55,122 nt of DNA. Source: an uncultured Gammaproteobacteria bacterium (GTDB lineage: Bacteria > Pseudomonadota > Gammaproteobacteria > Arenicellales > CAJQKF01). The stretch's first letter is position 1. Each line of letters opens with the position of its first letter. Shown here in pieces: positions 1 through 55,122 of the stretch. A program made the translations under genes and the position numbers. The stretch spans positions 1 through 55,122 of the forward strand of contig CAJQKF010000035.1 of assembly GCA_905478855.1 (NCBI GenBank), read 5' to 3'. The notes under the pieces are model-generated. The model ran no database searches. It saw nothing but the letters and a program-made list of their open reading frames with translations, and was not told the origin of the DNA.

Positions 1-1144
1 AGCCTTCAATTAAACGATCTATTCCCTGTTTTGCTACAGTGGGCTCAAGAGCACCATAAGAAGCTCGTATAAAACACCCATTTTCCATTCCAAATGCCTG
101 TCCTGGCACAGTTGCCACACCGTAATCCTGGATTAACTTTTGAACGACCTGCATGTCTTTTAGATTTGAATCATTAATTCTAAAAAATACATAAAACGCC
201 CCTGTTGGGCTACAGTGGTCAATGGATGAAATAGTTTTAAGTCCGCCAAGGAAATATTTTCTTACCGAGCCGAGGCCTTCAATCATAGGTGCGCAATAGG
301 AACTACCAGCTTTCAAGCACTCTAAGGCAGCATATTGGCTAATAACGGGCGGACAGATGACATTGGTGTCCTGAATTTTTCGAATGGCAAGGAACATCTG
401 CTCTGGTACAACCATATATCCCATGCGCCAGCTGGCTAAACTGTAACTTTTACTAAGGGAGAATAGGGAAATTGTGTGGGAAGCCGCATCATCTAGGGAT
501 GCTGCAGAGAAATGCGCGGCCCCATCATGACAAAAATATTCATAGGCTTCGTCACTAATATGGAAAATTCCACGTTGTCTGCATAAGTTATTTACAGCGG
601 TCAAATTTTCCTGGGTATATACAACACCCGTCGGGTTGTTGGGTGATACCGTAACTATGGCCCTTGTTCTATTAGTAATCGCTTCTTCAAGTGCAGTTAA
701 GTCTGGTTGATAGTCCTCATTTGAATCTACGGATACTGGTATGCAGTTAACCATGCGAATGGCCATTTCATGGTTGAAATACCAAGGTCGTATGAGTATT
801 ACTTCGTCGTCTGGATCGCAAATGGCTAGAATAGCGTTCAGAAATCCCATATTACTTCCGGCGGTAACAACAATTTCATTCAGACGATTCTGAATTTTGT
901 TGTCGCCAATTAGTTTATGCCGAATACTTGCTCGAAGTTCTGGGATTCCTTCAACAAATTGGTATCGAAAGTTTTCCGGATCGCTATTGAATTTTGCAGG
1001 TGCGGAAAAAACGCTATCAGGAGGATCATAATAAACGACCCCTTGCCCAAGACTGATTGTCCCGGGGTTAGCGGCGATTAAATCTCCAACGGTAGGGATA
1101 ATTGGCGTTTGTACCGCCTTGATACGATTTGACAGCATTTGCAT
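1..1144 (-). CDS. class I/II PLP-dependent aminotransferase (3' end outside the window)
   Basis: Reading the minus strand from an ATG at 1144 gives at least 381 open codons running off the left edge. The protein begins MQMLSNRIKAVQTP and has fold-type I aminotransferase landmarks: SLGQGVVYYDPP near the N-terminus, SPNNPTG, SDEAYEYF, and the Schiff-base lysine in SLSKSYSLASWRMGY. It should transfer an amino group between an amino acid and a 2-oxo acid in the cytoplasm. The substrate cannot be read from sequence; aspartate, aromatic and methionine aminotransferases all share these motifs. A second ATG two codons downstream (1138) is equally possible because neither has a strong ribosome-binding site. 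It is divergent from the large gene at 1461 across a 316-base gap. Family assignment is firm and specificity is open. Confidence 0.88.
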   Translation of the reverse strand, partial: MQMLSNRIKAVQTPIIPTVGDLIAANPGTISLGQGVVYYDPPDSVFSAPAKFNSDPENFRYQFVEGIPELRASIRHKLIGDNKIQNRLNEIVVTAGSNMGFLNAILAICDPDDEVILIRPWYFNHEMAIRMVNCIPVSVDSNEDYQPDLTALEEAITNRTRAIVTVSPNNPTGVVYTQENLTAVNNLCRQRGIFHISDEAYEYFCHDGAAHFSAASLDDAASHTISLFSLSKSYSLASWRMGYMVVPEQMFLAIRKIQDTNVICPPVISQYAALECLKAGSSYCAPMIEGLGSVRKYFLGGLKTISSIDHCSPTGAFYVFFRINDSNLKDMQVVQKLIQDYGVATVPGQAFGMENGCFIRASYGALEPTVAKQGIDRLIEG

Positions 1145-1262
1145 AAAAATAAAATCTCAACTTAATTTAACGGACAAGAGTTAGGGAGTATTGCCGAAGC
1201 TTAACGACATTGTTTGTCAAAAAATCATTCCAAATCAACCCCATCTATTCTTTTTTAAATGA

Positions 1263-1280
1263 ATTATCGTTATCATTGGC
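1263..1280. promoter_or_regulatory. candidate Fur-type box
   Basis: Three head-to-tail hexamers ATTATC, GTTATC and ATTGGC lie at 1263-1280. Read on the opposite strand, the overlapping 19-mer matches the classical Fur consensus at about 13 of 19 positions by my count. It sits in the divergent promoter region of the aminotransferase and the pseudokinase-like gene. No iron gene is adjacent, so iron control is only a suggestion. Confidence 0.3.
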
Positions 1281-1383
1281 GTATAAGGATTCAATATTTA
1301 GGCATGCCGTCATATTGGTAGGCTGCTTTTCTATGAAATACTTTTTAAATTCGGATACTTAACTTCTTTAAGCGAAGCACATT

Positions 1384-1420
1384 ATAGTTTCCTGATTGCT
1401 TTTGGCAATCAGGAAACTAT
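1384..1420. repeat. perfect 16-bp inverted repeat (hairpin), 5-base loop
   Basis: Arm ATAGTTTCCTGATTGC at 1384-1399 is exactly complementary to 1405-1420, with loop TTTTG. No U-run follows on either strand, so it is not a classical intrinsic terminator. It ends 40 bases before the TTG start at 1461 and would lie in that gene's leader. It could be an RNA regulatory stem, a protein-binding palindrome or a copy of a dispersed repeat. I see no second copy in this window. Confidence 0.75.
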
Positions 1421-1460
1421 CCACGCCATAAGCGTAACCCGAAACTTAACGGGAAATTAG

Positions 1461-4310
1461 TTGGAAGATCATCAAACAAATAAACAAGCAGACTCCGGTC
1501 TGCAAACATCACAACATAACTCTATGATTGATGCCGAATACGTATCCGCCCCTCTGAAAAACGGCACACAAGTTGGCGATACAACAATAAAAGCACTGGT
1601 TTGCGCAAGTTTTAGCGGCTATACCTACATAGGTTTCAAATCGGGGGTTAAGAATCCGCATATTATGCAGGAATATTTTCCTGCCGAAATAAGTGTTCGT
1701 GATTCAGATCATGTCGCTTTATTACTGCGAGATGAATCGGTTAGTCATGAATTTGAGTTTGGACTAAGACGATTTACGCGACTTGCCAAAACACTGCAAA
1801 CAAAAAATGGCAAAGTAGTATCCGTTGCGGAACAAAATGATACTGTTTATTATGTAGCTGACTTTGATTTTCGATGCACATTCAAATCAATTATAGAGAG
1901 TGGTAAGCGTGTTCCAGGTGAAAACATTGTTCAGTGGTTAAAAAACTGCTTAGAATATTTAGATCAGCCCCATCATTTTAATTTGTTACATTTGGGGATT
2001 CAGTCTGATTCTATTTTGATTGATGCCAATGGTGAAGCAATCTTAGTTGGTTTTAACAGTGTAGGACCCTCGTTTACTATCGATTCAAGTAGACCCGAGT
2101 ATACCTATTTGCCCATAGAGAGAATTCGAGCCGACGCTGAAATGCTTCCTGCTAGCGACTTTTACTCGTTAGCAGCAGTTCTTTTACATGGGATGACGGG
2201 GCGTGAACCAGTCCATGCAGCGCGCAGAAGTGGCGCAGTAGCAGCGGGTCGAGCTGATCCGCTTGCTGAACAATTCTCGGAATTGGAAGATCTCTATGAT
2301 AAAAAACTTTTATCAGTCCTCAAATGGATGCTTTTACCACAGCCTATGGAGCGTCCTCAATCAGTTGAACAAATTTTTGCCAAATTGAGTGGCAATGATA
2401 AAGAATTTACACCTGCTGTTAGAAAAACAATTCCACAAGCAAAACAACAGCAAAGTAAACTCGTGCAACCTGAAAAAGGTTCACCCTCGCTAGAGAAACA
2501 AACGGATCAAACTCCAGTCCCAATGGCCGAAACACTTGAGCCTGTTGATCAACATAAAGTAGCAAACGAAATCACTTCCAAAAGCGCCGTGGTTGAGATC
2601 CCTGAGTTATCAGAACTGCATGAGCGAACGCCGCAAAATTGGTTTCAGGACGAAGACGAAAGGCATACCAGAACCAACATTCTTTCCTTAGTTTCGAACT
2701 CCCCGTATACTTGGTTTGTGGTTGCTGTTTTATCGATTTTACTCGCATGGTGGTGGCTAGGAACTGATGCCACCAACCAAAATGTTATTGATTCTACTAA
2801 TGATGTGCCGAGTATAAACGTAGTTCCACGATCTGAAACTCCAGCCAAACCGACAACTACGATAGAGCAAGAACCAACAACAGCAAGCAGTATTGAGTCG
2901 AGCATTGAAAAGTCACCTCTTGATTTACCGATTGATAGTGGCGAATCATCTTCCCCACAGATAGTGTTGGAGCCCGAATCAGAAATTTCTGAAATAGGCG
3001 ACGCTGAGCGTGCACAACGGTTTGAAAAGCTAGCCGCACTGGAACGAAGACTTGAACCCTATCTTGTCGAGGCTGATGCTCATTTTCAAAACGGACGATT
3101 ATTAGAGCCAGGTAATGCTAACGCGTTAAAAAGCTACGAAAAAATCCTTTCTATGGATGCTGAAAATAGCACTGCGAAAGCCGGGATAAAAGCAATAATT
3201 GAGAGAACACTAACGAGCACGGATAGCTTAATAAAGAACGGAGATATAGACTCGGCTAAAAACAATCTCGCCCGACTTAGCGAAGTTTCCCCTGGAAATA
3301 GTAAAATTGAGGAACTTCAGCGGTCTATTAACGAAATAGTCCTTCAGCAGCAATTAGAAGCCGAGGCTGTCAGAAAAGAACAAGAAAAATTAGCCAAGTT
3401 AGAACAAGAAGAAGAAAGCAAACGTCAATCATTACAAAGCCTAATGAGCAAAGCAATTTCAAGTTTCGATTCTAGTCAACTTGTTGAACCACCATTAGAA
3501 AATGCGCTCTATTATTATCGTAAAATGCTGGAACTGGATCCGAGCAGTATTCCTGCATCGGCAGGAATAGCACAGATTGCAGCTACTTTTCTGCGTCAGG
3601 CAAAACAGTCAATTGGAATTAGTGACTTTGATATTGCAGATCGAAACCTAACAACAGCGGCTGCGATAGATCCTAGCAATGCAGAGATTCCAATATTGCG
3701 ATCTCAAATTAATACGCAACGAAGACTAGCAGAACAAGAACGTATAGCCTTGCAAGAGGCCGAGTTACGACGTGGTGAGGCTGAAACGGCCGCGAATCAA
3801 CAACTACAGCTCAATTTACAGTCTGGAATAAAAGCCTATTATGATGGCGAATATATTGAATCTTATAACTATTTAAAACCCCTCTCAGACCGGGGTGTTG
3901 CACGAGCTCAATTTCGTGTGGCAATGATGTACGAGTACGGACGAGGTTTGCAACCGAACAAAGCCGAAGCTAGAAAACTATTTCTAGTAGCGCTAGAGGA
4001 CATTCGCGAGCTTTCAAAGTCAGGGGTGTCTTGGGCTCAAGCTGATCTTGGATCCTATTACGAGGATGGAATTATAATTAATCAAGATTATCGAACCGCA
4101 GCAAATTGGTATTACCAATCGGCCGAACAGGGCTACTCCGGTGCTCAGACAAATTTAGGCGTACTTTTTGCAAACGGACACGGCGTGAATCCGGATATGA
4201 AAAAAGCTGTCGAATGGTTTAAGCGAGCAGCACTGCAAGGCGATCGCGTCGCTAAAGAAAACCTGACAATTCTTGGATATGACCCTGAGAAAATAATTCT
4301 TGGCGAGTAA
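1461..4310 (+). CDS. membrane protein: kinase-like (pseudokinase) domain, TM segment, TPR-like duplication, Sel1 repeats
   Basis: A 949-aa protein from a TTG start; an ATG at 1524 (residue 22) is the alternative, and neither has a good ribosome-binding site. Residues about 40-310 follow a bacterial Ser/Thr kinase plan: an EYFP-x-R-like N-lobe motif (residues 69-80), a catalytic-loop equivalent at 177-190, a YLPIERIR segment replacing APE, and SDFYSLAAVLL. The catalytic residues are replaced: Gln70 where the ATP lysine is expected, Gly179 for the HRD aspartate, Val196 for the DFG aspartate. A charged linker leads to one transmembrane segment (about 417-437). Then come a duplicated TPR-like module, a Gln/Glu-rich coiled coil, and C-terminal Sel1-type repeats (about 790-940). 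I infer a membrane-anchored scaffold or sensor with its kinase-like domain in the cytoplasm and repeats across the membrane. Its partner is unknown. Confidence 0.75.
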   Translation: MEDHQTNKQADSGLQTSQHNSMIDAEYVSAPLKNGTQVGDTTIKALVCASFSGYTYIGFKSGVKNPHIMQEYFPAEISVRDSDHVALLLRDESVSHEFEFGLRRFTRLAKTLQTKNGKVVSVAEQNDTVYYVADFDFRCTFKSIIESGKRVPGENIVQWLKNCLEYLDQPHHFNLLHLGIQSDSILIDANGEAILVGFNSVGPSFTIDSSRPEYTYLPIERIRADAEMLPASDFYSLAAVLLHGMTGREPVHAARRSGAVAAGRADPLAEQFSELEDLYDKKLLSVLKWMLLPQPMERPQSVEQIFAKLSGNDKEFTPAVRKTIPQAKQQQSKLVQPEKGSPSLEKQTDQTPVPMAETLEPVDQHKVANEITSKSAVVEIPELSELHERTPQNWFQDEDERHTRTNILSLVSNSPYTWFVVAVLSILLAWWWLGTDATNQNVIDSTNDVPSINVVPRSETPAKPTTTIEQEPTTASSIESSIEKSPLDLPIDSGESSSPQIVLEPESEISEIGDAERAQRFEKLAALERRLEPYLVEADAHFQNGRLLEPGNANALKSYEKILSMDAENSTAKAGIKAIIERTLTSTDSLIKNGDIDSAKNNLARLSEVSPGNSKIEELQRSINEIVLQQQLEAEAVRKEQEKLAKLEQEEESKRQSLQSLMSKAISSFDSSQLVEPPLENALYYYRKMLELDPSSIPASAGIAQIAATFLRQAKQSIGISDFDIADRNLTTAAAIDPSNAEIPILRSQINTQRRLAEQERIALQEAELRRGEAETAANQQLQLNLQSGIKAYYDGEYIESYNYLKPLSDRGVARAQFRVAMMYEYGRGLQPNKAEARKLFLVALEDIRELSKSGVSWAQADLGSYYEDGIIINQDYRTAANWYYQSAEQGYSGAQTNLGVLFANGHGVNPDMKKAVEWFKRAALQGDRVAKENLTILGYDPEKIILGE

Positions 4311-4434
4311 ACGTCGCAACATGTACAAGTGAGCTTAACTTGTTGGCACGGATTTTAGTAAATGAAGCGGGAAAATATCCATCTTTAGCAAAAGATAGAT
4401 ACTCCCCTCGCATTTTATAGCTACTCCAACTCTA

Positions 4435-5319
4435 CTATAGTACCTCACCTGCACTAATTCCATTCTGCAGGCAAGTTGCCTCTACAGTATTACGTAATAA
4501 GCATGCAATGGTCATTGGACCGACACCACCGGGAACGGGGGTAATTGCACCGGCAACTTCACTTGCTGAAGAGAACTCCACATCGCCCACTAGTTTTGTT
4601 TTTCCATTTTCACCAGCAATTCGATTAATTCCAACATCGATGACCGTTGCCCCGAGCTTAATCCAGTCACCCGTTATCATTTCTGGACGGCCAACAGCGG
4701 CGACCAAGATATCTGCTTGTTTGCATACTTCTTGCAAATCTTTTGTTCTGGAATGAGTTATTGTAACAGTGCAACTTTTTGCTAGTAGTAGTGCGGCCAT
4801 AGGTTTACCAACTATATTTGATCGACCCACAATAACAGCATTCGCACCGGTTAAATCGCCGAGATAGTCTTCCAACAACATTCGACATCCAAGAGGTGTA
4901 CAAGGCACTAAACCGGGAGCGCCAGTATTAAGTCTACCGACATTTATCAAATGAAAACCATCAACATCTTTATCAGGATTTATGGCATTTATAACCGCAG
5001 TTTCATTAATCTGGGCGGGCAGCGGTAGTTGAACAAGTATACCGTTTACCTTTGGATCATTGTTTAGTTGATCTACAATCTTAAGCAACTCTTCCTGTGT
5101 TGCAGTATCTGGGAGCTTAAACTCAAAGGATTCCATTCCCGCTTCAATGGTCTGCTTGCCCTTATTGCGGACATAGACTTGACTTGCCGGATCCTCACCA
5201 ACTAACACCACAGCTAAACCGGGCTTAACCCCGTGTTTATTTTTTAGTAACGCAACACTTTTTGCAATATCTACCCTGAGATTGGCGGCAAATGCCTTAC
5301 CATCAATAATATGAGCCAT
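4435..5319 (-). CDS. folD: bifunctional methylenetetrahydrofolate dehydrogenase/cyclohydrolase FolD
   Basis: The 294-aa protein matches the usual FolD length. It converts 5,10-methylene-THF to 5,10-methenyl-THF with NADP and then hydrolyses it to 10-formyl-THF in the cytoplasm. Visible landmarks are the catalytic Tyr49-Lys53 pair in VYVRNK, the nucleotide-binding [11 protein letters not shown] segment, and the C-terminal VPGGVGPMT signature. The ATG at 5319 has a strong AGGAG ribosome-binding site about seven bases upstream, which settles the start. It converges on the large membrane protein gene and is divergent from ccmA. It joins the folate pool fed by gcvTHP and the demethylating flavoprotein elsewhere in the window. 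Confidence 0.96.
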
Positions 5320-5496
5320 GAAATCTCCTTCAATTAAATTTTAGGCAATAAAAAACTATGTTAAATAGCGTTGTATAATACCTTAAACCACCGTAGATTC
5401 GCGGGTGAGAAGCATATTAAAATCGACTAGATTGATTTCATAATGTGGTAATAAACCGAGTAGTAAACCTCCATTCAACATATCGTGAAATAAAAT

Positions 5497-6108
5497 TTGA
5501 AAACTTTAGAAGTTGATAATATTTCCTGCATAAAAGGAGATCATGAGCTATTCAGTCGTTTTAGTTATTCTTTTTTGTCTGGTCATAGCTATCATGTCGT
5601 AGGCGAGAATGGCGCAGGAAAAACGAGCTTTCTAAAGATTCTTTGTGGAATTGCTAGACCCGATTCTGGTCGCATTACATGGTCTGAACTCGATATTCAT
5701 CAAAATATTGAACATTATTTGCCGGATCTTCTTTACATCGGACATAAGAACGCGGTAAAGAGCGAGTTAACAGTCATTGAAAATCTCTCTTTCTCGTCCA
5801 ATTTGCATGTTTCAAAAATCAACACTGAGTTGTTAAATGTAATCGATCAATGTGAACTTTCAGGCTATGAGAATGTTCCCTGTAAATACCTGTCACTTGG
5901 ACAAACTAGACGTGTCGCCATTGCTAGACTGTTTATCGAATCGGCATCTATTTGGCTATTAGATGAACCAATCAACGGACTGGATATAAAAGGAGTTGCA
6001 TTGTTTATACAACTTGTGAATAAACATACTGGCAATGGTGGCATAGTTGTATTTACTAGCCATCAGTTGCTCGACTTAAAGAATCAACATCAGATCCGCT
6101 TGGTATAG
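5497..6108 (+). CDS. ccmA: cytochrome c maturation heme-export ATPase CcmA
   Basis: A 203-aa single-domain ABC ATPase of normal CcmA size. Walker A is GENGAGKTS, the signature is LSLGQTRRVAIARL (the QxRR form typical of CcmA), and Walker B is IWLLDEPINGLD. With CcmB it forms the ATPase and membrane core that releases heme-loaded CcmE during periplasmic cytochrome c assembly. The start is TTG at 5497; no ATG is available that would leave the N-terminal strand intact, and there is no clear ribosome-binding site. ccmB follows after 11 bases. The usual downstream ccmCDEFGH genes are missing from this locus. Confidence 0.92.
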   Translation: MKTLEVDNISCIKGDHELFSRFSYSFLSGHSYHVVGENGAGKTSFLKILCGIARPDSGRITWSELDIHQNIEHYLPDLLYIGHKNAVKSELTVIENLSFSSNLHVSKINTELLNVIDQCELSGYENVPCKYLSLGQTRRVAIARLFIESASIWLLDEPINGLDIKGVALFIQLVNKHTGNGGIVVFTSHQLLDLKNQHQIRLV

Positions 6109-6119
6109 AACTGAATACA

Positions 6120-6788
6120 ATGTGGAAGCACTTTACAATAGTCGTTGGCAGGGATTTAAGAATTGCATTTCGAAATCCAGGTGACTTTTTAAATCCACTG
6201 ATGTTTTTTGTAATTATCACTTGTCTGTTCCCATTGGGTATTGGCAGCAGTCCTCAGCAACTTGCAGAGGTTGCTCCCGGAATTGTCTGGGTGACTGCCC
6301 TACTTTCAACTTTATTGGGTTTAGAAGGATTGTTCAAGCAAGATTTCGAAGACGGTTCGCTTGAGCAACTATGTTTGGCGCCCACTCCCTTATCATTACT
6401 CGCATTTGGGAAAATAACCGCGCACTGGTTGATTTACGGATTACCGATTGTAATCATGAGTCCATTAATCGGAGTTTTACTTCACTTAGATTCTCAAGCT
6501 TTTGTAACACTAGTTCTAAGTTTATTACTTGGCACGCCAAGTTTAAGTTTGATCGGTGCTATTGGTGTTGGATTAACCGCAGGCTTAAGGCGAGGCGGAG
6601 TTCTTCTCACTTTATTGATTTTACCTTTGTATATTCCGATACTGATTTTTGGTGCTAGTGCGATACAGTCCGCGGCTCTAGGCTTCGATGCCACAGGTCA
6701 ACTTTATATTTTATCCTCGCTACTAGTGCTGTCACTCATTACAACACCATTTGCCACGGCTGCCGCTATTCGAATCACCATTAATTAA
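6120..6788 (+). CDS. ccmB: heme exporter membrane protein CcmB
   Basis: A 222-aa, strongly hydrophobic protein with about six membrane segments and the characteristic CcmB opening: a basic RDLRIAFRNPGD amphipathic stretch before the first helix, then a FPLGIG turn. It is the permease partner of CcmA, 11 bases upstream, in the inner membrane. The reading frame is intact and of normal length. The gene ends the transcription unit, facing djlA with 40 bases between stop codons, so ccmC and later genes must lie elsewhere if this organism uses System I. Confidence 0.92.
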   Translation: MWKHFTIVVGRDLRIAFRNPGDFLNPLMFFVIITCLFPLGIGSSPQQLAEVAPGIVWVTALLSTLLGLEGLFKQDFEDGSLEQLCLAPTPLSLLAFGKITAHWLIYGLPIVIMSPLIGVLLHLDSQAFVTLVLSLLLGTPSLSLIGAIGVGLTAGLRRGGVLLTLLILPLYIPILIFGASAIQSAALGFDATGQLYILSSLLVLSLITTPFATAAAIRITIN

Positions 6789-6819
6789 ACGAGGGACAGA
6801 CAAACGTAAGAAATGAATT

Positions 6820-6838
6820 GAGAAACGATTAGTTTCTC
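6820..6838. terminator. hairpin between convergent ccmB and djlA
   Basis: GAGAAAC at 6820-6826 pairs with GTTTCTC at 6832-6838 across a five-base loop and is followed on the plus strand by a short T-rich stretch. It overlaps the djlA stop codon (6829-6831). The position suggests termination of the ccmAB transcript. The stem is short and AT-rich, so it is only a modest candidate. Confidence 0.35.
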
Positions 6839-7608
6839 TTTCGTGACTTTCGCACTAAATCATAGGCTTGTCGAATTTCTTGGGATTTTGTATTAGCCAG
6901 CTTCAGCATTTCCTCTGGCATACCTCGAGCGACTAGTTTATCAGGATGGTGCTGATTCATTAGTCGACGATAGGATTTCTTAACCTCCGCATCAGTGTGG
7001 TCAGGCGTAATTCCCAACAGCTGATAGGCGCGTTTTAAAGTATCGGCATCGGTTTCAAATGCTTCCGCAGCCGAACCCAAACCTTGCGCAAGACGTAATA
7101 GATGATCAAATTTGCTCGAGGAAAAGTGCAGTTTCTCGGAAATTTCGATCAATAATTCACGTTCCTTAGTATGTAGTTCACCATCGGCCATTGCCGTCAT
7201 AATTTGAATTTCTATAAAGAATTGAACCAAATTACGACTTCTATGGCATTCAAGACGAAATTGCTCCAGAACTCCGGGCAAATCAAAGTCGTCGGCTTTA
7301 CCTGCGGAAAAAAGCTGCATTGCAGCTTTTTGCTGAGCGTCGTCCAAACTCATTTGCAACATTATCTTACGGGCATGACCAATCTCTAATTCCGATACTC
7401 GTCCATCAGATTTTGCCACTCGACCCATAACTGCAAATGTTGCGGTGAAGAACGCTAACTGTGTAGTTTCAGTAATATCTTCGTCTGCTTGTAGTTGTGC
7501 GAAGCCCTTATCGAATTGATGCCCAAATACAAGACCTAACAGCACGCCCAGTGGTCCGCCCAGCATGAAACCGAACGCACCACCGGCTAATTTCCCCCAC
7601 CACGACAT
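6829..7608 (-). CDS. djlA: DnaJ-like membrane-anchored co-chaperone DjlA
   Basis: A 259-aa protein close to the usual DjlA length. The N-terminus carries one glycine-rich membrane segment (GGAFGFMLGGPLGVLLGLVFG), the middle is an acidic helical TerB-like domain (about residues 50-170), and the last 65 residues are a J domain with the HPD tripeptide in NQHHPDK. Known DjlA proteins recruit DnaK to the inner-membrane surface and stimulate its ATPase. It is transcribed after ilvD with 25 bases between them, so the two may share a message. The domain order is diagnostic. Confidence 0.93.
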   Translation of the reverse strand: MSWWGKLAGGAFGFMLGGPLGVLLGLVFGHQFDKGFAQLQADEDITETTQLAFFTATFAVMGRVAKSDGRVSELEIGHARKIMLQMSLDDAQQKAAMQLFSAGKADDFDLPGVLEQFRLECHRSRNLVQFFIEIQIMTAMADGELHTKERELLIEISEKLHFSSSKFDHLLRLAQGLGSAAEAFETDADTLKRAYQLLGITPDHTDAEVKKSYRRLMNQHHPDKLVARGMPEEMLKLANTKSQEIRQAYDLVRKSRKRN

Positions 7609-7633
7609 ACTGTTTAATTACCTAAATTAAGAA

Positions 7634-9313
7634 CTATTCGTCAGTAACACAGCCGACACTCGCATCGCTAACGTTCTTAATGTATTTATACAAAGTGCCT
7701 TTTGTAACCTTATATGCGGGTGCGACCCACTTTGCTCGTCGATCAGCCATTTCGGATTCGCTGACATCAACATCCAATCGGTTGGCTTCCGCATCAATGG
7801 TTACTACATCACCATCTACAACTAAACCCAGCGGCCCCCCCTCTTGAGCTTCAGGTACCACGTGGCCAATAATAAAACCGTGTGAACCTCCGGAAAACCT
7901 GCCGTCTGTTATCAGTGCTACATCTGAGCCCATGCCGGCACCTATAATGGCAGAGGTTGGCGTTAACATTTCCGGCATTCCGGGTCCACCTTTAGGGCCC
8001 TCATAACGGATGATGATCACATCACCCTTTTGAATTTTTCCTTCTTCAAGAGCTCTCAACATATCTTCTTCGGCGTCGAAAACTCGCGCTGGACCTTTAA
8101 AATGCAGCCCTTCTTTACCAGTTATCTTCGCAACTGAGCCGCCGGGAGCAAGTGTGCCCTTCAATATGCGAATATGACCCGATTCTTTTATCGGATTATC
8201 CAGCATATGCACAACATCTTGATTATTACTTATGGGCGCCACATTTTCTAAATTTTCAGCGATAGTCTTTCCGGTCACGGTCATAACCTCACCATCAAGC
8301 AATCCCTCATTTAGTAAATACTTCATAATTGCCGGTATTCCACCAATTTTATGCACGTCTTCCATCACATACTTACCACTTGGCTTAAGATCAGCAATAA
8401 ATGGTACGCGATCACTTACAGACTGAAAGTCATCCATAGTTAGTGCTACACCAATGGCTCGAGCCATTGCTATCAAATGTAGTACCGCATTAGTTGATCC
8501 TCCGAGTACAGTTACCATCACCATAGCATTTTCAAATGAAGATCGAGTCATAATGTCGCTAGGGACAATATTTTTTTCCATGAGATTACGAACCGCAGCA
8601 CCTGCATCAATACATTCCTGCAATTTCTGTGGGTCGTTAGCGGGAGTAGACGAACTATAGGGTAAGGACATACCCATAGACTCTATCGCACTGGCCATGG
8701 TGTTTGCAGTGTACATACCACCACAGGCTCCAGCACCTGGACAAGAATTCTCAACAATTTCTTGTCGTTCTGTATCGTCTATTGATTTTGCTAAATACTG
8801 CCCGTAACTTTGAAATGCGGAGACAATATCAACCACTTGGCCTTGAGCACGTCCACCACGAATCGTTCCGCCGTATACCATTAATGAGGGTCGATTTAAA
8901 CGAGCCATAGCCATTATGCATCCCGGCATGTTTTTGTCGCATCCAGGGATAGTTATTAGTCCGTCGTACCATTGTGCTGCTGTTACCGTTTCAATACTGT
9001 CGGCGATTAAATCCCGCGACTGTAGTGAGTAACACATACCTTCCGTTCCCATGGAAATGCCGTCGCTTACACCTATAGTATTAAATCGCATACCGATAAG
9101 ATCAGCGTCTACAACACCGTCCTTAATTTTCGCTGCCAAGTCGTTCAGATGCATGTTGCAGGTATTCCCCTCCCACCATATTGACGCGATACCTACTTGG
9201 GCTTTATTCATGTCTTCATTAGTCATTCCCGTGCCGTATAGCATTGCCTGGGAAGCACCCTGTGCACGGGGTTGAGTTATTCTGGAGCTAATCTTATTGA
9301 TATCATTCGACAT
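7634..9313 (-). CDS. ilvD: dihydroxy-acid dehydratase IlvD
   Basis: A 559-aa IlvD/Edd-family enzyme that dehydrates 2,3-dihydroxyisovalerate and its isoleucine-pathway homologue in branched-chain amino acid synthesis. Visible motifs are GCDKNMPGC (Cys125 and Cys132), [15 protein letters not shown] with the second cluster-binding cysteine, and SGRFSGG-like text near the C-terminus ([11 protein letters not shown]). The length fits the shorter 2Fe-2S-type IlvD class. The ATG at 9313 is the family start; the ribosome-binding site is weak. No other ilv gene is nearby, so it is an isolated biosynthetic gene whose control is not visible here. Confidence 0.95.
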
Positions 9314-9457
9314 TGGTTATACCGAGTTAGTAATTCTATAGGTTTAAAAAGCGGACGATCATATCAAAATTTGAATGCACAAATACTCGTACACATAGAA
9401 TTAATCCATTGATTGTGCTTATTTCTAGTGCTTTGACGCCCTAAATAAATACTATTC

Positions 9458-11065
9458 TTATTGTAGAGCTTTGCTTAGCTCTCGTAAAAATCTATTTTTA
9501 ACCAGCGAGTCAATATCGAAGTGTAAATTCGGATTGGATAACGTTCCGTCCACCAGAATGGGGATTTTAACGTTTTTGTTATCATCAAACCCGAGTTCAG
9601 TGTTGATTTTTACACGATTTCCGGGTACGTCGATAACTCCATCTCCAACGACATGATAGCCGCGACCATTAACATGCAGCGTTGTTGCCGTGGCAACACC
9701 ATTAGCAACATCGAAAGACGCTTCTGCACTATTGAACGCGGTATTTCCAGTGTTCTGCTTATCTAGGTGTGTGCCGGTTAAAAGTTCAACAATCGCGACC
9801 AAATCGAAATCAGCAATTGTTCCGGGACCGGCCACAACCTTAACATATCCATCTACCTGATCTATCGCCCCCCCGGTGCTAAGGGATAAGTCCGCGCTTA
9901 GTTTTGTAGTAACTGTATACGAATCGGATTGTAAAATTTCAATCTTGCTACTGTCTATATCGGTGACCCTAGCCCGCAAAGAGAATTGTTGATTATCGCT
10001 AAACGCTCGTAAGTCGATTGAACCATCGGCAACGCTAGCAGATAGCCTAATATCCGAATCTATAATCGCTTCTAGATTCAGTAAGGAAAGGTTAAGCCCT
10101 GGGGATAGAAAATTAATTTTCTCACTTAAAAGCATTTGCTGCTGGAGGTCGATCATCACCGCATCAGAGCTAAAAGCTAAGTTTTCCGAATTACTCAAAA
10201 CTCCAATAGTCAGACCGCTTAGCGATATACCCTGTTTAATTAGATCTCCATTTACTTTGGATACGTAGGTGTCAACCTTAGCTGCGCTTTCATCTTGATC
10301 AATAATTACGAGAAGGTCGTTGAGTTCAAAATGTGACAATTCGTCGTTTATTCTACTTAATGCGCTAATTGAAAATGTACCTTTGGTTTTTGGGAAACCA
10401 GATTGAAATTTAGCGGAAATTATTATCGGGTAAAATAGTGTATTAGATTTTTTCCCGGCTGAAACATTCAATTCTGAAATAATCGAAGCTAGATTATTAT
10501 TTACATAATGCGTTATCAGGCGACCATTTTCTGTGTCGATGCCAATGCTTGATAAATAGGCTAGAGCCGCGACAGTTAGTGCAGCAGGGTCTGCCCTTTC
10601 CGGTATATCTGCTCGAATCTTATCTCCGTTGAGAATGTTAACAAGATTGCTACTACCGTGTTTATCGATATATAGGGAAAATACTGGATTGATCAATTTT
10701 CCCTGAACATCGCGAGAGGACCTAGATAAGACTGCCCACCATCCAACTTTAAGTTCTAGTTTATCTATATTGAGAAAGGGCTCGCTACTAAACAAATCGG
10801 AAACTCTAACATTAGATAACGATATAAACGGTACCGGGAAAAAATGTATCTGCGCGTCTTTGTTGACAATAATCTGTAACCCTGTCTGCTGCTCAACTTG
10901 CCTTACTATGCGATCAAGGAAGATACGATCATCTACTAACGATATCACCCCCATTACACTAATCACGAACAGAACTAAGGCTACGAGTACTCTTCGCACT
11001 GTGCTGTTAGGTAATAAGTTACGCGGCAATAGGATTCTCAATGATATAGGCGAGGGCATCATCAA
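9458..11065 (-). CDS. AsmA-family envelope protein
   Basis: A 535-aa protein with one N-terminal membrane anchor (about residues 24-44) followed by a long beta-rich region. It opens with the family pattern of a helix, a basic-binding segment, then a TGLQI..NKDAQIHFFPVPFISLSNVRV stretch, and ends with the conserved AsmA C-terminal layout around DFDLVAIVELLTG and a G-x-G-x-IDVPG strand pair. AsmA-like proteins are bridge-like periplasmic proteins tied to lipid transport and outer-membrane assembly. The start is uncertain: ATG codons at 11065-11059 overlap the dusA coding end by 47 bases, while TTG and GTG codons just after the dusA stop would remove the overlap and leave the anchor intact. Confidence 0.8.
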   Translation of the reverse strand: MMMPSPISLRILLPRNLLPNSTVRRVLVALVLFVISVMGVISLVDDRIFLDRIVRQVEQQTGLQIIVNKDAQIHFFPVPFISLSNVRVSDLFSSEPFLNIDKLELKVGWWAVLSRSSRDVQGKLINPVFSLYIDKHGSSNLVNILNGDKIRADIPERADPAALTVAALAYLSSIGIDTENGRLITHYVNNNLASIISELNVSAGKKSNTLFYPIIISAKFQSGFPKTKGTFSISALSRINDELSHFELNDLLVIIDQDESAAKVDTYVSKVNGDLIKQGISLSGLTIGVLSNSENLAFSSDAVMIDLQQQMLLSEKINFLSPGLNLSLLNLEAIIDSDIRLSASVADGSIDLRAFSDNQQFSLRARVTDIDSSKIEILQSDSYTVTTKLSADLSLSTGGAIDQVDGYVKVVAGPGTIADFDLVAIVELLTGTHLDKQNTGNTAFNSAEASFDVANGVATATTLHVNGRGYHVVGDGVIDVPGNRVKINTELGFDDNKNVKIPILVDGTLSNPNLHFDIDSLVKNRFLRELSKALQ

Positions 11066-12002
11066 AAACCGAGATTCCTGCTCCTGACTTATGCATGTTT
11101 TCGCTCAAATGCCGTTTAAAGGCTTTTGTTCCGGGAATGCCTTGAAAAAGCCCCATTAAGGGCATGCAAAGATGCCTGAGGTAAATATCATTATCCAGTT
11201 CTTCCATCATGTACTGACGATATGCTTCAACTATTGATGCACGGTCAAAAGCGTGAGGTTCTGCGCCGTAAACAGTTGAATCAACATCAGCAAGAAATGC
11301 CGGGTTTTGAAATACCTCCCGTCCAACCATTACACCGTCCACGTTTTCCAAATGCTGTTTGATCGACGAATAATCCTTTATTCCTCCGTTGATAATAAAC
11401 TCGATTTCCGGGAACTCATCTTTAAGTTGGTATACACGCTCATATTGAAGCGGTGGAATATCTCTGTTTTGCTTGGGACTTAAACCACTTAACCACGCTT
11501 TACGAGCATGAATGGTGAAACTGTCACAGCCTGATTCAGCGACTGTTGCAATAAAATCTCGCACAAATTCATAATTATCCTGGTGATCAATACCCAACCG
11601 ACACTTGACCGTCACTGGGCAATCAGAAACTCGAATCATCTGTGATACACAATCTTTAACTAATGAAGGCTTTGCCATCAAACACGCGCCAAACATACCT
11701 GACTGAACCCTATCACTTGGGCAGCCAACATTTAAATTAACCTCCTGAAAGCCGGCTCGGTTTGAAAGCTCAGTGCAATATGCAAGTTCTGCAGGGTTGC
11801 TTCCACCCAATTGGATGGCCAGTGGATATTCCTCGATCCTATGAGTAAGAAAACGAGATTGGTCGCCATGAATCAGCGCACCGGTAGTAACCATCTCGGT
11901 ATACTGCAACATGCGTTGACTAAATAGTCGAAAGAAATATCGTGTATGCCGTGTTGTCCAATCAAGCATCGGTGCAACACTAAATTTTCGATCTAATACC
12001 AT
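11019..12002 (-). CDS. dusA: tRNA-dihydrouridine(20/20a) synthase DusA
   Basis: A 327-aa flavoprotein that reduces U20/U20a in the tRNA D-loop with NADPH. The start is placed at ATG 12002 because DusA proteins begin a few residues before the FSVAPMLDWT motif; an upstream in-frame ATG at 12041 would add 13 atypical residues. An AAGGAA stretch lies about 14 bases upstream. Other landmarks are LQLGGSNP, NVGCPSDRVQSG with the catalytic cysteine in GACLM, VKCRLGID, HARKAWL and GVMVGRE. It is divergent from paaA. The short inverted repeat AACCTT/AAGGTT at 12042-12060 lies just upstream. Confidence 0.95.
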   Translation of the reverse strand: MVLDRKFSVAPMLDWTTRHTRYFFRLFSQRMLQYTEMVTTGALIHGDQSRFLTHRIEEYPLAIQLGGSNPAELAYCTELSNRAGFQEVNLNVGCPSDRVQSGMFGACLMAKPSLVKDCVSQMIRVSDCPVTVKCRLGIDHQDNYEFVRDFIATVAESGCDSFTIHARKAWLSGLSPKQNRDIPPLQYERVYQLKDEFPEIEFIINGGIKDYSSIKQHLENVDGVMVGREVFQNPAFLADVDSTVYGAEPHAFDRASIVEAYRQYMMEELDNDIYLRHLCMPLMGLFQGIPGTKAFKRHLSENMHKSGAGISVFDDALAYIIENPIAA

Positions 12003-12118
12003 TAAAATACAGAGAGTTCCTTTACTGCAAAAATTAATCATAACCTTCTAACAAAAGGTTGGCGCAGACTACCACAGTGAATTGGTGATGTAGGTTAACG
12101 CCCATTGTTTGAATGGCC

Positions 12119-12140
12119 ATCAATTTTGTCAAAAATTGAT
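12119..12140. promoter_or_regulatory. 22-base inverted repeat upstream of paaA, candidate operator
   Basis: ATCAATTTT at 12119-12127 is the exact complement of 12132-12140, with a GTCA spacer. It lies 63 bases before the paaA start and includes a TTGTCA that could act as a -35. A 9-bp near-palindrome at this place suits a dimeric repressor such as a TetR- or GntR-type Paa regulator, but I do not match it to a named operator and no regulator gene is adjacent. Confidence 0.4.
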
Positions 12141-12202
12141 CCTATTTTTCTCACATTTCGGTATTATGCTAATTATAGTATAACCAACACTGAACGCAAT
12201 CG

Positions 12203-13180
12203 ATGTATTCTCAAGTAATTGACGAACAACCTGTGAGCTCCGATGAGTTAAATGCCCAAGAAGCTTTATTTCAAGAAAAAATCGATAACGATATAAAAAT
12301 CGAACCTCGCGACTGGATGCCGGACGGCTATCGAAAGACACTTATTCGACAAATATCCCAACATGCTCATTCTGAAATCGTCGGGATGCTGCCGGAAGGA
12401 AAGTGGCTAACACGAGCACCAAGCCTAACTCGCAAATCCATCTTACTTGCAAAAGTTCAGGATGAAGGTGGACATGGACTTTATCTCTATAGCGCAGCCG
12501 AGACCCTTGGAGTAACCCGAGATGAGATGTATTTAGCTTTACATTCTGGGAAAGCCAAATATTCTAGTATTTTTAATTACCCAACCCTTACATGGGCAGA
12601 TATAGGTGTTATCGGCTGGTTGGTTGATGGCGCAGCGATTATGAATCAAGTACCACTGCAACGTTGTTCCTACGGACCTTATGCGAGAGCCATGGTCAGA
12701 ATTTGTAAGGAAGAAAGTTTTCATCAACGCCAGGGTTTTGAAATGCTAATCACGCTTTGTAAAGGCAAACCTGTGCAAAAGGCAATGGCACAGGATGCAT
12801 TGAATCGTTGGTGGTGGCCGAGTTTAATGATGTTTGGTCCGCCTGATGCAGACTCGGTGCATAGTGCTCAGTCGATGCGCTGGAAGATTAAGATGAACGG
12901 TAATGACGAGTTACGACAAAAATTTGTTGATGTCTGTGTACCACAAGCGGAATTACTCGGATTAACTATTCCTGATAATAAAATCATTTGGAACGAAGAG
13001 TGGCAACAACATGATTTTGGCGAAGTAAACTGGGACGAATTCTATAATGTACTTAAAGGCAATGGCGTATGTAATCGTGAACGACTGAAAGCACGAGTTG
13101 ATGCATGGGAAGACGGCGCTTGGGTTCGAGATGCGGCTAAAGCTTATGCAGTAAAAAGACAACGGAGCAGTAGTTTATGA
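12203..13180 (+). CDS. paaA: 1,2-phenylacetyl-CoA epoxidase, catalytic subunit PaaA
   Basis: The 325-aa protein is a ferritin-like diiron oxygenase subunit. PaaA with PaaC forms the core that epoxidises the ring of phenylacetyl-CoA using O2. It shows the expected diiron helices: [12 protein letters not shown], then [17 protein letters not shown] with the E-x-x-H pair, and [14 protein letters not shown] with the second E-x-x-H pair. Length is close to the usual PaaA. The ATG at 12203 follows no clear ribosome-binding site. It opens a tight operon; its stop overlaps the paaB start by four bases (ATGA). Confidence 0.97.
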
Positions 13181-13458
13181 GTGAGTGGCCCTTATGGGAA
13201 GTTTTTATTCGAAGCCAACACGGATTGGCCCATCGACATGTTGGAAGTTTACACGCCCCAACCTCTGAAATGGCTGTATGCAATGCCCGAGATGTTTATA
13301 CACGCCGCAATGAAGGCGTGAGCATATGGGTAGTAAAATCCGCGGATATCAGTGCGAGTGAGCCAAATAATAAAGATATGTTGTTTGAACCGTCTCATGA
13401 CAAAATATTTCGGCATCCTACCTTTTACGACTTACCTGATGATGTCGATTACATGTAG
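13177..13458 (+). CDS. paaB: 1,2-phenylacetyl-CoA epoxidase subunit PaaB
   Basis: A 93-aa protein of normal PaaB size, starting [24 protein letters not shown], which is the family hallmark split here by words: WPLWEVFIR, then [12 protein letters not shown]. It continues with the A[10 protein letters not shown] block. PaaB is a small non-catalytic bridge subunit of the epoxidase multicomponent complex. The ATG overlaps the paaA stop by four bases, implying translational coupling, and paaC follows after 11 bases. Confidence 0.96.
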
Positions 13459-13469
13459 ACCTTTATGAC

Positions 13470-14216
13470 ATGAATAATAATATAGAAGAACTGTCTCTTT
13501 CGCTATTTATGGGCGATAACAATTTGATCCTATCTCATCGTCTTAGCGAGTGGACAGGGCATGCTCCGGTTTTGGAGGAAGAACTGGCATTAGCCAATGT
13601 TGCACTGGATCTTTTAGGCCAAGCTAGAATGTGGCTGGAATATGCTGCTGAGATAAGTGAAGATTATAAGACTGCTGACGATTTGGCTTATAAAAGAGAA
13701 ATCTGGGAATTCCGAAACGTTGCACTAGTTGAACAACCAAACGGACATTTTGGCGATACTATTGTCCGACAATTTTATTATGATAATTGGCATAAACTCA
13801 TTCTTGAACACTTATATCAAAGCGAGAACGAGCGCATAGCGGGTATCGCCGAAAAATCTCTGAAAGAGGTGCGCTACCATCTTGAAAGAAGCGCACAATG
13901 GACCGTGTTGCTAGGCGATGGCACTGAGGAAAGTCATAATAAACTACAAACGTCAGTTAATCACTTTTGGCCTTATGCTTTGGAACTTTGCAATACGAAC
14001 ACAGCTAATTCTGGGTTCGATGATGATTTAGCATCACTATCCAGACAAACTTGGATTGATTCACTCAGTAACATAATTGCCGAAGCTACACTGCAGTTAC
14101 CAGAAACAGAATTTTCTTATTCCGGTGGGCGTGAAGGAATTCATACTGAACATCTTAGTTTGATACTGGCAGAAATGCAGTGCTTGCCCCGAGCGTATCC
14201 TGGCACACAGTGGTAG
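13470..14216 (+). CDS. paaC: 1,2-phenylacetyl-CoA epoxidase structural subunit PaaC
   Basis: A 248-aa ferritin-like protein that pairs with PaaA but lacks the full diiron ligand set, as is normal for PaaC. It shows the GDNNLILSHRLSEWTGHAP opening, LDLLGQARMWLEYA, and KEVRYHLERSAQW. It stabilises the catalytic subunit and contributes to CoA-substrate binding. It sits between paaB and paaD with almost no spacing; the paaD start comes two bases after its stop. Confidence 0.96.
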   Translation: MNNNIEELSLSLFMGDNNLILSHRLSEWTGHAPVLEEELALANVALDLLGQARMWLEYAAEISEDYKTADDLAYKREIWEFRNVALVEQPNGHFGDTIVRQFYYDNWHKLILEHLYQSENERIAGIAEKSLKEVRYHLERSAQWTVLLGDGTEESHNKLQTSVNHFWPYALELCNTNTANSGFDDDLASLSRQTWIDSLSNIIAEATLQLPETEFSYSGGREGIHTEHLSLILAEMQCLPRAYPGTQW

Positions 14217-14218
14217 GT

Positions 14219-14686
14219 ATGATGCAACACGATGATATTTGGAAAATTCTTGAAGGCATTCCTGACCCCGAAATTCCCGTAGTTTCAATTGCCGAGCTTG
14301 GCATGATACGCGGAATAGACTTCGACGATACCGGCACTGAGGCGATTAGTATTACGTTATCTCCAACTTATAGTGGATGCCCTGCTACCGACACAATTAT
14401 CTCCGATATTAAAAACACCTTATTCGACAAAGGATTTAAAAATACAACCGTAAAAATACAACTTTCACCTGCCTGGACTACCGACTGGATATCAGCGAGT
14501 GCTATTTCCAAGTTAAGGGCCTATGGGATAGCCCCTCCCTTACCGAGAGGAGAAAGCCAACCCGAATGCCCGCAATGTAATTCTACTAATACTCAATTAG
14601 TATCCCAATTTGGATCAACTCCATGCAAATCACTGCATTGTTGTATGAGCTGTTTGGAACCATTTGACTATTTTAAATGCCATTAA
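14219..14686 (+). CDS. paaD: PaaD, MIP18/SufT-family protein with zinc-ribbon tail
   Basis: A 155-aa protein from ATG 14219, immediately after the paaC stop; a GTG at 14180 inside paaC would add an atypical extension. Residues about 1-90 form a DUF59/MIP18-like domain (DPEIPVVSIAELGM, then TYSGCPATD), and the C-terminus has four cysteines in CPQC and CMSC separated by the FGSTPCK motif. PaaD is thought to help assemble or insert iron cofactors for the Paa epoxidase; it is needed for activity but is not a subunit of the catalytic core. Its place in the order A-B-C-D-E is canonical. Confidence 0.94.
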   Translation: MMQHDDIWKILEGIPDPEIPVVSIAELGMIRGIDFDDTGTEAISITLSPTYSGCPATDTIISDIKNTLFDKGFKNTTVKIQLSPAWTTDWISASAISKLRAYGIAPPLPRGESQPECPQCNSTNTQLVSQFGSTPCKSLHCCMSCLEPFDYFKCH

Positions 14687-14700
14687 GATAACCCAAAAAC

Positions 14701-15774
14701 ATGTCGACTCTCTTTCATCCTTTGACCGTGACAAAAATTGAACAGAATACTCGTGATTCGATTGTTGTAACCCTAATTCCTGAAGATAGTCATGAAGACA
14801 CCTTTACCTATTTACAAGGCCAACACCTAACCTTGCGTGCGATGGTAAACAACGAAGAAATGCGTCGATCTTATTCCATATGCAGCGGCGTGCAGGAGCA
14901 ACAGCTTCGGATCGGTATTAAACAGATTGCCGATGGTGCATTTTCCAATTGGGCTGCAGAGAACCTTAAGGTCGGTTACCAAATTGATAGTCTTGTGCCA
15001 ACTGGAAATTTTCGTATTGAACTCGAATCAACAGCGCGAAATCGCTATGTTGCATTTGTTGTCGGCAGCGGAATAACACCGATATTAAGTATTATTAAAT
15101 CCACACTTAAAGCAGAACCACACAGCCAATTTACGCTTTTTTATGGAAATCGTTCTTCATCGAGCATCATGTTCCGAGAGGAAATTGATGATCTTAAGAA
15201 TAAATATCTGCAACGTCTTCAAGTCATACATGTATTGAGTCGTGAAAAACAAGATATTGCGATGTTTAATGGCAAATTAGATAAACAGAAATGTTTGCAT
15301 CTACTGAAACATTGGTTCGGAGAAAGACCCTTGAGTTATGCTTTTTTATGTGGACCTCAGACTATGATGGCACAAACAGAAGAAGCGTTGAAAGAGTTCG
15401 GGGTTAAGGCTGACAATATAAAGTATGAACTGTTCGCAAACCCTTTACAGCAAATGAGTTCCATTAGGGAACAATCGTCGAATAAGGACTGTAACGAACA
15501 TACCCTGCTCTTAACTATAGACGGGAGGCAGCATCAATTACAGATGGGAACCGGCCAACAATCTGTACTCGACACAGCAATTATGAACGGCATCGAAGTG
15601 CCATACGCTTGTAAAGCAGGTGTATGTTCAAGCTGCAAAGCCATGCTGGTTGATGGAAATGTGGAGATGGACGCAAATTTTGCGCTGGAAGACTACGAAA
15701 TAGAACGTGGTTATGTGCTGACATGTCAAAGCTACGCTATATCTTCTACGTTAAGCATTGATTACGACCAATAA
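14701..15774 (+). CDS. paaE: phenylacetyl-CoA epoxidase reductase PaaE
   Basis: A 357-aa NADPH-dependent reductase supplying electrons to PaaAC. The N-terminal half is a ferredoxin-NADP reductase module: flavin-binding RRSYSICSG and nucleotide-binding VGSGITPILS followed by FYGNRSS. The last about 90 residues are a plant-type 2Fe-2S ferredoxin with CKAGVCSSCKAM and a distal LTCQS cysteine. All four cluster cysteines are present. It lies 14 bases after paaD. Domain order and length match the family. Confidence 0.96.
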   Translation: MSTLFHPLTVTKIEQNTRDSIVVTLIPEDSHEDTFTYLQGQHLTLRAMVNNEEMRRSYSICSGVQEQQLRIGIKQIADGAFSNWAAENLKVGYQIDSLVPTGNFRIELESTARNRYVAFVVGSGITPILSIIKSTLKAEPHSQFTLFYGNRSSSSIMFREEIDDLKNKYLQRLQVIHVLSREKQDIAMFNGKLDKQKCLHLLKHWFGERPLSYAFLCGPQTMMAQTEEALKEFGVKADNIKYELFANPLQQMSSIREQSSNKDCNEHTLLLTIDGRQHQLQMGTGQQSVLDTAIMNGIEVPYACKAGVCSSCKAMLVDGNVEMDANFALEDYEIERGYVLTCQSYAISSTLSIDYDQ

Positions 15775-15802
15775 CAAACACGCTAGCTGAACTATTTCCC
15801 CT

Positions 15803-17821
15803 ATGTCTATTTTGAAACTTCAGAGCCTGGTTGCAAATAAATGGGTTGATACTGGTCCGGTAAGACGAGAGTTACTTGATCCTGTTACTCAGGAACCGAT
15901 TGCTTTTTTACAAGATGGTTTACCCGATTTTTCGGAAATGCTGTATTACGCAAGGAATATAGGTCGAAGTAATATTCAATCTCTGACCTTTCACAAACGC
16001 GCCCTACTCCTAAAAAAACTAGGTGTTTTTCTGCTTGAGCACAAAGAAAAGTATTATGAACTTTCGACACGCAGTGGTGCGACAAGAACGGACTCCTGGA
16101 TTGATATAGATGGCGGCATTGGAACGTTATTTACTTATTCCGGGAAAGGTCGAAGAGAGTTGCCCAATTCCTTTCATGTTATTGACGGTGATCCGGAAAT
16201 TCTGTCTAAGGACGCTACGTTTATTGGTCAGCATGTTTATTCACCGCTAGAAGGTTCTGCAGTGCATATAAATGCGTTTAATTTTCCTTGCTGGGGAATG
16301 CTTGAAAAATTTGCACCGTGTTTCCTTGCCGGTATGCCTAGCATCATAAAACCGGCTTCTCAAACATGTTACATAACAGAAGCAATAGTACGTGATATTG
16401 TTTCGTCGAACATATTACCTTTGGGATCACTCCAACTTGTTTGTGGTGATGTAGGAGCGTTACTAAAACAACTGAATTATCAAGATGTCGTAACATTTAC
16501 CGGTTCCCAGGCCACTGGCAGAATCATTAAGACAAACGCTTGTCTCATTGATAATAACGTTCGTTTTCATATGGAAACCGATTCTTTAAACAGCATTATC
16601 TTAGGTCATGATGTTACGTCTGACAGCCTTGAATTTCGGATGTTTGTTCGTGAAGTGGTGACGGAAATGACGGTTAAGGCGGGACAAAAATGCACTGCAA
16701 TTCGTCGTGTCATCGTGCCGGAATCAATCAAAGATATCGTAGTCGAGAAACTCAAGGAACGACTTGCTCAGGTGAAGATTGGTGATCCGCGTTTGCTAGA
16801 AACAAAAATGGGCCCACTCGCAAGTATATCGCATAGAGAGGATGTAACTCGCGAAGCGGAAAAACTTGCCGCAAGCTGCGAAACAGTTATAGGCGCAATA
16901 GAATCACACTCGAATGCATTTACCGAACCGGTGGTTTTTCTTAGTCAGTTACCAACAACAGAGTGTCCGTCGAATTTAATCGAAGTATTTGGTCCGATGT
17001 GCACTATTCAAACCTATCAAAATGATGACGAGGCTATTGATATTGCTCGAGCAGGAAAAGGCAGCCTGGTTGGCTCGATCGTTAGCAATGATAGAAATGT
17101 AACAACTAAACTTATAGACGGACTATTTGCCCACCATGGACGACTTCTGGTTTTAAATCGACATTGCCAAAAAACGTCAACCGGTCATGGTTCTCCCCTT
17201 CCTGTTCTTCTTCACGGCGGACCCGGACGCGCTGGTGGCGCAGAAGAACTCGGCGGTTTACGAAGTATTTACGCGTATATGCAACGCACCGCCATTCAAG
17301 GGCATCCAGATATGCTAACCAGCATTTGTCAAAAATGGCTACCAGGGGCAACTAAAAATCTAACTCATAAACATCCTTTTCAAATGCATTTCGATGAACT
17401 GTCAATCGGTGATTCTCTTCGCACAAAGTCTAGAAAAGTTTCACTTGACGATATTGAACATTTCGCCCATTTTACCGGGGACCGATTTTATGCTCATATG
17501 GACGAAGCATTGGCTCGTGCAAACCCATTCTTTGAGGGGCGTGTGGCTCATGGTTATTTCATTATATCTGCTGCTGCTGGCTTATTCGTAGATCCTGAAC
17601 CGGGGCCGGTTTTAGCCAATTACGGTCTAGAAAGCCTTCGATTCACCCAACCGGTTTATCCGGACGATGAAATAACCGTGTCGCTTACATGTAAACACAA
17701 AACTGCCCGTGAAGGGGAACGATATGGTGAGGTCCGTTGGGATACAACCGTGCTAAACCAGGATAATTTAGTGGTTGCGCAATACGATGTGTTAACTCTT
17801 GTCGAACAATCGAGTCATTAA
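15803..17821 (+). CDS. paaZ: bifunctional oxepin-CoA hydrolase/semialdehyde dehydrogenase PaaZ
   Basis: A 672-aa fusion. Residues about 1-520 are an aldehyde dehydrogenase (NAFNFPCWG, FTGSQATG, and the nucleophilic cysteine in GQKCTAIRR), which oxidises the semialdehyde intermediate. The C-terminal about 140 residues are a MaoC-type hot-dog hydratase (FTGDRFYAHMD, FEGRVAHGYFI) that hydrolytically opens the oxepin-CoA ring. Both halves look intact. It follows paaE by 28 bases. Within this window the pathway stops here: ligase PaaK, isomerase PaaG and the later beta-oxidation genes are not present. It converges on yjbQ with 26 bases between stops. Confidence 0.96.
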   Translation: MSILKLQSLVANKWVDTGPVRRELLDPVTQEPIAFLQDGLPDFSEMLYYARNIGRSNIQSLTFHKRALLLKKLGVFLLEHKEKYYELSTRSGATRTDSWIDIDGGIGTLFTYSGKGRRELPNSFHVIDGDPEILSKDATFIGQHVYSPLEGSAVHINAFNFPCWGMLEKFAPCFLAGMPSIIKPASQTCYITEAIVRDIVSSNILPLGSLQLVCGDVGALLKQLNYQDVVTFTGSQATGRIIKTNACLIDNNVRFHMETDSLNSIILGHDVTSDSLEFRMFVREVVTEMTVKAGQKCTAIRRVIVPESIKDIVVEKLKERLAQVKIGDPRLLETKMGPLASISHREDVTREAEKLAASCETVIGAIESHSNAFTEPVVFLSQLPTTECPSNLIEVFGPMCTIQTYQNDDEAIDIARAGKGSLVGSIVSNDRNVTTKLIDGLFAHHGRLLVLNRHCQKTSTGHGSPLPVLLHGGPGRAGGAEELGGLRSIYAYMQRTAIQGHPDMLTSICQKWLPGATKNLTHKHPFQMHFDELSIGDSLRTKSRKVSLDDIEHFAHFTGDRFYAHMDEALARANPFFEGRVAHGYFIISAAAGLFVDPEPGPVLANYGLESLRFTQPVYPDDEITVSLTCKHKTAREGERYGEVRWDTTVLNQDNLVVAQYDVLTLVEQSSH

Positions 17822-17847
17822 GATAACGTCTTTTGTGGATAAATACG

Positions 17848-18267
17848 TCAGTTTGATCCGTTTATAGTAATAATAATAGTTCTATTATGAGCGGATGTTC
17901 GATGTTCCCAGATATAAACTCCCTGCCAAACTCCCAGTAATGGCTTTCCCTTACCAATTGGCAAAGATAATGACGATTCCGTCAAAATTGTCCGAACGTG
18001 GGCCGACATATCATCGGGACCTTCTGCAACATGGACATAACGCGGATCAGCGTCGGGAACAAGATCCCGAAAAAAGAGTTCCATATCGTGTCTCACATCC
18101 GAATCAGCATTTTCTGTCATTACTATTGATGCACTAGTATGTTGAATAAAAATATGGCATAACCCGACTCGGACTCCGCTTTCTTTTACGATTCTACCAA
18201 TTTCCGATGTCACATCGTAGGTGCCTCTTCCTTCAGTTAGGATTTGAATACGCTGTTGAAACCACAT
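17848..18267 (-). CDS. YjbQ-family (UPF0047) protein
   Basis: A 139-aa single-domain protein of normal length for the family. It shows the histidine-rich motifs CHIFIQHTSAS, GPDDMSAHVR and GVWQGVYIWEHR. Family members have weak thiamine-phosphate-synthase-like activity in some reports, but the physiological role is not settled, so I give no symbol. It is divergent from gshA with only 23 bases between start codons, so the two promoters must overlap each other or the coding regions. Confidence 0.9.
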   Translation of the reverse strand: MWFQQRIQILTEGRGTYDVTSEIGRIVKESGVRVGLCHIFIQHTSASIVMTENADSDVRHDMELFFRDLVPDADPRYVHVAEGPDDMSAHVRTILTESSLSLPIGKGKPLLGVWQGVYIWEHRTSAHNRTIIITINGSN

Positions 18268-18290
18268 CTATATTTACCAAGGATTATTGT

Positions 18291-19838
18291 ATGAGCAATA
18301 AACTAGCACGCAATCTCGCTAAAATCGAGAGTACGGGCGCCGACAAACTTCTATCGTGTATCAACCGTGGACTTGAAAAAGAAAGTCTACGTGTGCTGCA
18401 AGACGGCCATCTCGCTCAGACACCTCACCCGGTTGCGCTGGGTTCAACACTTCATCATCCCTCGATTACTACTGATTACTCTGAGTCTTTACTGGAATTC
18501 ATAACTCCCGTGCATCAGGATGTTGAATCCATGCTTAAATTTCTTGAAGATTTGCATGTGTTTACCTACCAAAATATGGGAGATGAAATTCTTTGGACAA
18601 ACAGTATGCCATGCATACTGGCGGGCGAAAGTAGTATTCCTATCGCCGATTATGGAACCTCTCATGTTGGCATGATGAAGCATGTTTATCGTCATGGGCT
18701 TTCATGGCGTTATGGGAAACTTATGCAAACCATCGCCGGGGTTCATTACAATTTTTCGTTGCCTGAACGCTTTTTTGAATTATTGGACTCAACTGATTCG
18801 TCAGAGAATCGATCTCGCCATTATTTCAATTTAGTCCGTAATTTTCACCGACACTGCTGGTTAACTTTATATTTATTCGGCAGCGCACCGGCTATATGTA
18901 AAAGCTTTGTCGAAGGACGAGAGCACAATCTGGAAGACTTTGGCTCCTATAGTTACGCATTACAGACCGGCACAACTTTGCGAATGAGTGATCTGGGCTA
19001 TCAAAATAATGCCCAGTCCTCAATCCAGGTATGTACCGATTCTGTTGACCAATATGTAGAAACCTTACGCGCAGCAACTGAATTAAACTGGCCAGAGTAT
19101 GAAAAAATTGGTATCAAGGTCGACGGTGAGTACCGACAATTAAATGCCAACATATTGCAAATTGAGAATGAATTTTATTCTGTGATTCGACCTAAAAGAA
19201 CCGCATATAGTGGCGAAAAACCAACCACTGCTCTAGCAAAACGGGGGGTAGAATATATTGAAGTACGCAGTATTGACTTGGATCCTTACTCACCGATCGG
19301 AGTTACCGCAGATGTCATTCGTTTTATGGATGCATTTTTGCTATTCTGTATGTTTGATGAGAGTCCAGAAATATCCCATAAGGAACAAGATGAAATAACT
19401 GCGAATCGCACAGCAACAGTAATGTACGGGCGGGATGCCGCCACTAAACTGAATTTTAATGGCGAAGAAATAAATATCCGTGACGCCGCCACAGAACTTT
19501 TCGCTGGTATCGAAATGAGTGCTAGGCTCTTAGATAAACACTCCAGTCATGATCATTCTACTCTGGTGGCTAGAGAAAAAGAAAAAATCAACAAACCTGA
19601 ATTAACACCATCGGCAAGAATACTAAAAGAAATTGGTGATAACCAAGAGCCCTATTTTAACTTTGCCATGCGCACGGCCCAACACCATAAAAACTATTTC
19701 GACAAGCAGAAACTTGATGATAAGGTTAAACAACGGCTGATGTCAGAAGCCACTGAGTCAATCAGCAAAACAGCTGAACTAGAAGCCCATGAGGAAGGAG
19801 ATTTTCAAAGTTTTTTGGATACCTATTTTGCCGGATAA
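18291..19838 (+). CDS. gshA: glutamate-cysteine ligase, proteobacterial type
   Basis: A 515-aa protein that joins glutamate and cysteine through the gamma-carboxyl using ATP, the first step of glutathione synthesis. The start is ATG 18291 because an AAGGA ribosome-binding site lies just upstream and the sequence from MSNKLARN matches the family; an in-frame extension to 18207 runs through yjbQ and is unlikely. Landmarks are RGLEKESLRV, TTDYSESLLEFIT, HYNFSLP, and YIEVRSIDLDPYSP. Length matches the enterobacterial type-1 enzyme. gshB is not in the window. A second, unrelated-subfamily ligase (YbdK type) lies 4 kb downstream. Confidence 0.95.
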   Translation: MSNKLARNLAKIESTGADKLLSCINRGLEKESLRVLQDGHLAQTPHPVALGSTLHHPSITTDYSESLLEFITPVHQDVESMLKFLEDLHVFTYQNMGDEILWTNSMPCILAGESSIPIADYGTSHVGMMKHVYRHGLSWRYGKLMQTIAGVHYNFSLPERFFELLDSTDSSENRSRHYFNLVRNFHRHCWLTLYLFGSAPAICKSFVEGREHNLEDFGSYSYALQTGTTLRMSDLGYQNNAQSSIQVCTDSVDQYVETLRAATELNWPEYEKIGIKVDGEYRQLNANILQIENEFYSVIRPKRTAYSGEKPTTALAKRGVEYIEVRSIDLDPYSPIGVTADVIRFMDAFLLFCMFDESPEISHKEQDEITANRTATVMYGRDAATKLNFNGEEINIRDAATELFAGIEMSARLLDKHSSHDHSTLVAREKEKINKPELTPSARILKEIGDNQEPYFNFAMRTAQHHKNYFDKQKLDDKVKQRLMSEATESISKTAELEAHEEGDFQSFLDTYFAG

Positions 19839-19890
19839 GGTCTATAGATATTGCTCACAACCGACTGTTATAAGGTTCTACCAACGAGTT

Positions 19891-21054
19891 TTAGGCAATA
19901 TCTTTTTGTTGTTCTATAATAATTTTACGAATTAACGCGTCGCCAAAATGCATTTGTTCAAGCGCTATATACTCATCAGCTTGATGAGCCTGGTCGATGG
20001 AACCAGGGCCACATACAACAGATGGAATGTCTGAGTTTTGGAACTGACCGGCTTCTGTAGCATACGACACTTTCCGCAACGACGTTATACCAGTTAAACG
20101 TTGAACCAGTTCAACCGCCGGGCTTTCCGGATTAACTTCAAAACCGGGAACACGGGCAATTAAGTTAGTTTCAATTGTTGCTGCAGGGGATCGACGCCGC
20201 ATTTCGGGTAATATTTTCCGAGTAATGAACGACTGAAACTTTTCCAATACGTCATCAATATTCTCGCTTGGAACCATTCGCATGTCCCATGTAAACTCAC
20301 AGTGGCGAGAAATTATATTAACCGCGGTGCCGCCGTGAATCACCCCAACGTGTATTGTAGAGTAAGGTGGTACGAAACCGGTATCTTCAATACACTCGGT
20401 CTTTAATTGTTCAGCGAGCGTGTCGAGAAAATTTACCAACCTTGCGGCGATCATTACCGCACTTACGCCCCGATGGGTCTGACTTGAATGTGTCTCAAAA
20501 CCTTCAACACGAGTTTTTAACACGGCAATTCCCTTATTCGCGCAAACACTAGCCATACTAGTCGGTTCACCTATAACAACAGCGGATACTGGTGGCAATT
20601 TTTCACGGATTTTCTCGATCATTCTCGGTGCGCCAAGGCAACCAACTTCCTCGTCGTAAGAAAGTGCTATATGCAAAGGCCGTTTCAGTTTACTCATTTG
20701 CGGAACGGCACTTAAAACAGTTGCAATAAAACCTTTCATATCGCACGTACCGCGACCATATAGCTTGTCATTATCAATCCATGGAGCGAATGGGTCCTGG
20801 CTCCAGTCTTGTCCTTCTACGGGAACAACGTCAGTGTGCCCCGATAAAATTATCCCCCCTGCTTCTTCAGGTCCGATACTCAGTACGAGATTGGACTTTT
20901 TACCGTCATCACTTTCTACGCGCAGACTGCGTGCACCGAAATCTTCCGTCCAGGATTCGACAAACTCTATCAGTGGCAAGTTACTCTGCTTGGAGATTGT
21001 ATTTATAGACACCAGTTTCTGTGTCATATTGATCGAATTAAAAAGCGGATTCAC
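19891..21054 (-). CDS. argE: acetylornithine deacetylase ArgE
   Basis: A 387-aa M20-family metallohydrolase releasing ornithine from N2-acetylornithine. It shows the zinc-site motifs SGHTDVVP, GRGTCDMKGF and SYDEEVGCLGA, then GEPTS, and a dimerisation domain with HSSQTHRGVSA. I keep the GTG at 21054, which preserves the family's N-terminal helix; an ATG at 21027 would remove nine residues, and neither has a good ribosome-binding site. Related M20 enzymes can deacylate other N-acyl amino acids, but the overall match is to ArgE. No other arg gene is nearby. Confidence 0.9.
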   Translation of the reverse strand: MNPLFNSINMTQKLVSINTISKQSNLPLIEFVESWTEDFGARSLRVESDDGKKSNLVLSIGPEEAGGIILSGHTDVVPVEGQDWSQDPFAPWIDNDKLYGRGTCDMKGFIATVLSAVPQMSKLKRPLHIALSYDEEVGCLGAPRMIEKIREKLPPVSAVVIGEPTSMASVCANKGIAVLKTRVEGFETHSSQTHRGVSAVMIAARLVNFLDTLAEQLKTECIEDTGFVPPYSTIHVGVIHGGTAVNIISRHCEFTWDMRMVPSENIDDVLEKFQSFITRKILPEMRRRSPAATIETNLIARVPGFEVNPESPAVELVQRLTGITSLRKVSYATEAGQFQNSDIPSVVCGPGSIDQAHQADEYIALEQMHFGDALIRKIIIEQQKDIA

Positions 21055-21184
21055 GTTTATTAGCCTTAATAAGTTGTCGGATAAAGATTACAATACCGGT
21101 TTGCAGATAAGTTACAACATTTACGACACGTTTACGAATAATTCCCCTTCCGAAACCACTCTCTTAACCTAATTACATACTCCC

Positions 21185-22942
21185 ATGCTAGTTGAACTCC
21201 AGAATGCTGAACTTGCATTTGGCGCGGATGCATTGCTTGATCGCGCAAGTCTTGTTATCGAACGTGGTCGACGCGTGTGTATTGTTGGCCGAAACGGCTG
21301 TGGAAAATCAACATTACTAAGTGTACTCAATGGCACAATCCGACTTGACGACGGAGTTCGACGTCAAGCTGATGGCATACGTATCAGTTTGTTAGGCCAG
21401 GAAGCAAATATTGAATTTGAAGGAACAGCGTTTGACCTAGCGGATGAGCAAGGCGAAAACCCTATACAAACCAGCAAATTATTGGACAGGCTATCAGTTC
21501 CAGGTGATAAGCCCTATGGTGAATTATCCGGAGGATTAAAACGTCGTGCCGAGTTAGCTGGAGTGATGGGTAGTAGTCCCGATTTATTGTTATTAGATGA
21601 ACCCACCAACCATCTTGACCCGGAAACCATTGAATGGCTTGAGAAATGGTTACAGAAGCCAGAACTTAGCCTGGTTTTTATTAGTCATGATAGACGTTTT
21701 ATCAATAACATAGCGACAGATGTCATCGAGCTTGATCGTGGTCATTTACACCACTACAAAGGAAATTTTGAACGATTCATTGAGTTAAGAGATAAACGTC
21801 TAGAAGCCGAAGAAAGGCAGCGTGCCCAGTTTGAAAAGTATCTCGCTGAGGAAGAAGCCTGGATTAGAACAGGCATAAAAGCTCGACGAACAAGAAATCA
21901 AGGACGCGTTCGGCGACTTGAAAGTCTTCGGGAGGAAAAACGCGGACTACGCAATAGACAAGGTGTAGCAAAAATTGAAGTGGAAAAGATATCAAAGTCC
22001 GGTAAATCTGTTTTAGAAGTTAAACAGTTATGTTTTGCCTATGACAGTAACCCGATCATTGAAAACCTTGATTTAAATATAATGCGCGGTGACCGACTTG
22101 GCGTTATGGGTGCCAATGGCAGCGGGAAAACCACGTTAATCGACTTGTTGGTAGGAAAACTACAACCCGTGTCCGGAACAATAAAGACAGGAAGTCAATT
22201 GGAGATTGCAGTCTTTGATCAGCATCGTGAAAAACTAAATGAAAAATTATCTGCCCTGGACAACGTATCTGATGGACGGGAATATATATCTACGCCGAAA
22301 GGCGACCGGCATATAATTAGCTATCTACAGGATTTTCTGTTTACACCGGAACAAGCACGCGGCCCAATAACTCGTTTCTCAGGCGGTGAACGTGCGCGGT
22401 TGCTATTAGCCAAACTATTTTCCAGACCATTTAATTTTTTGATATTGGATGAGCCAACCAACGATCTTGATATTGAGACACTCGAATTACTCGAGGACGT
22501 TCTATCAGAATTTAGTGGCACGGTGATAATTATCAGTCATGATAGAGAGTTTCTTGATAACGTTACCACCAGTCTTCTTTATTTTTCGGGAAATGCCGAG
22601 GTAGAAGAGTTTTTTGGCGGTTATGATGAATATTTACGCGTAAAGAAAGCGCGCAAAAAACAAAAGAACACCACGAGCGACAAACAACCTAGCACCCAAG
22701 TAAAAGCTCAGCCTAAACCAAAGAAATTAAGTTACAAGTTACAGCGTGAACTTGACACGCTACCTGCTGTGATAGAGCGGTTCGAAAACGATATCGAAGG
22801 CATGCACACAAAAATGGCCGGTGCTGAGTTTTACAACCAAACAGCCGATGTTATTGCCGATACGGCAACCGCACTAGAAGAACTTGAGGCTGGGTTGCTA
22901 GTAGCCTTCTCCCGTTGGGAAGAATTAGAAAAACTCCGGTAA
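21185..22942 (+). CDS. uup: ABC-F ATPase Uup
   Basis: A 585-aa soluble protein with two ABC domains and no membrane segment. Walker A motifs are GRNGCGKST and GANGSGKTT, signatures are LSGGLKRRAEL and FSGGERARLLL, and Walker B motifs are LLLLDEPTNHLD and FLILDEPTNDLD. The inter-domain linker is short and highly charged, and the last about 80 residues form the coiled-coil tail characteristic of Uup. Known Uup acts on ribosomes and also affects transposon excision and replication intermediates. Somewhat shorter than the enterobacterial protein but with all parts present. Divergent from argE over 130 bases. Confidence 0.93.
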   Translation: MLVELQNAELAFGADALLDRASLVIERGRRVCIVGRNGCGKSTLLSVLNGTIRLDDGVRRQADGIRISLLGQEANIEFEGTAFDLADEQGENPIQTSKLLDRLSVPGDKPYGELSGGLKRRAELAGVMGSSPDLLLLDEPTNHLDPETIEWLEKWLQKPELSLVFISHDRRFINNIATDVIELDRGHLHHYKGNFERFIELRDKRLEAEERQRAQFEKYLAEEEAWIRTGIKARRTRNQGRVRRLESLREEKRGLRNRQGVAKIEVEKISKSGKSVLEVKQLCFAYDSNPIIENLDLNIMRGDRLGVMGANGSGKTTLIDLLVGKLQPVSGTIKTGSQLEIAVFDQHREKLNEKLSALDNVSDGREYISTPKGDRHIISYLQDFLFTPEQARGPITRFSGGERARLLLAKLFSRPFNFLILDEPTNDLDIETLELLEDVLSEFSGTVIIISHDREFLDNVTTSLLYFSGNAEVEEFFGGYDEYLRVKKARKKQKNTTSDKQPSTQVKAQPKPKKLSYKLQRELDTLPAVIERFENDIEGMHTKMAGAEFYNQTADVIADTATALEELEAGLLVAFSRWEELEKLR

Positions 22943-22947
22943 AAATC

Positions 22948-22973
22948 AAATATATAATGGAAGTTATATATTT
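22948..22973. terminator. AT-rich hairpin after uup
   Basis: AAATATATAA at 22948-22957 pairs perfectly with 22964-22973 across loop TGGAAG, starting six bases after the uup stop. The stem contains only A and T and is followed by a mixed sequence, so termination would be weak. It could instead protect the 3' end of the uup message. Confidence 0.35.
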
Positions 22974-23066
22974 AGAGCAAGATAAACTAAACAAATAAAA
23001 GTGTAGGTTCTGAGCATTGTTTGGCGTAGAATCCTAGGCGTTTTTGAAATCGACCAACACACAGAA

Positions 23067-23987
23067 ATGCCTACAATAGATCAGCGCCCGCGAAAAGTCG
23101 TTCAAAACCGCGAATTTATCCAATACGATGACTATTGGATTCGCTTTTATACCCCACCCAATGACTCGTATAGAGAAAAACTTGAACTAATCGATGCGCT
23201 AACACGAAGAACCTTTCATCATAGTGAACCCGGCATAAACACTCCTGGAAGTCGGTTGGAAAGCGCTCGACAGAACTATGAAGAACAGCAAGATCCGGAT
23301 AAACGTCGTGTTAATGCAGCAATGCTAGCTGGTGCGTTATTCAACAGGGCCACTGATATTTTCCATGCTGTCGTTGAAATGGAATCGAAAGGTATAAAAA
23401 TAGACCGGAAAAATGAACTCTTAAAACAATGTGGCGCATGTTTTAAGGAAGCATTGGATTTGGGACAATTTGTCCGCCATGTCAGTGGCGATGAGGGTGT
23501 TGATGAGCTTTGGGGCGAACCCTTGAAGGTATTTACTATGCCGATGAAAGATTATTATGAAAGTCGATATGTGAAAATTGCCCAGGCGATGAGAACCATC
23601 GATGAGGTTTCACACACCATGGTCGACATATTTCTTCCGCTTCCCTGGTTCGACAGTATCGATCAAGAAATCTTGCATTTTGCCGATGTTTCTAAACGTT
23701 TTACTGAGATAATGAAAAGTGATCCGGATTTTTTCGCTATTTGGCCAGAGTATTCCGTTGCTCGAGACCGACTAATGGCGCGCATCCCTGTCGCTCTCGA
23801 CCTTGAAGCCGACAGCACCGATTCGAATTTCCGAAAAGCAAGTCGCCTATTGCAAGCCGGTGTGACCTTAATTAATCATGTTTCGAGTGTGCGGGTCCCG
23901 ATGAGAAAAAGTACGATTAGTTATCTTGAAACCCTAAACTCATTTCAAACCAGCATTTCACAACCCCTCGAGCGTATCGCTCAATAG
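23067..23987 (+). CDS. uncharacterised 306-aa soluble protein
   Basis: I do not recognise a family. The protein starts MPTIDQRPRKVVQN, has no signal peptide or membrane segment, and appears mostly alpha-helical and charged. Residues about 95-115 (AAMLAGALFNRATDIFHAV) form one amphipathic helix, and a Trp/Pro-rich stretch LPLPWFD lies near residue 190. There are only two cysteines, at about 128 and 131 (QCGACF), too few for a metal site on their own. Its stop codon region overlaps the end of the convergent ligase gene by 30 bases, an arrangement that argues both are real genes with conserved C-termini. Codon use looks like its neighbours. Function unknown. Confidence 0.7.
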   Translation: MPTIDQRPRKVVQNREFIQYDDYWIRFYTPPNDSYREKLELIDALTRRTFHHSEPGINTPGSRLESARQNYEEQQDPDKRRVNAAMLAGALFNRATDIFHAVVEMESKGIKIDRKNELLKQCGACFKEALDLGQFVRHVSGDEGVDELWGEPLKVFTMPMKDYYESRYVKIAQAMRTIDEVSHTMVDIFLPLPWFDSIDQEILHFADVSKRFTEIMKSDPDFFAIWPEYSVARDRLMARIPVALDLEADSTDSNFRKASRLLQAGVTLINHVSSVRVPMRKSTISYLETLNSFQTSISQPLERIAQ

Positions 23988-25091
23988 CATATCAACAACC
24001 TGCTTGAGAGAATCACTGGAACTAAGGCCCTTTTCCAAGGCATTTTCGTAGCACTTTAATTGTCGATGAGCACTTGTTCCTTCAGATATAATGGTCATTC
24101 CACGGTTAATTTCCGCTGCGCAATCGAAGAACTGTATGTCTTCGTTGAGTAACTCACACATCTCTGAGAATAAATCCTGATATCGAACAATCTCTCCGCG
24201 GCCAAAATCTAATAAACCTTCGTCGATTCCATATCGATGGGCGCGCCAACGATTTTCACTAATTAACATGGGGGAATATCGTCGCCATTTCATATTATCT
24301 CGTCGAAGTCGATATAGCATTCGAGCCCAACATCTATACATCGCTGCGATGCACATCGCATCATCCAAGCGTGTACATACATCCGAAATTCGAAGCTCCA
24401 ATGTTGGAAAACGATGTGAAGGGCGAATATCCCACCATATTTTCGAGGGATCCTCGATAATACCGGCCTGCACTAATACCTCTACATGTCTTTGATATTC
24501 CGAATAACTCTCAAAATGTTCGGGTAATCCGGTTCTTGGCATCTCATCCCAGATGGAAATACGATAGGACTTTAGACCCGTGTCGTGGCCTGACCAGAAA
24601 GGAGATGAAGTAGATAATGCTAAAAAATGAGGTAATACGTACGAGAGTTGGGACATTAAATCAATTCTCAGATCGTCGTCATCTATGCCAATATGTACAT
24701 GCATTCCACTAATAGCGAGCCTCCTTACTACCTGCTGAAGATCCTGAGCCAACAAATCATATCGTTCCCGTGGAGTATGCTGTTGGGCACCTTCCTGAGC
24801 AAAAGGATGGGTTGACGCTGCCATCAGTCCATAGCCGTTTTGCCTTAACACACTCGACACACCCGAACGTAAAGTTCGCAAACATTCACGCGCTTCACTA
24901 ATAGAACTGCAAACCGGCGTGCCAACTTCAACCTGACATTGCAAAAACTCTGGGGTTACATGTTCACCCAGAAGTTCCTGGCATTGTTCTATGAGCCCCT
25001 CTGGAGCTTTAGTAAGTAGGTCTCGGGATTCGAGATCTACAATCATATATTCTTCTTCAACGCCTATAGTAAAACTCGGTTCTTTCATCAT
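23958..25091 (-). CDS. YbdK-type carboxylate-amine ligase (glutamate-cysteine ligase family 2)
   Basis: A 377-aa protein of the GCS2 family, starting with GVEEEYMIVD, the hallmark acidic N-terminal motif, and containing MHVHIGIDDDD, LSTSSPFWSG and WWDIRPSHRFPTLELRISD. Family members form amide bonds by activating a carboxylate with ATP; E. coli YbdK has weak gamma-glutamylcysteine ligase activity and its true substrate is unsettled. It overlaps the upstream amidohydrolase-like gene by four bases (ATGA), so the two are translationally coupled. It is not a redundant copy of gshA, which belongs to a different subfamily. Two adjacent ATGs begin the frame. Confidence 0.9.
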   Translation of the reverse strand: MMKEPSFTIGVEEEYMIVDLESRDLLTKAPEGLIEQCQELLGEHVTPEFLQCQVEVGTPVCSSISEARECLRTLRSGVSSVLRQNGYGLMAASTHPFAQEGAQQHTPRERYDLLAQDLQQVVRRLAISGMHVHIGIDDDDLRIDLMSQLSYVLPHFLALSTSSPFWSGHDTGLKSYRISIWDEMPRTGLPEHFESYSEYQRHVEVLVQAGIIEDPSKIWWDIRPSHRFPTLELRISDVCTRLDDAMCIAAMYRCWARMLYRLRRDNMKWRRYSPMLISENRWRAHRYGIDEGLLDFGRGEIVRYQDLFSEMCELLNEDIQFFDCAAEINRGMTIISEGTSAHRQLKCYENALEKGLSSSDSLKQVVDMLLSDTLEGL

Positions 25092-25897
25092 CTGTGTCCA
25101 GGAATTGTGATGTCGTCAACCGACGTTGCGTTTGCGAATACTTCGGTCAGTTTTTCTGCCCACTGTTCAATGTCTGCGTCTTTTAAAAGTAAATCTTGCC
25201 TAAGTTCAATAAGTGCATGCAAAAGACCATTTTGCTCGGCATGAACGTCCATTCCATAACCCAATGGCTCTGCCGCATGGTAAGGCTGATTCTTTCCGAC
25301 ACAAATACTTGCATCTTTTTCTAATTGACCGATTAATTCTTCCGCAACTCGATAATCGTTGTTCCATAAAATACCTATATGCCATGGACGTTCAAAGCCT
25401 TGGAAATTCGGAGTAAAACTATGCATAGAACAGATAAGAATTTTCTCGTGGGATTGTCGATGTAGCTCTATAAGCGAAGATAATGCATCATGGTAAGGTA
25501 AAAATAATTCCTCTATTCGATTCGATACTTCAGTGTCAGTTAGTCTCTTATTTCCCGGAACGTCAATACGGTCACTAACCGCCGGTATTAACGAAACATC
25601 ATCTAAATGTCTGTTCAAGTCGATGACCAGTCGCGAATAACCGGCGAGAATGAGCGGCGCATCTAAGAGTTCAGACATTCGTTTACAAACCCGGGCGCAG
25701 CCAATGTCCCATGCTATATGTTCTAACAGATGATGCGGTTCTAATCCAAGATTGCCAAGTTTTGACGGGATTCTGTTACTTGCATGATCACAAGTAATAA
25801 GTATAGGTGACCGCCCAAACTCATTTATAATCGTAAATGGTGGATGGTCATCCTCACTAAGCAACGTCCAATCTGTAGTTAATTTACTGCTATGCAT
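25088..25897 (-). CDS. N-formylglutamate amidohydrolase-family protein
   Basis: A 269-aa protein from ATG 25897; a TTG at 25963 would add 22 residues not usual for the family. Landmarks are SPILITCDHASNRIP, HIAWDIG, YSRLVIDLNR, and an SMHSFTP segment, all typical of the FGase family (related to HutG-type N-formylglutamate hydrolases and zinc carboxypeptidase-like folds). The distance to family enzymes of histidine degradation is real: there is no hut gene here. It precedes the YbdK-type ligase with a four-base overlap, implying that the pair acts on one substrate class, one making and one breaking an amide. Confidence 0.87.
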   Translation of the reverse strand: MHSSKLTTDWTLLSEDDHPPFTIINEFGRSPILITCDHASNRIPSKLGNLGLEPHHLLEHIAWDIGCARVCKRMSELLDAPLILAGYSRLVIDLNRHLDDVSLIPAVSDRIDVPGNKRLTDTEVSNRIEELFLPYHDALSSLIELHRQSHEKILICSMHSFTPNFQGFERPWHIGILWNNDYRVAEELIGQLEKDASICVGKNQPYHAAEPLGYGMDVHAEQNGLLHALIELRQDLLLKDADIEQWAEKLTEVFANATSVDDITIPGHR

Positions 25898-25979
25898 AAG
25901 GCAATTGTGTCGTTTATTTTTATCCAAACTAAAGCTTGCAAATTGCCCGCCTAGTAAAACCAAAACTTCGTACTAAATC

Positions 25980-26867
25980 ATGTCAAAACGAAATTATAGC
26001 AACTTTATACTGTTTACGGCGGTGGCATTAATATGGAGTAGTTCGTTTCTTTTCATAAAACTAGCCGTACACACCGTGCCGCCAATAACGATAGCGGCAG
26101 TTCGATTGATTATTGCTGCAATATTACTTTACGGTTATTTACGATTTCTTAATAGTAAATTAGGCACAAATCGGTCGGAATGGCGATCATTCATGTTTAT
26201 AGGCTTTTTCGGTAATGCGTTGCCGTTCGCACTTATTGGTATTGGTGAACAAAGTATCGATAGTAGTACCGCAGCTATAATGATGGGAATTATGCCGATC
26301 ACAACGGTGATACTCGCCCACCTGACAATAAAAGAGGAGCCATTTACTCTAAAAATTTGCGTCGGTATCTTGCTCGGTTTTACAGGTCTTGTGGTGTTAG
26401 TTGGAGCAGACGCTTTAGCCGGACTAACTGCGACAACAACTGGACAGTTTTCAGTGCTCGGCGCCGCAATTTGCTATGCTATAAATACTGTATATGTGCG
26501 TAAGAGTAACGCTAGTGGTGGCCTGAAATTAGCAACGGGTTCATTAATATGCGGTGCCATTATGGTCACGCCGATATGTCTTTGGATTGATTCGCCCTGG
26601 ACAATCACTCCCAGCGCTGAGGGCACAGCGTCGGTCATTATCCTAAGTGTGTTTTCTACCGCGGTCGCTACTGTAATGTATTTTCATCTAGTAAAACAGT
26701 TGGGTGCAGCAACCATGTCTCAAGTAAATTATGTAATACCGGTCCTCGGCACTATTTGGGGGGTCACGTTTATGAATGAGCCACTAAAAGCCAGCTCAAT
26801 AGCCGCTCTAGTCTTAGTTCTTTGCGGCGTAGCAATCATCTCCAGTCAAAAACGAAGAGTTTGTTAA
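25980..26867 (+). CDS. EamA/DMT-family membrane transporter
   Basis: A 295-aa inner-membrane protein with ten predicted helices in two repeats of the EamA domain. It begins with the family pattern LFTAVALIWSSSFLFIKLAV and has a second-half copy at AAICYAINTVYVRKS. Members export or exchange small metabolites such as amino acids or purines; the substrate cannot be read. It lies divergent from the FGase/YbdK pair and converges on the asparaginase gene with six bases between stops, so linkage to either is only by proximity. Confidence 0.9.
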   Translation: MSKRNYSNFILFTAVALIWSSSFLFIKLAVHTVPPITIAAVRLIIAAILLYGYLRFLNSKLGTNRSEWRSFMFIGFFGNALPFALIGIGEQSIDSSTAAIMMGIMPITTVILAHLTIKEEPFTLKICVGILLGFTGLVVLVGADALAGLTATTTGQFSVLGAAICYAINTVYVRKSNASGGLKLATGSLICGAIMVTPICLWIDSPWTITPSAEGTASVIILSVFSTAVATVMYFHLVKQLGAATMSQVNYVIPVLGTIWGVTFMNEPLKASSIAALVLVLCGVAIISSQKRRVC

Positions 26868-26873
26868 AAACCG

Positions 26874-27875
26874 TCACCTTTTTGCAGGCATAATATTGCC
26901 TACGTGATTTCCAGCAACATTATTTATTTTAATTTGAGTTTCATTTTTTAAGTATTCCAGAAAAGAATTATTTCGCGTATAGCGGGATAGTAAATCTGCC
27001 ATAAGAACTTCGGCTGCACGAGTGGCACCATCATCTATTTTGAGTGCGATACCGATACCTGCATCACGCATAATGCCTATGTATACGCCTTCCGCTCCTG
27101 TTTTAACAACAACTGTTTCTTCACTTTTTTCAATCGTACGTGTACAGAACCGATCAGTTCCGGCAACATAAAATGGCTCAGCCATCATGCTTTTTACGAT
27201 CCGGTTTCGGTATTGCTGGGAAAGACTGTTACTTCCCCCTGGTTTGGAAAAACCTGCAAGACCGTTGGCTAAACGTTCAAGCGGTATTCCATATAGCGGG
27301 ATGCCACAACCATCGATACTCGGTATTTGATCACTTACTTTACATTCAAGCGTTTCTTCAATCACCCTAGTTATTGCGCGTTGGGCTGGATGATCCGGAT
27401 TTATATAGCCAACCGGATCAATTCCACTATGAACGCAGGCACATAAAAAGCCGGTATGTTTTCCCGAACAATTATTATGCAAAGCTGATGCTGCTTGCCC
27501 CGAGACAGTTAGATTGTAACGTGCCTTACCATAAGAGGGACGATGAACACCACACTCTAAACTTTCGACGCTAAGTCCAAGGGTTGCTAGCCAATCGTTT
27601 ACGAGACCCGTATGCTGCTCTTCGCCACCATGAGAAGCACAAGCGATAGCTAATTGTTTTGCGTTTAATGCAAACCGGTCGGCCGCCCCCGACTCCATGA
27701 GCCAGAGCGCTTGAACAGGCTTTAAGGACGATCGAGCATATATATTGCGGTGTATGTCGCCTTGGGATTCCAAAATATTACCCGCTGTATCAACGACTGC
27801 AAAAGCTCCTGAATGACGGCTTTCTATCATATCTCCACGCCACACATTCACTAGCACAGGATTTTGTTCATTCAT
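26874..27875 (-). CDS. type II asparaginase family protein (PF06089 class)
   Basis: A 333-aa protein whose sequence matches the thermolabile rhizobial-type L-asparaginase family rather than the bacterial type I/II enzymes of E. coli. Visible blocks are VWRGDMIESRHSGAF, ARSSLKPVQAL, ACASHGGEEQH, HNNCSGKHTGFL and SIDGCGIPLYG. It probably hydrolyses asparagine to aspartate and ammonia in the cytoplasm. It starts nine bases after the LysR stop and likely shares that transcript. Family assignment is good; substrate range is inferred. Confidence 0.88.
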   Translation of the reverse strand: MNEQNPVLVNVWRGDMIESRHSGAFAVVDTAGNILESQGDIHRNIYARSSLKPVQALWLMESGAADRFALNAKQLAIACASHGGEEQHTGLVNDWLATLGLSVESLECGVHRPSYGKARYNLTVSGQAASALHNNCSGKHTGFLCACVHSGIDPVGYINPDHPAQRAITRVIEETLECKVSDQIPSIDGCGIPLYGIPLERLANGLAGFSKPGGSNSLSQQYRNRIVKSMMAEPFYVAGTDRFCTRTIEKSEETVVVKTGAEGVYIGIMRDAGIGIALKIDDGATRAAEVLMADLLSRYTRNNSFLEYLKNETQIKINNVAGNHVGNIMPAKR

Positions 27876-27884
27876 TATTGTTAC

Positions 27885-28751
27885 TCAAGTGTTGCCTTTA
27901 AAAGCATTTCGAAAATACTCTATTAGATGGATGATTTCGTCACCCGAATTATCTGGCTCAAAATGGATTGCTACGTAAGCCGGTTCTAATAGCGGCAATC
28001 CTAAATCTGTTTCTGCAAATATAAAATTTTCCGGAATGGTGCTCTGCGCCAATACGGTAACCCCCAACCCCGCTTCAACTGCGGCCCTAATACCATTGTA
28101 GCTAGTACCGGTGTAAACAACACGTGATTGTATTTTTTGATCGCCCAGTGCTGAGAGCGCCCGATGACGATAGACACAACCTTCTGGCGCTACAACTAGA
28201 GGTAACGGACCTTTGTTGTTATAAGTACAGTTTGATGCAACCACCCAGCGCAAATCTTCTTTCCACGTGTTTATTGTGTTGGTGACAGGTTCCTTATGCA
28301 CCCCGACAGTCAAGTCCAATTCCTTTCTATGTAGTTGCGCTAACAAATTTTTACTTAAGTCACAGGTAACTTCAAGGGTTAAGTTTGGATGTTCTCTCGA
28401 AAACCGACCTAATACTTGTGGGAGGTAAGACACCGCGAATTCATTTGGTATTCCAAGTCGTATATGTCCGTTTAGTGCGGGACCAACTAAAGCCGACAAT
28501 GCTTCATCATTAAGGCTTATCATCCGTCGAGCATATCGTAATAAGTCTTGACCTGAACGCGTAACTCGAAGTTCTCGTCGACTTCTGTCGAGCAATTGCG
28601 CTTCGACAAGTTCTTCTAAGCGCTTGAGTTTTAGGCTAACGGCAGGCTGAGAAAGACCAAGAACAACACCTGCCTGACTAAAGCCGTTATGGTCAACTAC
28701 GGCGACAAATGATCTAAGTAAATCTATTGACAAATTCTTCGCGATAGACAT
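27885..28751 (-). CDS. LysR-type regulator, LrhA-like
   Basis: A 288-aa LTTR: N-terminal winged helix-turn-helix (residues about 8-65, with GFSQAGVVLGLSQPAVSLKLKRLEE split as FSQAGVVLGLSQPAVS and LKRLEELV) and a C-terminal effector-binding domain. The opening LSIDLLRSFVAVVDHNGFSQ resembles the LrhA branch, not GcvA. It is divergent from gcvT across only 92 bases that contain a candidate LTTR box, and co-directional with asparaginase. The layout points to control of gcvT and/or asparaginase, with an amino acid as a plausible ligand; that is inference. Confidence 0.9.
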   Translation of the reverse strand: MSIAKNLSIDLLRSFVAVVDHNGFSQAGVVLGLSQPAVSLKLKRLEELVEAQLLDRSRRELRVTRSGQDLLRYARRMISLNDEALSALVGPALNGHIRLGIPNEFAVSYLPQVLGRFSREHPNLTLEVTCDLSKNLLAQLHRKELDLTVGVHKEPVTNTINTWKEDLRWVVASNCTYNNKGPLPLVVAPEGCVYRHRALSALGDQKIQSRVVYTGTSYNGIRAAVEAGLGVTVLAQSTIPENFIFAETDLGLPLLEPAYVAIHFEPDNSGDEIIHLIEYFRNAFKGNT

Positions 28752-28778
28752 GTTTTAAAACTGATCTCAACTATTTCG

Positions 28779-28795
28779 ATTCTTTATATAAGAAT
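28779..28795. promoter_or_regulatory. candidate LysR-type operator between the regulator and gcvT
   Basis: ATTCTT at 28779-28784 and AAGAAT at 28790-28795 form a six-bp inverted repeat with a five-base spacer, and the interior contains a T-N11-A pair (28781/28793). This is the usual LTTR box shape and it lies between divergent lysR and gcvT. A TATTAT at 28812-28817 downstream may be the gcvT -10. Not proven. Confidence 0.45.
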
Positions 28796-28843
28796 AATGA
28801 ACATTTATTTCTATTATAGTTATGCGGGAGTTATATTTCGACA

Positions 28844-29962
28844 ATGAATGATAAAAACTTACACTACACTCCACTACACAGCCTGCATACTGAATTGGGT
28901 GCAAAGATGGTTGCGTTCGCTAATTACTCTATGCCCGTACAATACCCAGGAGGCATTATACAAGAGCACCAACATACACGAAACCACGCTTCGTTATTTG
29001 ATGTTTCCCATATGGGGCAAATCACGATCAGTGGGGAAAATGCCGGTCAAGCGCTGGAATCGATAATGCCCATGAACTTTATCGATCAACCGCTCGGTCA
29101 ACACCGATATGGACTTCTTACTAATGATGCTGGCGGTATCATTGACGATTTAATGGTAACCAGGATCGCAACCGACAGTTATTTTTTGGTGGTTAATGCC
29201 GGTTGTAAAGTCAACGATTTACGTCATATCACGGAAAAAATAGGCAAACACGTAACCATAGAATCCCATGAAGATAAAGCACTTATTGCTTTGCAAGGCC
29301 CAGCGGCCATCGATGTATTAGCGAAGTGGGTTCCCGAACTATCTAACTTACGTTTTATGCAAGCTTCCAATTTCAACATTGATGGTAACCAATGTTTTAT
29401 TTCCAGATCAGGGTATTCAGGTGAAGACGGTGTGGAAATTTCAGTAAGTGGTGATCAAGTGGAGAGCCTCGCAAAATTATTACTGGCACAAGATGCTGTT
29501 AAACCTGCTGGATTAGGTGCACGGGATTCTCTGCGTCTTGAAGCAGGCTTGTGTTTATATGGGCAGGATCTAACAGAAAATATTACCCCCGTCGAAGCCA
29601 ACCTAAATTGGGCTATACCTAAAGTTCGTCGAGATGGCGGTGCACGTCCGGGCAGATATCCGGGTTACACGATTATTCAACAGCAATTAACTCAGGGTCC
29701 AAAGCGGAAACGCGTGGGCGTTCGCCCAATTGGTAAGGCTCCAGTCCGTGCCGGCACGGAAATAGTCGACGCCGAGGATAACGTAGTAGGTGTGATTACC
29801 AGTGGTGGCTTTGGCCCGAGTATTAATCAACCGATTGCCATGGGACTACTTGAAATTTCTGTAACCACAATAGACACTAGGCTTTTCGCCAGAGTACGTA
29901 ATCGACTGGTGGATGTCGAAGTGTGCAAACTTCCATTTGTAGCGCACCAATACAAACGCTGA
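28844..29962 (+). CDS. gcvT: glycine cleavage system T protein (aminomethyltransferase)
   Basis: A 372-aa enzyme that moves the aminomethyl carbon from GcvH to tetrahydrofolate, giving 5,10-methylene-THF and ammonia. It shows the N-terminal ARNHASLFDVSHMGQ-type block (here TRNHASLFDVSHMGQ), DDLMVTR, LALQGP-like text (LIALQGPAA), and GARDSLRLEAGLCLYGQDL with the THF-site region, then the C-terminal ITSGGFGPS. Length is typical. The nearest Shine-Dalgarno-like GGGAG is 13 bases upstream, slightly far. It heads gcvT-gcvH-gcvP-lipA with 9-19 base spacings. No glycine riboswitch is visible. Confidence 0.96.
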   Translation: MNDKNLHYTPLHSLHTELGAKMVAFANYSMPVQYPGGIIQEHQHTRNHASLFDVSHMGQITISGENAGQALESIMPMNFIDQPLGQHRYGLLTNDAGGIIDDLMVTRIATDSYFLVVNAGCKVNDLRHITEKIGKHVTIESHEDKALIALQGPAAIDVLAKWVPELSNLRFMQASNFNIDGNQCFISRSGYSGEDGVEISVSGDQVESLAKLLLAQDAVKPAGLGARDSLRLEAGLCLYGQDLTENITPVEANLNWAIPKVRRDGGARPGRYPGYTIIQQQLTQGPKRKRVGVRPIGKAPVRAGTEIVDAEDNVVGVITSGGFGPSINQPIAMGLLEISVTTIDTRLFARVRNRLVDVEVCKLPFVAHQYKR

Positions 29963-29981
29963 CAGCAAACTAACAGGAAAT

Positions 29982-30362
29982 ATGAGTATGATTAAATATA
30001 CTGAAGATCATGAGTGGGTACGAATGGATAGCGATACAGATGCTACGGTTGGCATTACCGACTTCGCGCAAGAGCAACTCGGGGAGCTGGTATATGTCGA
30101 GTTGCCGAATATTGCTGCATCAATATCCCAAGGTGATGATTGTGCGGTTGTAGAGTCTGTTAAGGCTGCAGGAGACGTAAAATCTCCAGTATCCGGTACT
30201 ATCGTAAGTTGTAACGAATCTCTAGATGACACACCAGAACTTATTAATGAAAATGCAATGGGCGAAGGTTGGTTGTTCACCATAAATCTAGACGACCCCA
30301 CCGAGTTGGAAGGATTAATGGACGAATCCGACTATCAAGCCTATCTTACAAGTTTGGAATAG
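29982..30362 (+). CDS. gcvH: glycine cleavage system H protein (lipoyl carrier)
   Basis: A 126-aa protein of normal GcvH size. The lipoylation site is Lys61 in ESVKAAGDV, flanked by the DDCAVVESVK and SPVSG turns. It begins SMIKYTEDHEWVR; a second ATG two codons later is possible. The AGGAAAT stretch before the ATG is a good ribosome-binding site. It shuttles the methylamine between GcvP and GcvT, and it needs LipA, encoded two genes downstream in the same run. Confidence 0.97.
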   Translation: MSMIKYTEDHEWVRMDSDTDATVGITDFAQEQLGELVYVELPNIAASISQGDDCAVVESVKAAGDVKSPVSGTIVSCNESLDDTPELINENAMGEGWLFTINLDDPTELEGLMDESDYQAYLTSLE

Positions 30363-30371
30363 AAGAAAAAC

Positions 30372-33269
30372 ATGAGCCAGAAACGCCAATCATTTAACGC
30401 TTTAGAACGTCACGGTGATTTTGTCCGTCGGCATATTGGACCCGACGAGTCTCAAATTGAGACTATGCTTGATGCGCTTGAATTGGGTTCGATTGACGAA
30501 CTCATCGATGCGACAGTTCCTACATCGATACGCACTGAACGTGCGCTTGATATAGAAGCCCCGCGAAGCGAACGCGATACCGGCACGTATCTGCGAGATA
30601 TGAGTAGCCGAAACAAGGTATTTGTTTCAATGATTGGCGCTGGTTATCATGGCACGATTATGCCTCCGGTGATACGTCGAAACGTTCTGGAAAACCCGGA
30701 TTGGTATACGGCGTATACGCCCTACCAAGCTGAAGTTAGTCAGGGGCGGTTAGAAGTACTGTTAAATTTCCAGCAGATGGTCATTGATCTAACAGGAATG
30801 GAAATTGCCAATGCATCGTTGCTTGATGAATCAACGGCTGCTGCCGAAGCCATGGGCATGTCGAAACGATTGTCTAAATCATCAAGTAACTGCTATTTTG
30901 TTGATAATGGGTGTCATCCTCAGACGATTGCCGTGGTCCAAACCCGTGCCGACTCAATGGGAATCGAAACAGTTATTGGTGATCCGGCAACAGAATTTGC
31001 TGATGGCGACTATTTTGGCCTGTTACTACAGTACCCAACATCTACAGGACAGGTAGTAGATCCTCGACAAATTATTACCAAGGCAAAGGACAAAAAATTT
31101 TTTGTTACCTTTGCAGCCGATATTTTATCACTCGCATTACTTACACCACCGGGCGAATTGGGCGCTGATATCGTCGTTGGAAGTACACAACGTTTTGGAG
31201 TGCCAATGGGTTACGGTGGACCACATGCTGCCTATTTCGCAACACTCGACAAGTACAAACGATCAACTCCAGGGCGGATTATCGGTGTTTCTATTGATTC
31301 CAATGGGAATCGGGCATTACGTATGGCGTTGCAAACTCGTGAGCAACACATCAGACGGGGCAAGGCAACTTCAAACATCTGTACTGCTCAAGTACTGCTA
31401 GCCGTTCTTTCTGCATTATATGCTATGTATCACGGCGAAGACGGTATACGAACAATTGCGCAACGGGTGCATCGAGTCGCCAGAATTTTTGCATCAGCAA
31501 TGAGCAAGAATGGCTATACAGTGGTTAACCGCTACTACTTCGACACAGTGTTAATCAAAGTTCCCGGGCTTGCTGGAAAATTAGCCGCGCGCGCTAGAAA
31601 GGCAGGTATAAATCTACGGCAGGTTGACACGGATCATGTAAGCGCTAGTTTTGATGAAACGACTAGACGAAAAAGTTTAGTAGCATTGTGGCAAGTGTTT
31701 GGACTGAAGGATTATTCCACAAATGATATCGATAGTTTTGACAACGGTTTAGTAGATGCGATCCCATCTACATTAAGACGAAAATCCGATTTCTTGACCA
31801 ACCCGGTGTTCAGTTTGTACCATTCTGAAACTGAAATGATGCGCTATTTGCGACGTCTTGCGGGCAAAGATATTACTTTGGGTCGCAGTATGATACCGCT
31901 TGGTTCCTGCACCATGAAACTCAATGCTACGTCAGAATTGTTACCCCTTGGTTCTCGGGAATTTACCAATCTCCATCCTTTCGCACCCCTTGATCAAACT
32001 CAGGGTTATCAGCAGTTGTTCGAAGAACTTGAAGGCATGCTATGCGAAATTACCGGCTTCGATGCTATGTCCCTGCAACCGAATGCCGGTTCACAAGGTG
32101 AATATGCAGGATTATTGTGTATCAAAGCTTGGCATGAAAGTAACGGAGACTCAAAACGCAACATTTGTCTAATCCCCTCCTCTGCACACGGGACCAATCC
32201 GGCCAGTGCAGTAATGGCCGGTATGAAAGTAGTGGTAACCGGTTGCGACGAAGAGGGTAATATTGACGTCGAGGAGTTAAGAGCAACAGCCACTAAGCAT
32301 AAAGAACAAATTGCGGCTTTGATGGTTACGTATCCTTCCACTCATGGGGTTTTCGAAGAGTCCATTCGTGAGATATGCAACATTATTCATGAGGTTGGCG
32401 GGCAAGTTTATATGGATGGAGCTAACTTAAACGCTCTTGTAGGCTTATGTCGTCCAGCCGAAATTGGTGCTGATGTAGCTCACTTGAATCTACATAAAAC
32501 CTTCGCTATTCCACACGGTGGTGGTGGACCGGGCATGGGACCCATCGGCGTAAAATCCCACTTATCCCGCTTCCTGCCTGATCACCCGCTGGTTGAAGGC
32601 GTTAATCCAGCAGCAGGAGGTCGAAAAACCATTGGCACCGTATCTGCAGCTCCTTGGGGATCGGCAAGTATTTTACCCATTTCCTGGGCCTATATTGCCA
32701 TGATGGGTGGCGATGGTCTGAAGCTTGCAACGGAAGTGGCCATACTTAATGCGAACTATATCGCCAAGCGTTTGAACCCGCACTACCCTGTTGTTTATAC
32801 GGGTCGTAATGGCTTTGTTGCACACGAGTGCATCATCGATCTGAGTGGACTGAAAGAAACCAGTGATGTAAGCGTGGAAGATGTTGCTAAACGTCTAGTT
32901 GACTATGGGTTTCATGCGCCAACTATGTCTTGGCCCGTTGCCGATAGCCTGATGATTGAGCCAACCGAGAGTGAAAGCCTTGCGGAAATTGACCGGTTTT
33001 GCGACGCGATGATTTCCATACGAGAGGAAATTGCGAAAGTCGAATCCGGTGAATTTGATAGATTGGATAACCCGTTGAAGAATGCACCCCACGCCTATAT
33101 TAAGCTCGTCGAAGACGATTGGGAACACGCCTATACACGAGAGGCGGCATTCTTCCCTAGCAAATGGAGTCGACTAGATAAATATTGGCCACCTGTGGGA
33201 CGCGTTGACAACATACACGGTGACAAAAATCTGGTTTGTACTTGTCCTCCAATCTCGGACTATATGTAG
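30372..33269 (+). CDS. gcvP: glycine dehydrogenase (decarboxylating) GcvP, single-chain
   Basis: A 965-aa PLP enzyme in the fused one-polypeptide form, as in enterobacteria, rather than split P1/P2 subunits. It decarboxylates glycine and hands the methylamine to GcvH. Landmarks are [43 protein letters not shown], and the PLP lysine Lys709 in [16 protein letters not shown]. The length is normal and the frame is intact. It starts nine bases after gcvH; lipA follows after eleven. Confidence 0.97.
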
Positions 33270-33280
33270 TTTTTAGCATC

Positions 33281-34261
33281 ATGGAAAATAAAAAGACGGC
33301 AAGCGGCATAAAAATTCCATCGGTGGAAGCAGGTATCAAGGTTCGTAATAGTGCGAAAATGTCCCGTATACCTGTCCGTTTTGAGCCTACCGCAAAAAAG
33401 GACCTGTTGCGGAAACCAGACTGGATTCGCGCGCGTCTAACAGGTTCTAAACGTATTCAAGATTTGAAGAAGTTGATTAAAACGAATCAACTTCATACCG
33501 TTTGTGAGGAAGCAGATTGCCCTAATTTAGGCGAGTGTTTTGAGTCCGGTACTGCGACCTTCATGATAATGGGCGATATATGCACCCGTCGGTGCCCATT
33601 TTGCGATGTAGGACATGGTCGTCCTATGCCGCTTGATACCGATGAACCAATGAAACTGGCCGATACGGTCAAAACCATGCAACTTAACTATGTGGTTGTT
33701 ACTTCAGTGGATCGGGACGATCTTCGAGATGGCGGCGCGGATCATTTTTCGCAATGCATCAACGCATTGCGAAAAACCATTCCAAACATACAAATCGAAA
33801 TTCTTACACCGGATTTTCGTGGTCGAATCGAGAAAGCTGTTGATATTTTAAAACTGTCTCCTCCCAACGTATTCAACCACAATCTGGAAACAGTTCCGCA
33901 GTTGTATGCATCTGTGCGACCCGGAGCAGATTATGCTCATTCTCTCAATTTACTAGAACTTTTCAAACAGGAATGTCCAGAGACACCAACTAAATCCGGC
34001 ATTATGTTGGGTTTAGGAGAAACTCGAGAGCAAGTCGTAGATACCCTGACTGATATGCGGACGCACAATGTAGACATGTTAACGTTGGGGCAGTACTTAC
34101 AACCCAGCCTTGACCATTTACCTGTCTCACGTTATTGGACTCCTCAGGAGTTCGACGAGTTGGGAGATCAAGCACGTAGTATGGGTTTTAGGCACGTTGC
34201 TTCTGGCCCAATGGTGCGATCTTCCTATCACGCCGACATACAAAAAAAATCAATAGCATAG
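33281..34261 (+). CDS. lipA: lipoyl synthase LipA
   Basis: A 326-aa radical-SAM enzyme that inserts two sulfur atoms into octanoyl-protein to form lipoyl groups. The start is ATG 33281, just after gcvP; a frame extension to 33236 would overlap gcvP. Both cluster motifs are complete: the auxiliary [12 protein letters not shown] (Cys75, Cys80, Cys86) and the radical-SAM CTRRCPFC (Cys101, Cys105, Cys108), followed by DVGHGRP. Placement right after gcvTHP suggests it serves GcvH lipoylation directly. lipB is not in the window. Confidence 0.97.
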
Positions 34262-34338
34262 AGTAAAACGTAGTCGTAATCCTGCATCCGCATCATTTAA
34301 GGTTATACTAATCACTCATTCATTAGTTTTTTAATGAT

Positions 34339-35493
34339 ATGGAAAATGATACGAAAGTTCTTCCGTGGTTCGCAGCAGGTTTAGTAGTTACGGTTGTTGT
34401 ATGGGATATATTGATTGCCACTGCTCCGGATACGGATATTCAATCGAATCAAATCGATACTGCAATAACAACTGCATTTACCAAGCAGGTGAAACGGACT
34501 GAGCAGCAGCTCAGCCTAATACAACCTCACAACGACTCTATTCCGCAAATACAATCTCAATTATCCAAGATTGAGCATTACCTGATAAATGACAATTTTA
34601 TAAAAGCAAAGCATGAACTGATAGACCAGGCAGCCAGCTTTTATAATCAAAATGACCTTAAGAACATGGCATATGTTCTCGCCCTTATCGGTAAACTATC
34701 TACAGAAGCTAGTGATACAGCAGGAGCTGAACTCTTTCTGACTGAAGCATTGGATGTATTCACGCAAATAAACGAGCCGCTGGGCAAGGCTTATAGCTAT
34801 ATGCAACTAGGTCGTATGCATATTAAATCTCGCAGTATTGCCCGCGAAGCAGCCGGTAGTTATGACCGTTTACTCATTGCACGAAACCAAATAACGAGAT
34901 ACCAATATCCACAGGCTTTGGATAACTTAAACATCGTGATTGATGAAAGCCTTAGTATGAAAAGATACGCTACTGCAGCCGCAGCGCTAGGATCTTTAGC
35001 GCGCTTACATCGACTAACCGGAAATATCTATGAAGCTGATCAAGCACTTCTGAAAAGCGCAGAACAGTATGCCATATCTGGCAGAAGCAACCGTGCTGTT
35101 GAAATCATACAACGCTTATCGCTTCAAGGAATCGATCATTCAAGACTTATTCTGGCCGAAAAAAATATTCAAAATGCTCTTAAACAATTCGATCAGGATA
35201 GCCTACGTATTCGAGAAGCCCAGGATATTCAGCAACTGTATAATCACTATCGATCAAAGGGAGATCACCAGCGCGCCTGGCATTTACGTATAAAAGCGGC
35301 GAAAACTCTCGCTAAGGCATCAAAAAGAGCCATATATTACAAACAGTCCGATGTTATGACTATTCTTTATAACTCCAACAAAAATATGGCCATGGCTGAA
35401 AACTATGTACGCCATGCTACAGATCTATTTGGTTCTGTTAACGAAAGTAAATGGCAAGCAACAACCAAAGACCTGACTGTAGAAATTTTTTGA
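34339..35493 (+). CDS. membrane-anchored TPR-repeat protein
   Basis: A 384-aa protein with an N-terminal signal-anchor (about residues 9-28, LPWFAAGLVVTVVVWDIL) and the rest predicted as helical repeats consistent with several tetratricopeptide-like units (for example AKHELIDQAASFYNQNDL, AELFLTEALDVFTQINE, AAALGSLARLHRLTGNIYEA). The bulk would lie in the periplasm, with repeats used for binding a partner. I cannot name the family. It lies 77 bases after lipA, with a TATACT at 34304-34309 that could be its own -10. Function unknown. Confidence 0.75.
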   Translation: MENDTKVLPWFAAGLVVTVVVWDILIATAPDTDIQSNQIDTAITTAFTKQVKRTEQQLSLIQPHNDSIPQIQSQLSKIEHYLINDNFIKAKHELIDQAASFYNQNDLKNMAYVLALIGKLSTEASDTAGAELFLTEALDVFTQINEPLGKAYSYMQLGRMHIKSRSIAREAAGSYDRLLIARNQITRYQYPQALDNLNIVIDESLSMKRYATAAAALGSLARLHRLTGNIYEADQALLKSAEQYAISGRSNRAVEIIQRLSLQGIDHSRLILAEKNIQNALKQFDQDSLRIREAQDIQQLYNHYRSKGDHQRAWHLRIKAAKTLAKASKRAIYYKQSDVMTILYNSNKNMAMAENYVRHATDLFGSVNESKWQATTKDLTVEIF

Positions 35494-35904
35494 ACAACCC
35501 CCATTAATTGTCATATTGAACCAATAGACTATCCGAGATTCCACACTTAACGCGTAAGTAGTTATTCGTACTAAGTTTAGAAATTTACTCTCAGGAAACT
35601 TACTTTTATGAAAATAAACCAATCATTGACAAGACATTCTGATTTAACGATGTGAAATATAAAGTGTTTTATATCTTCCCAGAAAAAGTTGCGATGTTAA
35701 GTAAAAAATTAATATTAGCGAAAAGTCGCGAAATGTGACCCCATTCAGAATATGTAAGCCCCTTATCAGTATTTTTCGTATGCTCATAACTTGACACAAT
35801 ACAGTGAGACGGGCTTAAATTGAGTTGCTTAAATTATAAGTAACTCGTGCGCGCAAGTGCACGTAAAATACATAAATTCCAATTAAATAAGATAGAGGAA
35901 TCCT
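35494..35904. promoter_or_regulatory. 411-base region upstream of aapJ with a candidate promoter
   Basis: No credible reading frame lies here. A perfect -35 TTGACA at 35791-35796 is followed, 18 bases on, by TTAAAT (35815-35820), four of six matches to the -10 consensus, placing a transcript start about 85 bases before aapJ. A small inverted repeat CGTGC/GCACG (35846-35863) lies in the resulting leader. A GAGGA ribosome-binding site precedes the aapJ ATG. The remaining about 290 bases hold nothing I recognise; no sigma-54 promoter and no terminator is evident. Confidence 0.5.
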
Positions 35905-36924
35905 ATGAGAGTAACTCAAATCGCAGCAGTAGCTGCGGCACTAACTATGACCACTATGACCGCTCAGGCCGGAACATTACAAGATGTTCAAGCTCGCGGC
36001 GAGTTAAACTGCGTTGTTTCAACCGGTGTTGCTGGCTTTGCAGCGCCAGATGACAACGGACAATGGTCAGGTTTTGATGTCGATTTTTGCCGTGCAACTG
36101 CCGCTGCAGTTCTAGGTGATGGAAGTAAGGTTAAGTTTGTGCCATCAACAGGTAAGACACGATTCACACTTCTTAATTCTGGTGAAGGCGATATTCTATA
36201 TCGAAACACCACCGTTACTATGAGTCGTGATGCGGATCTTAAACTGACATTTCTTGGCGTGAACTATTACGACGGTCAAGGTTTCTTAATCAGGAAAGAG
36301 CTAGGTATTAATTCGGCTAAGGATTTAGACGGAGCTTCAGTTTGTATCCAAACAGGTACGACTACAGAGCTTAATCTTGCAGATTATTTTCGAGTTAATG
36401 GCATGTCCTACGAGCCTGTTCCGATTGAGACAAACGAAGAAGGAATCACTCAGTACAGTGCTAATCGTTGTGATGTTTATACAACTGATGCATCAGGTTT
36501 AGCATCTACTCGTGCAGCACTGGATGATCCAAGTGCTCATATGGTACTACCTGAAATCATCTCTAAAGAACCTCTTGGTCCAGCTGTCCGTCAAGGTGAT
36601 GACGAATGGGCAGACGTTACTCGCTGGGTACTTAATGCGCTAATTAATGCTGAAACACTGGGTGTTACAAAAGCAAATGTAGCAGAGCATGCTGCTGCTG
36701 CTGGAGATAATCCAAGTGTTAACCGTATGCTTGGAACTGAAGGTGACATGGGCGCAATGATTGGCCTTGATAAACAGTGGGCAGTGCGTGCCATTGCTCA
36801 TGCAGGAAACTATGCTGAGATCTTTGAAGCAAATGTCGGTCCTGATACACCTCTTGGTCTTGAACGCGGTATAAACGCATCTTGGGTCGATGGTGGTATT
36901 TTATACGCTGCGCCAATTCGATAA
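35905..36924 (+). CDS. aapJ: general L-amino acid ABC transporter, substrate-binding protein AapJ
   Basis: A 339-aa periplasmic binding protein. Residues 1 to about 22 are a Sec signal ending in TAQA, and the mature part has the AapJ-type features GTLQDVQARGELNC (family start), FDVDFCRATAAAVLGD, and NYYDGQGFLIRKE. It captures polar amino acids for AapQMP. It is the first and likely most expressed gene of the operon; two hairpins separate it from aapQ, a common device to keep more binding protein than permease. Family match is close. Confidence 0.94.
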   Translation: MRVTQIAAVAAALTMTTMTAQAGTLQDVQARGELNCVVSTGVAGFAAPDDNGQWSGFDVDFCRATAAAVLGDGSKVKFVPSTGKTRFTLLNSGEGDILYRNTTVTMSRDADLKLTFLGVNYYDGQGFLIRKELGINSAKDLDGASVCIQTGTTTELNLADYFRVNGMSYEPVPIETNEEGITQYSANRCDVYTTDASGLASTRAALDDPSAHMVLPEIISKEPLGPAVRQGDDEWADVTRWVLNALINAETLGVTKANVAEHAAAAGDNPSVNRMLGTEGDMGAMIGLDKQWAVRAIAHAGNYAEIFEANVGPDTPLGLERGINASWVDGGILYAAPIR

Positions 36925-36963
36925 TTTGGAGCATCGCGTGTTAATACGCATCTGATAAGCATG

Positions 36964-36983
36964 TGGCGGCCTTTGGGTCGCCA
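36964..36983. terminator. stem-loop after aapJ (first of two)
   Basis: TGGCGGCC pairs with GGTCGCCA as eight pairs (one G-T) around a TTTG loop. It begins 39 bases after the aapJ stop. No U-tract follows directly, so it more likely protects the aapJ 3' end than stops all transcription into aapQMP. Confidence 0.55.
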
Positions 36984-36992
36984 TATTGCTAT

Positions 36993-37018
36993 TGGGAAGA
37001 TGATTTTAATTCTTCCCA
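36993..37018. terminator. stem-loop after aapJ (second of two)
   Basis: TGGGAAGA at 36993-37000 is the exact complement of 37011-37018 with a ten-base loop. It lies nine bases after the first stem and about 30 bases before the aapQ start. Together the pair probably limits read-through and stabilises the aapJ message. Confidence 0.55.
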
Positions 37019-37048
37019 GTCCTGTTAACGAACTATTCTGCAAAAATT

Positions 37049-38233
37049 ATGGAATCAGTCGAACAGAAACGCAATATTATTTCCACGCTTTGGAACGACA
37101 AAGAAAAGCGCGCCGTCATCATACAAATTTTCAGCATCGCTGGATTATTTGCGCTTGTATGGTTCATGATTGGAAATGCCATATCAAACCTTGATGCTCT
37201 TGGTAAAGGATTTAGCTTTGATTTTCTTTTCCAACCCGCCAGCTACGATATCAATCAGCATTTAATATCCTATACATCTAGAGATACTCATTTACGTGCC
37301 ACGATCATTGGCATAATGAATACCGCAATGATCGCGGTTGCAGGTATAATCCTTGCAACAGTAGTCGGCTTCACACTGGGTGTTCTTCGCTTATCAAAGA
37401 ATTTCCTTATCAACCGCATTGTTTATATTTATATAGAATACATACGCAATGTACCGGTACTGTTGCACATACTATTAGTGCATGGCGTAGTTGTGCACTC
37501 ATTGCCGAACCCAAAGGCTGCAATGACCTTTAACGATTCGTTTTTTCTGACAAAACGCGGATTTTTCATGCCGTCACCAGATTTCGAATCGGCTATGACA
37601 GTGGTTTGGATTGCCCTTGCCATCGGCATCGCCTTTACCTTTTGGTTCCGTCGTTACGCTAAGCGTGTACAAGATGAAACCGGTAAGATTTTTCCGGTAT
37701 TTTTGATAAGTTTCGGTGCTGTTGTTATATTCCCTGTATTGGTTTATTTTCTAGCCGGCTCGCCTATCACGTGGGAAATTCCTGTGCTGAAGGGGTTCAA
37801 TTTTAAGGGCGGGATGGTTGTTAGGCCGGAATTTTTGGCACTGTGGCTCGCATTATCATTGTATACGGCAGCTTTTATCGCTGAAATAGTTCGAGCAGGT
37901 ATTATCGCTGTTAGTCATGGGCAGACTGAAGCTGCATACGCATTAGGTCTTCGTCCCGGTCGTACAACACAGTTAATTGTTATTCCCCAAGCGCTCCGCG
38001 TAATCGTACCTCCGTTAACCAGTCAATATTTGAATCTGACAAAGAATTCTTCATTAGCGATAGCTATTGGCTATATGGATATCGTTGCTACGATTGGAGG
38101 AATTTCACTTAACCAAACCGGAAGGGAGATGGAGTGTATGATTATTGTGTTGGCGCTATATCTTATCTTTTCACTAAGTATTTCATCGGTTATGAATTGG
38201 TATAATAAACGTATTAAGTTGGTGGAGCGGTAG
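37049..38233 (+). CDS. aapQ: amino acid ABC transporter permease AapQ
   Basis: A 394-aa inner-membrane permease with about eight helices and the long periplasmic insert typical of AapQ. The ABC-permease EAA loop is visible as TEAAYALGLRPGRTTQLIVIPQA near the end: EAAYALGLRPG, then QLIVIPQALR. It pairs with AapM and the ATPase AapP. The gene is preceded by the two stem-loops after aapJ and overlaps nothing; aapM begins one base after the stop. Confidence 0.94.
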   Translation: MESVEQKRNIISTLWNDKEKRAVIIQIFSIAGLFALVWFMIGNAISNLDALGKGFSFDFLFQPASYDINQHLISYTSRDTHLRATIIGIMNTAMIAVAGIILATVVGFTLGVLRLSKNFLINRIVYIYIEYIRNVPVLLHILLVHGVVVHSLPNPKAAMTFNDSFFLTKRGFFMPSPDFESAMTVVWIALAIGIAFTFWFRRYAKRVQDETGKIFPVFLISFGAVVIFPVLVYFLAGSPITWEIPVLKGFNFKGGMVVRPEFLALWLALSLYTAAFIAEIVRAGIIAVSHGQTEAAYALGLRPGRTTQLIVIPQALRVIVPPLTSQYLNLTKNSSLAIAIGYMDIVATIGGISLNQTGREMECMIIVLALYLIFSLSISSVMNWYNKRIKLVER

Positions 38234-38234
38234 A

Positions 38235-39353
38235 ATGAGTGATTCAAGAGAATATGCTGTTGGTACTCATCCCGATCTGCCTCCCCCACTTTCTACATCT
38301 GGGGCAATAGGTTGGATACGAGGAAATCTTCTTTCAAGTCCTACTAATATTATTCTGACAGTACTGTCCATCTATTTCCTATACAAGGTTGTACCGCCCT
38401 CACTAAACTGGTTGTTTTTTGATGCTACGTTTAATGGTGATTCTAGACAGGACTGTAGAGAAGCATCCAATGGTGCAGGCGCGTGCTGGGCATTTGTAAA
38501 ACATCGATTTCATCTGTTTGTTTATGGATTTTATCCTGTAGAACAGCGTTGGCGTGTAGACATATCATTTATCCTACTGCCATTGGCATTGTGGCCTGTA
38601 TTGTTTGACAAGGTCCCTTATAGAAAACATTTGCTAAAGTTTTCTATTGCCTTTCCATTCATTGCTGGATGGTTACTGATTGGTGGTTTTGGTTTAACAC
38701 CAGTAAGTACCGACTATTTCGGCGGCTTCATGTTAACGTTGGTAATCGGTGTAACCGGTATTGTATTCTCGTTACCCATTGGTGTTGCTTTGGCACTTGG
38801 CAGACAATCGAATATGCCGGTGCTACGTGTCATCTGTGTCACGTTTATCGAGTTCATTCGGGGTGTACCGCTGATTACGTTGCTATTTGTTGCATCTACA
38901 ATGTTGAACTACTTTCTACCACCGGGCACTCAGTTCAATTTGCTACTGCGCGTATTGATCATGGTTACCTTATTCTCAGCGGCATACATTGCAGAAGTGG
39001 TACGTGGTGGACTTCAAGCAATTCCGAAAGGGCAGTACGAAGCCGCAGATTCGATGGGTCTGAAGTATTGGCAGTCAATGCAGAAAATTATATTGCCTCA
39101 AGCATTAAAGATTTCAATACCGGGAATCGTTAATACCTTTATCGGCTTATATAAAGACACAACCTTGGTAATCATTATCGGACTATTAGATCCACTTGGC
39201 ATAGGACGAGCGTCCCTTGCGGATACAAAATGGACAGGTTTAACCACTGAAATCTATGTATTCGTTGCCATCTTTTTCTTCCTGTCCTGTTTTTCAATGG
39301 CCAGATACTCTCTGTACTTGGAAAACAAACTACATACTGGACATAAACGCTAA
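38235..39353 (+). CDS. aapM: amino acid ABC transporter permease AapM
   Basis: A 372-aa permease with an N-terminal cytoplasmic/helix region and the binding-protein-dependent permease core at the C-terminus. It has the EAA motif QYEAADSMGLKYWQSMQKI and the FIEFIRGVPLITLLF segment. It starts directly after aapQ, so the two permeases are made together. It is normal length for AapM. Together AapQM form the heteromeric channel. Confidence 0.94.
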   Translation: MSDSREYAVGTHPDLPPPLSTSGAIGWIRGNLLSSPTNIILTVLSIYFLYKVVPPSLNWLFFDATFNGDSRQDCREASNGAGACWAFVKHRFHLFVYGFYPVEQRWRVDISFILLPLALWPVLFDKVPYRKHLLKFSIAFPFIAGWLLIGGFGLTPVSTDYFGGFMLTLVIGVTGIVFSLPIGVALALGRQSNMPVLRVICVTFIEFIRGVPLITLLFVASTMLNYFLPPGTQFNLLLRVLIMVTLFSAAYIAEVVRGGLQAIPKGQYEAADSMGLKYWQSMQKIILPQALKISIPGIVNTFIGLYKDTTLVIIIGLLDPLGIGRASLADTKWTGLTTEIYVFVAIFFFLSCFSMARYSLYLENKLHTGHKR

Positions 39354-39368
39354 GCGGGAATAAACGCC

Positions 39369-40142
39369 ATGAGTGAAGCACAAACAAGTAAAATGGCTGT
39401 TTCGGATGAAACGGTAATAAAAATCCATAAAATGCATAAGTGGTACGGATCGTTTCATGTGCTAAAAGACATTAATCTTGATGTAAAACGTGGAGAACGT
39501 ATCGTTGTGTGTGGCCCTTCCGGCTCAGGAAAATCAACGATGATTCGATGTATTAATCGATTGGAAGAGCATCAACAGGGAGACATTATTGTCGACGGTG
39601 TTGAACTTACCAACGATTTGAAGAACATCGACGCGATTCGGCGAGAAGTAGGCATGGTGTTTCAGCACTTCAACCTGTTTCCACATTTAACTATTCTGGA
39701 AAACTTGTCACTCGCTCCGATATGGGTAAAACGCGAGCCGAGAAAACAAGCCGAAGAAACAGCGATGCGATATCTGGAGCGAGTAAAAATACCGGAACAA
39801 GCCTTAAAATATCCGGGACAACTATCCGGTGGACAACAACAACGTGTCGCAATTGCACGAAGTCTATGTATGAATCCGCGTATAATGCTGTTTGATGAAC
39901 CTACATCAGCCCTTGACCCTGAAATGATTAAGGAAGTTCTTGATGTTATGATCGAATTAGCTGAGGAAGGCCGAACCATGATTTGTGTTACCCACGAAAT
40001 GGGGTTTGCAAAGACCGTTGCAAATCGTGTCATATTCATGGATGGTGGAGAAATTATCGAGCAGAATGAACCAAATGAGTTTTTTGATAATCCTCAGCAT
40101 GAACGAACTCAATTGTTTTTGAGTCAGATCTTGGCGCACTAG
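39369..40142 (+). CDS. aapP: amino acid ABC transporter ATP-binding protein AapP
   Basis: A 257-aa ATPase of the polar amino acid class. Walker [10 protein letters not shown], signature [15 protein letters not shown], Walker [16 protein letters not shown] and the switch histidine in VTHEMGFA are all present. It powers uptake through AapQM. It lies 15 bases after aapM and ends the operon: two hairpins, the second a strong terminator, follow directly. Confidence 0.96.
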
Positions 40143-40146
40143 AATA

Positions 40147-40166
40147 CAGGGTCTTTTTAGACCCTG
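40147..40166 (+). terminator. hairpin after aapP (first)
   Basis: CAGGGTCT at 40147-40154 pairs exactly with AGACCCTG at 40159-40166 around TTTT, five bases after the aapP stop. No U-run follows, but the neighbouring stem at 40185 is a full terminator; the two act in tandem. Confidence 0.6.
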
Positions 40167-40184
40167 CATCCGTCCCCTATTCAC

Positions 40185-40211
40185 AAGGACCGACTTTATC
40201 GGTCCTTTTTT
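40185..40211 (+). terminator. intrinsic terminator of aapJQMP
   Basis: AAGGACCGA pairs with TCGGTCCTT (nine perfect pairs, loop CTTTA) and is followed by six T residues. This is the clearest rho-independent terminator in the window. The next start codon is only 11 bases downstream. Confidence 0.9.
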
Positions 40212-40221
40212 AATTTATACA

Positions 40222-40644
40222 ATGAACGAAGAACTACAATACAGTTACGTTACAGAAGCCTTCCAGTTCCTCCAAGATTGGGAAACCCGTTATCAGTTTA
40301 TTGAGGATATGGGAAGAAAACTACCGCCAATGGATGAACAGTATAAAATCAGCGAATATCAGGTACATGCGTGTATGAGCATGGTTTGGATAAAAGCGTT
40401 TAAAACCGAAGACAGTAACATCATCTATTTTCAGGGCGATAGCGATACATCAACCATAAAAGGTATCGTGGCTATACTAATGTCGATGTATTATGAGAAA
40501 ACTGCTGCGGAAATACTAAAAATAGACGCAGATGAGAAATTTTCAGAACTCCAGTTATTTGATCATCTAAGTCCAACCCGTCATGTTGGTGTCTATGCCA
40601 TGGTCGAACATGCACGAAACCAAGTTAAGGGACTTCAATGCTAG
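40222..40644 (+). CDS. SufE-family sulfur acceptor
   Basis: A 140-aa single-domain SufE-like protein. It keeps the active cysteine at residue 51 in HACMSMVWI, the position equivalent to Cys51 of E. coli SufE, which accepts sulfur from the cysteine desulfurase SufS. The neighbouring glycine of the usual GCQSQVW motif is replaced (AC-M-S-M). No sufS, sufBCD or iscS gene is close. The ATG lies 11 bases after the U-tract of the aap terminator and has no ribosome-binding site, so its expression is unusual. Sequence family is clear; physiological partner unknown. Confidence 0.88.
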   Translation: MNEELQYSYVTEAFQFLQDWETRYQFIEDMGRKLPPMDEQYKISEYQVHACMSMVWIKAFKTEDSNIIYFQGDSDTSTIKGIVAILMSMYYEKTAAEILKIDADEKFSELQLFDHLSPTRHVGVYAMVEHARNQVKGLQC

Positions 40645-40667
40645 CGTAAGGTCTCGGTTTACGTAGC
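40640..40667 (+). terminator. possible hairpin after the sufE-like gene
   Basis: A nine-pair stem with one bulged base (GCTA, then CGTAA, pairing with TTACGTAGC) starts within the stop codon at 40640-40667. No U-tract follows. It may end or stabilise the sufE-like transcript; weak candidate. Confidence 0.25.
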
Positions 40668-40741
40668 TTGCTAACCCAAACATGAACCCTTAAAACAGAC
40701 ATTCAAATACTAAAATTTGCAGATTCGCAGGAGCAAAACTA

Positions 40742-43201
40742 ATGAGTCGTGAACTTCCCAAAAAAGCCAGTGCGGTAATCATCGGCGGCGGTGTAACAGG
40801 CGCTAGTATCGCATATCACCTTGCCAAACTCGGTTGGCAAGATGTGCTGTTATTGGAACGTAAGCAATTCGCCTGCGGCACCACCTGGCACGCGGCCGGT
40901 TTGATTGGCACTATGCGAGCAAATGAAAGTCATGCCCGACTAGCGGAATATTCAATGGCGTTGCTTAATGAACTCGAACAAGAAACGGGGCAATCTACTG
41001 GTTTTCGTCAGGTTGGCAGCTTAAGCGTGGCGCATAGCGTCGATCGATTTGAAGAGCTAAAACGGGTCGCATCGATGAATAATGCTTTTGGTGTGACAAA
41101 AGTCGATATGGTCACGGCGGAAGAAGTTGGCAACCTATTCCCGCTTGTCGACACATCTGACCTGCTCGGTGGCAGTTATGTCGCACAAGATGGTAAAGGC
41201 AGTCCGATAGATGTGACTATGGCGTTCGTAAAGGGAGCTCGTGGTCGTGGCGCTTTGTGCATAGAAGATTGTATTGTAGAACGCGTTCTCACACAGGGAC
41301 GACGAGTTACCGGTGTTAAAACCAGTGAAGGTACGATTCAAACGGATTTTGTGGTTAATGCGGCGGGTATGTGGGCACGAACTCTTGGTCAACATAATGG
41401 TATAAATATACCCCTCCACGCCTGCGAACACTACTATGCGGTAACTGAAAAAGACGATGCGTTTCATCCAGATCTGCCAGTGCTGCGGGATCACGACAAG
41501 TGCGCTTATTATCGCGAGGATGCGGGTGCCCTTTTAGTAGGTGCCTTTGAGAAAAATGCCCTTGCCTGGGGTCAAAATGGGATTCCCAGAGACTTTTGTT
41601 TTGATGAATTAACCGGGCATGTTGACGAACAACTCTACCCGGTTTTAGCTGATGCGATGGAACGTGTTCCGCATTTACAAAGCGTCGGTTGGAGAAAATT
41701 CTTCTGTGGTCCAGAATCTTTTACACCAGACGATCAATTTCATCTTGGAGAATCCCCCGAAGTGGATGGTTATTTCGTTGCTTGTGGTCTGAATAGTATT
41801 GGCATTCAATCATCCGGTGGCCTTGGCAAAGCCTGCGCCGAATGGATGCATAACGGTCACTCGCCGATGGATCTATGGGATAACGATATTCGTCGTATGT
41901 ATCCTTTCATGGGCAATCAGAAGTTCATCGAAGAGCGTGTTACCGAGTCCCTAGGACTGTTGTATGATAATCATTTTCCATTCAAACAATTTGAAACTGC
42001 ACGTAACGTTCGACATTCAGCAATCCACGAACGACTTGCAGAAAATGGAGCATGCTTTGGACAGGCAGCGGGCTGGGAGCGCGCTAACTGGTTCGCTCCA
42101 AAAGGTGTTGAGGCAAAATACGAATATAGTTTTGGCAAACAAAACTGGTTCGACTATTCGGCAGCGGAGCATACTGCACTGCGCGAAAATGTAGCGTTAA
42201 TCGATCAATCAAGTTTTTCAAAATATCTGGTGCAGGGTAAAGATGCTTGCCATCATTTACAGCGAATTTCTAGCGCAAATGTCGATGTTGAACCTGGAAA
42301 AGTTGTTTACACACACTGGCTAAATGAACGAGGTGGAATAGAATCGGATTTAACCGTTACCCGACTGGATGAGAATCAGTATTGGATTGTTAGCGGTGCA
42401 GCTCTTACGATTAAGGATCAGGATTGGCTACGCCGAAATACGCCTACCGATGCAAGTTTTTATGTCTCTGATATTACATCCGGCTGGTCAATTATTAGTG
42501 TAATGGGACCTAATAGCCGAAATTTGCTTCAGCCACTTGTCGATATTAGTCTCGATACAGAATCTTTTCCTTTTGGCACCACGCAAGAAATTCGAATTGG
42601 ATATGCCGTTGTCCGTGCTTTCAGAGTTTCTTTTGTTGGAGAGCAAGGTTGGGAGTTGTACATTCCTGTTGATATGTCCCGTCACGTATTCGACTTATTG
42701 TTAGAAAACGGTGTAAGGCACAATTTATCTATGGCTGGTTTACATGCTATGGATTCTTGTCGTATCGAAAAGAAGTTTCTGCATTATGGACATGATGTTG
42801 GTGACGAAGATACACCTCTGGAAGCGGGCGTAGGCTTCGTTTGCGCTATGAATAAAGAAACAAAATTTATTGGGTACGACGCCATAGCACGTCAACGTGA
42901 AACTAAATCATGGATGAAGAAGCGTTTGGTGCAATTTTTATTGAATGATCCTGATGAAGTGCTGTATCACCATGAACCGATCATGAAGGATGGAAAAATC
43001 ATCGGTCACCTTACATCCGGTAATTATGGACACACACTTCGGGGATCAGTAGGTTTGGGATATGTTCGTGCAGAAGAAGGCGTTACGGCTGACTACCTTT
43101 CTAGCTCTGATTGGGCTATTGATGTAGGTGGACGCATTATTCCTGCCACAGCGAGTCTTAAAGCTATGTATGACCCGAGCGGCGAACGCAGTAGAAGTTA
43201 A
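40742..43201 (+). CDS. dimethylglycine/sarcosine dehydrogenase-like flavoprotein
   Basis: An 819-aa two-part enzyme. Residues about 8-400 form a DAO-type FAD domain: dinucleotide motif GGGVTG (15-20) and GTTWHAAGL, in which His50 matches the histidine that carries covalent FAD in dimethylglycine dehydrogenase. The C-terminal half (about 430-800) is a GcvT-like tetrahydrofolate-binding domain with LVQGKDACHHLQRI and GLHAMDSCRIEKKFLHYGHD. It should oxidatively demethylate an N-methylglycine and pass the carbon to THF as methylene-THF. Dimethylglycine, sarcosine or another N-methyl substrate cannot be separated by eye. An AGGAG ribosome-binding site precedes the ATG. Its 3' end faces the CoA-transferase, 12 bases apart. 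Confidence 0.85.
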   Translation: MSRELPKKASAVIIGGGVTGASIAYHLAKLGWQDVLLLERKQFACGTTWHAAGLIGTMRANESHARLAEYSMALLNELEQETGQSTGFRQVGSLSVAHSVDRFEELKRVASMNNAFGVTKVDMVTAEEVGNLFPLVDTSDLLGGSYVAQDGKGSPIDVTMAFVKGARGRGALCIEDCIVERVLTQGRRVTGVKTSEGTIQTDFVVNAAGMWARTLGQHNGINIPLHACEHYYAVTEKDDAFHPDLPVLRDHDKCAYYREDAGALLVGAFEKNALAWGQNGIPRDFCFDELTGHVDEQLYPVLADAMERVPHLQSVGWRKFFCGPESFTPDDQFHLGESPEVDGYFVACGLNSIGIQSSGGLGKACAEWMHNGHSPMDLWDNDIRRMYPFMGNQKFIEERVTESLGLLYDNHFPFKQFETARNVRHSAIHERLAENGACFGQAAGWERANWFAPKGVEAKYEYSFGKQNWFDYSAAEHTALRENVALIDQSSFSKYLVQGKDACHHLQRISSANVDVEPGKVVYTHWLNERGGIESDLTVTRLDENQYWIVSGAALTIKDQDWLRRNTPTDASFYVSDITSGWSIISVMGPNSRNLLQPLVDISLDTESFPFGTTQEIRIGYAVVRAFRVSFVGEQGWELYIPVDMSRHVFDLLLENGVRHNLSMAGLHAMDSCRIEKKFLHYGHDVGDEDTPLEAGVGFVCAMNKETKFIGYDAIARQRETKSWMKKRLVQFLLNDPDEVLYHHEPIMKDGKIIGHLTSGNYGHTLRGSVGLGYVRAEEGVTADYLSSSDWAIDVGGRIIPATASLKAMYDPSGERSRS

Positions 43202-43213
43202 TCAACTAAAGAC

Positions 43214-44431
43214 TTATTCTGAAACAGCTACAACACCTCTCTGCGATAACAACTTTATGTCAGAGAGGCTGTAACCAAGCTTGAGCATAATGTTCTCAGT
43301 ATGAGCCGCAAAAATTGGAGCTGATGAACGCACACTAGGCCCCTCTTCTGCATAATCGAAAGCGGCTACGGGCACACTACGCCCGTTATTCGTTTTTCCA
43401 TCCTGTAGAAGCTGACGACTCTGGACTTGGGCATGATTCAATGCTTCGTCTAAATTACGGACGCGCGCTGCTGGCACCATATTTTTATTCAGAATGATTT
43501 CCCAATCTTCTGCAGGCTTACGTGATAGCAAGTCTTTCAGTTGACGACGGTCTTCTTCTGGGTCGGCATAAGGTTCAGCCGGATTATGTGCATCGATTAT
43601 TTTCGCCTTCTCAGATTCACCTAATACCTCCCATAGGCGCGCGTACTGCTTAGGTGTCCACGCACCAATCATTAACAAACCTTGTTCGGTGGGGTAACAA
43701 GCATAACCTGGTTTTGTAGCGCTGCTATTTCCGGTTGGTATGGGTGCTTTACCAGAAGATTGGTAATCTGCGATACCACTGCTCATAAACATAAGTGCGG
43801 CATCCAGCATGGATACATCAATGCATTCACCTGTGCCGGTACGAGTTCGTTTAAAGAGTGCCGCACTTATCGCATAAGCGGCCTGAGCACCGGTGCCATA
43901 GTCGAGCACAGGAGGCCCTACCTTGACCGGAGAATTGCCAACCGAGCCAGTGCTTGCCATCAAGCCAGAAAATGCCTGTATGACATTGTCATATGCTGTA
44001 TGTTGAGCTTTAGGGCCCGTTTGCCCGAAACCGGTGAGCGAACAATAAATTAATCCTGGGTTTTGAGTTTTTAGCGACTTGTATCCTAAACCAAGGTTTT
44101 CTAATGACCCGCAGCGATAGTTCTCCACCAATACATCAGATTCTTTGGATAACTTTCGGATAATTTCCTGACCGTCCGCTGTCTTTATATCAACAGCAAC
44201 TGATAGTTTGTTTGCCGACTGAGCATGAAACGAGGTACCCATAGCACGCTGATTAGAATCATAATCGACTCCTTCGAAACGCATCATATCCGGATTAGAC
44301 GGGTTTTCGATTTTAATAATCGTCGCGCCCATAACACCTAATTGATAGGTACTAAAGGGACCAGCAATAACGTGGGTCATATCAATGACCTGAATTCCTT
44401 CAAAAGCCAGCATGGTAGATTGATGCTCCAT
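43214..44431 (-). CDS. class III (CaiB/BaiF) CoA-transferase
   Basis: A 405-aa family III CoA-transferase. It has the family opening (GIQVIDMTHVIAGPFSTYQL), the NYRCGSLENLGLGY segment, and GPPVLDYGTG with the catalytic aspartate at the expected place. It moves CoA between carboxylates; substrates are not deducible. It is the last of a minus-strand run starting in purine catabolism, so an acid from that pathway (for example an oxalate-like or glycolate-like acid) is a plausible but unproven substrate. ATG 44431 or the in-frame ATG at 44413, behind a GGAG, could be the start. Confidence 0.88.
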   Translation of the reverse strand: MEHQSTMLAFEGIQVIDMTHVIAGPFSTYQLGVMGATIIKIENPSNPDMMRFEGVDYDSNQRAMGTSFHAQSANKLSVAVDIKTADGQEIIRKLSKESDVLVENYRCGSLENLGLGYKSLKTQNPGLIYCSLTGFGQTGPKAQHTAYDNVIQAFSGLMASTGSVGNSPVKVGPPVLDYGTGAQAAYAISAALFKRTRTGTGECIDVSMLDAALMFMSSGIADYQSSGKAPIPTGNSSATKPGYACYPTEQGLLMIGAWTPKQYARLWEVLGESEKAKIIDAHNPAEPYADPEEDRRQLKDLLSRKPAEDWEIILNKNMVPAARVRNLDEALNHAQVQSRQLLQDGKTNNGRSVPVAAFDYAEEGPSVRSSAPIFAAHTENIMLKLGYSLSDIKLLSQRGVVAVSE

Positions 44432-44480
44432 TCAAATTGTGAAGACTGAGACGTAACTCTCCCTAAAACCGATAGCAGTG

Positions 44481-45200
44481 TCAATTGGATTTGGTCAGTA
44501 TGTTCGCAAGTTCAATAAAGTCTATAGCATGCACGTCGTTTTTTTCACATGGAGAGACGTCTTTTTCCTGATCAACACCAAATTCAAAACGTCGTTCCAC
44601 ATATGCAGTTTTTAAACCACAGGAACGAGCCGCTGCCAAATCATTGTTATGTGCGGCTACAAGCATAACCTCAGAGGGAGCAACATCAAAAACACGAGCT
44701 ACACCAAGATATGTCTGAGGATGAGGTTTATAGTGCCGAAACACCTCCGATGAAAGAATACAGTCCCACGGCAGATGACCTGCTTTTGCCATATTCGTTA
44801 GCAATCCAATATTGCCATTGGATAGAGTGCAGATGATGTAGTCCTGCTTTAATAGAGAAAGCCCTTCAGCACTATCGGGCCAAGGTGTTAAGCGATGCCA
44901 GCACCGATTGAGATGCTGAATTTTTGCTTCCGATAAAGAGTCAATTTTGAATTCTTCTAACACCTCTCTAAGAATAATCTCATGAAGATCATCTAGTTTC
45001 ATCCAGTTAAGTTCTCCGGATGCCACACGAGCCATAGCCGGCGCATAACCGGCACGCCATCGACGTGCAAATTCAGCAGGTTCGACATTTAAATTTAATT
45101 CACTAACTTCACGCATAACAGATCCATGCCAGTCGACGACGGTACCAAACACATCGAATGCCAATACTTTTAGATTGTTATTAAAACCATTTCTAGCCAT
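44481..45200 (-). CDS. HAD superfamily haloacid dehalogenase, type II
   Basis: A 239-aa HAD hydrolase with the nucleophile motif DVFGTVVD (Asp16), the L-2-haloacid dehalogenase-type VAAHNNDLAAARSCGLKTAYVERRFEFG signature split as VAAHNNDLAAARSCGLKTA and YVERRFEFG, and the TLSNGN threonine/serine motif. Members hydrolyse L-2-haloacids to D-2-hydroxyacids, though many family members have other phosphatase-like roles. A GAGG ribosome-binding site precedes the ATG. It follows the degenerate RNA-ligase gene by 56 bases on the same strand, so it may be co-transcribed with the purine genes. Confidence 0.9.
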   Translation of the reverse strand: MARNGFNNNLKVLAFDVFGTVVDWHGSVMREVSELNLNVEPAEFARRWRAGYAPAMARVASGELNWMKLDDLHEIILREVLEEFKIDSLSEAKIQHLNRCWHRLTPWPDSAEGLSLLKQDYIICTLSNGNIGLLTNMAKAGHLPWDCILSSEVFRHYKPHPQTYLGVARVFDVAPSEVMLVAAHNNDLAAARSCGLKTAYVERRFEFGVDQEKDVSPCEKNDVHAIDFIELANILTKSN

Positions 45201-45256
45201 CGTTTACCTCACAAGTAATTAAGTTTTTTACTGAGAAAATATGAACCCTATAGACC

Positions 45257-45769
45257 TCAACCTACATCCCAATTTAATAGCTCAACATAGGGAAAACTTC
45301 TATTGTTAAGGGTCGATTGATACAAGGACATTGATACAGGCTTAATCAAAAATGTCGAGCCATCACTATCAACGAAATGTTCCTCAGGATAATCCCGCAG
45401 CAATGTGATGTAAGGTTGATATGGCCTGTGACTGGTTTTTATATTTAACTGATTTAGTAATCTACGCAGACGATCGACAAGATAACCTAAATCCGTTGGT
45501 GTTGTAATCGAAGTCAATTTCACTTCACCATGTCGAGGGAAGAAACATAGGGTATCCAAAATAATCTCTATTCGAGTTGCCGCCAAATTATCAACTTCCC
45601 GAGCTAACGCCTCAATGCGCTGAGCACCAGGGGCGGCAAAACCACACAACCGAATATTAAATGTGTTTTCTGAAAAACGGATGCCTTTATCGGGTAGTCT
45701 CAGAATTGACCATTTATTGATTTCGCGCTGTGTTTCAGTTTCTACATTTAAAGCAAAAAAAGAATGCAT
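45257..45769 (-). CDS. degenerate 2'-5' RNA ligase (ThpR/LigT)-like protein
   Basis: A 170-aa protein from ATG 45769; an upstream in-frame extension to 45856 would overlap the deacetylase gene and is not supported. It aligns along its length with ThpR: FFALNVETETQREINKW at the start, RPYQPYITLLRDY near residue 115-127, and a C-terminal VSMSLYQSTLNNRSF strand. However, the two catalytic HxTx motifs of the 2H-phosphoesterase fold read NIRL (residues 38-41) and YITL (120-123), so both histidines are lost. It is probably not an active 2'-5' ligase/cyclic phosphodiesterase and may bind RNA or a nucleotide without turnover. It lies among purine-catabolism genes. Confidence 0.72.
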   Translation of the reverse strand: MHSFFALNVETETQREINKWSILRLPDKGIRFSENTFNIRLCGFAAPGAQRIEALAREVDNLAATRIEIILDTLCFFPRHGEVKLTSITTPTDLGYLVDRLRRLLNQLNIKTSHRPYQPYITLLRDYPEEHFVDSDGSTFLIKPVSMSLYQSTLNNRSFPYVELLNWDVG

Positions 45770-45813
45770 TCGATTAATACCCACACCGCTTATAATGAGA
45801 AAGAAAGTTAGTT

Positions 45814-46737
45814 TTAAATATCGCCCTGGGCACCATACGGAAATAGAGCTCTCCAATGCTTAGCAATATCTACTCGCCGAGCAACCCAGACATCATTATG
45901 ACTAACAATATATTCCAAGAAACGTTTCAGCGATGCCAACCGGCCTGGACGACCTATTAACCGGCAGTGAAGACCAATGGATAACATTTTCGGTGCTTCA
46001 AGTCCTTCCTCATATAGAATATCAAACGCGTCTTTCAGATAGCTAAAAAATTGATCTCCACTGTTAAACCCTTGACTGGTTGCGAAACGCATATCGTTTG
46101 AATCTAGAGTATAGGGCACGAATAGTTGTGGCGTCTCAAACTGACCATCCCAATACGGTAAGTCATCGGCATAAGAATCAGCAAGATACGAAAACTCTCC
46201 CCCACTGGCGAGAATCTTATGGGTATTTGGGCTTGCCCTACCTAAGTACCAGCCCTCGGGATACTCGCCCGTTATCTGCTTATGTATATCCATAGCCATT
46301 TCAAAATGGGCACGTTCGTCTTCCTCAGAAAAATATTGATAATCAATCCATCTAAGTCCGTGACTGGCGATTTCCCAATCGGCATCCTGCATTGCTTTTA
46401 TCGCTTCGATATTGCGCTGCATCGCCATTGCCACAGCAAAAACCGTAACCGGTAAGCCCATTTTGGTGAAAAGTCGATGTAGTCGCCAGAATCCAGCTCG
46501 ACTTCCATATTCGTAAATAGATTCCATGTTTAAATGCCGCATGCCTTTGTAGGCCGGCGCGCCAACTATCTCTGACAAAAATGCTTCTGAGGCGGCATCA
46601 CCATGTAATATGTTATTTTCAGCGCCCTCTTCATAATTAATTACAAACTGTATGGCAATTCGTGCTTTATACGGCCACTTGGGGTTAGGTGGATTCTGAC
46701 CGTAACCAATCATGTTACGAGGGTAGTCGTTTTCCAT
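45814..46737 (-). CDS. puuE: PuuE-type allantoinase (polysaccharide deacetylase family)
   Basis: A 307-aa protein from ATG 46737; a TTG at 46761 would add eight residues. It belongs to the polysaccharide-deacetylase fold and shows the PuuE-like MIGYGQNPPNPKWP opening, VINYEEGAENNILHGD, EYGSRAGFWRL, EIASHGLRWIDYQ and LHCRLIGRPGR, matching the cofactor-independent allantoinase found in many proteobacteria. It would hydrolyse allantoin to allantoate. It is 36 bases after allA on the same strand, which supports the purine role. Confidence 0.9.
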   Translation of the reverse strand: MENDYPRNMIGYGQNPPNPKWPYKARIAIQFVINYEEGAENNILHGDAASEAFLSEIVGAPAYKGMRHLNMESIYEYGSRAGFWRLHRLFTKMGLPVTVFAVAMAMQRNIEAIKAMQDADWEIASHGLRWIDYQYFSEEDERAHFEMAMDIHKQITGEYPEGWYLGRASPNTHKILASGGEFSYLADSYADDLPYWDGQFETPQLFVPYTLDSNDMRFATSQGFNSGDQFFSYLKDAFDILYEEGLEAPKMLSIGLHCRLIGRPGRLASLKRFLEYIVSHNDVWVARRVDIAKHWRALFPYGAQGDI

Positions 46738-46773
46738 GGCTCTATCTCTTAGGCTGTGCAAATAAGCTTGGTA

Positions 46774-47271
46774 TTAAGGAACAATGATTAAATGGCGATC
46801 GCTAATATCTACCTCATCAAGGTTATGGCCACTTCCGCCACGATCGACCACAATAAACGATTCTCCAGCCGAAAAACAAATCAGCGGCATGTGCCATGTA
46901 CCCGGATTGTAATTAACACCCTGCCCAGCTTTTGAGATAAATGCTTCTAATTCTCCGGGACTATTGCCCTCTGTTGCCTTTGCAACAACGATAACAAAAG
47001 GATTTACGCTCAATGGTATAAATGCTTGGCTACCAAGTGGGTGTCGTTCCATTATGTCTACGCTATGTGGAAGTGCGGACGCAGATACACATTCAAAAAC
47101 ACTTATCAGAGCCCGACCGCTGTTTTCATAATCCACAACTACATTTGCGAGATCATGATGACGTACAACATTACCCTGATTGATTGATATTTTTTTCGAA
47201 CCTTCGGTCTCTATGACATCACCAAATGTGGCGAAGGCTTGTTTTGTTAGTTTTTGTATTTGTAACTTCAT
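46774..47271 (-). CDS. allA: ureidoglycolate lyase AllA
   Basis: A 165-aa cupin-like enzyme that splits ureidoglycolate into glyoxylate and urea. Landmarks are LTKQAFATFGDVIE, NQGNVVRHHDLA, MERHPLGSQAFIPL and a metal/active-site segment GVNYNPGTWHMPL. Length is normal. It lies between the allantoicase (12 bases upstream) and the allantoinase gene (36 bases downstream), so the three successive pathway steps are adjacent. Confidence 0.93.
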   Translation of the reverse strand: MKLQIQKLTKQAFATFGDVIETEGSKKISINQGNVVRHHDLANVVVDYENSGRALISVFECVSASALPHSVDIMERHPLGSQAFIPLSVNPFVIVVAKATEGNSPGELEAFISKAGQGVNYNPGTWHMPLICFSAGESFIVVDRGGSGHNLDEVDISDRHLIIVP

Positions 47272-47283
47272 AATTCGATTCTC

Positions 47284-48294
47284 TCAAACCTCAGCCAACA
47301 CAGCGTTAACCCGCACACGACTTATTCCACCATCAGGATGCATATTAATTCGCACGTGTGTTTTAGGCTGTTCGATTTGTGTTGACATTTCGAGCCGATG
47401 TTCGGCATCCATTTTTAATTTGGTAGGCTCAACAATGGAAGGCCAAAACATACTTTGGGTAACAATAGCGTCCCTTGTACCACCCAAAATACATCCCGCC
47501 TGTATGGATACCTGATCAGGATAATTCCCTTTGTAATGGGCCGTATCAACATCGATTGATTGAATAATGGCCGCATGACCTAACTGAATAATCACCCACT
47601 CGTTACCTGGAACACGACGACGGGCTGTTTCCCAGCCATCACCCATATTTATTCCACGGCCAGGCATGACTAAATTAAACATGCTGGAACCAAATGCTTG
47701 GTTACTGCATGCAATTGGCAAACCTCCATACTCAGGGGAGGCTAAATCGAGTACAGCGTTTCGGTCGATACTAGTCCAATCGCAATCTGGAACACCATAA
47801 ACACGCAGTCTCGCAACACCGCCATCCGGATAAATATTCAATCTTAGGTGGGAATACGTTTTATCTGAAGAAATATCGAAAAGATGATGACTGTCTTGTT
47901 CTAAATCAACAGAACCCAGAACTTCATCCCACAACGTGGAATCCGATGGTTCCCCTGTCGAACAATAGCAACCTTCTAACGATGCAGATGGTGGATGATT
48001 ACCACGAAAATGACTGGTATCAATATCCACACCAAATAGGATACCGGCTCGCCCTAGCTTCACGATCGCATAGTCATAACCTTGAACACGTTTACGTCTG
48101 GATTCCCAACCGTCCATCCACTTGCCATTATCATCAAACTTTCCGGGTATGAAAATTGCGTCTGATGAGTCGAGCATACGTGATACCGGTGCAAAGAAAT
48201 CATCGGTTGCGAAAAGTGCTTTTGCACCCAACCGAGAATCAGCTAAATTAATAAATCGTTCTGAAAAACGGTTTGTATATACGTCTGTTCCCAT
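47284..48294 (-). CDS. alc: allantoicase Alc
   Basis: A 336-aa enzyme of two similar beta-jellyroll halves that hydrolyses allantoate to ureidoglycolate and urea. The duplication is visible: DGWESRRKRVQGYDYAIVKLG, then DIDTSHFRGNHP in the first half, and DGWETARRRVPGNEWVIIQLG, then DVDTAHYKGNYP in the second. The first gene of the closely packed alc-allA-puuE run. The ribosome-binding site is weak. A 14-base motif shared with the permease leader lies 22 bases upstream of its ATG. Confidence 0.94.
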   Translation of the reverse strand: MGTDVYTNRFSERFINLADSRLGAKALFATDDFFAPVSRMLDSSDAIFIPGKFDDNGKWMDGWESRRKRVQGYDYAIVKLGRAGILFGVDIDTSHFRGNHPPSASLEGCYCSTGEPSDSTLWDEVLGSVDLEQDSHHLFDISSDKTYSHLRLNIYPDGGVARLRVYGVPDCDWTSIDRNAVLDLASPEYGGLPIACSNQAFGSSMFNLVMPGRGINMGDGWETARRRVPGNEWVIIQLGHAAIIQSIDVDTAHYKGNYPDQVSIQAGCILGGTRDAIVTQSMFWPSIVEPTKLKMDAEHRLEMSTQIEQPKTHVRINMHPDGGISRVRVNAVLAEV

Positions 48295-48315
48295 TTGCGA
48301 ATCACCAGTGCTGTA

Positions 48316-48329
48316 AAAATCGAAATAAA
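48316..48329 (-). promoter_or_regulatory. 14-base motif upstream of alc, copy 1
   Basis: AAAATCGAAATAAA (plus strand) occurs here and again at 49845-49858. On the gene strand it reads TTTATTTCGATTTT and lies 22 bases before the alc start. With the second copy before the purine permease, it is a candidate regulator site or shared promoter element. Confidence 0.4.
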
Positions 48330-48444
48330 ACGCCGTATGGCGACTTAGAAAAAACCGGTCTGCTAATTAAATACAATACACAGAGCAATTACTAGCTTGT
48401 AAGTGTTTTACTAGCAACAAGGTGCAAAAACGCTTCAAAACCAA

Positions 48445-49809
48445 TTATGAATCGTCCTCTATTTCTTCCGGCAGTATGAGGTTCAGAACGATCGCTATTA
48501 CCGCCGCAGGTAATAACCCTGAGGAAAGAAGCACTTTTGCCGTAGATGGTAGATGTTGAAGCGCCTCAGGCTCTAGCTGTAATCCTAGACCGATGGACAA
48601 TGCAGTGGCGAAAATCACCATGTTTCGTTTATTCCATGTCACGTCAGAAAGCATTCGAACGCCGGCGGAAGCAACCATACCGAACATAACAATCACCCCG
48701 CCACCTAGAACCTCGATAGGAATCGTGGAGATAGATGCGCCGACTTTCGGCAGTAGTCCGCACACAATAAGAAAGATTGCACCGATAGTAACAACATGCC
48801 GGCTCATAACACCGGTCATCGCAATTAAACCGACATTTTGCGAAAAAGACGTATTCGGTAGTGCACCAAAAACGCCCGCAAGTGCACTTCCCAATCCATC
48901 TGCATACGTAGCGCCCTGAATTTCCTTATCGGTTGCTGCTCGTCCAGCACCGCCTTCTGTAATACCGGATACATCGCCAACGGTTTCGATAGCGGATATA
49001 AATGCCATTAAAACAAACCCAAGAATTGCTGCAAAAGTAAACTCAATACCAAAGTGGATGGGATTAGGCAATGCAAAAGGTGATGCTAGCACAATGTTAA
49101 TAAAACTAACCATTCCCATAAAATACGCGACAACATATCCGACCAACAAGCCAATTAATACAGCTGCTACTGATAACAAGCCCCGTGTGAAAAACTTAAA
49201 TCCAAGAGTTGTAACAATAACAACTATGGCCACAAACCAGTTTTGTAACGAACCGTATTCCGGTGTGCCTATCGCTGGAACTCCACCCGCTGCATATTGT
49301 ATACCTACTTTAACCAGTGCTAGACCAATCATGGTTACAACAATACCCGTAACCAATGGTGGCAAGGCAAAACGAAGTTTGCCAATAAACGGAGCTAAAC
49401 AGGCGTGAAAAATACCTCCTACGAATACGCTTCCCATTACGATAGGCATAGCTTCGACTCCTTTGCCCGCAACCAACGGAATCATAATTGGAATAAAAGC
49501 GAAACTGGTGCCCTGCACAATCGGCAGTTTGGCACCAACTGGACCAAAACCAATAGTCTGAAATAATGTCGCAATGCCTGCAAATAGCATCGACATTTGA
49601 ATCATGTAGATCAAGTTAAAAAAATCTGGAGAATTTGATCCAAAACCGAAACCGGCGGCTCCCGCAACAATAATAGCAGGTGTCACATTACTGACAAACA
49701 TTGCCAGCACGTGCTGGATCCCTAGGGGAATAGCAGAGCCAAGTTTCGGCATGTAATTTGGATCACGGAGTTGCTCCGGCGTTCCGAGTGAAGCGTTACG
49801 ATTCGACAT
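48445..49809 (-). CDS. NCS2-family purine (uracil/xanthine/urate) permease
   Basis: A 454-aa inner-membrane transporter from ATG 49809, which has a GGGAG ribosome-binding site six bases upstream; the GTG at 49824 (five codons earlier) is less likely. About 12-14 helices. Nucleobase-ascorbate transporter hallmarks are present: QGTSFAFIP in the first half and ALPNTSFSQNVGLIAMTGV with the invariant SQN in the second, matching the purine class. It feeds the alc-allA-puuE genes downstream. Substrate among xanthine, urate, uracil and allantoin-like compounds cannot be set by eye; the purine class is favoured by the neighbours. Confidence 0.92.
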   Translation of the reverse strand: MSNRNASLGTPEQLRDPNYMPKLGSAIPLGIQHVLAMFVSNVTPAIIVAGAAGFGFGSNSPDFFNLIYMIQMSMLFAGIATLFQTIGFGPVGAKLPIVQGTSFAFIPIMIPLVAGKGVEAMPIVMGSVFVGGIFHACLAPFIGKLRFALPPLVTGIVVTMIGLALVKVGIQYAAGGVPAIGTPEYGSLQNWFVAIVVIVTTLGFKFFTRGLLSVAAVLIGLLVGYVVAYFMGMVSFINIVLASPFALPNPIHFGIEFTFAAILGFVLMAFISAIETVGDVSGITEGGAGRAATDKEIQGATYADGLGSALAGVFGALPNTSFSQNVGLIAMTGVMSRHVVTIGAIFLIVCGLLPKVGASISTIPIEVLGGGVIVMFGMVASAGVRMLSDVTWNKRNMVIFATALSIGLGLQLEPEALQHLPSTAKVLLSSGLLPAAVIAIVLNLILPEEIEDDS

Positions 49810-49844
49810 ATTTTTCTCCCGCACAGTGTTTATGGTAGTCGCAC

Positions 49845-49858
49845 AAAATCGAAATAAA
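49845..49858 (-). promoter_or_regulatory. 14-base motif upstream of the purine permease, copy 2
   Basis: Identical to the motif at 48316-48329. It lies 36 bases before the permease ATG at 49809. Gene-strand reading is again TTTATTTCGATTTT. Sharing across two genes of one pathway supports a common regulator. Confidence 0.4.
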
Positions 49859-50111
49859 TCCCAATTTTTTAAATCAAATACACTAGTATTGATTATGTGA
49901 GTTCTGCAATTTTTTCCATTATCTCATTGGATCGACTTAAATTGTTGATTTACAGCCTTTCAAATAATTTCAGTTTACCGAAGATAACAAAATATTTTGC
50001 TAGCCTAAAGCCATGCAGCATTGAAGAACGTGTGTCGAGCCTTATCTGATCCGGTTCTTACAGCCGATAGGCTTAGCACTAAAGAATACTGAACCAAAGT
50101 GAGGAAACTAC

Positions 50112-50255
50112 GTGAACCGCAGTGCAGGAAATATGAATAAGACTTTACAAACACTGTGTACGGAGCTGAATTTTCACCCAGCTAGCAGTGCCCATAAACC
50201 GAGAACATTCTTTGTTGCAGATGTAATTACAATGAAAAAGCTATATATCTACTAA
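50112..50255 (+). CDS. candidate small ORF, 47 codons
   Basis: A GTG start at 50112 has a GAGG seven bases upstream, the spacing expected of a real ribosome-binding site. The predicted product starts MNRSAGNMNKTLQTLCTELN, has no recognised domain and no signal peptide, and contains one cysteine. The last few codons lie inside the stem of the aor terminator on the other strand. Nothing in the window is homologous. It may be a real small protein, a remnant, or chance. Confidence 0.3.
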   Translation: MNRSAGNMNKTLQTLCTELNFHPASSAHKPRTFFVADVITMKKLYIY

Positions 50256-50280
50256 CCGAGAAGGGATACGTAGATATATA
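50235..50280 (-). terminator. intrinsic terminator of the ferredoxin-AOR-MoaD operon
   Basis: On the minus strand TATATATCTAC (from 50280) pairs exactly with GTAGATATATA (ending at 50242), 11 pairs, loop 17 bases, followed by GCTTTTTC. It lies seven bases downstream of the MoaD-like stop. The stem is AT-rich, but the position and U-run fit intrinsic termination. Confidence 0.65.
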
Positions 50281-50286
50281 TGCTAT

Positions 50287-50526
50287 TCAACCACCTTTAA
50301 TAGGCGGCAGCATCATAACCTCATCACCATCGTTAAGAATGTATGCATTTCGCTTATCTGGAGGTACCATAACGCCGTTAACTGACGTTAGTGCTACGCG
50401 ATCGGCAAACGGTAATGAACTAACCAATTGAGCTAAGCTGCCCCCATCAGGAGTCGCCCACGCTTGTACCGCTGAATCGGGCAGCTGATCATCCAGCTCC
50501 CCTGATAAATCCAGTTTCACTTTCAA
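50287..50526 (-). CDS. MoaD/ThiS-family sulfur carrier
   Basis: A 79-aa ubiquitin-fold protein ending in the diagnostic Gly-Gly (PPIKGG), the residue thiocarboxylated by a MoeB-like enzyme. It contains the NDGDEVMMLPP segment of the MoaD class. Its start is TTG at 50526, overlapping the AOR stop as TTGA, so it is translated with AOR; a GGAG is about ten bases upstream. As a MoaD-like protein it would donate sulfur to molybdopterin, and its placement next to AOR suggests a dedicated tungsto/molybdopterin role. No MoaE or MoeA gene is adjacent. Confidence 0.85.
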   Translation of the reverse strand: MKVKLDLSGELDDQLPDSAVQAWATPDGGSLAQLVSSLPFADRVALTSVNGVMVPPDKRNAYILNDGDEVMMLPPIKGG

Positions 50527-52358
50527 AGCGAAAAGGCTCCAAGATCTAAACGTTTCAGCACAGCATCAGTTGGAACACCGCTCTCACTCCATTCCCTTAA
50601 GGAATAGTACTCGGGAAGCATTACGTCCAATTCGTTAACATTGCCCTTAGCCGTGCCGGTTTTAACCGGGTCGTTTAACATCCGCGGCGGTAATGTATCG
50701 TCCGCCATAGTTAATCCGGCTTTCATGTTAAATAATCGTTCTAGATTCCAAGTACGCTCACCGCTTTCTCGCAACCGTTCTGCCGTCCATTCGCCTTCAC
50801 ATGCAGCATCGAGTTGATCTGCCAGGTCTCCTAAGTCCCAGGCTGACGCGGTAAACAGGCAAATACCGACTGAGTCAATCGCGGAAACATCGTCCTGACT
50901 GGTCTTACATGCTTCCGCTTTACCGGTTGTTCCGATATCTTCAAAATCCTGAGTAAAAGTATCGTGTCGTAAATGACAAGCACCACGGTTACCTGTTGCG
51001 TAACCAAGCCCCATACCCTGCATAGCACGTGAATCATAACCCGCAAATTCTTGGCCCTTAACAACCATAGCGAGCTCAGGATGTCCGTATTTTTCACATA
51101 AGCGCTTTGAACCTAACGCCAATTCCTGACCAAAGCCTTCGAACTTACCGGTTTTCTCCGCCATTACAGTCAATGCTTCTGCATTTCCGAATGTAAGTGG
51201 AATACCATCTGTTTGTTCTAGCGTCAGCACACCCATTTCATAAAGTTCCATGGCGGCCGCAAGGGTAACACCAAATGAAATAGGGTCCATACCGTGTTCA
51301 TTCATTAAGTAGTTGGCAAACGTTAAGGCATTAACATCGTCAACACCAACAACAGGACCAAATGCGAAAGCAGTTTCATATTCCAATCCACCTGAAGCAT
51401 GCCAATATTCTTTACGATTAGAAACAGTGAAATGATCTTTATCTACATGTGCTATTCGACCACAAGCGATGGTGCAGCCAAAACATGCTTTATTGGTGAT
51501 TAAATTTTGATGACCGTTCCTGTCTTTAGTAGTAACCGCCTTGTGGTTTATTTTCCCCACACCGTCGAACTGAACATCCTTAAAGTTGTTGGTTGGTAAT
51601 CCTCCAAAACTTTGCATTACGTCAATCATGGCGAGCGTTCCGGTCTTCGTTAGACCTTTTCGACTCGGATCAATCCACAACTTTGCATTTTTCTCTTTAA
51701 CGACCTGCATGAATCGTTTGGGGTCGTCTACACGAATTCCGCGAGATCCACGCACCGCAATGGCTTTCAGTCCTTTCGAACCCATTACCGCGCCAACACC
51801 CGACCGACCTGCAGCACGATGCAAGTCATTAACAATACATGCGTAGTACACACCTTGTTCGCCAGCCACACCAATCGAGGCTACTTTCATATCCTCACTG
51901 TGATGCTGCGCTTTCAGCGTTTCTTCTGTTTTCCAAACGGTCTTCCCCCAAAGATGGGCGGCGCTCTTGATGCTTACATCATCATCTTCAATTAGTAAGT
52001 AAACCGGTTCTTCGGACTTACCCGTGACGATGAGTAAATCATATCCGGCAAACTTAAGCTCGGCGCCAAATTTTCCACCGGAGTTTGAACAGGCCACAGC
52101 CCCAGTAAGCGGGCCTTTGGTGACGACCACATATCGGCCACTGGTTGACGCCATTGTTCCACCGAGTGGTCCATTGGCAAAAATAAGATTGTTTTCAGGT
52201 GATAACGCGTCTGCAGCGGGATCCATTCCCTCCATTAGATACCGTGTCGCTAAGCCTCGAGCACCTACATACTGATTTGCCCAGTCCATATTCAACGGCT
52301 CCGCTACACAAGTACCAGCCGTTAGATCCACTCGTAGTATTTTTTTCTGCCAGCCCAT
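50523..52358 (-). CDS. aldehyde:ferredoxin oxidoreductase (AOR), tungsten/molybdenum type
   Basis: A 611-aa AOR-family protein. The N-terminus (MGWQKKILRVDLTAG, YVGARGLATRYL, NGPLGGTMASTSGRY) fits the family. Four cysteines match the single 4Fe-4S cluster ligand pattern: Cys292, Cys295 and Cys299 in KACFGCTIACG and Cys500 in SVGICLF, spacing like the archaeal enzyme. Such enzymes use a bis-molybdopterin metal cofactor to oxidise aldehydes to acids; tungsten is usual, molybdenum cannot be excluded. It starts one base after the polyferredoxin stop and overlaps the MoaD-like gene. Whether electrons go only to ferredoxin or to another acceptor is open; no NADH subunit is nearby. Confidence 0.9.
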   Translation of the reverse strand: MGWQKKILRVDLTAGTCVAEPLNMDWANQYVGARGLATRYLMEGMDPAADALSPENNLIFANGPLGGTMASTSGRYVVVTKGPLTGAVACSNSGGKFGAELKFAGYDLLIVTGKSEEPVYLLIEDDDVSIKSAAHLWGKTVWKTEETLKAQHHSEDMKVASIGVAGEQGVYYACIVNDLHRAAGRSGVGAVMGSKGLKAIAVRGSRGIRVDDPKRFMQVVKEKNAKLWIDPSRKGLTKTGTLAMIDVMQSFGGLPTNNFKDVQFDGVGKINHKAVTTKDRNGHQNLITNKACFGCTIACGRIAHVDKDHFTVSNRKEYWHASGGLEYETAFAFGPVVGVDDVNALTFANYLMNEHGMDPISFGVTLAAAMELYEMGVLTLEQTDGIPLTFGNAEALTVMAEKTGKFEGFGQELALGSKRLCEKYGHPELAMVVKGQEFAGYDSRAMQGMGLGYATGNRGACHLRHDTFTQDFEDIGTTGKAEACKTSQDDVSAIDSVGICLFTASAWDLGDLADQLDAACEGEWTAERLRESGERTWNLERLFNMKAGLTMADDTLPPRMLNDPVKTGTAKGNVNELDVMLPEYYSLREWSESGVPTDAVLKRLDLGAFSL

Positions 52359-52359
52359 A

Positions 52360-52827
52360 TTATCGCCCTATCTGTGTCATTGCCGCGGAGCGACGCATTT
52401 TGTCGAGTCCACTCCAGTCTGCATCGCCATATATGATTGCATCCGTCGGGCACGCTTCAGCGCATTTAGGATCACCACCGCATAAATCACACTTATCAAC
52501 TTTACCGGAATCTGGGTTAAAGTTAATTGTTCCGAAAGGACATGCAGAAACACAAGCCTTACAACCAACACATACGGATTCGGCAACATCTTTTGCGCCT
52601 GTTGATGTGTCTATATCGATCGCACTTACCGGGCATGCCTGCATACACCATGCCTCATCACATTGTGTACAGGTGTAAGGCACGTTGCGTAAGCCATGCT
52701 CGAATTCAAATATTCGAATCCGGGACCGAGCGGGATTAAATTCACCCGTATGTTCCAGTGAACAGGCCAACTCGCATTGCAGACATCCCGTACATTTGTC
52801 GGGATCAATGTGAAGGGATTTAAACAT
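52360..52827 (-). CDS. four-cluster 4Fe-4S polyferredoxin (AOR partner)
   Basis: A 155-aa protein with four cysteine groups, in order CTGCLQCELAC, CTQCDEAWCMQACP, CVGCKACVSACP and CDLCGGDPKCAEACP. The layout resembles the small AorA subunit described for the Aromatoleum aldehyde oxidoreductase and other HycB/NrfC-like electron-transfer subunits. A strong GAGGA ribosome-binding site lies five bases before the ATG. It is first in the operon and passes electrons from AOR. Confidence 0.9.
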   Translation of the reverse strand: MFKSLHIDPDKCTGCLQCELACSLEHTGEFNPARSRIRIFEFEHGLRNVPYTCTQCDEAWCMQACPVSAIDIDTSTGAKDVAESVCVGCKACVSACPFGTINFNPDSGKVDKCDLCGGDPKCAEACPTDAIIYGDADWSGLDKMRRSAAMTQIGR

Positions 52828-52963
52828 AACTATCCTCTATAATCGTGAAGTACGATGTGATTAATTATTTATGTCCAAACTTTACTTGATAAGTCACTGA
52901 AGTGAAAGCACCATGTTAATAAATACGAATTCACAACTATAGTTATTTCAGATTATCAAGCTT

Positions 52964-54364
52964 ATGAACAGCAGAATAGCCACAGATATCGGCAATATAA
53001 TTGGCGATAAAAATATTATCGTACCCAATACCGATAACAATGATTTCACGATTGATCGCAGACAAAAAAGGCAAAGTTTCCCAGCATTGATAGCTAGCCC
53101 AGATAACACTGCGGATTTATCCAAACTGTTGACATATTGTTACAAAAATAAGTTTCGTGTTGTACCTCAGGGCGGGAATACTGGACTCGTCGGTGGAACA
53201 TTGGCTGCATCAAATGAGATAATCATTTCTACACGCCGACTGAATAAAATACGCGCTATACATAAACTCGATTACAGCATGATTGTGGAAAGCGGTTGTA
53301 TACTCGCAGATGTTCAAGCTCAAGCTAATCGAAATGATCGATTTTTCCCAGTTAGTTTAGGTGCTGAAGGGAGTTGCACAATAGGCGGAATCATTTCAAC
53401 AAATGCAGGTGGAATAAATGTACTGCGTTATGGAAATACACGGCAAAATATTCACGGTATAGAAGTCGTATTGGCAGACGGAACAATCATCCATTCACTT
53501 AATCGTTTAGGCAAGGACAATACCGGTTACGACTTGAAGCAATTATTCATCGGAGCCGAAGGAACATTGGGTATTGTTTCGGCAGCTGCACTAAAGCTTA
53601 GCCCTGCGCCTCTATCAACCGTATCCGTTCTATGCGGTTTTTCGCGCATTGAACAGTCTCTAGAATTATTGGAGCTTGCGCAACTCTACAGTTCCAACCA
53701 ATTGACAAGTTTCGAACTTATTTCTAGCGTCGCAATGGACAATACACTAAAGCATACACCGAGCATTTCCCGGGTGATTCCTGCCTGCTCCTGGTATGCG
53801 CTATGCCAGTTTTCAACGTCGTCGCCTGTAATAGATGTTAGCTCCCTAGCCGAAAATTTTCTCGAGACAGCAGCAGATAAACAACTCATCAAAGATGCGG
53901 TTTTATCAAGAAGCATTAGTCAGGAAAACGGGCTTTGGAAAATACGCGAAGCTCTGGTTACTGCACAACGGCTAGAGGGAGAAAGTATTAAGCATGATAT
54001 TGCGGTACCAATTAGTAAGGTTCCAGAATTGGTTAGAACTGTTGACAGGGAAGTAAAGAAAATCATGCCCAGTATTCGCCCCTACCCTTTTGGGCATTTA
54101 GGTGATGGGAATATCCATTATAATTTTTCACAACCTACCGACATGGATGCGATAACATTCAGAGCTAAGGAGAGTGCCATTCACAACGTCGTGTATAACA
54201 TCGTCGATAAACTCGATGGTACCATCAGCGCCGAACATGGCATTGGGACGGACAAGAAAGCGTTACTTGCACAATATAAATCCACTGCAGATCTCGACTT
54301 AATGCGCGCCATTCGCCGTGTTTTTGATCCTCACAGCCAGCTGCAAGTAGGAAAATTGGTTTAA
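52964..54364 (+). CDS. GlcD/D2HGDH-like FAD-linked 2-hydroxyacid dehydrogenase
   Basis: A 466-aa FAD-linked oxidase. It has the FAD-binding PQGGNTGLVGG and the C-terminal GHLGDGNIHYN and SAEHGIGTDKK motifs of the GlcD/D-lactate/D-2-hydroxyglutarate dehydrogenase group. It oxidises a D-2-hydroxyacid to the oxo acid; the particular substrate (glycolate, D-lactate, D-2-hydroxyglutarate) cannot be decided. It is divergent from the AOR operon across 136 bases and is followed after 35 bases by the damaged kinase gene. Confidence 0.88.
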   Translation: MNSRIATDIGNIIGDKNIIVPNTDNNDFTIDRRQKRQSFPALIASPDNTADLSKLLTYCYKNKFRVVPQGGNTGLVGGTLAASNEIIISTRRLNKIRAIHKLDYSMIVESGCILADVQAQANRNDRFFPVSLGAEGSCTIGGIISTNAGGINVLRYGNTRQNIHGIEVVLADGTIIHSLNRLGKDNTGYDLKQLFIGAEGTLGIVSAAALKLSPAPLSTVSVLCGFSRIEQSLELLELAQLYSSNQLTSFELISSVAMDNTLKHTPSISRVIPACSWYALCQFSTSSPVIDVSSLAENFLETAADKQLIKDAVLSRSISQENGLWKIREALVTAQRLEGESIKHDIAVPISKVPELVRTVDREVKKIMPSIRPYPFGHLGDGNIHYNFSQPTDMDAITFRAKESAIHNVVYNIVDKLDGTISAEHGIGTDKKALLAQYKSTADLDLMRAIRRVFDPHSQLQVGKLV

Positions 54365-54399
54365 TTTACACATCAACTATTTTATGCCCGCCATACTAA

Positions 54400-55101
54400 A
54401 TGACTAACGACGCTACTAAGACAACCTCAACAGACCGGTTTTCATTAATTAACAAATTTTTGAGTGAATTGTTACCGAATCATCAAGATTTAATTCCGCT
54501 GGATCAAGATGCATCGTTCCGACGCTATTTTAGGGTCCATGATTCGGATCGTACATTCATCTTAATGGATGCTCCACCAGATACCGAAAGCGTGGCAGAT
54601 TTTATTAAAGTTGATTTACATCTAGCCAGCATTGGATTACGTGTTCCGGAAATAATTTATCAGGATATAGAAAATGGAATATTGCTGCTAGAAGATTTAG
54701 GTAACAACACTTTCACTCGACTACTTAATAGTGGAGAGAATGAGGAAGACCTCTACGTCCACGCTATTGAGTCACTGCTTACACTGCATCAACGTTGTGC
54801 TTCGACCAATATCGATGTTCCAGTTTATGATCAAACACTACTTCTTAAAGAAGCATCCCTTTTAACCGATTGGTTATATCCATTACTGCATGGCAATAAT
54901 CTAACTTCAGCTCAAATTCAACACTATCGAAACATATGGATAGATATATTTGAAACGTTGCCTACTCAACAAAGCGCCTTAGTTTTACGAGATTTTCATG
55001 TAGACAATTTGCTATTGGTAAACTCGAAAATTGGAACTGAATGCGCACTCCTCGATTTTCAGGATGCATGTTTTTGGGCTGTGAGAGTAACGTACCAATG
55101 A
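54400..55101 (+). pseudogene. AmgK-like phosphotransferase, 3' end disrupted
   Basis: The 233-aa product begins like AmgK, the anomeric N-acetylmuramate/N-acetylglucosamine kinase (APH fold): LDQDASFRRYFRV, LLLEDLGNNTF, then catalytic LRDFHVDNLL and DFQDA, which ends at 55068. In family members DFQDA is followed by a YDL-containing helix and about 100 more residues. Here it runs into CFWAVRVTYQ and a stop at 55099-55101, and no reading frame in the remaining sequence restores the family. A frameshift, rearrangement or assembly junction at about 55069 explains this. The window ends 21 bases later, so I cannot tell which. Confidence 0.7.
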
Positions 55102-55122
55102 TTGAAATCGTGCTGATTGGTT

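Follow-up and report, generated by a model that had tools for sequence, protein, structure and literature searches.

A membrane-anchored EYxP-type pseudokinase fused to TPR-like and Sel1 repeats, a candidate envelope scaffold in an uncultured gammaproteobacterium

Domain layout and kinase fold

What could a bacterial protein do with a kinase-like domain that has lost its catalytic residues and is joined by a membrane segment to repeats of the TPR and Sel1 type? This question is raised by the ORF at 1461..4310 (+ strand) of the window, i.e. the whole stretch of 55,122 nucleotides from an uncultured gammaproteobacterium of the order Arenicellales (contig CAJQKF010000035.1) analysed here. The ORF encodes 949 aa in the order pseudokinase, linker, transmembrane (TM) segment, TPR-like units and Sel1 repeats. 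Its TTG start was favoured over the ATG at 1524 because the N-terminal stretch can be aligned with the two nearest homologues (EDHQTNKQAD/DDNRTDKQAD/DDKRPDKQQE in the three sequences). Of 60 relatives, 57 contained a match to the protein at E<=0.001, in many cases through the Sel1 repeats only, and when contigs were searched with the full 949-aa protein, Sel1 proteins of distant bacteria were the only matches.

The kinase-like domain is encoded at 1563..2387 (+, residues 35-309). The window protein alone matched Pfam Pkinase with 2.5e-8, and the best solved relative of the domain was Serratia PpkA (3e-10). A profile of 20 homologous kinase-like domains (A1), each of which matched Pfam Pkinase by itself, gave 7e-60 over 274 positions to Serratia PpkA (5hnv) and an hhalign E of 3e-89 over 275 columns to a second profile of 15 active EYxP kinases (A2). 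Since these matches extend over the whole domain and include the E-Y-x-P, they assign it to the kinase-like fold of the EYxP/PpkA subgroup, and an earlier note on this DNA, made from the sequence, was thus right that the overall plan of EYxP-type Ser/Thr kinases is kept. The single-sequence AlphaFold2 model of the kinase region had a pLDDT of 33.6, so the fold assignment rests on the profile evidence. With the PpkA-type kinases the domain also shares the position of the E-Y-x-P after beta3 and a C-lobe signature resembling GPWTDxYxLG.

The domain is followed by a low-complexity linker (2391..2708, +, residues 311-416), for which omega was mostly 0.2-0.9 in the aligned linkers of homologues, and by a single TM helix predicted by hydropathy scan (2709..2765, +, residues 417-435). 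Behind it are two TPR-like units of 88 aa each with a mutual identity of 34% (E 6e-14). Unit 1 (3069..3332, +, residues 537-624) matched Pfam TPR_19 weakly (0.0011), as is generally the case for TPR matches in this protein; unit 2 (3450..3713, +, residues 664-751) is supported by Pfam, repeat comparison and the AlphaFold2 model. This model of the C-terminal part, calculated without an alignment, was all-helical with moderate confidence. The Sel1 repeats (3813..4250, +, residues 785-930) were found by Pfam in three stretches (1.2e-23), above the cut-off that defines a Sel1-repeat protein, and matched solved Sel1 proteins with 2e-50. Within the family no other part is as well conserved. The single TM segment, the TPR-like units and the Sel1 repeats had all been named in the earlier note and were recovered. 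Both repeat types, Sel1 and TPR, serve as interaction modules.

Loss of the catalytic residues

PpkA retains the Lys, HRD, Asn and DFG; the window protein does not. In the alignment of both, the beta3 (VAIK) Lys is replaced by Gln70 (codon 1668..1670, +) within IMQEYFP, and HRD by His177-Leu178-Gly179 (1989..1997, +), Gly179 standing in the place of the Asp. Both replacements had been read in this way before. The DFG motif is lost as well, as previously claimed; the residue assigned to it, Val196, has to be corrected, because the Asp aligns with Gly197, one residue later, and the motif is replaced by Gly197-Phe198-Asn199 (2049..2057, +). Furthermore, Ser184 is found at the position of the catalytic-loop Asn, Leu at that of the alpha-C Glu, and the glycine-rich loop (GxGxxG) is gone. 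Thus, beta3 Lys, HRD Asp, DFG Asp and Gly-rich loop, the marks of an active bacterial Ser/Thr kinase, are all missing from the window domain.

The window copy could be merely degraded if its homologues kept the Lys and both Asp residues. This was examined in 41 fused homologues from the order (window included), 39 of which cover beta3. Lys was found at this position in none of the 39, which have Gln (36), His (1), Arg (1) or Glu (1). The DFG Asp was absent in 40/41 and present in L066 alone, the HRD Asp was present in 12/41, ten of these in family f2, and the catalytic-loop Asn in 11/41. APE Glu and alpha-F Asp were invariant (41/41). All 28 active controls, including a solo kinase from the window's own genome, possess Lys, alpha-C Glu, HRD Asp, Asn and DFG Asp. 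The order-wide loss of the beta3 Lys and the DFG Asp speaks against a degraded copy, and on this comparison it is well supported that the window domain is a pseudokinase rather than one decayed copy. This does not extend to the third position: the HRD Asp is kept in the f2 relatives, and its loss is therefore, as judged from the alignment, lineage-specific.

In the tree of kinase domains the pseudokinases of f1 and f3 formed one clade (100/98), those of f2 a separate one (99/98), and the active kinases a group apart (99/99); the long branches L058 and L066 were poorly placed. The Lys is lost and the Gly loop degraded in all fused families, and the HRD Asp is gone in f1 and nearly all of f3 and retained in f2. 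This pattern suggests that the catalytic residues were lost stepwise. The fusion gene of G037 is broken into two ORFs, one with the kinase part and one with the Sel1 part (L069 8609-10354 and 10386-10928), probably by a frameshift or an assembly error.

Comparison with known kinases, pseudokinases and Sel1 proteins

A 2025 review names seven bacterial pseudokinase families, ActPs1, ActPs2, ActPs3 (MviN), GLW, DLHK, CP1 and DYD; it makes no mention of Sel1, TPR or EYxP (PMC12599244). By its descriptions, the families are conserved and bacterial like the one studied here, several also having a TM segment after the kinase domain. DLHK proteins are described there as lacking a TM segment and keeping the HRD Asp, in contrast to the TM helix at 417-435 and the HLG of the window protein. 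GLW proteins carry GLW for HRD and LLLL/W for the beta3 Lys motif, where the window protein has HLG and IMQEY; DYD proteins have Arg for the beta3 Lys and the DYD motif instead of Gln70 and GFN. CP1 proteins contain a COG3899 ATPase domain and no TM segment, whereas Pfam found only Sel1, TPR and Pkinase in the window protein, which has a TM segment. The features checked set the window sequence apart from four of the seven published families, DLHK, DYD, CP1 and GLW. The hallmark of ActPs3 (MviN) is given as an activation-loop deletion with actinobacterial constraints (PMC12599244). Our literature search, which covered open-access texts, found no papers on kinase-Sel1 proteins.

A role in type VI secretion, as known for PpkA, was rejected as unlikely, because the T6SS protein VipB had no match in the window's genome (G000, 94% complete); it had none in 8/9 relatives either. 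The anti-phage kinases MAD6 and PD-T4-6 have a kinase-like domain in common with the window protein. The NCBIfam MAD6 match (49.7 bits vs a cut-off of 460) and the PADLOC match to PD-T4-6 were attributed to similarity of the kinase domains, and no defence genes were found among the examined neighbours of the gene.

Three systems resemble the protein in layout or parts. EssB/YukC of type VII secretion is, according to the review, a TM pseudokinase that has lost all three motifs and is used as a scaffold; the likeness is one by description, EssB/YukC being a secretion component of Firmicutes without a Sel1 part described there (PMC12599244). A member of this group would be expected to be homologous to EssB and to lie in a T7SSb locus; the neighbours of the window gene are metabolic and ccm genes. 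PodJ, a scaffold protein of Caulobacter, has an interaction region in the cytosol and, across a single TM segment, a Sel1 domain in the periplasm (PMC9926476). This is a likeness of layout, the cytosolic part of PodJ being coiled coil and disordered instead of a kinase fold. The Sel1 protein ExoR regulates ExoS by binding (PMC7327166). The window protein shares Sel1 repeats with it and matched the NCBIfam ExoR model with 1.8e-7, but at 30.7 bits versus a cut-off of 450, and it has a kinase fold and a TM segment in addition.

Proposed role

Together, the domain order, the conserved catalytic loss, the purifying selection and the core status of the TM-TPR-Sel1 part (see below for both) point to a non-catalytic, bitopic scaffold of the inner membrane with a cytosolic pseudokinase as docking module, a reading that we consider rather probable. 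The N-terminal EYxP kinase fold would lie in the cytoplasm. Devoid of the residues for ATP-Mg binding and phosphate transfer, it would presumably bind no ATP and is probably kept as a protein-docking module. The flexible linker and the one TM helix would connect it to an exported superhelix of TPR-like units and Sel1 repeats, which, judged by the architecture and the analogues, may bind a partner in the cell envelope. The likeliest role would then be to link a client in the envelope, bound by the Sel1 part, with another in the cytosol that docks on the pseudokinase, much as is proposed for EssB/YukC and PodJ in other systems. We infer scaffolding, topology and partners from the architecture and from EssB/YukC, PodJ and ExoR, and by this analogy the term "signalling scaffold" used in the earlier note is plausible.

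The main rival to this reading is that the pseudokinase serves as allosteric partner or anchor of an active Ser/Thr kinase. Most obviously this would be the solo EYxP kinase of the same genome, a protein of 302 aa encoded between yicC and rph (G000:C152; L124; L144 5842-6750). It is catalytically intact, with all catalytic residues, and the genome's only other Pkinase-family match above cut-off. Its best matches in other genomes, about 40-80% identical, are spread across much of the order, and its orthologues were counted by hand in 63/73 genomes with a TM-TPR-Sel1 protein vs 9/36 without. This co-occurrence is, however, confounded by phylogeny and includes the kinase-less forms, too. Moreover, both genes are unlinked, and in genus g18 the fusion is kept while no orthologue of the solo kinase was found, other kinase-like matches being present. 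We therefore regard such a partnership as rather unlikely.

Alternatively it might be that the domain has residual activity, either because a lysine elsewhere has taken over, as in WNK kinases, or because it uses another chemistry, as SelO or SidJ do. The HRD Asp in 12 and the Asn in 11 of the 41 homologues would fit, and DLHK pseudokinases with a similar pattern of loss were modelled as ATP-binding (PMC12599244). The window's own family, however, has none of Lys, HRD Asp, Asn, DFG Asp, alpha-C Glu and Gly loop, which makes residual catalysis improbable.

The proposed scaffold spans the membrane. If the Sel1/TPR part remained in the cytoplasm instead, the TM segment would be an anchor only and partners would be scaffolded on one side of the membrane. 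The charge asymmetry around the TM segment is indeed weak; in the window two K/R flank it before and one after, which lends weak support to an N-in topology. On the other hand, K/R are commoner before than after the segment not only in the window but also in 5/7 other homologues checked, and the kinase-less forms mostly consist of a short N-terminal tail followed by the TM segment. A short N-terminal tail and then a TM segment is a usual layout for C-terminal export. A cytoplasmic Sel1/TPR part thus appears quite improbable.

Kinase-less relatives and selection

The TM-TPR-Sel1 part, the conserved core of the family, was also found without a kinase domain, namely in members of f8 and f10 and in G050 of f2; kinase-less sequences cut by contig ends (L071, L090, L103) were excluded from the losses. 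The f10 genes share ccmA-ccmB downstream with the window gene, which supports their orthology to it. In pairs from f1, f2 and f3, pairwise omega of the kinase domain was about 0.06-0.15, with one exception among the comparable pairs (L045/L040, 0.72, a distant pair with near-saturated divergence that was disregarded). In these three families, the window's among them, this is about as low as for the part from the TM segment to the C-terminus. A kinase domain without catalytic residues and yet with such omega values is maintained by selection. Accordingly, although the TM-TPR-Sel1 part persists alone in f8, f10 and G050, it is most improbable that only this part matters and that the kinase domain is just carried along while it decays, for its omega is too close to that of the core and the beta3 Gln is itself nearly invariant.

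With a confidence a little short of even, we further propose that the Q-E-Y-x-P domains could constitute an undescribed, order-wide family of bacterial pseudokinases, with lineages at different stages of catalytic loss, placed on an envelope-spanning TPR/Sel1 scaffold which two families use without it. The pseudokinase would then be an input from the cytosol that a conserved machine of the envelope can do without. As there are natural variants without the pseudokinase and relatives with the HRD Asp, the contribution of the dead kinase domain can be tested by deletion, swap and comparison of lineages.

Gene neighbourhood

Upstream of the fusion gene lies a divergent PLP aminotransferase gene (2..1144, -, cut by the window edge), a position that it also has in genomes of f1 and f3. 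The convergent downstream neighbour is folD (4435..5319, -), followed by ccmA-ccmB (5497..6788, +). The latter genes lie downstream in f1 and in most f10 loci, the kinase-less orthologues, and ccmAB is downstream of the fusion gene in G001, of the window's family, too. Other neighbours, whose names outside the window are a reading of the sequences, were a HIT-family gene in f3, DadA-like and aldehyde dehydrogenase genes in f2, and PPK2 and ccm genes in f10. A function based on an operon was rejected, as the neighbours vary by family and name no pathway.

In G001 and G002, two relatives from the window's family (L038, L039), a PhoB-PhoR-Pst cluster is located between the fusion gene and folD, which is absent there in the window. 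In the window (5497-7608), the gene after ccmA-ccmB is of the TerB-DnaJ (djlA-like) type and lies on the other strand, so that the remainder of the ccm operon does not follow directly, as it does in most f10 relatives. Genes of phenylacetate degradation (PaaA/C-like, PaaC, a reductase and PaaZ) were found further downstream at about 12203-17821.
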